Source: Bacteroidetes bacterium OLB12
GTDB taxonomy: Bacteria > Bacteroidota > Bacteroidia > Cytophagales > Cyclobacteriaceae
Direction of reading: 5' to 3'
NCBI GenBank assembly: GCA_001567185.1
Contig: LNFR01000020.1
Span: forward strand, 1 to 64,000
Length of the DNA: 64,000 nucleotides
Below, piece by piece: positions 1 through 64,000 of this stretch. The position numbers were made by a program, and so were the translations under genes. The notes under the pieces were generated by a model. That model was not told the origin of the DNA. It worked only from the letters and a program-made list of their open reading frames with translations, and did no database searches. Positions within the stretch are counted from its first letter, which is position 1. Each line of letters opens with the position of its first letter.

Positions 1-306
1 AAACAGAACAACACGCTTATTGGTAGTTGTGGGTATAAAGGCAAACCGACAGTTGAAGGCATTATTGAAATAGGATATGAAATTGCACACCAATACCGAA
101 ACCGCGGGCTTGCAACTGAATTAGCTAATGGACTTATTGAAAATGCGTTTAAAAACGAAACTGTAAAATTAATAATTGCTCATACTCTTGGACATGAAAA
201 TGCATCAACAAAAGTTTTGCAGAAATGTGGGTTTACCAAAGTTGAAGAAATTAACGACCCCGAAAATGGTTTACTTTGGAAATGGCAGCTGAAACGACAA
301 CAATAG
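1..306 (+). CDS. GNAT-family N-acetyltransferase, C-terminal part (gene starts before the window)
   Basis: The reading frame is open from base 1 to a TAG at 304-306, about 101 residues. It shows the acetyl-CoA-binding signature of GNAT enzymes, QYRNRGLATE (the Q/R-x-x-G-x-G/A loop), and the later motif NASTKVLQKCGF that is typical of the RimJ/RimL branch. These enzymes move an acetyl group from acetyl-CoA to an amine, but the substrate cannot be read from the fragment. The N-terminal part lies outside the window. The next gene starts 13 bases downstream, so the two may be co-transcribed. It belongs to the accessory strip of short + strand genes at the left end. Confidence 0.85.
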   Translation, partial: KQNNTLIGSCGYKGKPTVEGIIEIGYEIAHQYRNRGLATELANGLIENAFKNETVKLIIAHTLGHENASTKVLQKCGFTKVEEINDPENGLLWKWQLKRQQ

Positions 307-319
307 ACAAAGAGTGAAA

Positions 320-838
320 ATGAAAAAGTCGTCTGTTTATTTATTGATTGGTCAAAAAGGAAGTGGGAAATCTTTCATTGGAAATTTGTTTGAAAAAAAC
401 TTTGGGATAAAATTTATTCGTGTTGAAGATTGGGCAAAAAGAATTAAGAAAGAAAGAGCTGTTGACAATGAAGAATACTTGATGCAAGTTTTTGACGAGA
501 TTGAAATAGGCATTAGGAATTGTCTAAAGGAATCCGACAAACTTGTATTTGAATCCACAGGATTAACCCAATATTTTGATAGAATGATACAGAACCTAAA
601 TCAGGATTTCAAAGTAACTACTATTGGAGTTTATGCAGACAGCACAACCTGTTTGGGTAGAGTAAAATCCAGAGACCAAGATATTCACATCAATGTTTCT
701 GATGATCAAGTCTTAATGATAAATGAAAAAGTGAGGCAAAGAAACTATAAAACCGACTATTTAATAATTAATGAAAATAAAAGCGAAGTGGAGTTAATCA
801 ATGAGGTTGCTAATATTGTTAGAGCGATTGAAATGTAA
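320..838 (+). CDS. Small P-loop nucleoside/shikimate-kinase-like protein
   Basis: A 172-residue protein with a clear Walker A motif, GQKGSGKS, near residues 11-18, just after the first beta strand. The size and the order (P-loop, then an EDWAK segment, then LVFESTGL) resemble small AAA_33/AAA_18 nucleotide kinases that phosphorylate a small molecule. The acceptor is not identifiable. An in-frame GTG at 314 is also possible, but the ATG at 320 places the P-loop at the usual distance from the N-terminus. No close functional family was recognised. The gene is followed by a noncoding spacer with nested palindromes, a layout that resembles a mobile gene cassette. Confidence 0.7.
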   Translation: MKKSSVYLLIGQKGSGKSFIGNLFEKNFGIKFIRVEDWAKRIKKERAVDNEEYLMQVFDEIEIGIRNCLKESDKLVFESTGLTQYFDRMIQNLNQDFKVTTIGVYADSTTCLGRVKSRDQDIHINVSDDQVLMINEKVRQRNYKTDYLIINENKSEVELINEVANIVRAIEM

Positions 839-860
839 ATCCCAACAAAAAGCCCGAACC

Positions 861-1003
861 GCTAACAAGGTATTGCCAAAAGCGGGGGTGACGAACATCT
901 ATGAAACATTTGTGCTATATTCAACTTTAGTTTTTCAAATCAATCCCGATAGCTATCGGGATGCTGAAAGCCCCGCCTTCGGCAATACCCAAACCGTTAT
1001 AGG
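861..1003 (+). repeat. attC-like imperfect palindrome
   Basis: Arms of 19 bases at 869-887 and 971-989 are complementary except at two positions. Outside the arms lie GCTAAC (861-866) and CGTTATAGG (995-1003), which look like degenerate versions of the outer core sites of an integron attC site. The total length is about 143 bases. The outer sites do not match the canonical RYYYAAC/GTTRRRY consensus, so attC identity is an inference. Confidence 0.4.
943..962. repeat. 20-base perfect palindrome ATCCCGATAGCTATCGGGAT
   Basis: Both halves are exactly complementary with no loop. It sits near the middle of the larger inverted repeat. Similar short palindromes are dispersed in Bacteroidota intergenic DNA. 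A transcript could fold it into a hairpin, but no T-run follows, so it is not a standard terminator. Confidence 0.7.
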
Positions 1004-1285
1004 CTATAGTAGGGAGACAGAACCGTAACAGAAAAACAAACAGACGATAACAATAAATGAAGCGATAAAACTCCGCCCGGAAGAAAACTCAACACGTTGA
1101 TGGAAGAATGAAATTTAATGCGCTAACCATTTCGTGATGTGTGTAGGTGTGCAATCAGGCGTGGCTATCCAAACCAGCCGGCACTAAGATGCATTGAAGT
1201 GCAGAAAGTTGTTGCTAACAGGGCCATTGCAAGCCTAACTATAAGTATTAATTTTAGATGGTAACACGAATTAAACCCCTCAACT

Positions 1286-2363
1286 ATGTTTAAAGCATTT
1301 TCTGTTTCCTTGCTATTCCTGTTGCTGGGCAAGGCATGCCTGGCCCAGAATCCGGAGACAATCCTGTTGAAAAATTACCGCCCGAAGTCTATCTACCGGG
1401 TGCCCGTTACAAAAGTTACAAAAGCCAAATTTCCGGTTATCGATATGCATGCCCATCCCCGGCAGGCAAAGAGTGTGGAGGGAATAAAAGAGTGGATAAA
1501 CCGGATGGATAAGTTTGGTATAGAAAAAACTGTTTTACTGGCACAGAAAACCGGGCCTTCTTTAGATTCAATATGCAAGGTATTTGCGCCCTTCAGCGAT
1601 CGTTTTGAAGTGTGGTGCGGATTCGACTATACAGGATACAATGAACCTGGTTGGAGTGAAAAAGCGGTGAAAGAGCTGGAGCGGTGTGTGAAAGCCGGTG
1701 CGAAAGGCGTTGGTGAACTGGGTGACAAAGGATTTGGCGAAATGTTTTCGGAGCCGGCAATTGCCTACGGTATGCATATTGATGACCCGCGAATGAAACC
1801 TCTTTTTCAAAAATGCGGTGAGTTGGGAATCCCCGTAAATGTGCATGTTGCAGAACCTATGTGGATGTACCAGCCGATGGACTCTACCAATGATGGTTTA
1901 ATGAATGCGTACCATTGGCGGGTTGATTCAACCAAACAGGGTTTACTGGGCCATGCTGCGCTCATACGAACGCTTGAAAATGTTGTGCGCGATAATCCAA
2001 ATACCATCTTCATTGCCAGTCACCTGGCTAATTGTGAATATGATATGACCATACTGGGCAACCTGTTCACGAAATATAAAAACCTGTATGCCGATCTTTC
2101 AGCAAGAATGGCGGAAATATCACCTGTGCCCCGTTATATGAATACCTTCTTCGAAAAAATTTCAGGACAGGCTGGTATTTGGTACCGACAATACCATTAG
2201 CGATTATATGTACGAAACCACCTTCCGGATATTACAAACAAACGATGAGCATTTTTATGCAACAGACTTTTTCGGATATCATTGGCCCTTACATGGCCTT
2301 GGGTTAAAAGACAAAGTTTTAAAGAAGATATATAAAACCAATGCAGAAAAGATATTGAAGTAA
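1286..2363 (+). CDS. Secreted amidohydrolase_2-type hydrolase, one frameshift
   Basis: A signal peptide of about 20 residues (hydrophobic core, ending LAQ) precedes a TIM-barrel metal-dependent hydrolase. The metal-binding HxH is seen in DMHAHP (H55, H57). Later candidate ligands are in GELGDKG, NVHVAEP and ASHLANC, and the catalytic aspartate is in FGTDNT. The last part is out of frame: the first frame ends at 2200, but dropping one A from the A6 run at 2154-2159 restores EKFQDRLVFGTDNT and continues to TAA at 2361-2363. The substrate is unknown; relatives act on cyclic amides or decarboxylate aromatic acids. The break may be a sequencing error or a real mutation. Confidence 0.8.
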
Positions 2364-2512
2364 CCTACTATAAGTAGCACGGAATTATTTTGTTTAAAAT
2401 GTGTAGTATTTGTCGGTTTTCCTGTTCAACTTCCAGGTAAAAGTAGGTGTCTGAAACACCCCGCTTCCACCAAGCTACAAACCATTAAATACAACCAAAC
2501 ACATAGAAAAAA

Positions 2513-2989
2513 ATGTATGACTTTGTAAATTCTTCACTTGGTTGGTTTCACTTAGCCACTGCTCTGTTGGCTATGCTGGCCGGAGCTTTTGTTCTGGCAA
2601 CACACAAGGGAACAAAACGGCATAAACAAATTGGCTATATCTATATAGCCTCTATGATTCTGGTATGCGCTTCCGCAATGGGCATTTATCGGTTAACAGG
2701 AAGCTTTGGGATCTTTCATATTACTGCAATCGTTGGTTTTCTGACATTGGCAGGCGGCATGATACCCATGTTTATGAAAAATGTCGAAAGAAAGTACAAA
2801 GCCGTTCACGTTTGGTTTATGTACTATTCTGTACTAGGGCTTTATGCGGCTTTCGCTTCAGAGTTAAGCGTTAGAATACCCGACAGACCTTTTTATTCCA
2901 TGGTAGGAATTGCGACCGGAACAATCTTTGGCATCGGTACAATTTTTATCCTGAAGAAAGAAAAAATATGGACAAAGTACTTCGGCTAA
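2513..2989 (+). CDS. DUF2306 family integral membrane protein
   Basis: 158 residues with four to five hydrophobic segments. After the first helix comes the conserved HKGTKRHKQIGYIY loop that marks the DUF2306 group of small inner-membrane proteins, and another conserved stretch HVWFMYYSV lies in the third quarter. No biochemical role is known for the family. The stop codon lies inside GGCTAACAAGG, the motif that also borders the upstream spacer, which fits the idea that this gene arrived as a self-contained unit. Confidence 0.75.
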   Translation: MYDFVNSSLGWFHLATALLAMLAGAFVLATHKGTKRHKQIGYIYIASMILVCASAMGIYRLTGSFGIFHITAIVGFLTLAGGMIPMFMKNVERKYKAVHVWFMYYSVLGLYAAFASELSVRIPDRPFYSMVGIATGTIFGIGTIFILKKEKIWTKYFG

Positions 2990-3032
2990 CAAGGAGCACC
3001 ACTGCCAATTGACATTTGCAATCCTAAGTACA

Positions 3033-3603
3033 ATGCAAGCCGACACGTTTTATCCTACAAGCTATCCGCCTGGAGAAAGTGGTTAAAAAATATCATCTTT
3101 CAAAACAGTCAGTATGGCTTGTCTTTTATACCAAGTCATCGGGTAAATTTTCCTTACCGTGGAGTGAAGCCGTGGATGTGGCGCTTTGTTTTGGTTGGAT
3201 TGACAGCAAGAAAATTAAAATAGATGACGAAACCTCGCACCAGTTTTTCAGCAAACGCAAACCCAACAGTACCTGGTCAAAAATCAACAAAGAGAAAGTA
3301 CAGAAACTTATTAACCTCGGGCAGATGATGCCAGCAGGATACAAGAGCATAGAAACCGCAAAGGAAAACGGCTCGTGGCATATTTTAGATGAAGTGGAAG
3401 AACTCATCATCCCTAAGGATTTAGAGAAAGCATTCAAAAAGCACAAAGGTTCAAAGAAGTATTTTCTAACGTTAAGCAAGTCCGTTAGAAAAATGATGTT
3501 GCAATGGCTTGTTCTTGCCAAACGACCCGAAACCAGGCAAAAGCGCATTGACGAAATCGCTAAACTTGCAGGACAAAAAATGAAGCCCAACCAGTTCAAA
3601 TAA
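3033..3603 (+). CDS. YdeI/OmpD-associated family protein, two frameshifts near the 5' end
   Basis: The body (from about 3090) shows the family hallmarks VWLVFYTK, ALCFGWIDS, KRKPNSTWSKINKE, MPAGYKSIE, AKENGSW and AKRPETRQKRI, ending at 3603. The usual N-terminus, ADTFYPTSY, is present from the ATG at 3033 in another frame. A missing base around 3064-3070 and another in the A6 run at 3085-3090 separate the two, with WRKWL visible in the third frame between them. The full protein would be about 190 residues, normal for the family. Members are linked to resistance to bacteriocins and cationic peptides in a few species, but the mechanism is not established. A second relative lies at 14898-15521. 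Confidence 0.75.
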
Positions 3604-3736
3604 GAAACGGCTACCAATCAATTGAAACAGACAGCTACATTAGCTCCAATAAATTGAAACCTGATTGAACAACCGAATTTATGATAAATCTCACAGGGAA
3701 ATAAGAAAATCTGACAACATTATAAACTCAAATAAC

Positions 3737-4262
3737 ATGAGGAAAATAGTTTTATTAACTTTGGCATTTGCCATCACATTCTGTTTGGGCTTTGCTGTTA
3801 AATCCATTTCGATAAAACCAAATCCAGATATCAAAATGAAACGTGTAACAGGTATCGGGGGCATATTCTTTAAATGCAAAGACCCGCAAAAAGTAAGAGA
3901 CTGGTATCAGACACACCTCGGATTAAATACCAACGAATACGGAAGCGTATTTGAATGGTATCAAGGTGCTGACAGTACAAAAAAAAGGATTTACGCAATG
4001 GAGTCCGTTTAACGAAAAAACAAAATACTTTGAGCCCTCTACCAGCAACTTTATGATTAATTACCGGGTGGAGAACTTAGAGAAACTTATTGAAGAATTA
4101 AGAAAAGAAGGTGTAACCATTGTTGACAAAATTGAAACAGTTGCTTATGGGAAATTCGTACACATCCTGGATGTGGAAGGAAACAAAATCGAGCTATGGG
4201 AACCTAATGACGTGGAGTTTGAAAAATTAGGTAAACAAATCGGTGCAATAACAACAAAATAA
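3737..4262 (+). CDS. VOC-superfamily (glyoxalase-like) protein with N-terminal membrane anchor, one frameshift
   Basis: An N-terminal hydrophobic segment (MRKIVLLTLAFAITFCLGFA) is followed by a single glyoxalase/bleomycin-resistance fold: GIGGIFFKCKDP, WYQTHLGLN, YGSVFEW, then GFTQWSPF, NYRVENLEKL, and the C-terminal HILDVEGNKIELWEP. The frame changes in the A8 run at 3979-3986; removing one A joins STKKGFTQW. VOC proteins bind a metal and act as isomerases, dioxygenases or drug binders; no specific substrate can be named. The start at 3737 is chosen because it opens the hydrophobic segment, although an upstream TTG is in frame. Confidence 0.75.
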
Positions 4263-4275
4263 CGCTATTATCATG

Positions 4276-4317
4276 GGCCGAATCGTCCTGCATCAACAAC
4301 TGAAAATCAGGAATCGG
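4276..4317. repeat. Imperfect inverted repeat between VOC and S41 genes
   Basis: GCCGAATCGTCCTG is echoed about 17 bases later by CAGGAATCGGC, which can pair with it imperfectly. It lies in the spacer between two accessory genes, like the larger palindrome upstream. It has no T-rich tail, so terminator function is doubtful. Confidence 0.35.
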
Positions 4318-4367
4318 CTTGTTCAACATATCAAGATTTCCGGCTGGGCCAAATCCTACTAGCAGTT

Positions 4368-5581
4368 ATGAAAATATTACAAGTAATCTTTCTACTTCTT
4401 CCATTAACCGAAAGCACAAGTTGTTTGTCGCAAAATTCCATCACAAAAGAGGGATTAATACATGACGTAGAAAATTACCGGAACACCATATCAACCAGGC
4501 ATAAAAACCCATTTACCAAATAAGCGAAGTTCAATTTCATCAAAAGATAGATTCCTTAATCACGCTAATCCCCTATATAAACAAAGAAAAATTTACAACT
4601 GAATTACTTAAAATTAATTCCTTTATTGAGGATGAACACACCATTCTGTTTCCTGATTACGAAAGGGAACTGCCATTCAAATTTGAGTTGTTTGATGAGG
4701 GGATGGTCATTGTTGCGTCAGACAGTGTAAACCAAAAATATCTATTGAATAGGATCTTATCTATTAATAATAACTCCTGGTACAAAATTGATTCGCTGTT
4801 TAGAACAATAATAAAAAGAGACAATCCATCATACTTTAAATTTTTTGAAACATACTATTTTAACAATGTGGATTTACTTAAAGGATTAGGTATAATTTAT
4901 GATCCAGCCGCTATACCATTTCAATTTATGACTCCCCAGGGTGACACGCTAAATGCCATTATTCGTTCGAACACCAAATCACAAACCAGATCATGGAAAT
5001 ATGTACAACCTTTTAAAAACCTGTTAGCCTATACTAAAAACAGTAACTATTGGTTCACATATGATGAAAAAAACAAATCGCTTTACTTTAACTACCAACG
5101 ATGCAACGAAGATGAAAAAGAATCTTTTAAAGCGTTCAATAGAAGACTCTTTCAAACCATACAGGAGGTTGATCCGGAAAAATTAATCCTGGATTTAAGA
5201 TTTAACACAGGCGGGAATTCAGGTATATTAAAACCATTCATTGAAAACATAAGAAAGAGCAAATTAAATACTACTAAAAGCTTTTTTGTGATAATAGGAA
5301 GAAAGGTTATGTCTTCCGCTTTGATGAACGCCATTGAACTAAAGAAAACAACCCATGCTACATTTGTAGGCGAGCAAACCGGAGGAAATATCAATCATTT
5401 TGGAGAATTAAAAACCTTTGAACTCCCTTATTCAAAAATAAGGGTAACTTATTCAACAAAGTATTGGGAAAACTGGAAAAACCATACCGGTTCCTTTAAA
5501 CCTGATATTGAGACCTCATATCAATTTTCAGACTTTATAAATTCGTATGACAAAGCTCTTGAAGTAATTTTGAAACAATAA
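4368..5581 (+). CDS. S41-family (C-terminal-processing-peptidase-like) protein, one frameshift
   Basis: The ATG at 4368 opens a signal peptide ending near CLSQ. One T appears to be missing in the T3 run at 4512-4514; restoring it joins HKNPFYQISE with the rest. The C-terminal half carries the tail-specific-protease fold: LILDLRFNTGGNSG, the nucleophile region GRKVMSSALMNA, and GEQTGGNIN. S41 enzymes are Ser/Lys proteases, and Bacteroidota carry many secreted members of unknown target. No PDZ domain was recognised between the N-terminal helical part and the catalytic part. It ends the accessory strip of + strand genes. Confidence 0.75.
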
Positions 5582-5660
5582 AAAATTTCTTACCGATGCC
5601 GTATTTTGAAATGCCGGCAGTTCCTCCATTTCAATGTATGCACACCCCAGGCAATTGTAT

Positions 5661-6101
5661 CTAATCCATCAACTTCAGCGAAGCTGAATTGATACAAAAC
5701 CTTAACCCGGTGGGTGGTGGCCCATCGGGAAACACATGGCCCAGGTGGCCATCGCATACATTGCATTCCACTTCGATGCGCGTCATGCCATGGCTGGTGT
5801 CTTTGGTGTATTTAATGACGTGGGGTTCCACCGGCTCAATAAAACTGGGCCATCCGGTGCCCGATTCAAATTTGGTTCTGGAATCAAACAAGATAGTTCC
5901 GCAGCAACGGCAGGCATACAGGCCGGGTTCATGTGCTTCACAGTATTCGCCACTAAAAGCACGTTCGGTGCCTTTCTGGCGGGTAACATAATATTCTTCT
6001 TCCGTTAAAACTGCACGCCACTCCGCTTCGGTTTTTTCAACCCTGCGAGGTGGCGTTGCATTTCCTTTGCTGGCATAGTGCAGCACATCAAGCCATTTCA
6101 T
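5661..6101 (-). CDS. msrB: Peptide methionine-(R)-S-oxide reductase MsrB
   Basis: 146 residues, the full length of a stand-alone MsrB. The four zinc cysteines are in two CxxC pairs (CRCCGT and CNVCDGHLGHVF) and the catalytic cysteine is in RFCINSASL at the C-terminus. GTGWPSF and HGMTR are further family signatures. It reduces the R-epimer of methionine sulfoxide in proteins, using thioredoxin. No signal peptide is seen, so it should be cytoplasmic. It is transcribed towards the accessory strip and convergent with the S41 gene, and so marks the edge of the accessory region. Confidence 0.95.
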   Translation of the reverse strand: MKWLDVLHYASKGNATPPRRVEKTEAEWRAVLTEEEYYVTRQKGTERAFSGEYCEAHEPGLYACRCCGTILFDSRTKFESGTGWPSFIEPVEPHVIKYTKDTSHGMTRIEVECNVCDGHLGHVFPDGPPPTGLRFCINSASLKLMD

Positions 6102-6196
6102 AGCGCGGTATTTGTATGTTTGTCAGGTTTCGAAAAACTCAACCCGACAACTAATTAAACAACAAATAACCAAATTAGTTCGAAATTTCTTCGGTG

Positions 6197-6844
6197 CTAT
6201 GTTTTACACGCTGCCGTTTTCCAAATCCACCAATTTTTAACCGTGAAATTGTACGACCAATTGCTCAGGCTATTATCGGAAAGCCCCAGGCCATTGCTGC
6301 CATATGTATTGCGATAGGAAATGCCCGGACTAATGCGCAACCAACGCAACAGATTCATTTCCATCTGCGCACCGGGCTCCAACACATAAAACCAGTTTTC
6401 ATCATGTGTGGTAGTATAATCATCAAAGTTATCCCATTCGTTCCACTGGGGCCGGTGGTATTGAGCTGTAAAGCCAACACCACTAAAAAGATTTACAACC
6501 AGGTGAATGCTTCGGTTAGAATGGATCACGCGTTCTAACATGAATCCTCCCTGGCCGTACTGATACGTCATCGGTTGCCAAGGGTTTACACTATATTGGT
6601 GTGGCACACGAATATCGTTGGTAGAAGCTGCGAAGCCCATGCCAAGCAACCACCTGCGGTTAATAAATACGCCCCCATACACTTCGTTCATATTCGCAAA
6701 GTGGCCATTAATCGTGGTGAATTTGTTGGAGATAGCCGCATATCCATTGGCAGAACCTCCGCGGCCAAAAAGGGTTTGAATCTCCTGTGCTACTGCCAGG
6801 TTTGTGGTAATAACTAAAAAAGCAACTATAAGGCGGGTTTTCAT
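6197..6844 (-). CDS. Secreted or outer-membrane beta-rich protein of unknown function
   Basis: A signal peptide from the second in-frame Met (MKTRLIVAFLVITTNLAVAQ) precedes about 195 residues rich in aromatic and glycine residues in alternating pattern, such as VYGGVFINRRWLLGMGF and YQYGQGGFMLERV. This is what a small outer-membrane beta-barrel looks like. No named family was recognised. The start at 6844 is preferred over the ATG at 6874 because it opens the signal peptide. It stands alone on the - strand between dps and msrB. Confidence 0.65.
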   Translation of the reverse strand: MKTRLIVAFLVITTNLAVAQEIQTLFGRGGSANGYAAISNKFTTINGHFANMNEVYGGVFINRRWLLGMGFAASTNDIRVPHQYSVNPWQPMTYQYGQGGFMLERVIHSNRSIHLVVNLFSGVGFTAQYHRPQWNEWDNFDDYTTTHDENWFYVLEPGAQMEMNLLRWLRISPGISYRNTYGSNGLGLSDNSLSNWSYNFTVKNWWIWKTAACKT

Positions 6845-6939
6845 ACAATTATTGATTTTATGAGGGTATGACAACCACGCCAGGCCTTACCCCTACTGAA
6901 TGGAATAAAAAAAATGAGTTTGCTGTTGAAGGTACTCTC

Positions 6940-7416
6940 CTATTTCCGATTCAGAAAGGCAGAGTACATCCAAACTAATTTTTCCTGGGCCCGGATGTAA
7001 TCGCTCATCAGGGCATTTGTTCCCTCATCTCCCGCATCGGCCGATAAGGCCAACAACGCGCGCTGAATCGTGATGATAATTTTAAACGACTCCAGAATAT
7101 CGGCAACAGCTTTCAGTCCATCCGATTCCTTTGCACTTTCTTTAATTTTTGAAACCGCGTGGTAATCGGAATACCGATGGTTGGGCGAATAACCCAACGT
7201 GAGAATACGCTCTGCTACTTCATCAATTTTCAACAACAAATCGTTGTATAGTTCTTCAAACTTCAGGTGCAATTCGAAAAATTTTTCGCCCTTAATATTC
7301 CAATGATAGCCTCGTGTGTTTTGATAAAAAACCGAATAGTTGGCTAACAGTTCATTTAGTTGGTTGGCCAGATTCTCAGCCTTGCCGGCATCTAACCCGA
7401 TCGCATTTGTTTTCAT
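6940..7416 (-). CDS. dps: Dps-type ferritin-like DNA-protection protein
   Basis: From the Met at 7416 the protein is 158 residues, the usual Dps length. The inter-subunit ferroxidase ligands are spaced as in known Dps proteins: H38 (GYHWN), H50, E54, D65 and E69 (KIDEVAERI). Dps forms a 12-subunit shell that oxidises iron with hydrogen peroxide and can protect DNA. The ATG at 7455 would add a 13-residue stretch not seen in the family. Together with msrB nearby it suggests oxidative-stress defence, though the two are not in one operon. Confidence 0.92.
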   Translation of the reverse strand: MKTNAIGLDAGKAENLANQLNELLANYSVFYQNTRGYHWNIKGEKFFELHLKFEELYNDLLLKIDEVAERILTLGYSPNHRYSDYHAVSKIKESAKESDGLKAVADILESFKIIITIQRALLALSADAGDEGTNALMSDYIRAQEKLVWMYSAFLNRK

Positions 7417-7496
7417 CTTATTACTTAACAAGCAGTACGAAACTAAAAGTTTCAAATTGTATTAAAAATACCGGTTGAAAAATGACTATCGTCAGG

Positions 7497-8873
7497 TTAA
7501 TTCGCTTCCAGGTACTCAGTAGCCACCTGGATGCGCGTGGCGATGTGCTGTTTTAGCAGCGCATGTTCTGCAATAAATGCATTGCTACTGGTAAGGTGTG
7601 AATACTTCTCAATTTCAGCTTCGTATGGTCCAATTACAAAAGGTGAAATAAGGGCATATTGTTTATCTACCAGGTTGTTCATGGCTGTGGTGGTAAATAC
7701 CTCGCTCAGGAATTGGCTCATGTGTTCCCGGTAGCGATTGGCATACACGGGGTCGTCCATCAGGAAACGGATCAGCGGCCATTGGTTGTTTATCTTTTCC
7801 AGGCCTATTGTTACGGTTGTATTTCTCCTATTGGAAAGCGATTCGTTATTGTCCCAGGGTATCCAGGTAAGACCTTGTTGCGCATGGTTATACAAATAAT
7901 AATTATGAGGCATGTGCCCGTACGTATCCCAGTTTTGCATTACGGTATTAACCGCAAGCCATTTCATAAAGTGATCGACATAAAACACCGCTTCCAATTG
8001 CTCGCGCCACTGTGCGGGGTTTTCGGTACGCAGCGGACTATGCAACGTGTTGATTAGCAAAACCACATCCGAGAAGTCGGCCTCAGCCTTGTTGTTCTTT
8101 TTTTCAAAATTATCAGGCATAAAACTGGTAAAGTCGCTCTCGGGTTTATAGATATTACCGTCATCTTCACCAAACCGGTTTTCAATCATTGTATCATCTA
8201 CCACCTCCACCATCGTGTACACACCACAATACCACAAGCCGCTTCCGAAATTAATATACACTTTATAAAAAGCCGTTTGGGAACTGGCTATACCAGCCCG
8301 ATTGAAAATATCCCCACTAATCTTTTCACGTATCAGGGATTCATCATTTACCCCGGGTGCCATCGACAATTCTTTGAAGCCATAAAACCGCTGGTTCTTA
8401 AGTTGGGGATAAACATCTTCAAACCGATCGAAGTTTAAGCGAAACGGAAGTTTATAAATTCCTTTACGCCAACTCATGCTTAGCGAGGAGTTACCTTTTA
8501 ACCGAAACCCTACTTTATACCATTCTTTTCCGTTAAACTTTACGGAAACCGGTACATACTCCGGATCGGCTTGCGGAAAGCCTCCCTGGCCCGCACCTTG
8601 TGTAGTACCAAAATTGTAGCCAAAGAGTGCCTTCATATTATTCTGAATGACTTGCCAGTTATTGGAGCCTAATTCAATCACCAGGGTATTTACCTGGTCT
8701 TGCGGAAAAACGGTAGGGTAATCCGGGGGCACATCATTGCCATGCGTTTCATCAGTCCAGTCTTTAATTACAAGTTCTTCTTCCTCCGGTGCCGGATTGA
8801 TGCCGGCAGGTTCCTGACAGGCAAGAAGCAACCCAATGCAACTAATCCACACGGTTTTTAACATTCCACGCAT
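7497..8873 (-). CDS. CotH-kinase-family lipoprotein
   Basis: From the Met at 8873 the protein has about 458 residues with a lipoprotein signal (LLLACQ). The CotH kinase fold is seen in the region GFRLKGNSSLSMSWRKG, YKVYINFGSGLWYCGVYTMVE, GNIYKPE, the conserved NWDTYGHMPHNYYLY and IPWDNNESLS. CotH proteins are atypical protein kinases, known from Bacillus spore coats, and are common as secreted proteins in Bacteroidota, where targets are unknown. The start at 8996 would put more than 40 residues before the signal peptide and is unlikely. Confidence 0.85.
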   Translation of the reverse strand: MRGMLKTVWISCIGLLLACQEPAGINPAPEEEELVIKDWTDETHGNDVPPDYPTVFPQDQVNTLVIELGSNNWQVIQNNMKALFGYNFGTTQGAGQGGFPQADPEYVPVSVKFNGKEWYKVGFRLKGNSSLSMSWRKGIYKLPFRLNFDRFEDVYPQLKNQRFYGFKELSMAPGVNDESLIREKISGDIFNRAGIASSQTAFYKVYINFGSGLWYCGVYTMVEVVDDTMIENRFGEDDGNIYKPESDFTSFMPDNFEKKNNKAEADFSDVVLLINTLHSPLRTENPAQWREQLEAVFYVDHFMKWLAVNTVMQNWDTYGHMPHNYYLYNHAQQGLTWIPWDNNESLSNRRNTTVTIGLEKINNQWPLIRFLMDDPVYANRYREHMSQFLSEVFTTTAMNNLVDKQYALISPFVIGPYEAEIEKYSHLTSSNAFIAEHALLKQHIATRIQVATEYLEAN

Positions 8874-9045
8874 AAGGCGATGTTGTGTTGTCTTAATTCT
8901 ACATCGGATAAACAGAAAATTAATCCGATAGGTTACTATAAGGTAACAGAAATTGAGAACAGAAACAAAGGTAAGCAAAACCAAACCGGTTTTCATGGGT
9001 ATCCTGTAAAGGGGTTTACCTGCCGCGTGTCATTAATCCATTCCC

Positions 9046-9765
9046 TCACTCCTTCAGAATAATTTCTACCCTTCTGTTTTTTCTGCGCCCCTCTTCAAAT
9101 GTATTATCGCCAATCGGTTCACTGCTGCCTTTACCTTCAAACGTAATACGTCCAATTGCTATACCTTTATCCATCAGGTAAAGACCCACCGCCTCCGCAC
9201 GACTGGTGGACAACCGTTGGTTGTATGCTTCGCGGCCGGTATTATCCGTATGGCCGATTACATGCACTAAAATCTTTTGGTTGTCTTTCAGTAAATTCAC
9301 AAGCGTGTCTAATTGCTTTGTTACTTCTTTGTTTATGTTCGGGCTATTCACATCAAACAGCACATCGCTCAGAATAAATTTGCGCTCCACCGGAATAACA
9401 GGTGTAACTTTCTTTTTGATATCCGCTGTATCGGGTTTTGGTGCCGGAGGTTCGGTAGTGTGTACTTCGGCCTGAATGGTATCGCGTTTTATCTTCTTTA
9501 TTTGCGGATGATTTTTATAGTCGTTAAACCTGCGGGCTTCCTGCCCGCGCCTCCAGCCTGCTGCGCGCCTGCACCCTTCATTAAAGCAAAGTATCTTTTT
9601 AAAGAGATTATGTTTGGGCGCATGGGTAGTGCGCAATATTAGTTTGTTGGAAGCGGAAAGGTGCGTGATGGCTTTGGGGACGCGCACTTCAATATTATCC
9701 TGTGCCGAAACACGAATTACCAGTATTAAACTCAGGCCCAGGTAAGTGATCAGGATGTTGCGCAA
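9046..9765 (-). CDS. OmpA-like peptidoglycan-associated outer membrane protein
   Basis: A signal peptide (ending VSAQ) is followed by a variable, Pro- and Lys-rich linker and a C-terminal OmpA domain. The domain shows LFDVNSPNI, VIGHTDNTG (contact with diaminopimelate), YNQRLSTSRAEAV, ITFEGKGSSEPI and GRRKNRRVEI. It should tie the outer membrane to peptidoglycan. An odd Arg/Cys/Gly-rich stretch near residues 61-78 is encoded by GC-rich DNA containing a perfect 6-base-stem hairpin at 9532-9548, as if a small repeat had inserted in frame. It follows the SGNH gene by 11 bases and is likely its operon partner. Confidence 0.88.
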   Translation of the reverse strand: MRNILITYLGLSLILVIRVSAQDNIEVRVPKAITHLSASNKLILRTTHAPKHNLFKKILCFNEGCRRAAGWRRGQEARRFNDYKNHPQIKKIKRDTIQAEVHTTEPPAPKPDTADIKKKVTPVIPVERKFILSDVLFDVNSPNINKEVTKQLDTLVNLLKDNQKILVHVIGHTDNTGREAYNQRLSTSRAEAVGLYLMDKGIAIGRITFEGKGSSEPIGDNTFEEGRRKNRRVEIILKE

Positions 9766-9776
9766 GGGAGTAGCTA

Positions 9777-10430
9777 TTATAAAAACCGGTTTAATACTTT
9801 TGTCCAGATGGCATACCCTTTTTCATTCATGTGCAGGTTATCTTCCAGCAACAAACCCGGCAGCAAATTTCCATTTGCATCTAACATGGGTGTCCATACA
9901 TCTGCAAAATAAACATCCTTTCTAGATTTTGTCCAACTTTTCAATTTCGCGTTAAAGTCCTCGTACACTACCTTTAAATGCCAGCGGGCTTCACTTGGTT
10001 TGGGTGAAATAAAGATAATTTTTGCTTTCGGCAGTTCTTTTCGAATGGCGGAAAGCAACGAATCGGCATGGATAAGAATCTGCTCGGCTGTACGGCCGGC
10101 ATTCAGATCGTTATCGCCTTCGTATATAAATATTTTACGTGGCTTATAATTTAAAATCAGCGACTTCGAATAATAAAGCAAATCGCTCATTTCCGATCCT
10201 CCAAAACCACGGTTCAACACATTGTGAGCAGGAAAACTTTTACTGAGGTTAGGCCATAACCGGATGCTGGAGCTTCCGGTAAACAAAATCAGGTTCTTTG
10301 TATTAACAGACGGATCGCTTTTGGTCAATTCTTCCACTTCTTTTTGAAACCGGAGTGGATCCTGCGCCTGCAAATTTATTGAACCGGACACCACGAAAAG
10401 AAGGAACAAAATTCTACAAGTCATTTCCAT
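9777..10430 (-). CDS. Secreted SGNH/GDSL-type hydrolase
   Basis: 217 residues with a signal peptide. All SGNH blocks are visible: nucleophile serine in FTGSSSIR, the glycine in NRGFGGS, the asparagine in EGDNDLNAG, and the D-x-x-H dyad in DNLHMNEKGY. Such enzymes are esterases or acetylhydrolases, often acting on acetylated sugars; the real substrate is not known. Its start overlaps the end of the isomerase gene by 10 bases, so the two are translationally coupled. Confidence 0.88.
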   Translation of the reverse strand: MEMTCRILFLLFVVSGSINLQAQDPLRFQKEVEELTKSDPSVNTKNLILFTGSSSIRLWPNLSKSFPAHNVLNRGFGGSEMSDLLYYSKSLILNYKPRKIFIYEGDNDLNAGRTAEQILIHADSLLSAIRKELPKAKIIFISPKPSEARWHLKVVYEDFNAKLKSWTKSRKDVYFADVWTPMLDANGNLLPGLLLEDNLHMNEKGYAIWTKVLNRFL

Positions 10431-11278
10431 ACTTCATTTAGTTGTTGTTGTAAAGATATTCTTGCCGCGGCAGCCTGCTCGGTTATATTATTCCAACGGC
10501 ACTCCACTACCAGTTTGCCCGAGTAGTTTATTTGTTTAAGTGCGCGGAAGTACTCCCGAAAATCATCGCCCCGAGTGCCCGGTGGGGTACGGTCTTCCCG
10601 CTCAGCTATATCGCAATGCACTAAATAACCCCGGGTATCTAACAATACAGCGGCCGGTTCCTTTTCCTTCAACATGTGGTAGATATCTGCACACAGCCTG
10701 AAGTTAGGTTGATTTACGGCCTTCACAATTTCCAATGCTTCGGCCACTGTAGTAATAAAATTAGTTTCGGTAGTGTTCAGGTTCTCCAGTGCAAGGGTAA
10801 CACCAAACCGGTTGGCTTGCCGGGCCACGTTCCGCGCAAGGTCTATAAATTGCTTTTGCGCAAGTTCCTTTGAATATCCTTCCGGGATTCTTCGGGCACT
10901 ACCACTTCCCCAAATAATAAGATTGATACCTGCCTCCCTGCTTCGCTCAAAAACCTTTTGGGTGTATTTTAAGATTTCCTGTTCATCAACATCCGGCCCC
11001 ACCAGTTTTAAATCGCCCGGAATAAAAATGTTAAGGGCATAAACCGGAATGGTGAGTTTGCCAAGCTGACTTCGTTTGTATTGAAAGGCCGAATCAGAAA
11101 CAGACCTGGGCGAAACAAGCTGGGGGACTCCTTCTACCAGAAACGTGTAGCCTGCTTTACTTAAAATATTCTGCTGACTCAGATTGGCTACTACTCCAAC
11201 TTCCGGCTGCGCCTGTATGGTGTGCACAGCCAGGAAGAGAATAATTATTCGCAACAGGTTATCAAAACTCAAATCCAC
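10421..11278 (-). CDS. Exported sugar-phosphate isomerase/epimerase-like TIM-barrel protein
   Basis: 285 residues with a signal peptide (ending IQAQ). The barrel shows the AP-endonuclease-2/xylose-isomerase-like pattern: INLIIWGSG, VTLALENLNTTE, the metal site in RLCADIYHM, LVHCDIAERE and LVVECRW. Members isomerise or epimerise keto sugars or inositols using a divalent metal. Export to the periplasm is common among Bacteroidota members of the group. It overlaps the cupin gene upstream and the SGNH gene downstream by 10 bases each, making one tight transcription unit. Confidence 0.82.
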   Translation of the reverse strand: MDLSFDNLLRIIILFLAVHTIQAQPEVGVVANLSQQNILSKAGYTFLVEGVPQLVSPRSVSDSAFQYKRSQLGKLTIPVYALNIFIPGDLKLVGPDVDEQEILKYTQKVFERSREAGINLIIWGSGSARRIPEGYSKELAQKQFIDLARNVARQANRFGVTLALENLNTTETNFITTVAEALEIVKAVNQPNFRLCADIYHMLKEKEPAAVLLDTRGYLVHCDIAEREDRTPPGTRGDDFREYFRALKQINYSGKLVVECRWNNITEQAAAARISLQQQLNEVWK

Positions 11279-11631
11279 TTTTGATTATGTACGGTGCGTT
11301 CGTGTTCTATATTTCCGGTATGCGCTGTTGCTTTTGGTTCAAACAACATCAACCATACTTCTTCGCCATTGGTACGCGGATTATGTTCTACCCCTTTGGG
11401 TACAACTATCATTTCGCCTTCGCAGATAACTTCGGTGCGATCGCGAAAGTCCATATACAATGTGCCTTTAAAAACCAGGAATAACTCGTCTTCGTTTTCA
11501 TGACTGTGCCAAACAAACTGGTCTTTTACCTTGGCTAGTTTTACATACTGCCCATTCAGTTCGCCAATAAGTTTCGGTGTCCATGTTTCTGAAAACAGAT
11601 CGAATTTGTTGAGTATATTAATTACAGCCAT
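11269..11631 (-). CDS. Small single-domain cupin
   Basis: 120 residues forming one conserved beta-barrel. The first cupin motif is in WHSHENEDELFLVFKG (metal ligands H, H, E) and the second in VVPKGVEHNP (H). It has no signal peptide. Such proteins bind small acids or sugars or act as metal enzymes; the role here is unknown. It is the first gene of the overlapping set cupin, isomerase, SGNH hydrolase, followed closely by the OmpA-like gene. Confidence 0.85.
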   Translation of the reverse strand: MAVINILNKFDLFSETWTPKLIGELNGQYVKLAKVKDQFVWHSHENEDELFLVFKGTLYMDFRDRTEVICEGEMIVVPKGVEHNPRTNGEEVWLMLFEPKATAHTGNIEHERTVHNQKWI

Positions 11632-11733
11632 AGTGAAAGCAACGCGAATTATGTTTAAAGATAAGTCCGAATTTAGTACCGCACAAAACTGATTAACAGG
11701 CTAAGGCTGATTGGTCTTTGGTAACTTAACTGG

Positions 11734-12486
11734 TTAAACCAGCATTGCTACAGCCGCCACCACGGTCATACCAATAATAAACCACCGGTAGAGTGTATCA
11801 TTTAGCTGGCGCACTAATATTATTCCAAGCCACGCACCCAACAGAATTACAGGCAAAGTAAGTAAATTCAATAGCACGGTACGCCACGTAATGGTGTGCC
11901 ATAAAAACACATGAAACGGAACCTTAAACCAATTTACAACCAAAAAGAACCAGGCGGTTGTTCCGATAAATACGTTTTTGGGTAGCCGTACAGAAAGTAA
12001 ATACACACTCATAACCGAGCCCGCCAGGTTGCCCACCATAGAAGTAAAACCCCCGGCTACTCCGGTTGCAATTGCAAATGACTTTTGTTGAGGAATCCGA
12101 TCGGGACTTAATCGTTCCAGCCAAACCATGATTATCAGGCTCACTACAATGGTGCCGGCCATAATCACTTTAAACACAGTATCATCAATATATTTTCCAA
12201 GTACAGTACCCAGCACCACGCCTACTGCCGCCCACGGAAACAAAATCTTTAAGTGTTGCCATGAAGCATGCCGATGATAATACCAAACACCAAACACATC
12301 GGCTATAATGAGCATGGGTAACAAAACGCCACTGGATACCTGCCCCCCAAATACAACAGCAAGCAACGGTACGGATAACATGCCCGCTCCAAACACGCCC
12401 GTCTTAGACATGCCGGTGAGTAAAGCCACGGCAAGAATGATTGTAACTTCAGTGTAAGTAAGGTTGAAGGAGAAGATGTGTAGCAC
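11734..12486 (-). CDS. TauE/SafE-family membrane anion exporter
   Basis: 250 residues with about eight hydrophobic helices in two similar halves. The opening TGMSKTGVFGAGMLSVP and the second-half TGVAGGFTSMVGNLAG are the repeated family motifs. TauE/SafE proteins are proposed exporters of sulfite or organosulfonates, but this is shown for few members. It stands alone between the cupin operon and the carbohydrate-binding lipoprotein. Confidence 0.88.
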   Translation of the reverse strand: MLHIFSFNLTYTEVTIILAVALLTGMSKTGVFGAGMLSVPLLAVVFGGQVSSGVLLPMLIIADVFGVWYYHRHASWQHLKILFPWAAVGVVLGTVLGKYIDDTVFKVIMAGTIVVSLIIMVWLERLSPDRIPQQKSFAIATGVAGGFTSMVGNLAGSVMSVYLLSVRLPKNVFIGTTAWFFLVVNWFKVPFHVFLWHTITWRTVLLNLLTLPVILLGAWLGIILVRQLNDTLYRWFIIGMTVVAAVAMLV

Positions 12487-12682
12487 AGGGAAAAATTACT
12501 GATTTACTTGCGACTGGTTTGTTGTTACCAAATTTAAGTGTTTTGTTCGCAAAGCTAATTGAATAATTCAGACCGTGTTACCAAAGGCCGAAGACGCGAA
12601 ACCTAACTTTTCAACCTATTTCCGTTTCAATAAAATTGTCGCCTGGCAAAAACAATTTTTGCACGTAGCTAATTAAAAAAAT

Positions 12683-12706
12683 AAAGGTTGGCTTTCGCCA
12701 ACCTTT
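12683..12706 (-). terminator. Rho-independent terminator
   Basis: A perfect 10-base stem (AAAGGTTGGC with GCCAACCTTT) around a 4-base loop. On the - strand it is followed by a T-rich run. It lies 46 bases after the stop of the carbohydrate-binding lipoprotein gene and should end that transcript. Confidence 0.85.
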
Positions 12707-12751
12707 CTGTTACAAACAATCAACCCCCCAAAGCAAGCTTCAGGTTACACC

Positions 12752-14752
12752 CTAAAACGTAACGTTTGTAACAATGCTACTTACCGTAAAAGTACCCTTC
12801 TGTGTACCCCCTGTATAGGTGCCGCCTACGGTTAATCCATTGGTAGTAGTTCCTCCACTCACACTTCCACCTGTCAATACTTTGTAAGATCCGGTTTTAA
12901 GATCGGATGAACTGAAAACAAAGTAGCCGGCATTACGGATGGGTTTGTAAGTAACCAATGAATTGCCATTTGCATCCTGTATTACAAACAACGTATTAGC
13001 CGAAACACTTGTGCGGATAAGGGCATTGTATTGCGTGGATGAAGAACTCATTCCTTGAATCATATTTCCTGAAGGACCTGATGCAATAAAATATCCACCC
13101 GACACTTTGAATGTGCCGTTATAATCGAGTGCCACTTCTGGTTGTGAGGAAGGGCCTTGTACAATTACCGTTCCGCCCGTCATCACCACACTGCCATTGC
13201 TATCAACCGGATCTCCTGCGGTTGAACTTAATGAAACAGTACCACCGGCAAATGTGAGCAAACTACCATCGTCCGACTCACCCCCTGATCCTTTGGTGGC
13301 ATTCACACAATCATCTGAAGAGATTACACTTATATTTCCGTTGTTCAGCGTAATGGACGGTGCTTCGATACCTTCGGTTGATTTTGTTATGTTGATGGTG
13401 CCCCCATTTATGGTAATGGAAACATCTGATTTAATACCATCATCGGTAGCGGAAATATCCAGTGTACCGTCATTAATAATGATTGCACCATCACTTGATA
13501 TTGCTTTGGCTTCGTAGCTATCGCCCCCATACGTAAACTCGCCACCCGATACGGTAATGCCCAGCGTACCTTTATTGATGGTTAATGTACCATCCGTTTT
13601 TATACCTTTTCCTCCGGCACCCGTGCCCGATATTGAAAGCACCCCGCCATCCAGCAGAAATGTATTAGAACAGTTAATACCGGCAGGAGAAGAAACATCT
13701 GCATCGTCTGTATCATAAAAGGCTGCCCCGGTAGTTCCAATTGCAACGTTACCTCCCGTAATTGCTACATCGGCTGCTTTTATCCCCTTCGAACCTTTAC
13801 CCGACACAGCTAATGCTACTGCGGCCGTACTTTCAATCGTTACCGTACTTGCACTCTCCAGGGCATGGCCTTTATCGCCTGTTGTGGTTACAGTAACAGT
13901 ACCACCGGAAATAGTCACATAGGGAGTTATGCTGGTATCTGTACCCTCGTAGGTGGTAGCAATGCCTTCATCCGTGGCAGTAACCTCAATGGTACCCCCG
14001 CTAATTTCAATATACCCCTCCTCTACTTCAATTCCATCTCCTAATGAATTAACTACAACGGTACCGCCCGACATTTTAAAATAATCATTTATATGGAATG
14101 CATCCGAAACCTTTGACGTGGCATGAATGTCGCCCTGCGTTATTGAAATATAATCATCACTGCAAATGGCATGTTTGTAATTTCCGGTAACGTACAGCGA
14201 TCCGGTTCCAGTAAAGATCAGTTGACCCTCACTAAAGAAGGCACCTTTACTATCGGTTTCGGTAGCCGCATATGTGGCCCCGTCAATTAATTTATTCAAC
14301 GTACCACCAACAACAGTAACGGTTGCCTTTTTTCCAGACTGGATATTGATGGCGGGACCATCGGTATTATAAATACCCACCCCGTTTAGAACAAGGTTAT
14401 ACTTATAATCGCTGTTTATCTTTAACGAACCGTTTGTTGTGATGCCTGACAACACATAACCCACTTCAACCGTGGTAGTAGTGGCTGTAACTACCACATC
14501 GCTGCCCGAAACAGCAACCGTAACTCCTGCGCTCTCAAAAGGATTCGTTACCGAAACCGCACTTGATGAAAACACAATCAATACGGAATTGGCAACGGTT
14601 GTATCCTTGGAATTTGTGACAAAGTCCATGTCACTGCCATCTACAATTGTTTCCTCTTCTTCATTAAGAATTTCTTCTTCTTCACACGCCTGAAAAAGAA
14701 AAATGGCTGGCAAAAACACCAGGCCAAAATAAACTAACCGAACGAGTTTCAT
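12752..14752 (-). CDS. Cthe_2159-type carbohydrate-binding lipoprotein
   Basis: 666 residues. A lipoprotein signal (FLFQAC) is followed by an acidic tether (EEEEILNEEEE). The rest is a long array of beta-helix-like turns with recurring ISGGT, GDGI, GIKTDG, ITINGGT and KGIKA elements, the pattern of the Cthe_2159 carbohydrate-binding domain (PF14262). The characterised Clostridium protein binds cellulose and polygalacturonate with a right-handed beta-helix. Surface binding of plant or microbial polysaccharide is therefore likely but not shown. It is monocistronic with its own terminator. Confidence 0.82.
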   Translation of the reverse strand: MKLVRLVYFGLVFLPAIFLFQACEEEEILNEEEETIVDGSDMDFVTNSKDTTVANSVLIVFSSSAVSVTNPFESAGVTVAVSGSDVVVTATTTTVEVGYVLSGITTNGSLKINSDYKYNLVLNGVGIYNTDGPAINIQSGKKATVTVVGGTLNKLIDGATYAATETDSKGAFFSEGQLIFTGTGSLYVTGNYKHAICSDDYISITQGDIHATSKVSDAFHINDYFKMSGGTVVVNSLGDGIEVEEGYIEISGGTIEVTATDEGIATTYEGTDTSITPYVTISGGTVTVTTTGDKGHALESASTVTIESTAAVALAVSGKGSKGIKAADVAITGGNVAIGTTGAAFYDTDDADVSSPAGINCSNTFLLDGGVLSISGTGAGGKGIKTDGTLTINKGTLGITVSGGEFTYGGDSYEAKAISSDGAIIINDGTLDISATDDGIKSDVSITINGGTINITKSTEGIEAPSITLNNGNISVISSDDCVNATKGSGGESDDGSLLTFAGGTVSLSSTAGDPVDSNGSVVMTGGTVIVQGPSSQPEVALDYNGTFKVSGGYFIASGPSGNMIQGMSSSSTQYNALIRTSVSANTLFVIQDANGNSLVTYKPIRNAGYFVFSSSDLKTGSYKVLTGGSVSGGTTTNGLTVGGTYTGGTQKGTFTVSSIVTNVTF

Positions 14753-14897
14753 ATTTTTATGAGTTGATTTGCTATTAGTAACGCAAATCTGCCGTACTAA
14801 TTCCTTATGGCCTGATGAATTAGATGAATTGGTTAAATCTATCGGTCAATCCGTGCGGGCATAATAGTTAATGGACCGGGTGTGGCAGGTATTTGAG

Positions 14898-15521
14898 TTA
14901 CCTGCTATTTTTGAGATACTTCCAGTTGCGAACCTTTCCTTCGGCCAGCCACCCTATTGCAGTAGTTATTCGCCTTTCGCGGGTAGTTTCGGTTTTCGCG
15001 TCTGTTATCCACTCCACATATTCTTTTCGATTGGAGTAACTGAAATTTGTAAAAGTTTTTAATGCCAATGGATTAGCGTTCAGTGCTTTTTTAAAATATG
15101 GCGGCACGTGCAATGCTTTACTTTCAGTCGCGGGTTTTTTGGCTACCTTAATGCCGGAATCATTTAGTTTTGCTGCTTCCTTAATATACTGAATAAGAAC
15201 TTTGTCGGGTGGGAGGTCTTTCAGAGATTGGATTTTACCCAGATGCCCCATGGCCGTTTCGCGGGCGGCTTGCTTCACCAGCGATTTGTCCTTCATGAGG
15301 GAAGCTTTCCAAAAACCAAAGGCGCAATGTTGTTTAAATGCGGCCATGTTGCAGAGTATTCCTTTATACTCAAACACCGGAAAACTCCACTTTATAGTTT
15401 CCTCTACATCAGGGCATGCAATGTGAACCAACTCCCGTAAGTGGGTAAGAATGGGTATGGCAAAATCGGCCGACTTTAAAATATAGGTGTCAATTCGTTT
15501 ATCGCGCTTTCCCATATTCAA
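14898..15521 (-). CDS. YdeI/OmpD-associated protein with DUF1801 domain
   Basis: 207 residues. The N-terminal half is a DUF1801 fold (LRELVHIACPDVEETIKWSFPVFEYKG, with the usual FGFWK further on). The C-terminal third is the YdeI tail (VPPYFKKAL, NFSYSNRKEYVEWITDAK, RERRI). The combination is common in Bacteroidota. Its role is unknown; related proteins are tied to antimicrobial-peptide resistance in a few species. Start is at 15521, or at the Met two codons later. Confidence 0.82.
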   Translation of the reverse strand: MNMGKRDKRIDTYILKSADFAIPILTHLRELVHIACPDVEETIKWSFPVFEYKGILCNMAAFKQHCAFGFWKASLMKDKSLVKQAARETAMGHLGKIQSLKDLPPDKVLIQYIKEAAKLNDSGIKVAKKPATESKALHVPPYFKKALNANPLALKTFTNFSYSNRKEYVEWITDAKTETTRERRITTAIGWLAEGKVRNWKYLKNSR

Positions 15522-15636
15522 TATTATGGCACCTGCGGCAGGAATCCTATACCGGGTTAGAAATATCCAAAAAGAGGATACTGATTGTGCATCCTAACCT
15601 CAATTTTCTATTTTTACAATCCAATTTCACAGAACC

Positions 15637-16344
15637 ATGGGTCGTATATTCGAGAAGAGAAAACACAAAATGTTCGCGCGCTTTGACAAAATGGCCAAAG
15701 CCTTTACGCGCATCGGAAAAGATATTGCTATTGCTGTAAAACAAGGCGGGCCCAACCCCGATAACAATCCGCGCCTGCGCATGGCTATTCAAAATGCCAA
15801 AGGCGTAAATATGCCAAAAGATCGCGTGGAAGCTGCTATTAAGCGTGCATCCAGCAAAGAAGAAAAAGACTTTCAGGAGGTAGTGTACGAAGGGTATGCC
15901 CCACACGGAGTGCCGGTAATTGTTGCCTGTGCTACCGATAACCCAACGCGCACCGTAGCCAACGTAAGGTTACATTTTTCCAAGAATGGTGGCAGCATGG
16001 GTAACTCGGGTTCGGTTATGTTTCTGTTTGAACACCGCGGGGTGTTTAAGTTCGATCCTGCCAAACTAAATTTAGAAGAAGTTGAATTGGATTTGATTGA
16101 TGCCGGTGCCGAAGATATTCAGCAGGAAGAGGAAGAAATAATTGTGTACACCAAGTTTACCGAGTTCGGGCACATGCAAAAATTTCTGGAATCAAAAGGC
16201 TGGGAACCGAAGAGTTCTGAACTGCAATACATACCCACCACCACCAAAGAATTAACAGAGGCTGAACAAGACGAGGTAATGGAATGTATTGGCGCCCTGG
16301 AAGCGGATGATGATGTACAAAACGTCTATCATAACCTTGCCTGA
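15637..16344 (+). CDS. yebC: YebC/PmpR-family translation or transcription factor
   Basis: 235 residues, full length. The N-terminus has the Bacteroidota form of the family start (MGRIFEKRKHKMFARFDKMA) with KAFTRIGKDIAIAVKQGG, NPRLRMAIQNAK, NMPKDRVEAAIKRA and YEGYAPHGVPVIVACATDN. The family has been described as DNA-binding regulators, and more recently as factors that ease ribosome stalling on proline-rich sequences. The stop overlaps the start of the next gene by one base, so the two are coupled. Confidence 0.95.
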   Translation: MGRIFEKRKHKMFARFDKMAKAFTRIGKDIAIAVKQGGPNPDNNPRLRMAIQNAKGVNMPKDRVEAAIKRASSKEEKDFQEVVYEGYAPHGVPVIVACATDNPTRTVANVRLHFSKNGGSMGNSGSVMFLFEHRGVFKFDPAKLNLEEVELDLIDAGAEDIQQEEEEIIVYTKFTEFGHMQKFLESKGWEPKSSELQYIPTTTKELTEAEQDEVMECIGALEADDDVQNVYHNLA

Positions 16345-17081
16345 TGAAAATTGCAGCGTTGATATTGTCTTTCATATCTGCAACCGCTGCTTACGCACAG
16401 GATTCGATCCGGTTTTCAACCATCCATTTTTATGGTGGTGTACAAACCGCCATACCGGCCAAAGAGTTTCGCGAAGTAATTGATAACTCGTTCGGCAATC
16501 TTGGCTTTGGTTTAAATATTGGCCTGGTATTAAGTCCGCTTGGCGATAAGAAACCATCACCCATTTTGCTGGGTGCCGATTTTGGTTGCTTCACATATGG
16601 AAATGAAAAGCAAGCAGCCTCCACAAATGTGCCAGCACTAAAAACCACGCACAACGTTTTTACATGGAATGCCATTGCCCGGCTAAAACCCACACACCAT
16701 AAAGGCCGTGTTATTCCGTTTGCCGATGGGCTGCTGGGCTTAAAACTTTTTAATTCCAGAACCAAGATTGATAAAAATGTAACGGATATTATTTTCAACA
16801 CCGACCAGCGCGAGGTTATTAACAACGTAAAAGATACCGGCTTGAACTATGGACTCGGGCTGGGATTCTATACCTCACCTAAACAAAATTCTAATCCAGG
16901 CTTTCAATTACGGGTGCTTTATTTGTGGGGCGATGAAGTGAAATATGTTGTTCGTAATTCAGTAGCGGTTGATCAGGACGGTTTTGTTACCTTTTCCACC
17001 AACCGGGCCAATACCTCGATGGTGATCGTTCAACTCAACTTTACAGCCCTGGGGCTTAAAACGCTGTTCGGTTCTTATTAA
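16344..17081 (+). CDS. Predicted outer-membrane beta-barrel protein, unknown function
   Basis: 245 residues with a signal peptide (MKIAALILSFISATAAYAQ) and alternating hydrophobic/polar strands with many glycines and aromatics (FGFGLNIGLVL-like runs, GLNYGLGLGFYT). The C-terminal strand ends FGSY, fitting a barrel inserted by the BAM machinery. No family was recognised. It overlaps the yebC stop by one base, an unusual pairing of an envelope gene with a translation factor, probably just economical packing. Confidence 0.7.
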   Translation: MKIAALILSFISATAAYAQDSIRFSTIHFYGGVQTAIPAKEFREVIDNSFGNLGFGLNIGLVLSPLGDKKPSPILLGADFGCFTYGNEKQAASTNVPALKTTHNVFTWNAIARLKPTHHKGRVIPFADGLLGLKLFNSRTKIDKNVTDIIFNTDQREVINNVKDTGLNYGLGLGFYTSPKQNSNPGFQLRVLYLWGDEVKYVVRNSVAVDQDGFVTFSTNRANTSMVIVQLNFTALGLKTLFGSY

Positions 17082-17232
17082 CCCGCCCTTCCAAAAAGCC
17101 CAAAAATCGGTCAAACGACCCCCATTGGGGCTTATTTATTCCCTTATTTTCTTAGTTTTGTAATTCTGCCATATGCAGAAAATGGTTTTTTTAACGTTTT
17201 AAGACCAATATAATAACCAACCTAAACACCAC

Positions 17233-18198
17233 ATGAAGGCCGCCTTCTCGGGCTTATTTTTCTTCCTGATCGTTCAGGTTTCCGCGCAAGACGTTGAGTC
17301 GTATGGCGTATTCGGAGGGTTCAATTTTCCCTTTACGGTAGATCAGGGCTTGCAGAAGGATCCACGATTTTATGGCAAGTTCACCATCCGGGCTACCCCG
17401 GTAGGCTTTTCTTATGGGTACGATCGCGTGGGCCATGGCGTACTCTTTACCCCCAATTATTCACAAATCGGGCAGCAGTTTATTATTAAAAACTCTACGG
17501 GTGGTGAAGTCGGTACCCGCAACGTACAGATGAACTACCTCAGCGTTCCGGTAGCTTTAAAGCTGCACATCAACGATATGTCATTCTTTCGGCTAAGCTT
17601 AATTGCAGCAGTTGCTCCAAGTCTTTTGATTTCCGGCCAGGAAACCTATACCATCAACACTCCTTCTGGCGCAAGCAAACTCAGGTATCCGAAAGGGGTG
17701 AGTGTACCCACCGACCCCGGATACGAAATTGTTTATGATGGTGTGTATGTGCCCGATATGAACAAGGCTGTTTATGTACCTAAAAGTAAATTCAATGCTT
17801 TTCAATTGTTTGGATCGGTTGGCTTGCGTAGCGATTTCGACCTGAACGATGACTGGAGCCTTAACTTTGACGGTCGCGCAAACTTTGGAATTTTTGATAC
17901 CCGCAAATCCGCTTACCTCGATCAGTTAAAAACCCCAGCCGGCCCTGCCGATATTAACGGAAACCCGGGGGCTCCTGATCTTTATGGACAACGAAGAGAA
18001 ATTTTCCTTTCTGTGTCGTTCGGCCTTTCGCGAATCATTCAAATCAAACATTCCTATAAACCGAAGGTTACCACCCATGCCGATAATTTCAGAGCGGCAA
18101 ACGCTAAACCTCCCCGCTCAACCAGTGGCGTAAATGGTGGAATGACCAAACAAAAAGGTGGAGGTAAGAAGAAAAAAAGAGATGAGTTTTCTTTTTAA
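17233..18198 (+). CDS. PorT-like outer-membrane beta-barrel protein with basic C-terminal tail
   Basis: 321 residues. After a signal peptide (ending VSAQ) the protein has the strand pattern of the PorT/OMP_b-brl group: YGVFGGFNFPF, MNYLSVPVALKLHI, FQLFGSVGLRSDF, and REIFLSVSFGLSRI as a late strand. The last 50 residues are not barrel-like but Lys- and Gly-rich (KQKGGGKKKKRDEFSF). The final 21 bases of the gene are duplicated 103 bases downstream as part of a repeat, so the tail may have been created or extended by that repeat. Confidence 0.72.
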   Translation: MKAAFSGLFFFLIVQVSAQDVESYGVFGGFNFPFTVDQGLQKDPRFYGKFTIRATPVGFSYGYDRVGHGVLFTPNYSQIGQQFIIKNSTGGEVGTRNVQMNYLSVPVALKLHINDMSFFRLSLIAAVAPSLLISGQETYTINTPSGASKLRYPKGVSVPTDPGYEIVYDGVYVPDMNKAVYVPKSKFNAFQLFGSVGLRSDFDLNDDWSLNFDGRANFGIFDTRKSAYLDQLKTPAGPADINGNPGAPDLYGQRREIFLSVSFGLSRIIQIKHSYKPKVTTHADNFRAANAKPPRSTSGVNGGMTKQKGGGKKKKRDEFSF

Positions 18199-18400
18199 AC
18201 CGCTAAGACGCTGAGTCGCTAAGCCTATTGCCTCTACAAAACTCTGCGCCTTCGCGCCTCTGCGGTTAATTAAACTATTGAGAGATGAGTTTTCTTTTTA
18301 AACCGCTAAGACGCTTGAGTCGCTAAGCTTTTTGTCTTTACAAACTTGCGCCTTCGCGCCTCTGCGGTTAACTAAACTCTGCGCCTCTGCGGTTAATTTA
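18178..18400. repeat. 103-base tandem duplication built of palindromic CGCTAAG/CGCAGAG elements
   Basis: Unit 1 (18178-18280) and unit 2 (from 18281) are near-identical; a third partial copy of the right arm follows up to about 18400. Each unit has a left arm like AACCGCTAAGACGCTGAG and a right arm GCGCCTTCGCGCCTCTGCGG that can fold back on it with mismatches. The units start inside the last codons of the upstream barrel gene. This looks like an intergenic palindromic repeat family (REP-like); no associated transposase is in the window. Confidence 0.8.
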
Positions 18401-18402
18401 AA

Positions 18403-20680
18403 CTACTGCAGCGTAAACTTCGCTTCCTTCACATCCCTGGAGTTACCCCCTACAAACACACTAAACTCACCGGGTTCTGCCACCCAATTCAAATCGTAGT
18501 TATAAAATGACAAATCTTCTTTCGTAAGTTGAAACGTTACGGTTTTTGTTTCACCCGCTTTGATCATTACTTTTTCAAACGCTTTTAACTCTTTTACCGG
18601 CCGCGTAACAGAACCTACCCAATCGCGCACATAAAGTTGCACCACTTCAGCCCCATCGTATTTTCCGGTGTTGGTTACATCAACCGATACGGTAAGGGTT
18701 TGTTCAGGAGTTATTGAGGACTTATCCAGTTTTACATCGCTGTATGCAAAAGAGGTATAACTCAGGCCAAAGCCAAACGGATAAAGCGGATCATTCGATA
18801 CATCGATATAGTTTGATTGAAACTTCTGAAACCACGGGCCACTAAGCGGCCGGCCCGTATTTTTATGGGCGTAATAAAGCGGTATCTGTCCTACATTTTG
18901 CGGAAACGTGGTAGTAAGTTTTCCGGAAGGATTTACGGCACCAAACAAAACATCGGCAATCGCATCGCCTGCTTCACTGCCACCAAACCACACATTTAGT
19001 ATAGCAGGTACATTTGCATTCTCCCAATTCAAAACCAATGGCCTACCGGTAAACAACACGGCCGCTACAGGCTTGCCGGTTTGAAGCAAGGCTTTGAGTA
19101 ACTCCCGTTGCGTTTGTGGTAGTTCCAGGTTTGTAACACTGCTTGCTTCACCTGTCATCTCAGCCGCTTCTCCAATTACCGCCACGACTACATCCGCACT
19201 CCGTGCAAGTCGTACAGCTTCGCTGCGCATTTCTTCGGCTGTGCGCTTATCGCGATTTAATGATTTGCCAAACATGGTGGCTCTTTCTTCAATGGCCGCA
19301 TCTTCATGTAAATTTGAACCTCGCGCATATACAATTTTGGCAGCGCTTCCTGCCGCTTTTGTAATTCCATCCATAACAGAAACCGATTCAGAGAAACGAG
19401 CAGCTACACTCCACGTGCCGGTCATATTTTCGCGTGTGTTGGCCATTGGCCCGATCACGGCTATCGTTCCGGATTTTTTTAATGGCAGAATATTGCCTTC
19501 ATTTTTCAGCAACACAAAACTTTCGGTTGCCGCCTTGCGCGCCTCAGCCCGGTTGGCAGCCGTAAATACTTCGGTGTTAGCGCGCTCTTCGTTACAATAT
19601 CTGTAGGGATCATCAAACAAACCTAATTGAAACTTTGCCTTCAGAATTCTGCGGCATGCTTCCGTTATTTCTGCTTCCGTTACTTTCTTTTCATCCACCG
19701 ATTTTTTTAAGGTTGTCAATAATCCTTCACTTACCATATCCATATCCAATCCGGCTTTCAGGGCACGGGCCGATACAGTTTGTAAATCACCAATACCGTG
19801 CGCGATCATTTCACTTACACCGGTATAATCAGAAACTACAAAGCCTTTAAAGCCCCATTGGTTACGCAACACATCGGTTAATAACCACTTGTTGGCTGTG
19901 GCCGGCACACCATCAATTTCATTAAACGAAGCCATGATGCTTCCGGCACCGGCTTCTACCGCAGCTTTGTACGGTGGAAAGTATTCGTTGTACATGCGGA
20001 TGCGACTCATGTCGGTAGTGTTATAATCGCGCCCGGCTTCGGCTGCGCCATACAAGGCATAATGTTTTACACACGACATGATCGTGTTGTTTGCGGAAAG
20101 ATCATTACCCTGATAGCCGCGCACCATTGCTTTCGCTATTTCAGCGCTTAGGTAAGGATCTTCGCCATTACCTTCCGATATGCGTCCCCACCGCGGGTCG
20201 CGCGATAAATCCAGCATGGGCGAAAACGTCCAGTTAATACCATCGGCACTGGCTTCGGTTGCAGCAATGCGTGCGCTGCGTTCAATTAACTCCATATCCC
20301 AACTGCAACTTATTCCCAACGGAATTGGAAATACACTTTCATAACCGTGTATCACATCCATTCCAAAAATGAGTGGAATTCCCAATCGGCTTTTTTCAAC
20401 AGCTATCTGTTGCATCTCGCGAATAGCAGCTACCCGTTTAATGTTGAACAAGCCACCCACCTGCCCTTGTTCTATTTTTTTGGCGATGTCGGAGTTTTCG
20501 GCTGCTCCGGTTGTAAACTGACCGGCCGATGGAAGATTAAGTTGTCCTATTTTTTCTTCCAGTGTCATTAAATTCAAAACGGAATCAACACGGGCATCAA
20601 TGCCTGCTTGTTGGTTGGTTGGGCCACCGCATGCTATAAAAACCAGTGCAAGGATGACGAAAGAAAAAGTATGCTTTCAT
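18403..20680 (-). CDS. bglX: GH3 beta-glucosidase (BglX type) lipoprotein, frameshift in signal peptide
   Basis: Main body of 724 residues: GH3 N-terminal barrel with GMDVIHGYE, SPMLDLSRDPRWGRISEGNGED, KHYALYG and nucleophile Asp in GFVVSDYTGV (residue 250 of the body), then the GH3 C-terminal domain and a fibronectin-III-like end (DVTNTGKYDGAEVVQLYVRD). Upstream of the first in-frame Met, a lipoprotein signal (VILALVFIACGG) continues in frame with the body. It joins the ATG at 20680 if one base of the A5 run at 20664-20668 is removed. It removes terminal glucose from beta-linked oligosaccharides in the periplasm. As last gene of the PUL it would finish breakdown; relatives include a sophorose-preferring enzyme. 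Confidence 0.93.
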
Positions 20681-20708
20681 GTGTTTCTTTTTGTACGAAT
20701 GATTCATG

Positions 20709-22682
20709 TCAATAAGTAAATCCAAGTTTGGTCAGCCCGGTTTGAATTTCAGGGGCCGACATAAATAAATTCCAAAGTAAACCGGTGCGATAGTTCTCTA
20801 TCATTACAATAATAGGACCTTGATCGATGGCCAGGTAGGAGCTTGCATACCAGCCTTCCGTAATATTAAATGCATCATAAAATCCGTAAGGACCCCAAAG
20901 TTTATTGCCCAGGGTATAATAGAAAAATTTTAACGCATCCATGGACTCCTCCGGAGTATATGGAAATGCCGACAGCGCAGCCGATGGCGTAATTACACCC
21001 AAATCGTTGGTAGGCGAATGGGCACTATACCCTTGATGATTATCGCTGGCGGTAAGCCCCCAGTTAGTGCTGCTGTAGCCTACGAAATCGAGGGGATTAC
21101 GAATGCAATATTTGTAATTAATTAATGTGTGGTTGCGGTTCTGAGTAAAATAGTCTGAGCAATACGCATCGGACAAATCCCGCGGGTCTAAACCCAGAAA
21201 AGAATATTGTGATAAAAACAACGGGCCACCGTACGCACTACCCAAAGGCAGGGTTATTCCTTCATACACATTACCATTTATAATGTTGCCATTGTTTGCC
21301 CACCCGTTATCGTAAACTATTTTAGGAATAGTATGCGTGGGCGATGCAGCCGCCAATAAATAAACCATGAGAGCTTCGTTCCACCCTCTTACAGGAAGGT
21401 TAATCGTCCAATTCTTATCGGGCGACCAATGCCAATACAACACATTCTGATTTTCTCTCCGGTACCAGTCCCACTCCACACCCTCATACAGGGTAGTAAT
21501 TCTGGTTCGCAGTTCGTTTTCGGTTGCATTGCCGGCATTCAGGTATTGCCTTACGGTGATTAAACCCTGAACCAGGAATGCAGTTTCTACCAGGTCGCCC
21601 CCATTATCGTTCGTACTGAATGGAATAACCGCACCGGTGTTGCCGTTTATCCAGTGCGACCATGCACCATGAAAGCGATCGGCTGTTTCCAGAAAGTCGA
21701 GAATTTTGTCAAAGCGTTCGATACCTTGTTGACGGGTGATAAAGCCGCGTTCGATACCAACAATGATTGCCATCAGGCCAAAGCCTGAGCCACCGCTGGT
21801 TACCCAATCGTCCGAAGTGTTGCGTTCGCGGGCCATACCGCTGGCCGGGTGCGCAAAATCCCAAAAATATTTGAAGGTTTGTTGTTGTACGAGGGTAAGC
21901 AGGTCTTCATCTGAAATGATGGGGAATTTTGGAGTTTCATCAAAAACTGTATAGAATACACGCTGCGTACCGGCATAGGATTGTCCTTCCGCTCCTTTTA
22001 ATGCACTTGAAATTGTAGCTGTGTACTTGCTTAAATACTGCAATGGAGATGATGTGGTAACCTTAACCGTTTTGTTGTCATTCAATAATTCTGTGGAAAC
22101 AACAACCGCAGATGGCCCTGTTATTTTGAAAACAGAATTATTAACCGTGGCCGGATTTAAGGGAGCTGAAAAATCGTACGCTGCCTCAAAGGCTGTAATT
22201 GGAATATCTGTAACCCGCGCTGCGGTAAGGGTTTGCTGGTTTATCCGTGTAGCGATTAATTGCAAGCTGCCCGGAACAGTTTTAAAATTTATTTCACGAA
22301 CGGAAAAGGATGCGCCATTAGCTGCTTGCAGCTGCTCAGAAATAGTAAGCTTATACGTGGTACTTTGTTCCAAAGCTCCTGTAGGTTGTACTACCACCAC
22401 CTGGTTATTGTTTAAGAAACTCAGGGTAATAGTAATTGAACCAGCCGAAGTTGTAAGCTGGATGGCTGTGTTTGCCGAAGTTGAAACAACCGGTGTAGAA
22501 AATGAAAGTGTAAACGTGGCATCGGTGGGGATGTCGTTATTTACTGCACCTGAAAGATCAAGTCTTTGTGATCCGACAAACACGTCCATCAGATCAAGTG
22601 GTGTAATAGCTTCATCTTCCCGGCAACCTGCAAAAACAAGGGTTGCCACTACACTACACACAAAAAAAGTTCTCTTAAACAT
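20709..22682 (-). CDS. Glycoamylase-like (GH144-type) glycoside hydrolase lipoprotein with Ig-like N-terminal domains
   Basis: 657 residues. A lipoprotein signal (LVFAGC) is followed by two Big_5-like beta-sandwich domains (about residues 30-250), then a 400-residue alpha/alpha barrel of the glycoamylase family (PF10091). Visible signatures are TFKYFWDFAHPASGMARERN, GSGFGLMAIIVGIERGF, FHGAWSHWINGNTG, NDNGGDLVETAFLVQGL, YWHWSPDKNWTINLPVRGWNEA and ITEGWYASSYLAIDQGPI. The Bacteroidota branch of this family includes GH144 endo-beta-1,2-glucanases. That assignment is inferred from family and context. It lies between the LamG lipoprotein and GH3 genes, 28 bases upstream of the GH3 start. Confidence 0.85.
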   Translation of the reverse strand: MFKRTFFVCSVVATLVFAGCREDEAITPLDLMDVFVGSQRLDLSGAVNNDIPTDATFTLSFSTPVVSTSANTAIQLTTSAGSITITLSFLNNNQVVVVQPTGALEQSTTYKLTISEQLQAANGASFSVREINFKTVPGSLQLIATRINQQTLTAARVTDIPITAFEAAYDFSAPLNPATVNNSVFKITGPSAVVVSTELLNDNKTVKVTTSSPLQYLSKYTATISSALKGAEGQSYAGTQRVFYTVFDETPKFPIISDEDLLTLVQQQTFKYFWDFAHPASGMARERNTSDDWVTSGGSGFGLMAIIVGIERGFITRQQGIERFDKILDFLETADRFHGAWSHWINGNTGAVIPFSTNDNGGDLVETAFLVQGLITVRQYLNAGNATENELRTRITTLYEGVEWDWYRRENQNVLYWHWSPDKNWTINLPVRGWNEALMVYLLAAASPTHTIPKIVYDNGWANNGNIINGNVYEGITLPLGSAYGGPLFLSQYSFLGLDPRDLSDAYCSDYFTQNRNHTLINYKYCIRNPLDFVGYSSTNWGLTASDNHQGYSAHSPTNDLGVITPSAALSAFPYTPEESMDALKFFYYTLGNKLWGPYGFYDAFNITEGWYASSYLAIDQGPIIVMIENYRTGLLWNLFMSAPEIQTGLTKLGFTY

Positions 22683-22694
22683 AGGCAGGAAGTA

Positions 22695-22721
22695 AAGAGG
22701 ATACCGGAAAGGTATCCTCTT
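22695..22721 (-). promoter_or_regulatory. Strong hairpin in the leader of the GH144-type gene
   Basis: A perfect 11-base stem (AAGAGGATACC with GGTATCCTCTT) and a 5-base loop, ending 13 bases before the start codon of the hydrolase gene on the - strand. No T-run follows, so it is more likely an mRNA-stabilising or translation-affecting structure than a terminator. It follows a terminator-like hairpin at 22763-22780, so the enzyme genes could be set to a different level from susCD. Confidence 0.65.
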
Positions 22722-22762
22722 CTAAACAACTCCTAAACAACAAACAATTAACCTAAAAAACA

Positions 22763-22780
22763 GATGAGCTTTTCCTCATC
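22763..22780 (-). terminator. Weak intrinsic terminator after the double-LamG gene
   Basis: A 6-base stem (GATGAG with CTCATC) with a 6-base loop; on the - strand it is followed by TGTTTTTT. It sits 21 bases after the stop of the LamG gene. The short stem suggests incomplete termination, letting some polymerase read on into the hydrolase genes. Confidence 0.55.
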
Positions 22781-22801
22781 CTTATTCTGATTAAACGATT
22801 A

Positions 22802-24514
22802 TTAGTCGTTCATCATCTCTTGAATTTCCGCTTGAGAAAGTTTGCGATTAAATATTCTGATTTCATCAATCAAGCTGTTATCGGAAAGATGGCCCCACTC
22901 CGTGAAACGTGGTGCACCCGATCCGATCGAAATGAACTCGCAATCGGCCCAGCTAACACTTCCGGTAAAGGTTGATTCTGCTCTTAACAAGGTACCATCT
23001 GCATAAATTCCGTGCGATCCATCCCCCACTACCATGGTAATAAACACCCAGTCGGTTGCTGAAATCGTACCACCATCATTCCAGGATTCGCCCGAACCAA
23101 TTCCTACGTTGCTCTTCACCGGGCTAACACCACCTTCTCTGAAAAGGCGGAAACCACTGGTTCGGGTGTTGGTGCCAGGAGGGCCAACGGTAAGAATTCC
23201 GGCCCGATCGGGGGTAGTATTGGCTTTATACCAGAAGGAAATACTAAAGGCAGTTCCCAGTTCTAAGTCTGCAATAGGATAAGTAAGATACGAATCGGCT
23301 GCTCCGGCATAGGCCTTTCCAACTTTACCTGTTTGTAAAGATGGAGTGCCTACAACAGTTGCGTTTGCACCACCAACCAGGTCTCCATAGTCTGCATCAA
23401 ATGGCATATAGAATACTTCTCCTTCATATTTAGGAGAGTAGTCGCTGCCAATTATTGCTAACACATCTGCCTGCGTAAGCGCCTTATCAAACAACCTAAG
23501 TTCATCCATATAGCTGGCATCCGATTTATGATTCCATTCTGTAAAGCGCGGAGCGCCAGACATAATTGAAAGTATATCACAGCCTGTCCAGTCAACGCCA
23601 CCCGTTAGGGCACCTTGCGAAGCCACATTACCATTGATGTAAACTGCGGCATTGGTTGCTGAAATTGAGATAGCAAAATGAACCCACTCGCCAGTATTGG
23701 GTACAACATCGGCATTGGTTCCGCCATCAAACCAGGTATCACTGGTTCCATTGCCCACGTTTAACTTAAACCGCTGCTTGCCGCCTGCATTTTCGCGGAA
23801 AAACCGGAAGCCCTGAGTACGGGTATTAATACCCGGAGGGCCGGCTACCAACACACCTGCACGATCTGGTGTAGCATTTACTTTCATCCAGAAAGAAGCG
23901 CTAAACTCAGTACCTAACAGCCCTTCGGTGGGGAATGTAAGATAGGCATCGGTAGCACCTTTATAAGCGTTACCACCTTTCTTGCCTTCGCCTGCAAAGG
24001 AGGGTGTGCCTACAACGGTAGGATCCGAAATGGTTATCAATTCGGTATAAATTCCATCAAAAGGCATGTAGAAAGTCTCTCCATCAAATACAGGCACGTA
24101 TGGTGGTTTCTTCTCAAAATTGATATTAGTGGTGGTAACCTTATTCTCAATGTCCGTTGCTGAAATGGTTAACACGTGTACTCCGGTAGTTAACCCTTCA
24201 TATAAAATATCTTTTACAGATCGTCTATAGTCCAGGAATTCAGTAAAAGAAGCCACATCATTACCGTCCATTTTCACATTGATGCTTTTAATCTCAATAT
24301 CATCCGTCACTTCAAACTTGATGTTGATGGATATGAGTGTTTCGGCCACTTTAATTTCAGTACCTTCAACCGGATAGGCTACATTAATTACTGGTGCAGT
24401 TTCATCCGCTCCGGGCGCTACTGCACTAATCGGGTCTATCCCCTCATTACAAGCACCCACCATACCTATGATGGCTATTGCTGCAATAACATTTTTAATT
24501 ATTCTGATTCTCAT
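22802..24514 (-). CDS. Double-LamG surface lipoprotein, candidate glycan-binding protein of the PUL
   Basis: 570 residues. A lipoprotein signal (MVGAC) leads into an Ig-like domain (about 40-135) and two LamG/concanavalin-like domains (about 145-350 and 355-570). The two share near-identical stretches: FYMPFD, SFWMK/SFWYK, TPDRAG, GFRFFRE/GFRLFRE and SGAPRFTEW. They are clearly an internal duplication. The position directly after susD is where PULs usually encode a surface glycan-binding protein, so it probably captures the same glycan. The gene starts 18 bases after the likely true stop of susD. Confidence 0.8.
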   Translation of the reverse strand: MRIRIIKNVIAAIAIIGMVGACNEGIDPISAVAPGADETAPVINVAYPVEGTEIKVAETLISINIKFEVTDDIEIKSINVKMDGNDVASFTEFLDYRRSVKDILYEGLTTGVHVLTISATDIENKVTTTNINFEKKPPYVPVFDGETFYMPFDGIYTELITISDPTVVGTPSFAGEGKKGGNAYKGATDAYLTFPTEGLLGTEFSASFWMKVNATPDRAGVLVAGPPGINTRTQGFRFFRENAGGKQRFKLNVGNGTSDTWFDGGTNADVVPNTGEWVHFAISISATNAAVYINGNVASQGALTGGVDWTGCDILSIMSGAPRFTEWNHKSDASYMDELRLFDKALTQADVLAIIGSDYSPKYEGEVFYMPFDADYGDLVGGANATVVGTPSLQTGKVGKAYAGAADSYLTYPIADLELGTAFSISFWYKANTTPDRAGILTVGPPGTNTRTSGFRLFREGGVSPVKSNVGIGSGESWNDGGTISATDWVFITMVVGDGSHGIYADGTLLRAESTFTGSVSWADCEFISIGSGAPRFTEWGHLSDNSLIDEIRIFNRKLSQAEIQEMMND

Positions 24515-24532
24515 ATTCGTTTTGTTGAACGG

Positions 24533-26077
24533 TTAATTACTGCTTCCTGCTTCTCTCAAAACTGCCAGTTGATCGCGCTGAGCCTGAGGATATGGCAAAT
24601 AAATTTTTATTGGTTGTAAAGGTTCTGCCATCATAGCTTAGCGGAGTGTAATCACCCAGGCGAATCAAATCGTAGTATCTGGTTCCCCCATTCCATAGCT
24701 AAACTCAGCAAATTTTTCATCCATTACCTGTTGTGCGGTTACACCAGATAATCCACTCAAACCTACGCGGTCGCGCACCAGATTAACAGCTGCATCTGCA
24801 CTAATAGATGAACTGGTAGCGCCCCGTGTTAAAGCTTCGGCATGCATCAATAATACTTCGGCATACCGGATACAGATAAAGTTTTTATTTGTACCGTAGG
24901 ATGTGCGGCCTGGTGTTAACTGATTAGAGGGCAGGTAGTGTTTGCCACTTGCAAACATAGCCCGGCTGTAATTGTTAAACACGTCACCATCTGGAGTAGT
25001 GTTGCTTATCCAGGCAGGCAACGTAGCATAGTTTGGATCGGCTTTAATCGCATCGATACCCCGGTCGGTAAAGATTACGGTTGTTAGCAACCGCTCATGC
25101 TCACCCCTGTCCAGCATAAACTTGATATACTTCATGCTCGGCTCATAAAAGCCCCAGCCTCCACCGGCACCGGTAACGGCAGGTGTCCATGACTGCGGTC
25201 CAAAGAATGCAAACAAATAGCTTGTTTGATTTCCGGAAGGTTGGCCCAGATCGGTGTACTGCAACTCTAATAAATTCTCGTTACTTAGTTTACCAGGTAT
25301 TTTGAATAGTTCATAGTAGTCTGGTTCCAGCGTAAACAGGTTTGAACTAATAATCTGAGTAGTTGCATCTGCCACCTTCTGATATTCTTTCAACTCAAGA
25401 TTTGCCAATGCTTTAATGGCCAACGCAGTGTGTTTGGTTACACCCCCTGTAATGTCTGTTCTTTGATTTGGACGTTGGTTGGGAAGCAGTGGAATTGCTG
25501 CATCCATCTGGTCAGAAATATGCTGCATTACATCATTCTTTGATGACAGCGGCATAACCAGGAAATCAGAAGGATCGGAAGAAACCGGAATAAAAATATT
25601 ACCCCAAACTCTTGATAACTGAAGCATTAAAAAAGCACGAAGTGTTTTTATTTCAGCAATATATTGATCGGCCAAAGCCGGGTTTGGCGCAAATTCTCTA
25701 TACTTACTAATCTGCTCCATGGCAGAATGTAAATCCAGCACATCGCCATAAATTCCCTGCCATACGGAATTATACATCCAGTAATCAACCGTATAGTTGT
25801 AAACATCTGTTTCAGCAAATTGGGGTTGGTCTCCTAATCCACCGGCATTTACATCATCTCCTCTTACAGCAATTAATGGGTATTGCTCCCACGCCCTGGC
25901 CTGAAAAGTAGCATAGGCACCAATTAAAGGTAAATTCATATTGGCTGTAATCGTGTAGTCGGTCTGATCGGTGTACACGAGATTTTGCTGTGGTTCATCC
26001 AATACATTACATGAGGAGGCTCCTAATAATGCAATACTGAATGCAGCAACTTTGAATAAATTATTTTTAGCTTTCAT
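24533..26077 (-). CDS. susD: SusD/RagB-family starch-binding-like lipoprotein, two frameshifts near the C-terminus
   Basis: A lipoprotein signal (LLGASSC) is followed by the helical TPR-like SusD fold: LIGAYATFQARAWEQYPLIAVRGDD, SVWQGIYGDV, EIKTLRAFLMLQLSRVWG, FICIRYAEVLLMHAEA and AAVNLVRDRVGL. The first frame stops at 24665 after FSYGMG. Two one-base changes, a missing base in the C5 run 24685-24689 and an extra one in the T5 run 24604-24608, restore RYYDLIRLGDYTPLSYDG and IYLPYPQAQRDQL, ending at 24533. SusD caps the SusC channel and binds the glycan. It lies 12 bases after susC. Confidence 0.93.
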
Positions 26078-26089
26078 ATCTGTTGCATT

Positions 26090-29000
26090 TTAAAATTTAA
26101 CACTTACACCCGCTGTATAAACTGCGGGTATTGGATAAGTCTGTGTATCTATACCATCCGCAATTTCAGGATTGAATCCATTGTACTTGAATGTGGTAAG
26201 CGGGCGTTCGGCAGTAAGTGTAAACCGCATGTCAGGCAACTTCACACCACCTATATTTTTCTGGTTAACATTGTACGAAAGGTTGATATTCTGGATACGG
26301 AAGAAAGCGCCATCCTCCACAAAGTAATTACTCATCTTTTGATTCCATGCCTTCCGCAATCCTGCAGATGATGGATATTTATTGGAGGTTCCTTCACCAT
26401 GCCACCTGTTAATAGCCAGGTCGGCATCCATGTTACCATCGTTTGTCCAGATTATTTCACCACGCTTACGGTTCAATATCTTGTTTCCGCTTTGTCCGTA
26501 TAGATTAACTCCAAAATCGAAATTTTTGTAGCTAACACCCAGGTTTGCTCCATACGTAAGTTTGGGCAGGTAAGATCCCAACACCACACGATCCTTCTCA
26601 TCAATTACATTATCATTATTCTGATCTTTGTAAATAAAATCGCCTGGTACAATACCTCCTTGTGCCACAGCGGCAGGGTCAGCAGCTACCTGTTCGGCAG
26701 TTTGATATACCCCAAGTACTTCGTAACCAAAGAAGGCGGCAAGTGGCTGCCCTACAATCGTTCGCTGACGGAATTCAGCAGAACCACCATCAATATAAGG
26801 TTGTCCGTAAATGCTGCGGGTTTCATTTTTAACCGTAGTGAAATTTACACCCACATTATATTTCAATCCACTGGCTAGTTCATCATTCCAGTTCAAGGCA
26901 ACTTCAATACCCGAATTTCTAATTACCCCTACCGAACGACTTACTACCTGGCCGGTAATAGGAGTAATAATTGGAATGGCTGCATCCTTGGTGTCTCTCA
27001 GGTAATAATCTGCGGTTAGTCTCAGTTTGTTGTTCAACACTTCCAGATCAATACCCACATTGCTGCCTTCCACCTTTTCCCATAAAAGATAGGAGAAGTT
27101 GTTTGTTGAAACAGTTCCCGACTGTATCGTTCCATTAATGGCTGTAGTTACAACCGAAGCGGTATTGGCTCCGCTACTGGAAGGAACACTACTGTTTCCT
27201 AACCTACCCCATCCTGCCCTTAATTTTAAAAAGTTAACAGGAAGTCCGCTCATAAAGCTCTCTTCAGAAATAACCCAGCCAGCACCCACCGCAGGGAAGG
27301 TTCCCCACTTCTCCTGGTACTGCATAGTTCCATCTCTTCTTAAGGTTGCGTAAACCAGGTACTTTTCGTTATAGTTGTAGGCTACTCTTCCAAAATAAGA
27401 AAGCCCATAAATCCGGTTACCACCGTCTGAAACTGTACGCGACTCAACCGGGGTTTGCCCAAGGAACCAGGTATCTTCCCGATCTATTGATTGAAGTTCA
27501 CTACCCGAGCCGGATAAACGTTCCCAAGCCTCGTCTCGGTAAGACATACCCAACATACCTTCTACGGTATGGCTGCCAAAACTTTCTCTATAGTTTAAAA
27601 CGTTATCCCAAATCTGGTTAAAGGTGTTGTAAGCAGTTTTTGTTATGGTTGACAAATTTCTTTGCAATGCTGCCGACACATAAAAAGGCAACCCTACATA
27701 CCGCTCATTCTGGAAAGTTCCACCCACATTATAGGTTGTTTGAAACGTTAGTTTATCTTCCAGGAAGTTAAACTTTGCATAGAAATTGGTAAGAATCTTT
27801 TTAGTTCTGATTTGATTGTTGCTGTAATCCATGTACGGGAACGGGTTCTTTCCATCGCGGTATCCCAATGTTTGCGCACTGGCATACCGTACAGGCCATG
27901 CATCCGTATTCAGTTCATCAATTACAGGCATAATCGGAACTGCAAAGTAAGCTACATTCCATGCCGAAGCAGATTGTGCGTAGGTCATTCCGTTGCTCAA
28001 TAAGGCATTTCCACCAACTGTTAACCAATCGTTAGCGGCATAATCCAGTTTTAAGCGAACATTAAAACGCTCATAACTATTTTTCATATCCAGAATTCCG
28101 CCTTGCTTGAAATAACTGGTTCCTACGGAATAGGAAGTGTTTTTGTCTCCCCCCGAAATTCCAATGCTGTGATTCTGAATAGTAGCCGGACGGAGTATTT
28201 CTTTGTACCAATCGGTGTTTACATCGGGTACATTCGGGTTAATGCGGCTTCTGCCATACCGTTGCATAGCTGCATCTATGTAGGCAATATCCGCGGCTGA
28301 GCCTGACTCAAGAGCCATATTTGTGAATTGCTCGGCATTCGCCATTTTAAGAACATTCTGAGCTACCTGGGTTCCAACGTAACCATCATACACAATTTCA
28401 GATTTCTTGTTATAACTACCGGATTTGGTCGTAATCAATACAACCCCATTGGCAGCTCTAACACCATAAATGGCGGCCGCAGAAGCATCTTTCAATACTG
28501 AAATGTTCGCAATATCTGCCGGATTGAGAAAATCGATATTGTCAAAAAACATCCCATCCACCACATACAACGGATTGGTATTACCAATGCCTGGGTAGGA
28601 TCCAATACCACGGATGCGAACTGTTGGCGAACTTCCAGGCGAGCCTGAGTTTACAATCTGAACGCCTGTTACCTTTCCCTGAAGTGCCTGCATGGCTTGT
28701 CCCTGAGGGGTTTTTAGCAGTTCGGCCGAATTAATTTTGCTAATGGCAGATGTGAGATCTTTTTCTTTCTGCACACCATACCCTACAACCACTACCTCAT
28801 CCAGCGCTGTAACATCTGTTTCCAGAATAATGTCAACAATTGATCTGGAGCTCACATCAATTGTTTGGGTTTTATACCCAATAAAACTGAAAACAAGCGT
28901 GTTTTCGCCAGAAGCAAGAGAAATTGAATAGGACCCATTAGCATCTGTTGCAGTCCCTTTGGTAGTACCTTGCACCAACACACTCACGCCTGGCAGCGTG

Positions 29001-29107
29001 GATCCATCATCAGAAGCAGTCACCTTCCCAGTCACCACACGATCCTGGGCCATTACCATGTTCAGCAAAAATGCTGAAAGCAAAGCAGTTAATAGTATTT
29101 TTCTCAT
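26090..29107 (-). CDS. susC: SusC/RagA-family TonB-dependent outer-membrane transporter
   Basis: About 1005 residues from the Met at 29107, which opens the signal peptide. Order: a carboxypeptidase-regulatory-like domain (GKVTASDDGSTLPGVSVLVQ), the TonB-box region (EVVVVGYG), the plug (SPTVRIRGIGSYPGIGNTNP, YVVDGMFF, NISVLKDASAAAIYGVRAANG) and a long barrel ending in AGVSVKF. It imports oligosaccharides across the outer membrane using TonB energy, working as a pair with SusD. There is no N-terminal STN domain, so anti-sigma signalling through this receptor is not expected. Regulation more likely comes from the sensor gene upstream. Confidence 0.97.
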   Translation of the reverse strand: MRKILLTALLSAFLLNMVMAQDRVVTGKVTASDDGSTLPGVSVLVQGTTKGTATDANGSYSISLASGENTLVFSFIGYKTQTIDVSSRSIVDIILETDVTALDEVVVVGYGVQKEKDLTSAISKINSAELLKTPQGQAMQALQGKVTGVQIVNSGSPGSSPTVRIRGIGSYPGIGNTNPLYVVDGMFFDNIDFLNPADIANISVLKDASAAAIYGVRAANGVVLITTKSGSYNKKSEIVYDGYVGTQVAQNVLKMANAEQFTNMALESGSAADIAYIDAAMQRYGRSRINPNVPDVNTDWYKEILRPATIQNHSIGISGGDKNTSYSVGTSYFKQGGILDMKNSYERFNVRLKLDYAANDWLTVGGNALLSNGMTYAQSASAWNVAYFAVPIMPVIDELNTDAWPVRYASAQTLGYRDGKNPFPYMDYSNNQIRTKKILTNFYAKFNFLEDKLTFQTTYNVGGTFQNERYVGLPFYVSAALQRNLSTITKTAYNTFNQIWDNVLNYRESFGSHTVEGMLGMSYRDEAWERLSGSGSELQSIDREDTWFLGQTPVESRTVSDGGNRIYGLSYFGRVAYNYNEKYLVYATLRRDGTMQYQEKWGTFPAVGAGWVISEESFMSGLPVNFLKLRAGWGRLGNSSVPSSSGANTASVVTTAINGTIQSGTVSTNNFSYLLWEKVEGSNVGIDLEVLNNKLRLTADYYLRDTKDAAIPIITPITGQVVSRSVGVIRNSGIEVALNWNDELASGLKYNVGVNFTTVKNETRSIYGQPYIDGGSAEFRQRTIVGQPLAAFFGYEVLGVYQTAEQVAADPAAVAQGGIVPGDFIYKDQNNDNVIDEKDRVVLGSYLPKLTYGANLGVSYKNFDFGVNLYGQSGNKILNRKRGEIIWTNDGNMDADLAINRWHGEGTSNKYPSSAGLRKAWNQKMSNYFVEDGAFFRIQNINLSYNVNQKNIGGVKLPDMRFTLTAERPLTTFKYNGFNPEIADGIDTQTYPIPAVYTAGVSVKF

Positions 29108-29341
29108 CATACACATGTGCGATTTGATTGTTTCGCGATATGAATTTTTGAAATATTCTACTATTGATGTGATTTATTTAAAAAAATTTAGGTGAGAATT
29201 ACCGCAAACTGGAAGTTGCGAAAATCATGTTTTCATTGAATAAAAACATTGATTTCAAACGTTAGCATGAATATTTACGGGGGTACATTGGATATTTTTC
29301 TTCTTAAAAAACATTCTTCCGCAAAGCATGGCAAAAATACA
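29108..29341 (-). promoter_or_regulatory. Likely promoter/operator region of the PUL
   Basis: 234 bases between the sensor gene and susC, both read on the - strand. It is AT-rich and has no gene. A GGGGGTACATTGG element at 29279-29291 is flanked by AATATT-like half sites (around 29269 and 29292). No clear TTTG/TANNTTTG promoter was found, so the call rests on position before a normally highly induced gene. Confidence 0.4.
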
Positions 29342-31255
29342 CTATCCGGAAACGATTTCTGTTTTTCCAGGCCGCGGCTTTGCTTTCTCCTTGTTGTGGT
29401 CTAAAATAACATCCTGCCATTTTGTGGCCGTAATTTCATGGCCAAACTTGCTCTGTTCTGTTATTCGTTCCTGCACTTTCTTTCTGAACCCCCAAATGGC
29501 GTTAACGCCTATCTCCAATTGTACCGAAAGCGCCTCCAGCGTAGCGGCCTTCTTGCCTGTTACAGCCAGGTAGGCAATGTAAAACGCCTTCTCTATAGGG
29601 AATTTTATACTGTGAAAAACCGTGTATGCGGTTATAGACTCATTGTATCCACACCGGGTACACCTACGCGCAAATTTTTGAGCGCCCTCAAAATATTTAT
29701 TGTTACCGCATTTGCGGCAGGTAAAGCCTTCGTTCCATTTTAGTTCTTCTAAAAACCGGTAGCACGATAACGAATCTGGATAAAGCGTTTTAAACTCATC
29801 ATAGTCCATGGTTTTCTCCATCAGGCGTTCCTCCAAAACAACCTTTATCCTGTTTTTCAACTTCCAGTTATCGAGGTCCAACACAGAATTAATCTGGTTA
29901 ATTTCATGCGTCTGTTTTACCAAACGTGCATTACTTGTCTCTAACTCTGCATTCTTTAGATTCAATTCTGATGTGCGTTCGTTTACTTTCTGCTCCAATT
30001 CCCGCGTAACCTTGTCCTTTAACTCCATGTTTAACTCATGCTGATGGATGATTCTGCGCAAAGCGCGGTCGCGGTTGTCTTTCAGAATAGTAATCCGATC
30101 ACCCAGGGCAAACGTGAGGAATAACATCTCCACCACAAAGCTGAAGTGAAGGCTGTAATGCGACACCGTAGTAAGGGCAATGATATTGAAGAATACCAGC
30201 GAGCGAACAAAGAACCCGATCAGCAGCAGTCCGTACGCAATTACAAAGTACCGGGCCGGCCTGTAACCGCGCATCAGTATATAAACACCTGCGTAAAAGA
30301 TGAGCGAAAGCGGTAAAATTTCAATAAACCTGAACGCAAAAAACTCGGGATAAAAGAATAATTCGAAAAGAAAAACGAATGTGCGCACCACAATCATAAC
30401 CCTCAGCGCCAAATCAATACGAGGGGCCTTTGTGCGGGTGCTCAAAAATCTTCTTGTAAAAACAAGTGCCCATAATATTACCAGGTACAAGCAAATACCC
30501 GATGCATAATCATTCCATTGTGGAAAGTTAGGCCAGATGTATTGAAACCCTACGCCATCCAGACTCATCGCATAAAGGGCAACACTTATTATATAGAAGA
30601 TGTAATACACATTCTTGATCTCTCGAATGGCCAGAAACACAAGGAAGTTGTACAAGGCAATGATTACAATCATGCCATAGAAGGTTCCAAACAGAAAGTA
30701 TTCGTTTAATGCGTAATAAATAAACCGATCGACCGAGCGAAAGGCTATGCGGATATCGGCAAACTCGTGCGACTGAACTCTGAAATAGTAATATTGAATG
30801 GATGGATCGTGTGGATAGAGTTTGAACCTCAAAGTTTTATGACTGAATTTTCGCTCAAGAAAAGGATAGGCATCACCCATCACCCGTTTTTCATACGTAC
30901 CATCCGGCCTGGGCAGATAAGCTTCGATGTGGTCTATGGTCTGATCGTAAAATTCTATAAGCCAAACTTTATCGGTTGGTATATGCTCTACAGAAAAGCG
31001 AATCCAATACGATTCGCCCGAACGATAATCTTTATTCTGGTAAGTTGGTCTTCGGGCAAAATTACTTTTGAACCTGGGCTCAGAAATTTCTTCAAATGAA
31101 AGTGTATTGCCCGGGTCAATAAAAAATTCCAGTTCATTCAGCAGAAATATCCGTTCATCGGTATCATCGCGGGTGGTGGCTGTTTGGCCATAACCAACAC
31201 CCACACCTGCCAAAATCAGAATAAATGAAAAGAAAAAAACGCGCCATGGCCCCAT
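29342..31255 (-). CDS. 7TM-DISM membrane sensor fused to an IS1595-type zinc-ribbon/HTH module, likely PUL regulator
   Basis: 637 residues from the Met at 31255, which opens a signal peptide (ending GYGQ). Numbered from an upstream Met at 31327, the order is: a 7TMR-DISMED2-like periplasmic domain (60-200; YWIRFSVEH, YYYFRVQSHEF), seven membrane helices (205-410), a coiled coil (415-500), then C537-x2-C540 and C556-x2-C559 of a zinc ribbon. After it come FHSIKFPIEKAFYIAYLA and a helix-turn-helix-like LEALSVQLEIGVNAIWGF (598-615). The last part matches the DNA-binding head of IS1595/ISXO2 transposases, without the DDE catalytic domain. The protein could sense a sugar outside and bind DNA at the membrane. 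It lies directly upstream of susC on the same strand. Confidence 0.82.
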   Translation of the reverse strand: MGPWRVFFFSFILILAGVGVGYGQTATTRDDTDERIFLLNELEFFIDPGNTLSFEEISEPRFKSNFARRPTYQNKDYRSGESYWIRFSVEHIPTDKVWLIEFYDQTIDHIEAYLPRPDGTYEKRVMGDAYPFLERKFSHKTLRFKLYPHDPSIQYYYFRVQSHEFADIRIAFRSVDRFIYYALNEYFLFGTFYGMIVIIALYNFLVFLAIREIKNVYYIFYIISVALYAMSLDGVGFQYIWPNFPQWNDYASGICLYLVILWALVFTRRFLSTRTKAPRIDLALRVMIVVRTFVFLFELFFYPEFFAFRFIEILPLSLIFYAGVYILMRGYRPARYFVIAYGLLLIGFFVRSLVFFNIIALTTVSHYSLHFSFVVEMLFLTFALGDRITILKDNRDRALRRIIHQHELNMELKDKVTRELEQKVNERTSELNLKNAELETSNARLVKQTHEINQINSVLDLDNWKLKNRIKVVLEERLMEKTMDYDEFKTLYPDSLSCYRFLEELKWNEGFTCRKCGNNKYFEGAQKFARRCTRCGYNESITAYTVFHSIKFPIEKAFYIAYLAVTGKKAATLEALSVQLEIGVNAIWGFRKKVQERITEQSKFGHEITATKWQDVILDHNKEKAKPRPGKTEIVSG

Positions 31256-31411
31256 TTGTATTCTGGTTAAAGGTCGGAAAAATATTGCGTTCAATGGTTT
31301 GAAAGTATTATTAATGTGGTTACCCACGCTTTAGCAGCATTGGCGGTTACGTTTTGTTTTCAGAACAGGATTTTAGATTTTTAGCAGAACCTAAAATACC
31401 AACTTACCATT

Positions 31412-32052
31412 ATGCCTTTTTCACTTGCCATTTCACCCAGCAAAACACCCCTTAAAAACAACCGCTGGCTACAGGTTTTTATTATTGTATTTGTGGCGGT
31501 TTGGAGTTCTACACTCGTTGGTACTACCGACATCAGCAACTGGATTTTAGAGAATACCCTGGTATTTATCTTTCTCGCTTTTATGATTTTCACGTTTAAA
31601 AAATATCAATTCAGCGATTTAAGTTATCTCCTCATTTGTATATACCTCTGTCTGCACGTGTATGGCTCAAAATACACCTATGCCGAAAACCCGTTTGGGT
31701 ATTGGCTGAAGGAAACATTCGACATGAAGCGAAACCATTATGACCGGATTGTTCATTTTAGCTTTGGGTTTTTGCTGGCTTACCCCATGCGCGAAATGTT
31801 TTTAAGCTGGCTCCGGTTTCCGGTGTGGGTTGCCTGGGCTTTGCCAATAGAAATAACACTTTCTATCAGCGGATTTTACGAGTTGATTGAATGGGCTATT
31901 GCCGATGTATTCTTTCCTGCGCAAGGCGATGCTTACCTGGGCACCCAAGGCGATATCTGGGATGCACAAAAAGATATTTTTTAGCAACATTAGGAGCCAT
32001 CTCAGCAACCAGTATTGTATCGACAATCAAAAAGGTATTTAACATCCGGTAG
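31412..32052 (+). CDS. DUF2238 (YjdF-like) membrane protein, one frameshift
   Basis: About 213 residues with several hydrophobic helices. The family signatures are YGSKYTYAENPFGYWL, NHYDRIVHFSFGFLLAYP, SGFYELIEWAIADVFFP and GTQGDIWDAQKDIF. The frame stops inside the last motif at 31984; adding one T to the T6 run at 31977-31982 continues LATLGAISATSIVS to a TAG at 32050-32052, the normal C-terminal helix. The function of the family is unknown. It is convergent with gap. Confidence 0.85.
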
Positions 32053-32066
32053 GCAGGCTAAAAACA

Positions 32067-32097
32067 AAAAAGGGTTGATTCACCATCAACCCTTTTT
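32067..32097. terminator. Bidirectional intrinsic terminator between DUF2238 and gap
   Basis: A perfect 13-base stem (AAAAAGGGTTGAT with ATCAACCCTTTTT) with a 5-base loop, placed between two convergent genes. The A-run on one side and T-run on the other let it work in both directions. Confidence 0.9.
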
Positions 32098-32117
32098 GTC
32101 ATCATAAACTTGTGCTA

Positions 32118-33209
<1,092 letters not shown>

Positions 33210-33214
33210 TTACG

Positions 33215-33245
33215 TTTGCATTTGCAGATCGGGAATTTATCTTTG
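33215..33245 (+). promoter_or_regulatory. Bacteroidota-type promoter for tRNA-Glu
   Basis: TTTG at 33215-33218, exactly 19 bases of spacer, then TATCTTTG at 33238-33245. This is a perfect match to the TTTG-N19-TANNTTTG promoter read by the Bacteroidota primary sigma factor. The tRNA begins 18 bases after it. Confidence 0.85.
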
Positions 33246-33263
33246 CACCTCCAATTTCAAAAC

Positions 33264-33335
33264 GGTCCGTTCGTCTAGGGGTTAGGACACCAGATTTTCA
33301 TTCTGGTAACACGGGTTCGATTCCCGTACGGACTA
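33264..33335 (+). tRNA. tRNA-Glu (anticodon TTC)
   Basis: The cloverleaf can be read directly: acceptor GGTCCGT with ACGGACT (ending in a G-T wobble), D-arm GTCT/GGAC, anticodon stem CCAGA/TCTGG with loop TTTTCAT (anticodon 33297-33299), and T-arm ACGGG TTCGATT CCCGT. Discriminator A at 33335. CCA is not encoded and must be added by the tRNA nucleotidyltransferase. Confidence 0.96.
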
Positions 33336-33337
33336 CG

Positions 33338-33377
33338 AAAGCCTTTGACAATCAGCTTGTTGAAGGCTTTGTTTTTT
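33338..33377 (+). terminator. Intrinsic terminator of tRNA-Glu
   Basis: An 8-base stem (AAAGCCTT with AAGGCTTT) over a 17-base loop, followed by GTTTTTT, begins three bases after the tRNA end. Confidence 0.8.
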
Positions 33378-33492
33378 CTATCCGGTTAGTCTATAACAAG
33401 CCCCTAAATCGTTTATCGATACAATCTGCCCATTGGTCTAAAACCTCGGCCTTATTGGGTGTGCAAAGAGCAACGTGTTATAAATTTGCATC

Positions 33493-33795
33493 ATGAAAAA
33501 GCATTTGATCGTTCTCGTTTTGGCCTTGTTTTCAGCAAGTATTGGCTTCAGTCAGGAAGCGGAAACTCAGGAGAATGTTTCTTTTGATCCTACTTTCTGG
33601 GCACAGGAGCTGAGATTAGATACGGAGCAACGGAACAAAATTGAAGCCATCAACGCTGATTTTTACGAACAACTGAAAGCACGGCCATCCAAAGACCAAT
33701 TGCAAACCTACCTGGAAACACGCCAGGAGCAAATCCTGGGCACTTTCCATAATCGTCAAAAGCGCAAGTGGGAGAAAATCGTGAACTCGCTCTGA
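33493..33795 (+). CDS. Small exported protein, Spy/LTXXQ-like, unknown function
   Basis: 100 residues with a signal peptide (ending GFSQ) and a mature part of about 80 residues predicted as two amphipathic helices: FWAQELRLDTEQRNKIEAIN and LETRQEQILGTFHNRQKRKWEKI. The pattern 'L-x-L-(D/T)-x-x-Q-x-x-K-I' recalls Spy/CpxP and LTXXQ periplasmic proteins, but the match is weak. TAAATTTG ends only four bases before the ATG, so the transcript may be nearly leaderless. It is convergent with metG, seven bases apart. Confidence 0.65.
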   Translation: MKKHLIVLVLALFSASIGFSQEAETQENVSFDPTFWAQELRLDTEQRNKIEAINADFYEQLKARPSKDQLQTYLETRQEQILGTFHNRQKRKWEKIVNSL

Positions 33796-33801
33796 TCGCT
33801 G

Positions 33802-35910
33802 TTAACTAACCTGCGACCCGGGGGCTGTTTCAGTAGATGGTGACAACAATTTCAGCGAGCCATCTTTATCGGATGCCATTAATATCATGCCTTGCGATTC
33901 TACGCCCATAATTTTTCGTGGGGCCAGGTTTACCAATATTGTAACCTGTTTGCCAATTACTTCTTCCGGAGTAAAATGTTCTGCTATACCACTCATTACC
34001 GTGCGCACATCCAGCCCGGTGTCAACCTGAAGTTTCAGTAGCTTTTTAGATTTTTCAACCCGTTCTGCCTTCAGAATTTTTCCAATCCGGATGTCCATTT
34101 TAGAAAAATCATCAAATGAAATTTCGGCCTTAGCCGGAACAGCCGGTTGTTGCGCAAGTTCTACTGCTCTTTTGGTATCCATCAATTTTTTAATCTGAGA
34201 ATCAATTACTGCGTCTTCTATTTTTTCGAACAACAAGGTAGCCTCACGCAACTTTGTGCCCGGATTTAGTAAATCCGGATTGCCGGCTTCCTTCCAATTC
34301 CAATCGCCCACACCCAACATATCTTTTAGCTTGCGCGAAGTAAATGGCAGAAATGGTTCTGATACAATAGCCAGGGATGCGGCAATTTGCAACGCTATGT
34401 TCAGGATTGTACCCACCCTGTCCATATCCGTCTTTGCCAACTTCCAGGGTTCTGTCTCTGCCAGGTATTTGTTTCCCACACGGGCCAGATCCATCAAGTT
34501 AGCTGTGGCTTCCCTAAACCGGAATGCTTCAATGGAACTTGCAATTAATGTTGGATACTGCTTTAAATCGGCTAATGCTTTTTTGTCAACATCAACCAAC
34601 TCCTTACGTGCGGGTATCTCGCTATCAAAATATTTTTGTGTAAGCACTACCGCCCGGTTTACAAAATTGCCCAGAATAGCAACCAATTCATTGTTATTCT
34701 TTGCCTGAAAATCCTTCCAGGTAAACTCACTATCCTTAGTTTCAGGCAAATTGGTAAGCAAAGCATAGCGCAATACATCCGGCTTATCCGGAAAGTCAGC
34801 CAGGTATTCATGCATTTCAATCGACCAACCTCTGCTGGTTGACATTTTATCCCCCTCCAGGTTCATAAATTCATTTGCCGGAACATTGTCTGGTAAGATA
34901 AACTCTTCGCTGGTATGTAACATTACCGGAAAGATGATGCAATGAAATACAATGTTATCTTTTCCTATAAAGTGAATGAGCCGGGTATCTTTTGCCTGCC
35001 AGTATTTTTTCCAATCGTCTTTATCTGCTTTAGAAAAATCACTGCGCGGGGTTGCATACTTCCGGTTGCCCGAAGTTATTTCATCAAAAAGTGCCCGCGT
35101 AGCCGATATGTAACCAATGGGTGCATCAAACCAAACATATAATACCTTTCCTTCCGCACCGGGTAACGGCACTTTAATTCCCCAATCCAGATCGCGGGTC
35201 ATGGCGCGCGGTTGCAGCCCAGCTTCAATCCACGATTTACATTGCCCGAATACATTTGGTTTCCAATCGTGCTGGTGCGATTTCAAAATCCAATCCCGAA
35301 GCCAGGGTTCATACTTTTCAAGTGGCAGATACCAGTGCCGGGTTGGTTTTAATATCGGAGTTTTTCCACTTAATGTTGACCGTGGATTTATTAATTCACG
35401 GGGACTAAGGGTAGAGCCGCACTTTTCACATTGATCGCCATAGGCATTTGTGTGGCCACACTTGGGGCAAGTGCCTACAATGTAGCGGTCGGCCAGAAAA
35501 ACTTTTGCTTCTTCATCGAAATACTGTTCCGATACTTCTTCCGAAAGCAAACCCTTGTTATAAAGCGTTAGAAAAAATTCCTGAGAGGTTTGATGATGAA
35601 TGGCCTCGCTGGTGCGATGATAAATATCGAACGATATACCCAGCTTATCAAAACACTCCCGAATCAGGGCATCATACTTATCAATTATTGCCTGGGGTGT
35701 CGTTTGCTCTTTCAGCGCCTGATTAGGGATGGCTGTGCCATGCTCATCACTTCCGCAAACATAAATCACATCTTTACCACTCAGGCGCAGGTAACGGACA
35801 TACACATCAGATGGAATGTAGGCACCCGCCAAATGGCCGATGTGCTTAGGTCCGTTGGCATAAGGCAATGCAGCCGTTACCGTAAACCGATTATACTGAT
35901 TTGTGCTCAT
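33802..35910 (-). CDS. metG: Methionyl-tRNA synthetase
   Basis: 702 residues. The class I signature is in [10 protein letters not shown], the zinc knuckle in [17 protein letters not shown], and KMSTSR in [10 protein letters not shown]. After the anticodon-binding helices comes the C-terminal EMAP/Trbp111 tRNA-binding domain ([23 protein letters not shown], then MSGIAEHF and [18 protein letters not shown]), as in the long dimeric form. It charges tRNA-Met for both initiation and elongation. Confidence 0.98.
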
Positions 35911-35967
35911 TAAGACTGTTTAAAAACAGGGCACAAAGATGCAAAATGAAACTGAAAAAGTGGCTAT

Positions 35968-38223
35968 TTAACCTCTGCGTCTGGAGGAATAGTAGCGTTC
36001 CAATGCATCGGCTCCTCCTGATTCAGCGGCCTCCTTGTTTCGTTTTTCCTTTACCCGATGCCGTTCTTGCTCTACCTCTGCACGACTGGCCAGAATGGGT
36101 TGCAGGTTAACCGGGAATAGAACCAAAAACTTAGTTCCATTTTCGGAGGTATCCAGTAAAAATATTTCGCCACCCAGTTTATGAGCCGATAGTTTGGCTA
36201 AGTAAAGTCCAATACCACCATTTTCAGATCGTTCGGATGCCCGCACAAATAAATGAAACACCTCGTTGCGGTCTTTCGGAGCGATACCAATACCATTGTC
36301 TTCAACTGAAACCATAACATAATCTGCATCATACTTACCAACCTCAATTTTTACAAACGGATCAATCCGGTCTGAGGTATTATAGAATTTAATGGAATTG
36401 CTCACCAGGCTTTCGATAACAATAGTAATCAACCCCGGGTCGGAGTCCAGTTGCACATTGTCGGCTATCTTGCAATCAATTCGCATACGGGGCGGAAGCT
36501 GTTTAAATTTCCGTACGATATTCTGCACAATAGCGTTGAAGTTTATCCTTTCAGGAACTAAAACCACGTGATTAATCTGACTTACTGTTAACAGCCTGGT
36601 AAGAATAGCATTTAACTTTTCTGCTGTAAGATCCAATCGTTTGAGGTAGTCCAGCGCCAATAAATCTTTTACATCCATCAGCGCAACATTACAAATCCCT
36701 TTAAGGGTTACCAGCGGGCCGCGAATATCATGCGCAGTGCGGTAGATGTAATTATCAAGTTCTTCATTTACATCTTGCAACATGGTATTGGCATCAACCA
36801 GGTCGATGGTTTTTTCGCGAACACGCTTATCCAACTCTTCGTTGGTTTTAGTAAGCTCTTTGTTTTGCCGCTCGATAACCCGCTTTGCCTCGCTAAGAGC
36901 TGAGTTGTGTTTTTGCTGGCGCCTGTTGGCCCAAACCAGAAGGCCGGCCAACGTGGCGATAAACATGGTAACCACCACCGCAAAAATATATTGTAAACGC
37001 TGCCGTTGAATTTGCTCGTCTTTCAACCGGATATTTTCGTCTTTAAGTTGAATGGTTTTTAAGTTCTCTCGTTGTTCAAAATTTGTTTGAATGGTTGCCA
37101 GGTTTTTAAGCAGGTTTTCACTGTAAATACTGTCTTTCAATTCGATATACTTTGTCTGAAACAATGCTTCATTCTTGAAATCACCTGTTAATCTATAATT
37201 ATTGAATGACTCTCTATAGATATCCAACCGCAACTCAGCAAAACCTGAATTTTGTGCCAATGAATTTGCCTCGTTGAGGTGATCCAGACTGGCCTGAAAA
37301 TCCTCCTTTCTATTCTCAATTTTTGATAGTCCAATTAAATTCTCAATCAAATACCTCGTGTCATTTTGATCCCTTGCCAGTGCTAATGATTTATTTAAGT
37401 AAACGACTGCATTGTCAAGATCCGAATTATCGAGGTAGCTAATTCCAAATACAAAATTCGCTTCCTTTAAAACACTTTGCGAACAATTTTCACCACATGT
37501 CTTCAATGCTCGCTTAACCGAATTAATTGCCTCATTTGGCATTTTAAGTTGATTGTAACATAATCCTATATTGGTTAGTACCCTTTCAATATCTGCATTA
37601 TCCTTCAATTCATCTTTGATTGCCAGAGCTTGTAAGTAATGGTCAAGAGCCCGTTGGTAATTCCTAAGTTTAAAATAAACCAAACCGATATTGTTATGTG
37701 AGTTGCCAACTGCTCGATCATCACCTTCTTCCTCACGCAACAAAAGCGATTTGAAATGATAACTGAGTGCCGAGTCATAATTTCCCCGGTACATGTAGGC
37801 AATACCAGCATTATTCAATATGAATTTTATCTGTGTTTTAATAGCCGGGTACCGGGTAACATTTCTGTTTGCAATTGCCAAAACACGATTAAGCATTTCA
37901 ATTACTTCATCACTCCTACCCAAATCATCAAGCGAATAAGCAATCATTCTACCACTCTCCACAATCTTTATACTATCCCCCAATGCTTCAGCCTGGTTAT
38001 AGGCCAGCTGGGCAAAGTCAAGAGCTTGATGAAACTCTGCGCGCGAAGCGTAGTGAAGTTTTACCAGGATTGCATAGCGGGAAGTATCTTTGGCCTTTGA
38101 AAGCAATTGTTTCAGAGAATCTATTTCTTGATTCGTGCCCTGAGCAAGTACAATACCGGAATTAGTCAATACCAAAATCCAGATACAGAAGAATCTCAAA
38201 TACTTAAGTAAGTTACGGCACAT
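35968..38223 (-). CDS. TPR-containing sensor histidine kinase
   Basis: 751 residues. A signal peptide is followed by periplasmic TPR repeats (about 50-390; e.g. NNAGIAYMYRGNYDSALSYH, HNNIGLVYFKLRNYQRALDH), one membrane helix (411-431), a coiled coil, and the kinase core. The phospho-accepting His is H498 in RTAHDIRGPL; the ATP-binding N-box is SLVSNSIKF, G1 EDNGIGIAP and G2 NGGIGLYLAK. The C-terminal tail is charged. No response regulator is adjacent, so it is an orphan kinase. TPR domains bind peptides, and two tiny secreted-peptide genes are transcribed divergently from the same 135-base promoter region. Confidence 0.93.
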   Translation of the reverse strand: MCRNLLKYLRFFCIWILVLTNSGIVLAQGTNQEIDSLKQLLSKAKDTSRYAILVKLHYASRAEFHQALDFAQLAYNQAEALGDSIKIVESGRMIAYSLDDLGRSDEVIEMLNRVLAIANRNVTRYPAIKTQIKFILNNAGIAYMYRGNYDSALSYHFKSLLLREEEGDDRAVGNSHNNIGLVYFKLRNYQRALDHYLQALAIKDELKDNADIERVLTNIGLCYNQLKMPNEAINSVKRALKTCGENCSQSVLKEANFVFGISYLDNSDLDNAVVYLNKSLALARDQNDTRYLIENLIGLSKIENRKEDFQASLDHLNEANSLAQNSGFAELRLDIYRESFNNYRLTGDFKNEALFQTKYIELKDSIYSENLLKNLATIQTNFEQRENLKTIQLKDENIRLKDEQIQRQRLQYIFAVVVTMFIATLAGLLVWANRRQQKHNSALSEAKRVIERQNKELTKTNEELDKRVREKTIDLVDANTMLQDVNEELDNYIYRTAHDIRGPLVTLKGICNVALMDVKDLLALDYLKRLDLTAEKLNAILTRLLTVSQINHVVLVPERINFNAIVQNIVRKFKQLPPRMRIDCKIADNVQLDSDPGLITIVIESLVSNSIKFYNTSDRIDPFVKIEVGKYDADYVMVSVEDNGIGIAPKDRNEVFHLFVRASERSENGGIGLYLAKLSAHKLGGEIFLLDTSENGTKFLVLFPVNLQPILASRAEVEQERHRVKEKRNKEAAESGGADALERYYSSRRRG

Positions 38224-38358
38224 ATGTAGGGTTACTTGTCAAAATAGAAAAAATTAAATCCTGATTAGTCATCATCTTTGACTCAACAAAAAACGGGAGT
38301 TAAACATCCATGCACGAAAAAACATTAAAATTTTTAAAAACTATTAAAATTTAAAACT

Positions 38359-38493
38359 ATGAAAAAGTTAATCGCTATCCTTCTTCTTGCTTCTTTCTCA
38401 ACCATTGCATTTACTTCTTGCACCGATGAAGAAGTTGCTCCAAAACTTGAAAAATCAAACAACCAGGGTGGTTCTCCTATTAAAGAAGGTTAA
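38359..38493 (+). CDS. Tiny predicted lipoprotein/peptide (44 aa)
   Basis: ATG to TAA gives 44 residues: a Lys-starting signal peptide with a lipobox-like FTSC (C21), then a short acidic then basic mature part ending GGSPIKEG. An AT-rich stretch precedes it. The start is divergent from the TPR kinase, 135 bases away. No family was recognised. It could be a small lipoprotein or the precursor of a secreted signal. Coding status is inferred from the clean signal-peptide pattern and from the similar gene that follows. Confidence 0.6.
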   Translation: MKKLIAILLLASFSTIAFTSCTDEEVAPKLEKSNNQGGSPIKEG

Positions 38494-38531
38494 TTATAAA
38501 CCAATTAAGAACACCTAAAACATCAATCAAT

Positions 38532-38678
38532 ATGAAAGCAAAATCTATCATCATTTTAGCTGCAGTTGTGATCACGGTATCATCTCTTGTGGCTTTTAAG
38601 TCGGCTAACAACGCGACCGTAGCTCAAAAAGAAGTTATCGCTACACCAAACAGCGGTGGCTTTGCTTTGAAGGACTAA
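38532..38678 (+). CDS. Tiny exported peptide precursor (48 aa)
   Basis: ATG to TAA gives 48 residues: MKAKSIIILAAVVITVSSLV as signal or anchor, then a 28-residue tail with SGGFALKD at the end. It follows the 44-residue gene by 38 bases on the same strand. Both end in a Gly-Gly-containing motif followed by a Lys a few residues later, which suggests a pair with a related role. No homologue is recognised. Confidence 0.58.
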   Translation: MKAKSIIILAAVVITVSSLVAFKSANNATVAQKEVIATPNSGGFALKD

Positions 38679-38958
38679 TCAATTCAAAGAACGCATTGAT
38701 TCGTATAAAATCGGTTACTAAGGTAACTCGTTTACATGATTCAATTTGTGCAATCTTCCCTGCATGTTAGGGAAATAGGGTTTACAGTGGTATTTAGCAC
38801 TGCCTTGATATGGCGTATTTACCGCTATTCCCTTCTATATAGGGCCTAATTTTTTTTCCCTCAAGCACGTTTGGCTTAACGTAGGAGGGCTGGCCATTCG
38901 TTTAAAAAAATACCCGTTTTTTAGCAAATTGGGGGTATAATATTACATCCTATTTTGC
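38679..38958. other. 280-base spacer without a convincing gene
   Basis: It lies between the tiny + strand genes and the end of sppA on the - strand. It contains a short CCCTGCATGTTAGGG hairpin at about 38759-38773 and a T8 run near 38850. A 37-codon frame at 38736-38849 has no ribosome-binding or family support. GGGGGTATAATATTACAT near 38931 faintly resembles the element upstream of susC. Confidence 0.4.
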
Positions 38959-40722
38959 TTACTCAATCACCAATTCATAAGGCATTCGTGCCTGGCTACC
39001 CTGGTAATTCTTTAGTTTTTTAAGGTGTTGATAGGTATCATACTGCGATCCCAATTCCTTCTTTAAAATCCGCGTTTCGGCATTTTCTTCCATTCCACTC
39101 AACCATTCTTCGAAGAAACTCTTCTGGACCGGGTAGTATCTCAGCTTGTAATCTCCGGCTACGTGGGCTACCTCTGCAGCCAACGTTACAGCCTTCTCAA
39201 AATTTCCGAGTACATCAACGAGCCCACGTTCCTTTGCCTGGGTACCAGTCCAAACCCGGCCTGAAGCAACCTTCAATAGTTCATCCACCGGCATGTGGCG
39301 GCCGTCAGCAGCTTTGGAAGTAAAGCTTTGATAAATTTCGTCTGTCTTCTTTTGCCAGATATTTTTTTCTACTGCCGTAAGCGGCCGCGTAAAGGTTATC
39401 AACTCACCCACCTCTCCTGTTTTTACTTCTTCAAACGTAATTCCAAGTTTGTTATTCAGGAAACTACTCATATCAAACAGAATACTGAACACACCAATGG
39501 AACCCGTGATGGTTGTGGGCTGTGCTACAATTGTATCGCACGCCATTGCCAGGTAATAACCACCCGAGGCTGCGTAATCAGACATAGAGGCAATAACCGG
39601 CTTAACCGCGGTGGCCAGTTTTATCTCACGCCACATCACATCCGAAGCCAATGCACTACCACCCGGTGAATTAATGCGTAGTACAATTGCTTTTACCCGG
39701 TTGTTGGTTCGTGCTTTGCGTATTTCTTCGGCAAACGTATCTGAACCAATTATTCCATTCTGTCCTTTGCCCGACAAAATATCACCATCCGCAACGATTA
39801 CGGCTATCTCGTTTTTGGATTTACTGGTTCCTGAAAAACTGCGCTTATACTTTCTGTATTTAACCAGGTTAATTTTTGTTTTCGCAGATATACCCAATCG
39901 TTCACAAATATCGGCTTGCACCTGATCGAAGTACACCAAAGAATCAACCAACCCATGCTGCAAAGCGGTGCGGGTGTTTACTACCAGCATTTTATCGGCA
40001 ATTTCGCGCAAGCGTGTGGCTTCTATGCTGCGGGAATCCGCCACGTCTTCAATCACCGTGCGATGGATATCGGCAATCATCTCATTTAATTGTAATCTGT
40101 TTTCCTCGCTCATTTGGTCGCGAATAAAAGGCTCTACCGCACTCTTAAAATCTCCCACTCTGAATATCTGAGGTTTAATGTCCAGCTTATCAAACAACTT
40201 TTTATAAAACGAAACCTCTACCGAAAGTCCATTAAATTCCAGTTCGCCTTCCGGATGGAGGTAAACTTTATCAGCAACCGAAACCACATAATAAGCCGAC
40301 TCGGTATAATACTCGCTATAGGCTACTATCCACTTACCCGATTCCTTAAAATCCTCAAGAGCCTGCCGCAACTCGCGGGCTACGCCATAACCACCCATCA
40401 GGGTGCTTAGCTCCAGGTAAATGCCTTCAATCTTAGCATCTGTTTTTGCATTTTGAATGGCACGTTTCAACGGCAATAAACCCATCGTTGAAACCGCTCC
40501 CGGTATGGGTATATCCTCAAAGGGATCTTCAACTTCATTTTCGCTAATCAGCCCATCTAATTTCAAATGCAAAACCGATTTGTCCTTTATGGCCACCGAC
40601 TGGTTGCTATCTGAAAAACTGGCTACCATGCCTAACAACAATAAAAAACCTAAAACACATAAAACAATAAATGCAATGAGCGACCCCAGGCAGGAAGCTA
40701 AAAATGTCTTGAAGAAATTCAT
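38959..40722 (-). CDS. sppA: Signal peptide peptidase SppA, 67K type
   Basis: 587 residues from the Met at 40722, which precedes a long N-terminal membrane helix (FIVLCVLGFLLLLGMVASF). Two tandem S49 domains follow. The first has GIYLELSTLMGGYGVARELR, with a catalytic Lys expected in the region after SGKWIVAYSEYY. The second has INSPGGSALASDVMWREI, SMSDYAASGGYYLAMACDTI and the serine nucleophile in TITGSIGVFSILFD. It cleaves leftover signal peptides in the inner membrane. The ATG at 40776 would add an implausible leader. It is divergent from folK. Confidence 0.93.
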   Translation of the reverse strand: MNFFKTFLASCLGSLIAFIVLCVLGFLLLLGMVASFSDSNQSVAIKDKSVLHLKLDGLISENEVEDPFEDIPIPGAVSTMGLLPLKRAIQNAKTDAKIEGIYLELSTLMGGYGVARELRQALEDFKESGKWIVAYSEYYTESAYYVVSVADKVYLHPEGELEFNGLSVEVSFYKKLFDKLDIKPQIFRVGDFKSAVEPFIRDQMSEENRLQLNEMIADIHRTVIEDVADSRSIEATRLREIADKMLVVNTRTALQHGLVDSLVYFDQVQADICERLGISAKTKINLVKYRKYKRSFSGTSKSKNEIAVIVADGDILSGKGQNGIIGSDTFAEEIRKARTNNRVKAIVLRINSPGGSALASDVMWREIKLATAVKPVIASMSDYAASGGYYLAMACDTIVAQPTTITGSIGVFSILFDMSSFLNNKLGITFEEVKTGEVGELITFTRPLTAVEKNIWQKKTDEIYQSFTSKAADGRHMPVDELLKVASGRVWTGTQAKERGLVDVLGNFEKAVTLAAEVAHVAGDYKLRYYPVQKSFFEEWLSGMEENAETRILKKELGSQYDTYQHLKKLKNYQGSQARMPYELVIE

Positions 40723-40796
40723 GGATTGAATATTAGGCTCGAAAATTACAGAAAGAAGCACGGTAATTAAAACCACCTTCTATCTTTCGCATCTGA

Positions 40797-41285
40797 ATGA
40801 ACGTAGCTCCGCTAATATTGTTACTGGGCAGCAACCAGGGCGAAAGCCAGGTGTTGCTAAAAAACGCACGGGCTTTACTGGAAGAAGCTTTGGGAGAAAT
40901 TAAGATTGTATCATCGATATACCGAACCAAAGCCTGGGGTAAAACCAATCAACCCGATTTTTTGAACCAGGTGGTGGTTATTCCCTACACAGGCCATGCG
41001 GTTTCTGCGCTGGACCTGGTTCTGGAAATTGAACACAAACTTGGCCGCACACGAACGGTAAAGTGGGGAGAGCGCACGATGGATATCGATATCCTGTATT
41101 ATGGTAATCAGATTTGCCAAACCGCCCGGTTAACTCTGCCACACCCAGCGTTGCATATAAGACGATTTGCCTTAGTGCCATTGTGCGAAATCCTTCCCGA
41201 TTTCATTCATCCTGTATTCAACAAAACACAGGTGCAACTGCTGGACGAATGTCCCGATCATCTGGAGGTTATTAAACTGTTATAA
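40797..41285 (+). CDS. folK: 6-hydroxymethyl-7,8-dihydropterin pyrophosphokinase
   Basis: 162 residues, normal HPPK length. Signatures: LLLGSNQGE, SSIYRTKAWGKTNQPDFLNQVV, and the ATP/Mg motif KWGERTMDIDILYYG, followed by LPHPALHIRRFALVPL. It transfers pyrophosphate from ATP to the pterin in folate synthesis, in the cytoplasm. It is divergent from sppA and convergent with fabD. Confidence 0.97.
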   Translation: MNVAPLILLLGSNQGESQVLLKNARALLEEALGEIKIVSSIYRTKAWGKTNQPDFLNQVVVIPYTGHAVSALDLVLEIEHKLGRTRTVKWGERTMDIDILYYGNQICQTARLTLPHPALHIRRFALVPLCEILPDFIHPVFNKTQVQLLDECPDHLEVIKLL

Positions 41286-41330
41286 TCCAGTGCCGGCTTC
41301 CCCACTTCTGGCTGAACGAAAAATCCGGTT

Positions 41331-42203
41331 CTATAAACTTAATACCTCCACCTGTGGCGCAATTTTCTTTACAAGGCCCTGTAACACCTTGCCCGGGCCA
41401 CATTCTGCAAATCGGTTGCCACCATCTTTTACCATGTTTTGAACCAATTGTGTCCACCGTACGGGTGCGGTTAACTGATCAATCAGATTCTTTTTAATCA
41501 CAGCCACATCGGTTGAAGGCAAGGCATTTACATTCTGGTAAACCGGACAAATAGGTGTGTTGAAATTTGTGGAGGCAATGGCTGCCGCCAGTTCTTCGCG
41601 GGCAGGTTCCATTAAGGGAGAATGAAAGGCCCCACCAACCTGAAGCGGCATGGCGCGCTTAGCCCCGGCTGCTTTCAATTTTTCGCAAGCAATATCAATT
41701 CCTTTCATAGAGCCGGAAATAACCAACTGGCCCGGACAATTATAATTAGCTGCCACTACAATTTCTTCTGTAATGGAGGCACAGATTTCTTCAACCTTTG
41801 CATCATCTAAACCCAAAATGGCCGCCATGGTAGAGGGATTGATTTCACACGCACGCTGCATAGCCATTGCTCTTTTGTACACCAGGCTCAGGCCGTCTTC
41901 AAACGAAAGCGTTTTATTAGCCACTAATGCCGAAAACTCTCCTAATGAATGCCCGGCCACCATCTGGGGAAGTTTTTCTTGTGCCAACGCAGTTGCCACA
42001 GAATGAATAAACACAGCCGGTTGCGTAACCCGGGTTTGTTTTAGCTCTTCGGCCGAGCCTGCAAACATAATCTCCGTTATATTAAATCCAAGAATGGTGT
42101 TGGCCTTATCAAAAAGTGATTTGGCTATCGGGTTTGAATCGTACAGTTCTTTACCCATTCCGGTAAACTGGGCACCCTGCCCCGGAAAAACAAATGCGGT
42201 CAT
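41331..42203 (-). CDS. fabD: Malonyl-CoA:acyl carrier protein transacylase
   Basis: 290 residues. FPGQGAQ at the N-terminus, the catalytic serine S86 in GHSLGEF, the arginine region YKRAMAMQ, and the histidine in GGAFHSPLM. It loads malonyl groups on ACP for fatty acid synthesis and fits with fabH, accB and accC further along the window. The downstream edge is 45 bases from the end of folK. Confidence 0.97.
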   Translation of the reverse strand: MTAFVFPGQGAQFTGMGKELYDSNPIAKSLFDKANTILGFNITEIMFAGSAEELKQTRVTQPAVFIHSVATALAQEKLPQMVAGHSLGEFSALVANKTLSFEDGLSLVYKRAMAMQRACEINPSTMAAILGLDDAKVEEICASITEEIVVAANYNCPGQLVISGSMKGIDIACEKLKAAGAKRAMPLQVGGAFHSPLMEPAREELAAAIASTNFNTPICPVYQNVNALPSTDVAVIKKNLIDQLTAPVRWTQLVQNMVKDGGNRFAECGPGKVLQGLVKKIAPQVEVLSL

Positions 42204-42257
42204 GGTAATAAAATTTGAATGCAGTTTACTGGATGCAGCGGTAAGATCAAAATGTAT

Positions 42258-42674
42258 TCAGGACACAAACCTCGCTTTCAGTTCAGGGGTGGGAATCATG
42301 CAGGCGTCTTTCTTGCCAAACCACTTATACCGGTTTCGCGAAATCCAGCTATAAACCCAATCGCGCAATACTGCCGGTACAATTTTAAATCCATAGAGAA
42401 GCGGCCAACCGCCCGTTAATTGCCGGGCTATTTCAAGCGCTGCATTACTTTTTTGTAATAACCTTCCTTGTTTCACCAATAGCACACTATTCAGTTCCGA
42501 CTCATTTAATCCAAATGCGCGCATTTGGTTTTTTCCGAAATCGGACTGTAAAGAAGCAAATCTGAATTTTGCTTTTGGGTCGCGCTGAATGATAAACAGA
42601 ACCGAACTATTGCAAAGGTTGCACACCCCATCGAAAAGAACTACCGGTTGTTCTATCTCACCAGGTGCACCCAT
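42258..42674 (-). CDS. DCC-family (DUF393) thiol-disulfide oxidoreductase-like protein
   Basis: 138 residues with the defining DGVCNLCN motif (two cysteines, thioredoxin-like) near the N-terminus, then IQRDPKAKFRFASLQSD, VLLVKQGRLLQKSNAALEI and WISRNRYKWFGKKDAC. The family is predicted to handle disulfides but is poorly studied. Its start overlaps the end of the large CHU_C gene by 22 bases, so the two are likely co-translated. Confidence 0.88.
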   Translation of the reverse strand: MGAPGEIEQPVVLFDGVCNLCNSSVLFIIQRDPKAKFRFASLQSDFGKNQMRAFGLNESELNSVLLVKQGRLLQKSNAALEIARQLTGGWPLLYGFKIVPAVLRDWVYSWISRNRYKWFGKKDACMIPTPELKARFVS

Positions 42675-45526
42675 CCCTTTAAGCTTTTATTTTGCCGGGC
42701 CGGATCGATCACATCAAAGGTTACATCGGCACTATAGAAATAAAATCCGGTAGATAACTCACGGCCATCTTTATCCCGGCCATCCCAATCAATGTAAATG
42801 GATCGCTCTCCACCTGAAGTATATCGATATACTTCCTTGCCCCACCGGTTGTAAACTTTAAAATCAACTTTCAATACAAACCGGGCGCAGCGCTTACGCA
42901 AGTCGGTCAGGTCCTGGCCGCAGGGGCCTACTCCGTCTTCACCTATTACATCACCAATTCTATCGCTAAAGGCGCTGAATAGATCGTTGCACTGATCTTC
43001 ATTTGGTGTAAACACATTAGGTAATTCATAATACGGACAATTATCGAAGCAAAATACCTCGCTGGCTTCGCTTTCATTACCGGCACGATCTACTGCAATA
43101 ATTTTATAACAGGCTGCAAATGAAGGCAGGTTGGAATGCACGAAGAATGTATCAGACACAATGGCAATTTCGGTAAATGCTTCGGTAAGCCTGCTTGCCA
43201 TCAACACCTTATAATTACGAATGTCATCGCGGCACGCCAGGTCGGCAGGCCGTTGCCATGATAATGTATTGCTGTACAAATTGGTGCCGCAGGTTGATGT
43301 TTCAATAAACTCCTGGCAGTCAACACCTGTCATGGTAAATTGTGGCTTGCAGGGTGGAACTAAATCGTTTGGTGTGGCACAAATTATCTGCGAAAAAATT
43401 TTCCAGGGGTGCATCGATCAGCGGGTTGCCATACGTACCCCTTGTGCGCACCCGGTAGCAATACTCCTGTGTTTCCTGCAGGGGTTGGTTGTTATACTGG
43501 CCGGAGTCTGCATAATTAAAAGCATACTGGGTTACATCAACCACATCGATTAAAACCATTTGTGCTTCGGTTGCATTTTCGGGCCCACGATAAATCTCGT
43601 GCAACGGAAAACTTTGGGAGTTATTAGACCACGGCACATCGGCATTCCATGTTAAATCAATGCGTTGAAATTTCGATGCTGTTTCCAGCCGTACAGTAGA
43701 TGCCGTGGCAGACTCTCCTACTTTCACATTGTTATTATCGTATGCGATAACCCGATAATTATAAATCAAATCTTTTGTGTTGAGTTGGGTATCGGTAAAT
43801 ACGGTATCCGCTCGCCTGCCCGGAAACGCAGGGGTAAGATTAATTTCACCTGAAAATCCTTCGGCCCGATGCAATTCGTATGTGTAGGGTGGTGGAAATT
43901 GCCCCTGGTCTGCCTGAAAGGGCCGCACCCATCGCACCAGAATTTCGCCATTTGTTCTGCTGGTTATTTCAACAGAAACATTGGTAATGGCAGGTAAATC
44001 GGCAAGTATGGGAGGCAGGCATACCTCTTGCGAAACCAGGCTTTCGCCCCCACCCGGTTGTGGAAATACTGCCACCAACCGATAACAATATTTTGCACCG
44101 GAAACCAACCCGTTACCTCCATTATTGTCAGTAAAGGTGGTGGTTCCTATGGGTACCGTACCAATTAGTGAGAAGCCAAGAAAATCGGGCATACCGGTTT
44201 CACAATCAGGAATAAATGTGGACGAATCTACCCTGCGCCAAATCTGCATACTTACTGCATTGGCCTCGCAAGTATAATCTTTCCAACTTAATTGTGCTGA
44301 TCGGGTTGCCAGGTCTAACACAGGTGGTTCCCATTCTGGTGCAGGCCCCACCACCCGAATGTTTACTGTCTTAAACTGCACGAGGGCCGCCGGCCTTTAT
44401 CCGTAATCTTGAAATTAATTTGATACGGTTGATCTTTAATATGATCGCACGTGGTGTTCCAGGTTAATGTTTGCGAAGCCTTTATGCCAGGCGCTGTGTG
44501 CTGAAATTCAACCGGAGCGGGTGTAAAGGTTGCAGGAGATGGGTTAATGGAGAATATCTGCGAGAAAGCTTCAATTTTTACACTGTCAAAATCCGGATCC
44601 GTTCCAAACACATCAAACGTTACGGTATCCCCTGCCACTACACAAAAATCAGAAGGCACCTCTAATTCGGGGCGTTGGTTCATACAGTCTTCTACAATTA
44701 TCTGCATGTCGCGAATCACATAGCCCTGGTTAATCCAGATGCCGTTTATCTTGCGCCATTCAATAATTTTAAAAGCAATGTTATACTCACCGGGGGCACC
44801 CGGGGCATCCCAGGTAATGGTTCCGGTAATCGGGTTTATGATAAATGTGGGCGATCCGGTACCTGCTTCGTTGGCTGTTCCGTAATTCAAGCCAATGCGA
44901 TCATAAAAAGTTTTGGTATTAGGATCCAAGTAACCAATTACGTTTGATCCTTTGTCTTTTTTAGGAATCGTAAATTCATATGAAAGGCTGTCTCCATCAG
45001 GATCGTATGCACCCGGATTATGAAAAAATGCAACACTGGTACAGGCTTTATCTATTGGTGGTACAAGTAAAACAGGCGTATTGCTGCAACCCAAAAATGG
45101 ATCGATGATAATCTGTGTTTCAATATAAAATGTTGTGTTTACCGAATTGGCAATATTCAATACTCCTTCGTTGCGATTTGCTTCAAGGTAACTGATGATG
45201 TAGCTTCCCGGGCCGGGAAAGGTGTGCTGCACTGTATAAGCCACAAAGCCAACGTCTTGAGGTAAATTAAGTTCCGGTGGAAATGAGTTGGACCTTTCGG
45301 GAGTAATGTGAACGGGCGATCCATCGCCAAAACGAAGCTCCCCATCGCCAAAGCGAATTGGCGAACCGGTATCGGTGTACATGTGAATTGTAACATCAAA
45401 AGTTAAGGCTGCGCAGTCCACTCTTTTAAGAGTAATTTGGCCGGCCCGGATGTGCGTGGCCCAAACTGAAACCGGCAGGCTTAAGAAAACCATCCCCACA
45501 AAAACCCTGATCGCTCTGCTAACCAT
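42653..45526 (-). CDS. Large secreted surface protein with T9SS type B (gliding-motility CHU_C) sorting domain, two frameshifts
   Basis: About 958 residues when joined. A signal peptide (ending VWA) is followed by several immunoglobulin- or fibronectin-III-like domains (THIRAGQITLKRVDC, GDGSPVHITPER, GAYDPDGDSLSYEF, YCYRLVAVFPQPGGG, YCYRVRTRGTYG). The C-terminus is the type IX secretion CHU_C signal: LPNVFTPNEDQCNDLF, FKVYNRWGKEVY, WDGRDKDGRELSTGFYFY. A missing base in the G/C run near 44386-44393 and an extra A in the A6 run at 43393-43398 split the frame; both joins restore continuous protein (DKGRAALVQFKTV and LENFSQIICATP). It should be exported by T9SS and held at the cell surface, as an adhesin or motility-related protein. 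Confidence 0.88.
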
Positions 45527-45714
45527 GTTGATGCCTGATTTTTATATTCAAATAATTCAACCGAACGCTAAGTTACAAGAAACAATAAATACTTAGCCTA
45601 ACAAAACCCGATTCTACCAACGCTGTAATCACATAAATATTTGCTACACAGCCAATAAAAATAAACCGGGTAGCTTACCTGTTAATTAATTCTTTAAATT
45701 TAACAATTAAGTTT

Positions 45715-45957
45715 ATGCGCATCATCAACGAATTTTTTAAGGAAGAAATAAAAATCACCCTATACCACTGGAACAACCGCTACCTGATCAAACTGGAGTG
45801 GCAATTGTTTGAGCAAACCTACAAGGTAAGCGAGTGGGATGTAACATCTGAAGCCGAGCTACCCGAAATTCTGGATGAAGCATTTATGACCTCTGCAAAA
45901 AAAGGTTTTCAGGAAATGGCACACGCGCTGGGTACCGCTTTACAGCGATTGAGCTGA
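45715..45957 (+). CDS. Conserved small cytoplasmic protein, unknown function
   Basis: 80 residues, no signal peptide or membrane helix. It has a predicted strand-rich N-terminus (EEIKITLYHWNNRYLIKLEW, LFEQTYKVSEWDV) and a helical C-terminus (LPEILDEAFMTSAKKGFQEM). No family was recognised by eye. It lies 56 bases upstream of the PlsB-like acyltransferase gene on the same strand and may be in the same operon. Codon use and length look like a genuine gene. Confidence 0.65.
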   Translation: MRIINEFFKEEIKITLYHWNNRYLIKLEWQLFEQTYKVSEWDVTSEAELPEILDEAFMTSAKKGFQEMAHALGTALQRLS

Positions 45958-46013
45958 TCATTTGCTATTGCCCCTTAAGCCCTTAACTTTGAATCCCCGC
46001 ATGATTTACAGGC

Positions 46014-47707
46014 ATGGAATTACTGGAAGAAAAGAAAAATAAGAATCGAAAATACGAACCCATTCTGGAGGGTATTCCCGATTGGCCTGTCTATCAGCTA
46101 AGTAAAAACCGAAAGGAATTTATTGAACTGGTAACACAACAATCCATTATCCGGATAAAAGCTTTAAGACCTACCCGCAAACAACTGATTGACGATCTGG
46201 AAGCAACCGCTTACCGCGAACAAAACCGGATTAAACGAAACCGCTGGCGTGTAGATCCAAAAGATGACAGCCGCTTTTGGTCGTATGTAAAAAATGAATT
46301 GGTAGAACTTAGCTCCAAAGACCCAGAAACAACCGGGCCGATTGTGGATGCGTTGCTTGAAAAAATTGTTAACCGCTATGCTAATGAAATTGCGGGAAAC
46401 TTTAAACCCAACTCATACCGCTTTACACGCGAAGTAGTTAAATTCTGGTTTCAGCGTTTGTTAAATGGTGCCCGTGTAAAAAAATTCGGGGCGTTTTTCC
46501 GAAATCAATATACCCTACGCGACAAGATACAGGTGGTGGGAAAGGTTAGAATGCTGCGCGACCTGGCAAAAAAAGGAACGGTAATCATGGTGCCCACCCA
46601 CTTCAGCAACCTGGATTCCATTTTAATTGGCTGGGTAATTCATGCCGTGGGCTTACCCGCTTTTATTTACGGAGCAGGCCTTAACCTGTTCAATATTAAA
46701 ATCTTCGCGTACTTTATGAACAGCTTAGGCGCCTACAAGGTTGACAGACGAAAGAAAAACCTGCCCTACCTGGAAACACTTAAGATGTACTCCAGTTTGG
46801 CTATTCAAAAAGGTGCGCATAGTTTATTTTTTCCTGGCGGAACCCGCTCGCGCTCCGGTTTGATTGAGAAGCAACTGAAGTTGGGGCTGCTCAGCACGGC
46901 CATTGAGGCCCAGCGCAATCTTTACCAGCAGACCCCCGAAGGCGAGGTACGCAAAATTTTTGTTGTACCGGTTACGCTCAACTACAACTTTGTGTTAGAA
47001 GCTCCCGATCTGATTGAAGACTACCTGCAGGTGAAAGGGCAGGATAAGTATTTTCCTGAGCAGGATAAATACGGCAGCATGGAGTTGCTCCGGTTCATGT
47101 TCAAATTCTTTACCAAGGGTTCTAACATTTCTGTTTCAATCGGGCCAGGCCTGGATGTAATGGGTAACTACGTGGATGAAGCAGGTAACAGCCTCGATCC
47201 GCAGGGACGAATCATTGACACCCGCGGCTATTTTATATCTAACGGTAGTATTACAGACGATAAGCAACGCGAAGACGAATACACCCGTATGCTTAGCCAG
47301 CGTATTGTTTCAGAGTATCATCGCATTAACCGGGTATTTGCCAGTCACCTGGCCGCATTTGTGGCTTTTGAAATGTGGCAAAAAAATATTCTAAACTGGA
47401 TTTGTTCAACCTGTTACGCTTGCCGGAAGAAGACCTGGAACTGGACTATAACGAATACCGCCAGACCTTTAAACGGGTTCGAAAAAGGATTTACGAATTA
47501 AAAGATAATGGTAAGGTTTACCATGCCACCCACCTGAAAGGCAAGGTTGACCAGGTGATTAAATTGGGAATTGAAAACGTGGGGATATTCCATCTCAAGC
47601 GCCCCTTACTCAAAAACAAAAAAGGCAACATCATCACCAAAGATCTTACCGTATTGTACTATTACCATAACCGCCTGGTAGGCTATGATCTTGAGCAGTA
47701 CATCTGA
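46014..47707 (+). CDS. PlsB-like glycerol-3-phosphate/1-acyl acyltransferase, one frameshift
   Basis: About 565 residues when joined. The acyltransferase H-x4-D motif is in VPTHFSNLDS, followed by the second motif GAYKVDRR and the third FFPGGTRSRSGLIEKQLKLG, with a later IFVVPVTLNYN. One A is missing in the A7 run at 47380-47386; restoring it joins EMWQKKYSKLDLFNLLRLPE and the C-terminal domain ending LVGYDLEQYI. It should acylate glycerol phosphate in membrane lipid synthesis. Its end overlaps the start of gpsA by 23 bases, which fits: GpsA makes the glycerol 3-phosphate that this enzyme would use. Confidence 0.85.
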
Positions 47708-48742
47708 AAAACCCGTAGGCGTAATTGGTGCGGGTAACTTCGGAACCGTAATTGCCAACATTTTAGCCCATAGCCGGAAAGTGTTGCTCTACACCCGCGA
47801 TGAGCAAACGGCCGTGCGCATCAAATCCGAAAATCAAAATAAGGGCTATCCGCTACACGCAAATGTTGAACCCGTACACGATTTGCAGCAAATAGCTACT
47901 CAATGCGATGTGCTGTTTCCTATAGTACCCTCTGCGCATTTCCGCGCTATGATGCGGCAATTATCGCCTTACTTGCAGCCTTATCACATCCTCATCCACG
48001 GCACCAAAGGATTTGACATTACCCTACCGGAAGGCCAATCGTTGGAAAATGTTACCAAGCTTACCCGGCAACAGGTAAAAACCATGAGCGAGGTAATACA
48101 GGAAGAAAGTGTGGTGGTGCGGGTAGGCTGCCTGGCCGGGCCCAACCTTGCAAAAGAATTGGCGCAACGCCAACCCGGAGCCACCGTAGTGGCCAGTCAT
48201 TTCAACGAAGTAATTCAGCTTGGTAAACGCCTGTTACGCAACGATCGCTTTCAGGTATATGAAAATAATGACATTGTTGGTGTTGAGATTGCCGGTGTCT
48301 TAAAAAATATAATTGCTATTGCCTCGGGCGCATTAAGCGGGTTGGGGTATGGCGAAAATGCCAAAGGACTTTTGATAAGCCGGGGAGCGGTAGAAATGGT
48401 TTACCTGGGCCGCGCCCTGGGTGGCGACTTAAAAGCTTTTTTAGGTGTGGCCGGCATTGGCGATCTGGTTACAACCTGCAACAGCCCAATGAGCCGTAAC
48501 TTTACAGTTGGCTATCGCCTGGCCAAAGGCGAAAAGTTACCCGACATCTTAGCAGACATGACGGAAGTTGCAGAAAGGTGTAAACACAGTGCGCATTGCC
48601 AAAAAAATGTGCTGATCATTACAAAGTTCGCGCTCTTATTACCGACCGGTTGTACAAAGTGCTTTTTGAAGGAATGACCGTTGAAGAAGCCCTTGAGTTT
48701 CTGATGCGCTATCCACTTAATGTGGATATTGATTTTATCTGA
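47685..48742 (+). CDS. gpsA: NAD(P)-dependent glycerol-3-phosphate dehydrogenase, two frameshifts
   Basis: About 352 residues when joined. The N-terminal Rossmann motif is GVIGAGNFGTVIANILA; the body shows HILIHGTKGFD, VRVGCLAGPNLAKELAQ, the catalytic Lys in GVEIAGVLKNIIAIASG and GIGDLVTTC. Near the C-terminus two extra A residues (in 48574-48576 and in the A7 run 48601-48607) shift the frame. Removing them restores EVAEGVNTVRIAKK, then EALEFLMRYPLNVDID to the TGA at 48740. It makes glycerol 3-phosphate for phospholipids. Two insertions 26 bases apart in an essential gene strongly suggest sequence error. Confidence 0.93.
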
Positions 48743-49138
48743 TTACACCAGGTTGGCTTTAATCCGGTCTGCCACTGCCTGCATGGTTTCGGCCGGCAAT
48801 TTTATTTTGGGCATGGTAAAGTTAATGTCGTTCATGGTGTTTAGCGGAACGAGGTGCACATGCGTGTGTGGTACTTCTAACCCAATAACTGCTACCCCAA
48901 TTCGCTTGCATGGGATGGATTTTTTAACCGCTTTGGCAACCCGCTGTGCAAACACCATCAGGTTTGCAAGGGTGGTTGTGTCCAGATCAAAAATATAATC
49001 AACTTCTGTTTTGGGTACTACCAACGTATGCCCTTCTACCAAAGGCATTACGTCCAGAAAAGCAATAAAATGCTCGTCTTCGGCTACAATGTATGCCGGA
49101 ATTTCGCGATTGATGATTTTGGTAAAGATCGATGGCAT
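48743..49138 (-). CDS. HIT-family nucleotide-binding hydrolase
   Basis: 131 residues with the histidine triad HTHVHLVP near the C-terminal third, plus IINREIPAYIVAEDE, FLDVMPLVEGHTLVVPK and the C-terminal AVADRIKANL. HIT enzymes hydrolyse nucleoside phosphoramidates or dinucleotides; the substrate is not evident. It overlaps greA by one base, and its stop abuts the gpsA stop, so the two genes are convergent with no spacer. Confidence 0.93.
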   Translation of the reverse strand: MPSIFTKIINREIPAYIVAEDEHFIAFLDVMPLVEGHTLVVPKTEVDYIFDLDTTTLANLMVFAQRVAKAVKKSIPCKRIGVAVIGLEVPHTHVHLVPLNTMNDINFTMPKIKLPAETMQAVADRIKANLV

Positions 49139-49614
49139 CAGGCTCCAATATTTACAACTTCAAATTCCATTTCGCCAGCCGGAGTTTTGATCAGCGCGAT
49201 GTCACCTTTCTTCTTCCCCAGCAACCCTTTTCCTATGGGTGATTGGGTGGAGATTTTGCCCGCCTTTAAATCGGCTTCTTCTTCCGATACCAGCATGTAC
49301 GTAACGGATGCACCATTCTTTTTATTCTTGATAGTAACCTTGGAAAGAATAGAAACTATGCTCGTATCAATTTTAGATTCATCCAACAACCGCGCATTGC
49401 CCAGCAACTCTTCCAATTGCGCTATCTTGGCTTCCAAATGCCCTTGTGCATCTTTGGCTGCATCATACTCTGCGTTTTCGCTCAAATCTCCTTTGTCGCG
49501 CGCTTCTGCAATTTGCTTTGCAATGTCGGCACGCCCTTTTGTTTTAAGCGTGCTTAATTCAAGCGTAAGTTTATCTAACCCTTCTTTGGTGTAATATGAA
49601 ATTTTCTTGCTCAT
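49138..49614 (-). CDS. greA: Transcription elongation factor GreA
   Basis: 158 residues, standard length. The N-terminal coiled coil carries the two acidic tip residues in KGDLSENAEYDAAKD, and the C-terminal FKBP-like domain ends GKKKGDIALIKTPAGEMEFEVV. It rescues stalled RNA polymerase by stimulating transcript cleavage. It overlaps the HIT gene by one base, forming a small operon. Confidence 0.97.
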   Translation of the reverse strand: MSKKISYYTKEGLDKLTLELSTLKTKGRADIAKQIAEARDKGDLSENAEYDAAKDAQGHLEAKIAQLEELLGNARLLDESKIDTSIVSILSKVTIKNKKNGASVTYMLVSEEEADLKAGKISTQSPIGKGLLGKKKGDIALIKTPAGEMEFEVVNIGA

Positions 49615-49662
49615 AACTCTGGTTTTAAATTCATCGGGATTCTTTTCAAACCCAACAAAAGA

Positions 49663-49693
49663 ACAACGGCTTTTCCATAGGGAAAGCCGTTGT
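49663..49693 (-). terminator. Intrinsic terminator after the pentapeptide-repeat gene
   Basis: A 13-base stem with one bulged T (ACAACGGCTTTTCC with GGAAAGCCGTTGT). On the - strand it is followed by TTCTTTTG. It separates the pentapeptide gene from the greA promoter. Confidence 0.7.
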
Positions 49694-49738
49694 CTGTTTT
49701 ACGATTCAAAAGTATTCTTTTAATTCACGAAAACAAAA

Positions 49739-50584
49739 TCAAGCTCCTACCAGGTCTGGTAGCGTAAGTTTAATCTGTTCCAGAATTTCATCATCAAATT
49801 TAGCCAGGTATAATGTTTTTGCTTTTACCAGTTGATCTACGGTTAATCCTTTTACGCCCCGCAAATCTGCCTTGTACAAACTGGCGTTTTCAAAATCGGC
49901 TCCCATCAGGTAACTGCCCGCTAAATTCGCCTCCATCAAAAAAGCATTTTTAAAATTTGCTTTGATCAAGAACGAATTTTCAAACTGTGCCTTAATCAAA
50001 AAAGCATCTTTAAAATTTGCCCCGCTGGCATACGCGCCATTCAGGTTGGCCTGGTTCAGGTTAGCATTTTCGAAATTGGTCTGATTAAGGCGTGTGTTTT
50101 CCATGTTGGTTTCGATAAGTGAGGAACTGGAAAAGTTGGCCGAATTAAGATTAGATCCTTTCAGATTTACATAGTTGAGGTTGGTGCGGGCCAGGTGGCA
50201 GTTTACCAGGTTAATTTCATGAATCTTGTGCCGGTTTAAACGCTTAATATTACCCACCGTACGAAAGGCCGCTTCATCCGACTCCCACAACCGAAAATCG
50301 TCTATCTCATCTTTATAAGTGCGAATCCTTTGGCGGGTTTCTCCATTCTGGTTAAGCCAGAAAATTAATATACCGATAATGGCAATGTCGAATATCATGC
50401 CATGTGCCTCTGCCAGAATCTGTTCCCAGAAATTATCGAAGTCTTTCAGGTAATAGGAAATACTTAGGCTTAGAACCAGAACGGTTACTCCCGCCAACAC
50501 AATTGTAGAAGTAAGCAACGGCTTTTCAATAATTGTATTGAACCGATCTACAATAGTTTCTTTATATTTCTTAAAGCGGGACAT
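49739..50584 (-). CDS. Membrane-anchored pentapeptide-repeat protein
   Basis: 281 residues. Two hydrophobic helices (about 22-50 and 62-85) are followed by a cytoplasmic array of A(D/N)LXX repeats from about residue 125 to 260, such as SNLNSANFSSSSL, TNFENANLNQANLNGAYAS and GADFENASLYKADLRG. The array should fold as a right-handed quadrilateral helix. Pentapeptide proteins can mimic DNA or act as scaffolds, and no role is clear here. It is monocistronic with its own terminator. Confidence 0.85.
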   Translation of the reverse strand: MSRFKKYKETIVDRFNTIIEKPLLTSTIVLAGVTVLVLSLSISYYLKDFDNFWEQILAEAHGMIFDIAIIGILIFWLNQNGETRQRIRTYKDEIDDFRLWESDEAAFRTVGNIKRLNRHKIHEINLVNCHLARTNLNYVNLKGSNLNSANFSSSSLIETNMENTRLNQTNFENANLNQANLNGAYASGANFKDAFLIKAQFENSFLIKANFKNAFLMEANLAGSYLMGADFENASLYKADLRGVKGLTVDQLVKAKTLYLAKFDDEILEQIKLTLPDLVGA

Positions 50585-50709
50585 ACGTTCAGGTCAGGCA
50601 ATACACGCACCTCTAAAATAAACTTAAAAAAATCAAACCTTTGCCAACAATACAAACAATATTTATAGAAGCTTTATCTCGTTGTAACAATTTAACGCAA
50701 TACGAAAAG

Positions 50710-52062
50710 TTACAATAAAAGATGAATGGTTAAAAAATAAACACCCAACCCTAACAAGTCGTTGGTTGTGGTAATAAATGGGCCCGATGCGAGTGCCGGA
50801 TTAAACCCAAACTTGTTTAGTACGATAGGTGTAATAGTACCTACAAACGAAGCAAACAACACCACAAAAAATAAAGCCAAAGATACCACCAAATTTAGTG
50901 GTTTGTTACCAAACACAATCCAGTTTACACCAAACACTACCAGCCCCAGAAAAAATCCATTCAGAAGAGCCACGCTAAATACTTTCAATAACCTTTTCCA
51001 TAGGCCCTCATCTACAAAACCTGGGTTGGCCAGGCTTTGCACCACCAACGAAGATGTTTGAATGCCTACATTTCCGCCAGTTGCCTGGATAAGCGGTACA
51101 AAAAAAGCGATAGCTGTAATTTGTGTTAGTTCGCGCTCAAAAAAACCCATGAACCGTGCACTGATTAGTCCGCCCAGGATTCCAATCAGCAACCATGGCA
51201 AACGGGCGCGTGTATTGCGCCAAACGCTGTCATCTTCTTCTACATCTTCTGTAATACCCGACATTAACTGGCGGTCTTCTTCTGCCTGTTCGGTAATTAC
51301 ATCCACCACATCATCAATGGTAATACGCCCCACCAGGTGGCCTTGCACATTTACCACCGGCACCGATTCAAGGTCATATTTACTCATTATCTCTGCCACT
51401 TCCCGGTCTTCCAAATAGGTTTCCACTGATACCACCTCTTCATCTAAAATGTCTTTCACAATGGTGCGTGGGTCGGTAAGGATTAATTTCTGTAAGGAGA
51501 CTTTTCCCAGCAACTTGTCGGAATCGTCCACCACATAAACGGTGTAAAACTTGGTTACGTTTTCGGCTTGCTTGCGGATTTCTTCTACACACTGCACCAC
51601 GTTCCAGTGGGCCCTGGCTTTGATCAATTCTTTCGCCATCAAACCACCCGCTACGTTTTCATCGTACCGGAGCAGATCAATAACCTGCGATTTAAGATCC
51701 GCATCCAGGCCGGCAATAATCTCTTCGCTGGTTTTAATTGGCAGCTCGTTCAGAATATCGGCTGCATCATCCGAATCCAGTTGATTAACAACCTCCGTAA
51801 TCTCGGCCGTTGTGTAATTGGTAAGAAAACTTTTTCGGGTGTCGCTGTCTAAATCGTTTATAATCTTAGAGCGAACATCAAGCGGCAGAAGATCCAACAC
51901 ATACTTGGACTCTTCCCCGTTAAACTCGTAAAGTAACGCGGTAATATCAGCCGGATTCACCTCCTCAAGCGAAGCACGGATAAATTCATTATCGCGCGCA
52001 TCAAGGGCTTGCTGGAAGCGATCCCGAAACTCTTTATTCAACTCAAATTCTAGGTGCTTCAC
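50710..52062 (-). CDS. mgtE: Magnesium transporter MgtE
   Basis: 450 residues in the standard order: N-terminal superhelical domain (NPADITALLYEFNGEE, LLPLDVRSKIINDLD), two CBS domains (about 130-255; DDSDKLLGKVSLQKLILTD, ESVPVVNVQGHLVGRITIDD), a connecting helix and five membrane helices (RLPWLLIGILGG, LIQATGGNVGIQTSSLVVQ, FVGTITPIVLNKFGFNPALASGP). It is a magnesium-gated magnesium channel. Its start overlaps the end of rsmA by 20 bases, so the two are coupled. Confidence 0.96.
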   Translation of the reverse strand: MKHLEFELNKEFRDRFQQALDARDNEFIRASLEEVNPADITALLYEFNGEESKYVLDLLPLDVRSKIINDLDSDTRKSFLTNYTTAEITEVVNQLDSDDAADILNELPIKTSEEIIAGLDADLKSQVIDLLRYDENVAGGLMAKELIKARAHWNVVQCVEEIRKQAENVTKFYTVYVVDDSDKLLGKVSLQKLILTDPRTIVKDILDEEVVSVETYLEDREVAEIMSKYDLESVPVVNVQGHLVGRITIDDVVDVITEQAEEDRQLMSGITEDVEEDDSVWRNTRARLPWLLIGILGGLISARFMGFFERELTQITAIAFFVPLIQATGGNVGIQTSSLVVQSLANPGFVDEGLWKRLLKVFSVALLNGFFLGLVVFGVNWIVFGNKPLNLVVSLALFFVVLFASFVGTITPIVLNKFGFNPALASGPFITTTNDLLGLGVYFLTIHLLL

Positions 52063-52834
52063 GGTGCAACTCCAATTGCCGGGTTAAAAAAATAAATTGT
52101 TCTACATCTAATTGTTCGGCCCGTTTCTCCATAAGCGAATGGGCCATCAGCGAGGCCGGCAAATTTAAAATTTTAAGTGCGTTGCGCAAGGTTTTGCGCC
52201 TGTTTTGAAACGCCTGCTTTACAACTGTTTTAAATAATACTTCATTACAGTCCAATTGCACCCGGTTATTACGGGTTAAGCGAATAACAGCAGACATAAC
52301 TTTAGGAGGCGGATGAAAAACCCCCGGTGGCACTTTAAACAAATACGTAACATCATAATAAGCCTGCAATAACACACTTAAGATTCCATACGTTTTACTG
52401 CCGGGTTTCTCGGCAATACGATCAGCCACTTCTTTCTGAAGCATGCAAACCACTTGTGTTACCTGGTTGCGATGTTCCAGTATTTTAAAAAAAATCTGCG
52501 ATGAAATGTTATAGGGGAAATTCCCTATCACGAAGAGCGGAGATGGGTACAACTGATCCAGGTTCAACTCCAAAAAATCACCATCGGTGATCTTATTTGC
52601 GAGCTGTGGATAATGTTCTTTCAGGTAGGCTACCGACTCACGATCAATTTCTACCAGGTGCAAATCAACCAATGGATTGGATACCAGGAATTGAGTTAAT
52701 ACGCCCGTTCCAGGGCCAATCTCCAGCACGTGCTGGGGTGCTGGCGGCAACTGCAAAGCATCTACTATGCGTTGGGCCACTTGTTTGTCCCTCAAAAAAT
52801 GCTGACCAAGAAATTTTTTCGGACGTACATTCAT
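52043..52834 (-). CDS. rsmA: 16S rRNA dimethyladenosine transferase RsmA/KsgA
   Basis: 263 residues. PKKFLGQHFLRD at the start, the SAM-binding EIGPGTGVLTQFL, motif IV NFPYNISSQIFFKIL and the C-terminal AFQNRRKTLRNALK. It dimethylates the two adjacent adenines near the 3' end of 16S rRNA. It is divergent from pdxA, with 91 bases between the starts, and is translated together with mgtE. Confidence 0.97.
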   Translation of the reverse strand: MNVRPKKFLGQHFLRDKQVAQRIVDALQLPPAPQHVLEIGPGTGVLTQFLVSNPLVDLHLVEIDRESVAYLKEHYPQLANKITDGDFLELNLDQLYPSPLFVIGNFPYNISSQIFFKILEHRNQVTQVVCMLQKEVADRIAEKPGSKTYGILSVLLQAYYDVTYLFKVPPGVFHPPPKVMSAVIRLTRNNRVQLDCNEVLFKTVVKQAFQNRRKTLRNALKILNLPASLMAHSLMEKRAEQLDVEQFIFLTRQLELHREAPRI

Positions 52835-52925
52835 AAACAGAACCAGATCGCATGCAAACTACGCACTATAAATTCAAAACAATAAATTTAAGTTAACTTG
52901 CCAGCCACACCCATTACTTTATACT

Positions 52926-53948
52926 ATGAGTTCAGCATCAGATAAACCCCGCATCGGCATAACCATTGGCGACCTGAATGGAATTGGTGCCGAAGTAATA
53001 ATTAAGGCACTAAGCGATGCCCGGTTACTTAACCTTTTTACGCCCGTAGTATATGGCTCTGCGAAGGTACTCTCTTTCTATCGGAAGCAAATGGGGCTCG
53101 AAGATTTCAATTACTCGCAGGTAAAATCCAAAGGCCAGTACTTTCATAAGTCTGTGAATGTGGTTAACTGCTGGGAAGATGTTATTGAAATTAACCCGGG
53201 CCAGCCCTCTAAACAAACAGCCAAAGCTGCTTTGCTTAGTTTGAAACGAGCCGTGGAAGATTTAAAAGAAGGCCACCTGGATGGTTTGGTTACAGGGCCC
53301 ATCGATAAGAATACAATACATGGTGAGGAGTTTCCGTATCAGGGCCACACAGAATATTTAACGCAAGAGTTTGGAGCAGGCCAAAGCCTGATGTTGATGG
53401 TGGGCGAAGGGCTACGGGTTGGGTTGGTTACCGAACATATACCGGTAAAAGACATCCCTTCATTCATTACCAAAGAGCGTGTAGAACTTAAGATCCGGTT
53501 AATGGAACTTTCGCTGAAACAGGATTTTATGATCAGCAAACCTAAAATTGCAGTACTTGGATTAAATCCGCATGCCGGTGATGAGGGCTTGCTGGGTAAG
53601 GAAGAGCAGGAGGTAATCAAACCTGTAATCAACGATCTGAAAACAAAAGGCAAACTTATTTTTGGGCCCTTTGCGGCCGATGGCTTTTTTGCCAGCGGCC
53701 AGCACAGCAAATTCGATGGTGTAATAGCCATGTACCATGACCAGGGCCTGGTGGCATTTAAAACCTTATCGTTCGAATCGGGAATAAACTACACAGCCGG
53801 GTTACCCTATGTGCGCACCTCGCCCGATCATGGTACCGCCTATAACCTGGCTGGCAAAAACATGGCCAGTGAAGGCTCTATGCGGCAGGCCATGTATGTT
53901 GCGTGCGAAATTATTAAGAACCGTGCACAGCAAACGATTGAAATTTAA
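52926..53948 (+). CDS. pdxA: 4-hydroxythreonine-4-phosphate dehydrogenase
   Basis: 340 residues. GITIGDLNGIGAEVIIKAL at the N-terminus; the metal-binding histidines are in GHTEYL, LGLNPHAGDEG and AMYHDQGL; PYVRTSPDHGTAYNLAG closes the family signature. It oxidises 4-phosphohydroxy-L-threonine in vitamin B6 synthesis. It heads the + strand gene run that leads to accC. Confidence 0.97.
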   Translation: MSSASDKPRIGITIGDLNGIGAEVIIKALSDARLLNLFTPVVYGSAKVLSFYRKQMGLEDFNYSQVKSKGQYFHKSVNVVNCWEDVIEINPGQPSKQTAKAALLSLKRAVEDLKEGHLDGLVTGPIDKNTIHGEEFPYQGHTEYLTQEFGAGQSLMLMVGEGLRVGLVTEHIPVKDIPSFITKERVELKIRLMELSLKQDFMISKPKIAVLGLNPHAGDEGLLGKEEQEVIKPVINDLKTKGKLIFGPFAADGFFASGQHSKFDGVIAMYHDQGLVAFKTLSFESGINYTAGLPYVRTSPDHGTAYNLAGKNMASEGSMRQAMYVACEIIKNRAQQTIEI

Positions 53949-54043
53949 AAAAACTTACATCGTTTTTTTGCCTTTTGTCCAATAGGGTACGGATACATCA
54001 CAATAAGTAATTACCTTGAATTGAAACCTATGAACCGGAGCGA

Positions 54044-54430
54044 ATGGACATTGTTACTAAAAAGAAACTTAACATTTTAATTCAGCTGGCCGAGGCAGAT
54101 AAACATTTTGCGCGCGCAGAGCGCGAAATGATCCTGAAAATTGCCAATGACAGAAAGTTTCCGGAAGAAGAAGTAAATCAGTTAGTTCGCAACCCCGAAC
54201 CTATCGATACCCTGGGGGCCCTATCCAACGATCAGAAGTTCGATTACCTGGTAGATTGCATTGAACTTATCTTTGCTGATCAAAAAATTTTTGAAAGTGA
54301 GGTTATTTTTACCAGAAGCATTGCCATTAAACTGGGCTTCAAGAAAAACGTAGTAGATTTTCTGATAGAAAATTCGGGAAAAAAACCACATACCGAATTA
54401 AAAAGTACCGTTTTTGCAGAATACTGGTAA
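54044..54430 (+). CDS. TerB-like helical protein
   Basis: 128 residues, all helical by composition, with the TerB-type start LNILIQLAEADKHFARAEREMI and a second helix pair KFDYLVDCIELIFADQKIFESEV. TerB domains bind metal and are linked to stress responses, but small stand-alone copies are of unknown role. It sits between pdxA and the DUF177 gene on the same strand. Confidence 0.7.
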   Translation: MDIVTKKKLNILIQLAEADKHFARAEREMILKIANDRKFPEEEVNQLVRNPEPIDTLGALSNDQKFDYLVDCIELIFADQKIFESEVIFTRSIAIKLGFKKNVVDFLIENSGKKPHTELKSTVFAEYW

Positions 54431-54514
54431 TAAAATCCGCGCCTTCCACATCGCGCCATAAAATCCTCAAAAAAGCGGTTTCAAAAGGGGTAAATCCAAT
54501 AAATACTGATAAAT

Positions 54515-55062
54515 TTGCCCGCTCATTTTAAAAACCTTCGGGTTTTGAGAGAATTTGCAATCAATATTATCGGCCTGAGTAAAAAGGCTCATCTTTTCAA
54601 TTTTCACCTTGAAAAGGGCTTTTTTGAAAAGTATGGTTCAGAGGCTGTATCGGATGGCCGGTTTGATATTGAAGTAATTCTTGATAAAAAGAGACGTTCA
54701 TTGAGGTAGAATTTAATATTTCCGGGCAGGCAGTTTTGGTATGCGATCGCACACTCGATCTGTTTGATTTTCCAATTAACAAAAGTCACAAAGTGGTGTT
54801 TAAATACGGAGAAGAAGCCCAGGAAATAAGCGATGAAATCGTGATTATTACGCGCGATCAGGACAGCATTGACCTGGGACAGTATTTTTACGAGTTTATT
54901 GCATTAGCAATTCCTATGAAAAAGTTGCACCCGCGCTTTGCCAATGAGGCGGAGAACGACCAATTTATAGTTTACTCTACCGCGCAAAATGAAACTGAAG
55001 AAAGTGACAAAGAAAATGATGCGATTGATCCCCGTTGGGAAAAATTGAAAAAGTTGAAATAA
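54515..55062 (+). CDS. yceD: DUF177/YceD-family protein, one frameshift
   Basis: About 182 residues when joined. The N-terminal part LREFAINIIGLSKKAHLFNF is the Bacteroidota form of DUF177, and the C-terminal part has the conserved VLVCDRTLDLFDFPI and YEFIALAIPMKKLHP. One A is missing in the A5 run at 54686-54690; restoring it joins LDKKETFIEVEFNISGQ. No ATG fits the start; TTG at 54515 or 54545 is used here. DUF177 genes usually precede rpmF and may assist 23S rRNA processing or ribosome assembly; that role comes from other bacteria. Confidence 0.85.
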
Positions 55063-55095
55063 AAAGAATAAGTAAAAAGTTAAATACAACAGGTT

Positions 55096-55287
55096 ATGCC
55101 AAATCCAAAACGTAAGACCTCGAAAACCAGAAGAGATAAGAGAAGAACACATTATAAGGCTACCCCCAAACAATTGGTTGTGTGCCCTACTACTGGCGAA
55201 AATCACCTACCCCACCGCGCTTTCTGGCACGAAGGCAAACTTTACTTTAAGGGTAATGTGGTAATGGAGAAAGAAGTTCTGGCTTAA
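55096..55287 (+). CDS. rpmF: Ribosomal protein bL32
   Basis: 63 residues beginning [20 protein letters not shown], the universal L32 start. The usual zinc CxxC pairs are not complete; only one cysteine ([10 protein letters not shown]) remains, so this is the zinc-independent form. It follows the DUF177 gene by 33 bases, the conserved pairing. Confidence 0.97.
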
Positions 55288-55380
55288 TACGCCATGCGCG
55301 TCTGCGAAAGCAAAACCCGTTTAATTCTCCATCAGCTTCTCGAAATCACGAAAAGCATAACTAACGTATGTGTTATTAAT

Positions 55381-55410
55381 GCCCGATTGGTAAACAATCG
55401 GGCCTTTGTT
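55381..55410 (+). terminator. Intrinsic terminator between rpmF and fabH
   Basis: An 8-base stem (GCCCGATT with AATCGGGC) with a 7-base loop, followed by CTTTGTTTTTA. It ends 42 bases before the fabH start and may separate ribosomal from lipid transcription units. Confidence 0.85.
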
Positions 55411-55451
55411 TTTATAAGCTGTTTAAGAATTAACCACACACGATAAAAAAT

Positions 55452-56450
55452 ATGAGTAAGATCAAAGCGGCCATTACCGGAGTTGGTGGATACGTTCCCG
55501 ACTACATTCTTACCAACAAGGAGTTGGAGACTATGGTAGAAACAAACGATGAGTGGATTACCACGCGCACAGGGATAAAGGAAAGACGAATTCTGAAGGG
55601 TGATAACCAGGGTGTATCCGTAATGGGTATTGCCGCTGTTAAAGACATGCTGGCAAAAACCAAGACCGATCCTAAAGAAATTGATGCAATCATTTTTGCC
55701 ACCGTAACCCCCGACATGACATTTCCGGCTACCGCAAACATTGTGGCAACGGCCGTGGGCGCAACCAATGCATTTAGCTTTGATATGGGAGCAGCCTGCT
55801 CGGGCTTTATTTATGCATTGGCAACAGGGGCCAGCTTCATACAATCGGGCGTGTATAAAAAAGTCATTGTAATAGGAGGCGATAAAATGTCATCCATTAT
55901 CGATTACACCGATCGTACCACCTGCATTATTTTTGGCGATGGTGCCGGTTGTGTTTTACTGGAACCTACCACGGAAGATGTTGGTGTAATGGATTGGGAA
56001 TTACGAAGCGATGGCAGTGGAGAACAATTTCTGCACATGAAAGCCGGAGGCAGCCGCAACCCCGCCTCTAGTGAAACTATTGCCAAACGCGAACACTATG
56101 TGTACCAGGCAGGCTCAGCCGTATTTAAGTTTGCCGTTACCAATATGGCCGATATTTCAGCACAAGTGGCTGAACGCAACAACCTGAATGCGGATACCAT
56201 AACCTGGCTGGCTCCACACCAGGCCAACAAACGCATTATCGATGCAACCGCCCAACGCGTAGGTATTAGCGATGAAAAAGTGATGATGAACATTGAGCGC
56301 TATGGCAATACCACAGCCGGCACCATTCCGCTCCTTTTGTGGGACTACGAAAAACAATTAAAAAAAGGTGATAACATCCTGATGGCTGCCTTTGGCGGAG
56401 GTTTTACCTGGGGTGCCGTTTATGTAAAATGGGCTTACAATGGTCAATAA
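55452..56450 (+). CDS. fabH: 3-oxoacyl-ACP synthase III
   Basis: 332 residues. The catalytic cysteine is C116 in [13 protein letters not shown], the histidine in [11 protein letters not shown], and the asparagine in [25 protein letters not shown] is the usual N-terminal signature. It starts fatty acid synthesis by joining acetyl-CoA to malonyl-ACP. The plsX gene, which often lies between rpmF and fabH in other bacteria, is absent here. Confidence 0.97.
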
Positions 56451-56518
56451 CCTACATCCCTGTATCCAATATAACTTGATATTAACCATTTCATTTGTAA
56501 ATTAAAGTTTGATTTTAA

Positions 56519-57085
56519 ATGGCAACTATTTCTGATCTAAGCAAAGGAAACTACATCCGCTACAATGGCGAGGTAGTACAAGTAGAAGAACTCATACACC
56601 GCACCCCCGGCAACCTGCGTGCATTCTACCAGGTAAAAATGCGTAGTGTGCGCACGGGTAAAATTGTGGAAAACCGTTTTCGCCCTGGTGATGCTGTTGA
56701 TCTGTTGCGTGTAGAAACCAAAGAATACCAATACCTATATGCTGATGGCGACAGCCTGGTGTGTATGGATAACAACACCTTTGAACAAGTTTACATTGAT
56801 AAAGCATTGTTAGGTCAATCCGTAAACTACATTAAAGAAGGCGTTACCTTATTGATTGCATTTGAAAACGGAACCAATCCAATTACTGCCGAGCCTCCTT
56901 CGCATGTAGTTGTAAACGTAACTTATACCGAGCCCGGACTGGCCGGTGATACCGCCACCCGAACCCTTAAAGCAGCCACCATTGAAACCGGTGCAGAAAT
57001 TCGGGTGCCCTTATTTGTAAATACAGGCGATAACATTAAGATTAAAGCTGATACCGGTGAATATGTTGAACGCGTGAAAGAATAA
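56519..57085 (+). CDS. efp: Translation elongation factor P
   Basis: 188 residues, all three domains present. The loop that reaches the P-site tRNA reads RTPGNLRAF, so an asparagine (N32) stands where many bacteria have a modified lysine or arginine at the tip. No EpmA or EarP partner is in this window. It relieves stalling at proline runs. It sits directly before accB with four bases between. Confidence 0.96.
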   Translation: MATISDLSKGNYIRYNGEVVQVEELIHRTPGNLRAFYQVKMRSVRTGKIVENRFRPGDAVDLLRVETKEYQYLYADGDSLVCMDNNTFEQVYIDKALLGQSVNYIKEGVTLLIAFENGTNPITAEPPSHVVVNVTYTEPGLAGDTATRTLKAATIETGAEIRVPLFVNTGDNIKIKADTGEYVERVKE

Positions 57086-57089
57086 AATC

Positions 57090-57644
57090 ATGGCAACAAA
57101 AAAAACTACTGCTGGCGCAAATGGAAAAAATGCTGGCAATAACGAACCCACAAAAAAAGCTGAAATGAAAACTTCTGAAATCCGTGATCTTATCGACTTC
57201 ATCGCTCAATCGGGCCTGAACGAAGTTGATATTGAAACCAAAGAATTAAAGCTTCATGTAAAACGCGAGCCCGATCAAAAAGTAATCAAATCCTCCGCTC
57301 CGGTAATTGCCGCTCCGGTTTCAGTAGCACCCGCAGCCGTTACTGCGCCAGCCGTAACTCAAACTCCGGTTAAAACAGAAAAACCCGCAGCGTCCGGTAA
57401 AAACACGGTAGAAATTAAATCGCCCATGATCGGTACCTTCTACCGCTCGGCCAATCCCGATTCGCCCGCATTCGCATCGGTAGGCGATAAAATTTCAAAG
57501 GGGCAAACCGTTTGTATTATCGAAGCCATGAAGTTGTTCAACGAAATTGAATCTGAATTTTCAGGCACGGTAACCAAAGTGCTGGTTGAAAATGCCACAC
57601 CGGTTGAATACGACCAGGTGTTGTTTGTAGTAGAACTTGATTAA
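57090..57644 (+). CDS. accB: Biotin carboxyl carrier protein of acetyl-CoA carboxylase
   Basis: 184 residues. A helical N-terminal part (IRDLIDFIAQSGLNEVDIE) and an Ala/Pro/Val-rich flexible linker (about 68-100) lead to the biotinyl domain, where biotin attaches to K148 in IEAMKLFNE. SPMIGTFYRSANPDSPAF is the family signature. It carries CO2 between the two half reactions of acetyl-CoA carboxylase. Confidence 0.97.
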   Translation: MATKKTTAGANGKNAGNNEPTKKAEMKTSEIRDLIDFIAQSGLNEVDIETKELKLHVKREPDQKVIKSSAPVIAAPVSVAPAAVTAPAVTQTPVKTEKPAASGKNTVEIKSPMIGTFYRSANPDSPAFASVGDKISKGQTVCIIEAMKLFNEIESEFSGTVTKVLVENATPVEYDQVLFVVELD

Positions 57645-57681
57645 TTAGTGCTGCTGGTTGCCGGCTGCTCGTTACTTGTTG

Positions 57682-57706
57682 CCAGAAACCAGAAACCAGA
57701 AACCAG
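57682..57706 (+). repeat. Heptamer tandem repeat CCAGAAA, 3.6 copies
   Basis: Three exact copies and a partial one lie between accB and accC, ending three bases before the accC ATG. A change in copy number would move the accC start relative to upstream sequence. Confidence 0.85.
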
Positions 57707-57708
57707 TT

Positions 57709-59058
57709 ATGTTTAAAAAAATATTAATTGCCAATCGGGGTGAAATTGCATTGCGCGTAATCCGTACATGCAAAGAAATGGACATTAAGACAGTGGCCGT
57801 CTATTCTACTGCCGATAAAGAAAGTTTGCATGTTCGCTTTGCTGACGAAGCCGTGTGCATTGGTGCTGCTCCCAGCAAAGAATCATACCTCAACATTCCG
57901 CGCATTATTTCGGCTGCCGAAATAACCAATGCCGATGCGATCCATCCTGGCTATGGTTTCCTTTCTGAAAATGCGGAGTTCTCGGCTGTGTGTCATGAAT
58001 ACGGAATCAAATTTATCGGGCCAACCCCAGAAATGATCCGTGCGATGGGCGACAAGGCAACTGCAAAAGCTACCATGATTAAAGCCGGTGTACCTTGTAT
58101 TCCGGGTTCGGATGGCCTGCTAGAATCTATGGAGCAAGGCATGAAAATAGCCAAACAGATTAAGTACCCGGTAATTGTAAAAGCAACAGCCGGAGGCGGT
58201 GGTAAAGGTATGCGCATCATTAACGATGAGTCGGAGTTTAAAAAAGCATGGGATGATGCCAAACGTGAAGCAGGTGCTGCCTTTGGTAACGATGGCTTGT
58301 ATCTCGAAAAATTTATTGAAGAACCACGCCACATCGAAATACAGATTGTGGGCGATCAATACGGCAAAGTATGCCACCTTTCTGAGCGCGATTGCTCCAT
58401 ACAACGCAGGCACCAGAAGTTAGTAGAAGAAACACCCAGCCCGGTTCTAAACCAGGAACTGCGCGAAAAGATGGGCGAAGCTGCCATTAAAGGTGCCAAA
58501 GCCATTAATTATGAAGGTGCCGGTACCATCGAGTTTCTGGTGGATAAACATGGCGACTTCTATTTCATGGAGATGAACACCCGTATTCAGGTAGAGCACC
58601 CCATAACAGAAGAGGTTACCAATTACGATTTGATTAAAGAACAGATTAAGGTGGCGGCCGGTGTACCCATTAGTGGTACCAACTACTATCCCATGTTGTT
58701 CTCGATGGAGTGTCGCATCAATGCTGAAGATCCGGGCAACGGCTTCCGCCCTTCGCCTGGCAAAATCATAAACTTACACAAACCGGGTGGCCATGGCGTG
58801 CGAGTGGATAGCCACGCGTATGCAGGCTATACCATTCCGGCTAACTACGATTCGATGATTGGTAAGTTGATTGTAACCGGCCAATCGCGCGAAGAAGTAA
58901 TTACACGCATGAAACGTGCACTGAGCGAGTTTGTGATTGAAGGCGTAAAAACCACCATTCCTTTTCATTTGAAGTTGATGGATAACCCCACTTTCCGATC
59001 AGGAAAGTTTACCACCAAGTTTTTAGAAACCAGTTTTGATTTTTCAGATTTGAAGTAA
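57709..59058 (+). CDS. accC: Biotin carboxylase subunit of acetyl-CoA carboxylase
   Basis: 449 residues from the Met at 57709 ([19 protein letters not shown]), the standard start. ATP-grasp motifs: [10 protein letters not shown]-like [46 protein letters not shown] and [14 protein letters not shown]. It carboxylates biotin on AccB with ATP and bicarbonate. An upstream in-frame ATG at 57658 would add 17 residues coded by the heptamer repeat and is rejected. Confidence 0.97.
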
Positions 59059-59081
59059 ACTAGTTGGGTTTGAAGATTTTA

Positions 59082-59118
59082 AAATCCCTCGTCTTAAAAG
59101 GGCGGGGGATTTTTTGTT
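59082..59118 (+). terminator. Intrinsic terminator after accC
   Basis: Stem AAATCCCTCG with CGGGGGATTT (one wobble pair) around an 11-base loop, followed by TTTTGTTTTATT. It should end the fabH-efp-accB-accC transcript. Confidence 0.85.
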
Positions 59119-59274
59119 TTATTAGCCTTCGTAGCCAGAAAACAGGAAATTAAAAAATCAAAATTACTTTGAAATTAACCACACGCTCGCTAAATTTTTC
59201 TACTCGACACAAAGAGAAATAAACTATTAAAGGCAATTGATGTTTACAACGCAGAGATGAAATAATCATCTTTT

Positions 59275-59799
59275 ATGAAGCTCAAACCCGAACTAACCAC
59301 TACCCTTCTCACCAATCACCAGGAGTTTCAAAGCTACCTGGCCGGTTTAAATGCCGAACAATTGGTTATCAGTAAAAACAACAAGTGGAGTGCCGTACAA
59401 CAATTAGAACATATCTGTTTATCGGTACAACCAGTAAGGTTGGCCTTTACACTTCCTAAATTTTTGTTGCGTGCGTTATTTGGAAAAGCAAATCGCGCCA
59501 GCCGAACATACACAGAGCTTATTTCGAAATACAAAGCAAAACTACAGGCTGGCGGCCGTACCAGCGGAAGGTTTATACCCGCAACCAGTAATGTGAAAAA
59601 TTATCAACGCCTAAATGTTCGCCTAACCAAAGAAGTAAAAGGGCTTGCTGCTAAAATCAACCGGTTCTCAGAAGCGGAATTAGACCTTTATATTCTACCC
59701 CATCCCCTATTGGGAAAACTTACGCTGCGCGAAATGATTTGTTTTACATGTTATCACGTGCAACATCATCAGGAATTAACGAAACAAAATCTATCCTAA
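59275..59799 (+). CDS. DinB-like four-helix-bundle protein
   Basis: 174 residues. The metal-binding histidines of the DinB/YfiT fold are in LEHICLSV and the C-terminal TCYHVQHHQE; WSAVQQLEH is the usual helix 2 start. Members act in thiol transfer or detoxification, but most are unassigned. It stands alone after the accC terminator. Confidence 0.8.
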   Translation: MKLKPELTTTLLTNHQEFQSYLAGLNAEQLVISKNNKWSAVQQLEHICLSVQPVRLAFTLPKFLLRALFGKANRASRTYTELISKYKAKLQAGGRTSGRFIPATSNVKNYQRLNVRLTKEVKGLAAKINRFSEAELDLYILPHPLLGKLTLREMICFTCYHVQHHQELTKQNLS

Positions 59800-59935
59800 A
59801 GTACAGCCGTAAGACAGCTTGAAGACTACAGCCGTTCAGGCGCCATAAACCTGAACCCAAAAGCACAGGTGCTTATTAATAAAAACCATTTTAAAAGTCC
59901 TTAAAAATTCTCACATTCGGTGTCATCTACCGGGT

Positions 59936-62236
59936 ATGCGAATTTTAGTTGGAATATTTACCTGTTTACTTTCGCTATTTCTTGTGGGCTGCCAGCAAGG
60001 GGGAAGCATAACGGGCATTCGCGATTCAGTAGATTACAACCTGCACATCCGCCCCATTCTTTCCGATCGGTGTTTTAAATGTCATGGCCCGGATGCCGGC
60101 CAGCGAAAAGCCAACCTGCGGCTTGATATACGCGAAGGTGCCCTGGCCGCTTTAAAAGACAACCCCGCAGCGCATGCCATCACGCCCGGAGACCCCGATC
60201 AATCGGAAGTATTCTTACGCATCTCCTCTTCCGATACCTCGGTGTTAATGCCACCACCCAACTCAAACCTGTCGCTGAACGCCCAGGAAATTTCTTTAAT
60301 CAAAAAATGGATTGAACAAGGTGCAAAGTATAAACCCCATTGGGCATTTATCCCTCCCAAAAAACATCCGTTACCCGAAGTGGATAAATCGTGGCCAAAG
60401 AATGAAATTGACTATTTCATTATTGAACGAATAGAAGCAGCCGGGCTACAACCCAACAAACCTGCGGATAAAGAACGTTTATTAAAACGCGTGAGCTTTG
60501 ATCTTACCGGCTTGCCGCCAACACCCGATCTTCAGGCACGGTTTCTTGCGGATAATTCAGACAATGCGTACGAAAAAATTGTAGATGAATTGCTGGCCCA
60601 GCCGCAGTATGGCGAAAAGATGGCCGTGCATTGGATGGATGTTGCCCGTTATGCCGACTCGCACGGCTACCAGGATGATGGCTTACGTACCATGTGGCCA
60701 TGGCGCGATTGGGTGATTCATGCCTTCAACCAGAATTATGCTTACGATAAATTTGTTACGTGGCAACTTGCGGGCGACTTATTACCGAATCCCACCAAAG
60801 AACAATTACTGGCAACCGGTTTTAACCGCAATCATAAAATTACGCAGGAAGGTGGCGTGATTGATGAAGAATATCGCATTGAATATGTAACCGACCGAAC
60901 CAACACATTTGCGAAAGCATTTCTTGCCCTTACGTTTGAGTGCGCCCATTGCCACGATCATAAGTACGATCCTATTTCACAAAAGGATTATTACCAAACC
61001 TTTGCCTTCTTTAATCGCGTGCCCGAAAAAGGTTTCTTTGGTGATATTCAAATAGCCTCGCTGGCTGATCCACCTAAGATAAAAATAACCAGTGAAGAAG
61101 TAGATAATATTCTCACCTTCATCAATAAAAAAGATACTACACCGGTTGAGGTGATGGTTATGAAAGACTCTGCATGGAAACGCCCCACGTATATCCTGGT
61201 ACGCGGCAATTACGATGCACATGGTGAAGTGGTGGATGTAGGGATGCCAAATGCCGTGTTCCCATTTGACTCAACCGTTTTTGGAAACAATCGCCTGGCT
61301 TTAACAAAATGGTTATTGCATGAAAAAAATCCGTTAACTGCCCGCGTATTCGTAAACCGCATGTGGCAGGAGTTATTTGGCAGAGGCCTTGTAAAAACCA
61401 GTGGCGATTTTGGTATGCAGGGCGAACTACCCACACATCCGGAATTGCTTGACTGGCTTGCAGTTGATTTTCGTGAAAACGGCTGGAACATCAAGCGTTT
61501 AATGAAACAGTTGGTGATGTCGGCCACGTATCAGCAATCCTCATCGGTAAGTAAACAACAACTCGAAAAAGATCCGGATAACATTTTCCTATCCCGCGCA
61601 CCGCGCATCCGGTTACCAGCCGAGAGCATTCGTGATCTGGCATTGGCCAGCAGCGGATTACTTGTAAAGGAAATTGGTGGCCCCAGCATGAAAGTGTATC
61701 AACCAAAGGGCATCTGGGAGTCTTCGACCTCCGGGCGCGGTGTGTTGGCACGATATGTACAGGATCATGGCGATAAGCTCTACCGAAGGGGGTTGTATTC
61801 ATTTATTAAGCGCACCGTTCCGCCACCGGGTATGCTGATAATGGATGGCAGCAACCGCGATCAGTGCGAGGTAAAACGCGGCTTAACCAATACTCCCTTG
61901 CAGGCTCTTTTACTAATGAATGAACCCCTGATGCTGGAGGCTTCGCGTGTATTGGCCGAACGACTAATACAGGAGAAATCCTCCACAGAAGAGAAAATCA
62001 AAAAAGCATTCTTACTGATTGTTTGTCGCCAAAGCAAGAAAGAAGAATTTGACTTGCTTGCATCTTACTACAAATCCGAGAAAGAAAAATTTCAGCAAAG
62101 CCCGAACAAAGCAAAATCGTTTATTGCGATTGGTGAGTATCCACACGAAAAAATTGAGGATGTTGTCTCGCTTGCCGCCTTGATGCAGGTGATTCAAACC
62201 ATTTATAATATGGATGAAACCATAACTAAAACCTGA
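59936..62236 (+). CDS. Cytochrome c-domain DUF1549/DUF1553 lipoprotein (planctomycete PSD1-like)
   Basis: 766 residues. A lipoprotein signal (FLVGC) precedes a c-type heme domain with CFKCH (about residues 46-50) and the late axial Met in VLMPPPNS. DUF1549 follows (RVSFDLTGLPPTP, WMDVARYADSHGYQDDG, ATGFNRNH, CAHCHDHKYDPISQ, a second CxxCH heme motif), then DUF1553 (NPLTARVFVNRMWQELFGRGLV, NTPLQALLLMNEP). The set is abundant in Planctomycetes and Verrucomicrobia and scattered in Bacteroidota. Function is unproved; links to polysaccharide oxidation have been proposed. It is followed by a DUF1501 gene four bases later. Confidence 0.93.
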   Translation: MRILVGIFTCLLSLFLVGCQQGGSITGIRDSVDYNLHIRPILSDRCFKCHGPDAGQRKANLRLDIREGALAALKDNPAAHAITPGDPDQSEVFLRISSSDTSVLMPPPNSNLSLNAQEISLIKKWIEQGAKYKPHWAFIPPKKHPLPEVDKSWPKNEIDYFIIERIEAAGLQPNKPADKERLLKRVSFDLTGLPPTPDLQARFLADNSDNAYEKIVDELLAQPQYGEKMAVHWMDVARYADSHGYQDDGLRTMWPWRDWVIHAFNQNYAYDKFVTWQLAGDLLPNPTKEQLLATGFNRNHKITQEGGVIDEEYRIEYVTDRTNTFAKAFLALTFECAHCHDHKYDPISQKDYYQTFAFFNRVPEKGFFGDIQIASLADPPKIKITSEEVDNILTFINKKDTTPVEVMVMKDSAWKRPTYILVRGNYDAHGEVVDVGMPNAVFPFDSTVFGNNRLALTKWLLHEKNPLTARVFVNRMWQELFGRGLVKTSGDFGMQGELPTHPELLDWLAVDFRENGWNIKRLMKQLVMSATYQQSSSVSKQQLEKDPDNIFLSRAPRIRLPAESIRDLALASSGLLVKEIGGPSMKVYQPKGIWESSTSGRGVLARYVQDHGDKLYRRGLYSFIKRTVPPPGMLIMDGSNRDQCEVKRGLTNTPLQALLLMNEPLMLEASRVLAERLIQEKSSTEEKIKKAFLLIVCRQSKKEEFDLLASYYKSEKEKFQQSPNKAKSFIAIGEYPHEKIEDVVSLAALMQVIQTIYNMDETITKT

Positions 62237-62240
62237 TGGT

Positions 62241-63689
62241 ATGAGCAAAGAATTCATGGATCATCGGAAGCACGTTACACGCAGGTATTTTATGGGCAAA
62301 CTCAGCCTGGGAGTTGGTTCGGTTGCCCTGGGCTCTTTACTTATACCCGACTTGTTTTCAAATTCCGAATCGCCCGTTGCTTCGACAGGCCTCCCGCACT
62401 TTGCGCCCAAAGCAAAAAGAATCATTTACCTGTTTCAGAACGGGGCGCCCTCGCAATTGGAAAGTTTTGATTACAAGCCCTTGTTGAATAAAATGACCGG
62501 GCAAGAACTTCCTGCTTCCATTCGCATGGGGCAACGGTTAACGGGTATGACCTCCGGGCAATCGAAATTTCCGTTGGTAGGTTCGTACTTCAAATTCAAC
62601 CAGCATGGTAACTCCGGTGCCTGGGTAAGCGAGATGTTCCCTAATATCTCTAAAGTGGTTGATGACATTTGTTTCATTAAAACCATGCACACGGAAGCGA
62701 TTAATCATGACCCCGCACTTACGTTTATGCAAACCGGTGCCCAACAGGGCAATCGGCCCAGCATGGGTTCTTGGTTGAGTTATGGGTTAGGAAGTGAAAA
62801 TAAAAATCTGCCGGCTTTCTGTGTCTTGCTATCGCGTGGCCGCGGAAACGGACAAGGTGTATATTCGAAATTATGGACCAACGGATTTTTGGATAGTGTT
62901 CATCAGGGCGTGCAATTCAGCAGCAGCGAAGAACGGGTTTTGTATTTGAAAGATCCGGAAGGCAGAGATCGGGCTGACAGGAGAAATATGTTGGATCAGC
63001 TATCAAAACTGAACGATCTGAACTATAAAGAATTTGGCGACCCCGAAATTCAGGCGCGTGTACAACAATACGAGATGGCCTATCGCATGCAAACCGCAGT
63101 TCCGGAACTAACGGATCTTTCGAAAGAGCCGGATAACATTATTAAAATGTATGGATCGGATTGCCTGGTACCCGGTACCTATGCAGCCAATTGTTTGCTG
63201 GCCCGAAAACTTTCAGAAGCAGGCGTTCGCTTCGTGCAGTTGTATCATCAGGGGTGGGATCAGCACGGCAACATGGTTGGCGAAATGCCCCTGCAAGCGC
63301 AAGACACCGATCGGGCTACAGCCGCTTTAATTATGGATTTAAAACAGCGTGGCTTGCTGGATGAAACATTGGTGATTTGGGGAACCGAATTTGGTCGTAC
63401 GAATTATTGCCAGGGCGATCTGACAATTAAAAATTATGGCCGCGACCACCACCCCCGGTGTTTTACCATGTGGATGGCAGGTGGCGGTGTGAAAGCCGGA
63501 ACCACCTATGGCGAAACCGATGAGTTTGGATATAACATTGCAAGCAACCCTGTTCATGTAAATGACTTTCATGCAACAGTTTTACACCTGCTGGGTTTAA
63601 ATCATGAACAACTTACCTTTAAGCATCTGGGCAGACGGTACAGGCTAACTGATGTTGGCGGTAAAGTAATTTCCGGGTTGATGGCTTAA
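62241..63689 (+). CDS. DUF1501 family protein with Tat-like signal
   Basis: 482 residues. The N-terminus has a twin-arginine-type signal (TRRYFMGKLSLG followed by a hydrophobic stretch). The sulfatase/alkaline-phosphatase-like DUF1501 fold shows IYLFQNGAPSQLESFDYKP, CFIKTMHTEAINHDPA, VRFVQLYHQGWDQHGN, LVIWGTEFGRTNY and GRDHHPRCFTMWMAGGGV. DUF1501 proteins nearly always pair with DUF1549/DUF1553 proteins, as here. Export in folded form suggests a bound cofactor or metal. Confidence 0.94.
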   Translation: MSKEFMDHRKHVTRRYFMGKLSLGVGSVALGSLLIPDLFSNSESPVASTGLPHFAPKAKRIIYLFQNGAPSQLESFDYKPLLNKMTGQELPASIRMGQRLTGMTSGQSKFPLVGSYFKFNQHGNSGAWVSEMFPNISKVVDDICFIKTMHTEAINHDPALTFMQTGAQQGNRPSMGSWLSYGLGSENKNLPAFCVLLSRGRGNGQGVYSKLWTNGFLDSVHQGVQFSSSEERVLYLKDPEGRDRADRRNMLDQLSKLNDLNYKEFGDPEIQARVQQYEMAYRMQTAVPELTDLSKEPDNIIKMYGSDCLVPGTYAANCLLARKLSEAGVRFVQLYHQGWDQHGNMVGEMPLQAQDTDRATAALIMDLKQRGLLDETLVIWGTEFGRTNYCQGDLTIKNYGRDHHPRCFTMWMAGGGVKAGTTYGETDEFGYNIASNPVHVNDFHATVLHLLGLNHEQLTFKHLGRRYRLTDVGGKVISGLMA

Positions 63690-63707
63690 TCAAATCCTTC
63701 GAAGCCA

Positions 63708-64000
63708 ATGCAACAGTCAATCCGCTTTTTTAAAAATCTATCTCTTTTCTTCCTGCTGCTCACTTCATTCATTTTTTTATTTGAAGACCGGGTTGTTATA
63801 CCCTTGTGGCTTCAGGTGGCAGGCAGATTGCACCCTGCGTTGTTACACATTCCCATTGGCATTGTGGTAATGCTGGTGCTGCTGTTGCTTGTACGGTCTC
63901 AGTTCAAATCCAAACAATTCAAAAAAGTATTAGCCATCAGCTTAACCATGGCTACCGTAACAATTACACTTACTGCATTTTTTGGATTGCTTTTGTCATT
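63708..64000 (+). CDS. Membrane protein with DUF2231-like start, cut by the window end
   Basis: 97 codons are visible. A membrane helix (LSLFFLLLTSFIFLF) is followed by RLHPALLHIPIGIVVMLVLLLL and a third helix. HPALLHIPIG is the typical DUF2231 motif, often the N-terminal part of larger cytochrome c proteins. It follows the DUF1501 gene by 18 bases and is likely the third member of the same transcription unit. The rest lies beyond the window. Confidence 0.75.
   Translation, partial: MQQSIRFFKNLSLFFLLLTSFIFLFEDRVVIPLWLQVAGRLHPALLHIPIGIVVMLVLLLLVRSQFKSKQFKKVLAISLTMATVTITLTAFFGLLLS

Follow-up and report, generated by a model that had tools for sequence, protein, structure and literature searches.

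A conserved PUL-linked family of 7TMR-DISM receptors with an IS1595-type head, probable regulators of glycan-use loci in Cytophagales

INTRODUCTION

According to the available text of two papers (PMC3878776 and PMC11501099), HTCS such as BT1754 are single inner-membrane polypeptides that sense glycans in the periplasm, pass the signal through a transmission segment in the cytoplasm, and bind DNA with their C-terminal part, and their genes lie beside susCD, with direct-repeat operators. The accessible part of PMC3878776 terms the HTCS sensor COG3292, reports fewer HTCS homologues in Cytophagales than in Bacteroides, and predicts operators for SusR-like regulators that consist of direct repeats with centers 67 or 77 bp apart, taken to be occupied by a dimer from one face of the DNA; the HTCS box spacers given in these excerpts are 5, 6, and 9 bp.

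Here, we analyze a protein encoded in a 64,000-nucleotide stretch of Bacteroidetes bacterium OLB12 (contig LNFR01000020.1, positions 1 to 64,000; “the window” means this whole stretch) that is laid out like an HTCS, in a gene beside susCD with a candidate direct-repeat operator. Unlike HTCS, it has no histidine kinase, receiver, or AraC HTH among its Pfam matches up to an E value of 1 and carries an IS1595-type head instead. Because HTCS are also single membrane-spanning proteins with a DNA-binding end (PMC3878776 and PMC11501099, in the parts available), that arrangement is not itself new for PULs; an earlier note on this DNA had proposed a different design of PUL control, which would hold for the IS1595-type head as output and not for the arrangement. 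The candidate boxes start 64 to 66 bp apart, unlike the short spacers of HTCS and much like SusR-like operators. This protein has 7TMR-DISM and IS1595-type parts, and we take the likeness in spacing to SusR-like operators as probable convergence.

Known outputs of 7TMR-DISM receptors include kinases, cyclases, and phosphatases. NicD and RetS share the periplasmic and membrane domains of our regulator; NicD, a 7TMR-DISMED2/7TM protein, is reported in the available portion of PMC8544897 to bind carbohydrates directly and to have a GGDEF output, whereas the output here is a head of DNA-binding type. An ERT-type signaling-helix motif is described in the accessible text of PMC1592074, in which the signaling helix is proposed to keep outputs inactive until a change occurs in the sensor. 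IS1595/ISXO2 transposases share with the regulator the zinc ribbon and the helices that follow it; unlike them, the regulator lacks DDE, is fused to a receptor, and is present in a single copy beside a PUL in its own genome. Another mobile-element protein, TldR, derives from TnpB. Both TldR and the MULE-derived FHY3/FAR1 have been turned into transcription regulators (PMC13418256 and PMC13306707, as far as their text is available), as we propose here. They stem from element families other than IS1595, TldR is RNA guided, and the available text makes no mention of membrane anchoring. Our searches of the open-access literature found no description of an IS1595 head on a 7TMR-DISM or Reg_prop protein. 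The protein is most likely a regulator, of a type most likely new as a version of the single-protein membrane PUL regulators.

RESULTS

Architecture of the regulator

The coordinates given in the earlier note for the gene, 29342-31255, are right, and the coding strand is the minus strand, which is open for 637 codons (31255..29342), while plus-strand frame 1 has many stops (Table 1). The domain order seen earlier, of receptor, coiled coil, zinc ribbon, and HTH, was borne out by Pfam and AlphaFold2. As in the 7TMR-DISM class, the 7TM domain scores above the Pfam cut-off and a DISMED domain is present, the latter matching the RetS periplasmic domain (3jyb/2xbz) in Foldseek with an E value of about 2e-4. 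The AlphaFold2 model (mean pLDDT, 86.7) is confident for the sensor and the 7TM bundle, which are followed by a long helix (residues 368 to 452); the putative ERT-type signaling-helix motif in it was judged by eye, and its E421, R427, and T428 are invariant in the 79 aligned sequences. When the full-length model was ranked by Foldseek, Wntless came first, the RetS sensor second, and GPCR-like bundles after, and we take the likeness to Wntless and GPCRs as probably a generic 7TM shape. A profile of the full protein found no solved structure at an E value of 0.01.

Residues 452 to 478, between coil and head, are the only stretch with pLDDT below 50. Such a linker would suit a variant in which the same regulator acts after regulated proteolysis, a stimulus leading to cleavage within about 452-478 and thereby to a soluble head dimer that regulates susC. 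N456, L459, D460, N463, L466, and K467 are, however, invariant in the 79 sequences, as would suit a structured or contacting segment better than a loop free to be cleaved, and we consider this variant quite improbable.

The head was modeled confidently (mean pLDDT of 89.2 on its own). Its ribbon matches Zn_ribbon_IS1595 (PF12760) at 32.2 bits, above the curated cut-off of 25.4; the lack of such a match was one of two outcomes that the earlier note had named as refuting its reading. The four cysteines described earlier are present, but their numbers (C537, C540, C556, and C559) count from a GTG at 31327, 24 codons upstream of the ATG, with which the longest ORF begins; from the ATG at 31255 they are C513, C516, C532, and C535, and they are invariant in 79 of 79 aligned sequences, as is W588 in the HTH. 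The NCBIfam model transpos_IS1595 (NF033547) matches residues 551 to 602 over model positions 3 to 55 of 215 at 20 bits (cut-off, 75), a subthreshold match to the part after the ribbon only, without the catalytic part. The DDE catalytic domain is absent, as had been noted: Pfam gave no PF12762 match in the regulator, and only 13 to 41 residues follow residue 604 in the 79 proteins, so that no DDE domain fits in this family. With a zinc ribbon above its cut-off and no DDE domain, the regulator is not a transposase. Among solved structures, one search of the head gave no relative with an E value under 0.001 and another gave partial HTH matches (best E value, 0.011); in these searches, no solved structure supported the head fold as a whole.

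TABLE 1 Features of the regulator gene, the gap that follows it, and the adjoining PUL
Feature	Coordinates	Strand	Basis or remark
Regulator gene	31255..29342	-	637 aa, start ATG at 31255
7TMR-DISMED2 periplasmic sensor domain, residues 41-170	30746..31135	-	Pfam, 85.1 bits
7TMR-DISM_7TM membrane domain, residues 185-387	30095..30703	-	Pfam, 152.8 bits
Cytoplasmic helix, residues ~400-452, putative ERT-type signaling-helix motif	29900..30058	-	Model and alignment
IS1595-type zinc ribbon, residues 497-537, C513 C516 C532 C535	29645..29767	-	PF12760, 32.2 bits
Helix-turn-helix region, helices 554-566, 573-580, 584-603	29447..29596	-	AlphaFold2 and alignment
Candidate operator box 1	29295..29316	-	Two-box model
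Candidate operator box 2	29230..29251	-	Two-box model; starts 135 bp before susC start codon
Conserved 24-mer with CGTTTG-type half, overlaps box 2	29240..29263	-	Conservation in gaps
susC-like TonB-dependent transporter, next gene	26090..29116	-	Start 225 bp downstream of regulator
susD-like lipoprotein	24665..26077	-	Family read by eye and position
LamG-type protein, surface glycan-binding candidate	22802..24514	-	Laminin_G_3
GH144-type endo-beta-1,2-glucanase candidate	20709..22682	-	Pfam “Glycoamylase”
GH3 beta-glucosidase candidate	18403..20577	-	Pfam; several solved beta-glucosidases matched

The adjoining PUL and a conserved, PUL-linked family

Residues 256 to 655 of the GH144-type candidate match 5gzh (“Endo-beta-1,2-glucanase”) with an E value of 2.5e-153, and the GH3 candidate matches solved beta-glucosidases; because of these matches, we predict that the substrate of the PUL is most likely beta-1,2-glucan. 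Also near the locus is a histidine-kinase-like protein with TPR (window 35968-38223, minus strand; read by eye), which is unrelated to the regulator finding.

A protein search of 58 relatives (own genome included) found 20 ortholog-type matches in the genus at 55 to 100% identity, of which one is cut short by the end of its contig, together with two diverged copies at 37 to 38% and more distant matches beyond the genus. A scan of named genomes gave at least 576 relatives, of which the best 80 were kept for analysis. These include Cyclobacteriaceae, Chryseolinea, Fulvivirga, Roseivirga, and Algoriphagus, and 79 of the 80 keep the CxxC...CxxC zinc-ribbon pattern; L109 ends at a contig edge, without the Cys motif, and L097 has no next ORF, and both were left out of the neighbor count. 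The alignment of 79 consists of the window protein and 78 of the best 80 relatives.

IS1595 elements occur in the phylum, and a recent IS insertion or an assembly artifact might be thought to have fused a transposase fragment to a receptor. The fusion is, however, intact in 78 further sequences over 600 aa, with identities as low as 43%, and no PF12760 match other than the regulator exceeds the cut-off in its genome (assembly 92% complete). Conservation over 79 sequences and this sole match rule out a chance or artifactual fusion, to which we assign a negligible probability.

The next gene is susC, on the same strand, in 70 of the 78 named loci with a next ORF (from the best 80; median gap, 250 bp) and in 18 of 18 fetched same-genus ortholog regions, for which the neighbor listing took ORFs that exceed 200 aa or match a protein of the window. 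In the genus, the neighborhood is kept even though identity to the window's susC drops to about 31%. At least 9 kb of downstream sequence was available for 57 susC-linked loci; all 57 have susD, 56 have a GH144-like gene, and 38 have a GH3 gene, a count affected by GH3 genes that are often near or past the end of the locus. Of the eight named loci without susC as the next gene, L100 has a GH144-like gene there, at a contig end, L131 and L133 have susC a few genes further on, and L076, L118, L120, L122, and L139 have other genes. The orthologs at L118, L120, L122, and L139 have neither susC beside them nor a box pair in their regions, and their targets may lie elsewhere.

As a control, headless 7TMR-DISM proteins from the same family of bacteria had susC or susD in 0 of 20 regions (about 4 kb downstream); the central ORF of one of these (L327) was missed by our own 7TM profile but is a PF07695 match. 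Head-bearing loci of the same draw had a same-strand susC in 11 of 16 cases (Fisher P = 7e-6), with the window included, about 0.8 kb available downstream, and L264, a head-bearing locus with no room downstream, counted as lacking susC. The regulator thus has the fixed PUL neighbor expected from the earlier reading: it is PUL linked, with a same-strand susC neighbor conserved over species, and belongs to a conserved, PUL-linked protein family with a transposase-type head.

Diverged paralogs lie upstream of other susC PULs, with GH30 at L053 and with GH16 plus GH3 at L055, and many paralogs in other families are not beside susC. Outside the susC-linked lineages, one to three neighbors were annotated for each paralog. 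They comprise GH81/GH16 (L178), GH97 (L180), GH81 and a lectin (L181), GH18 (L196), a pectate-lyase-like protein (L202), an alginate lyase (L212), and GH3 (L176, L210, L058, and L204); no clear glycan enzyme was among the one to three annotated neighbors at L174, L175, L177, L182, L195, L197, L198, L201, L205, L208, L211, and L213. At L181 (5455-9300), two 7TM-head regulators stand in tandem, near the GH81 enzyme and a legume-type lectin.

A candidate operator in the regulator-susC gap

The gaps between regulator and susC share conserved blocks. A model-free direct-repeat scan covering spacings from 15 to 120 bp, run on 66 of 71 gaps (69 within 150 to 500 bp, then thinned), peaked at 66 (z = 6.8) and 65 (z = 4.7). 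A two-box model with the consensus nAATGTTTTTnAnnnGnnAAAn, seeded by eye and trained on the sequences that it scores, placed pairs at 64 to 66 bp above the 99% null in 65 of the 70 gaps (of 71) that were at least 120 bp long, and mean pair scores were 12 to 17 at these spacings versus a median of 2 over spacings of 25 to 105. When the model was trained on the 49 near gaps only, 16 of 22 held-out distant gaps reached the 95% null and 11 the 99% null, wrong-spacing scores also reaching the 95% level in 26% of 440 cases. The pair in the window scores 36.3 bits at a spacing of 65 and lies within the binding region proposed earlier, 29108-29341.

Across 80 loci (1,445,370 bases, both strands), we found 56 pairs of at least 26 bits, and 55 of them are on the coding strand in the interval from the regulator to the gene after it; the conserved two-box element is largely restricted to the regulator-susC gap. 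Near most paralogs, including L194, L053, and L055, the full pair was not significant under the two-box model. The 56th strong pair (L076:8017-8104) starts 175 bp before a contig end and 4.3 kb from its regulator, which is followed by another gene; it perhaps stood before a susC that the contig break has cut off.

In the 65 supported gaps, box 2 starts 85 to 463 bp before the mechanically called susC start, mostly 130 to 200 bp. Sequence does not tell the sign of control, and the head might bind DNA and repress, keeping susC off until sugar is present. We regard repression as unlikely: box 2 mostly lies more upstream than we would expect for a repressor, and SusR-like and HTCS regulators, also with predicted direct-repeat sites, activate PULs.

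A 20-mer overlapping box 2 gave 31 matches at up to 2 mismatches in 40 genus genomes, and the reversed control pattern gave 8, so that most of the 2-mismatch matches may be due to chance. All 13 matches with 0 or 1 mismatch are intergenic and in loci holding a head gene and susC, as are 2 of 18 further classified matches (2 to 3 mismatches); one match without a locus was left unclassified. The own genome has one exact match. A 2-mismatch match in the own genome (G000:C33:14574-14593; L291) lies between FBPase-like and aspartate-kinase-like genes (named by eye), at a promoter where a CGTTTGAAATCAAT-type site is conserved in three genomes (G000, G023, and G009; L291, L293, and L298). We rejected this site as a second target of the regulator, as the likeness is limited to the CGTTTGAAATCAAT half and a strong box pair is absent, and we read it as the site of another factor; because it resembles one half of the 24-mer upstream of susC, a general carbon regulator may be involved.

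Because the CGTTTG-type half recurs without box 2 elsewhere, a second, more general factor may share the susC promoter, and since its possible site overlaps box 2, part of the box conservation may not be the regulator's own. Zinc ribbons can bind proteins, and the head could dock a separate regulator rather than bind DNA, in which case the boxes would belong to another factor, such as the owner of the CGTTTG half-site; the conservation of the CGTTTGAAATCAAT stretch at the FBPase-like/aspartate-kinase-like promoter in three genomes is in line with this. Against it, box 2 is kept in gaps without the CGTTTG half (L075, L082, L088, and L114), strong two-box pairs occur essentially only beside the regulator gene, and the HTH retains its invariant tryptophan. 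Docking is therefore, in our estimation, rather unlikely.

An RNA element in the gap was rejected, as Rfam gave no match up to an E value of 1 in 28900-31500 and the repeats are direct, not inverted. We also considered whether the operator derives from IS1595 terminal repeats and dropped the idea: the IS1595 elements of G480, G663, and G423 yielded inverted-repeat candidates for some copies, which by eye bear no clear likeness to the boxes. In the f13 family, 15 of 18 loci, representing 12 of 14 distinct places, have a TTGTTTTTTA-type box no more than 700 bp behind the regulator, and no spacing peak at 65 to 66 was found in the 18 loci. Upstream of the box in some f13 gaps (L168 and L215) are GCAAACGTTTGC-type palindromes, which perhaps mark the site of a second, LacI-like regulator.

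Proposed mechanism

We think it probable that the protein is a membrane-tethered one-component activator, with a captured IS1595 head, of the predicted beta-1,2-glucan PUL that starts at susC. The periplasmic 7TMR-DISMED2 domain would bind a piece of the glycan, most likely a beta-1,2-gluco-oligosaccharide that the GH144-type enzyme sets free, and the signal would pass via the 7TM bundle and a dimeric signaling helix. The two zinc-ribbon/HTH heads of the dimer would then bind the two direct-repeat boxes upstream of susC, whose spacing of 64 to 66 bp corresponds to about six DNA turns, and the bound heads would activate susCD and the GH144/GH3 genes. In this model, we infer DNA binding, dimerization, the ligand, activation, and the regulator's ownership of the boxes.

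The protein would represent a probable added regulator type for glycan-use loci in Cytophagales and a bacterial example of a transmembrane receptor that has taken over a transposase head as its output. The concrete candidate operator makes binding, spacing, and ligand directly testable. If the model is true, many proteins of these bacteria that match a transposase zinc ribbon sense glycans, and their annotation should say so.

Distribution and origin of the head

A profile of the head matched 125 of 291 genomes of the order (E value of 1e-5) and 54 of 395 of the phylum (E value of 1e-6), some of the matches being transposases; head copy numbers are lower bounds because only the best 13 (order) or best 9 (phylum) candidates per genome were scored. 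At least 10 head matches listed for one genome (G152) are in frames of 615 to 655 aa. Outside the order, the listed matches are mostly in frames of about 280 to 370 aa, plus shorter ones, and some are multicopy with equal scores (G480 and G663). Fusions of 649 to 650 aa with both 7TMR-DISM domains occur in two genomes of other orders, with a zinc ribbon at 26.7 bits, above the cut-off, in G566 and at 21.0 bits, below it, in G457.

The usual sensor of the head-bearing family is 7TMR-DISM, but four head-bearing proteins of 997 to 1,068 aa in two genomes (L194, L200, L349, and L350) use Reg_prop/Y_Y_Y, the usual HTCS input. PF12760 is above cut-off in L194 and L200, and L349 and L350 were matched by our own head profile only; the L194 gene lies directly upstream of susC and susD. 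Swapped sensors before one C terminus are as expected of an output module.

For the trees, 146 7TM heads were thinned to 46 and then to 25, and two Reg_prop heads were added, L349 and L350 being left out. In the 51-head tree, 27 regulators lie on one side of a branch and 21 transposase rows on the other, with support of 98/91 when a short head (L221) is admitted and 88/43 without it. The regulators, L222, and L220 with the other G480 elements join at an unresolved fork (87/81), L224 with a short head comes next, and transposases need at least three changes on this tree. The 64-row tree agrees in outline; in it, the Reg_prop heads lie among the 7TM heads, which therefore do not form one separate clade. 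Pfam tests of 20 of the 21 transposase rows found DDE_Tnp_IS1595 above cut-off in 17, below it in L300 and L304, and not at all in L227; L312 is a second fetch of L224. The transposases nearest to the regulators include L220, L222, and L224, all with DDE_Tnp_IS1595.

The trees are consistent with an origin of the head in IS1595 transposases, as the earlier note had supposed, and these comparisons of sequences support its interpretation as a PUL regulator with a transposase-derived putative DNA binder. With midpoint rooting, the tree reads as one capture of the head from IS1595, a direction that depends on the root and on the few transposases sampled. More broadly, we lean slightly toward a class of Bacteroidota glycan regulators in which a single captured IS1595 head serves as a kinase-free output on two unrelated sensors, 7TMR-DISM and the Reg_prop/Y_Y_Y propeller, with binding to long-spaced direct repeats much as predicted for SusR and an expansion in Cytophagales to the 10 or more regulator-length frames of G152.

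Two genomes stood out among the short heads and elements. G480 has nine listed matches, of which the eight used (L220 and L300 to L306) are among the transposases closest to the regulator head and have weak DDE scores. G244 has at least 20 listed short frames (154 to 190 aa) on many contigs, with the zinc-ribbon head only and nearly equal scores, many of them at contig ends; these are probably copies of an IS with the head in a separate frame.
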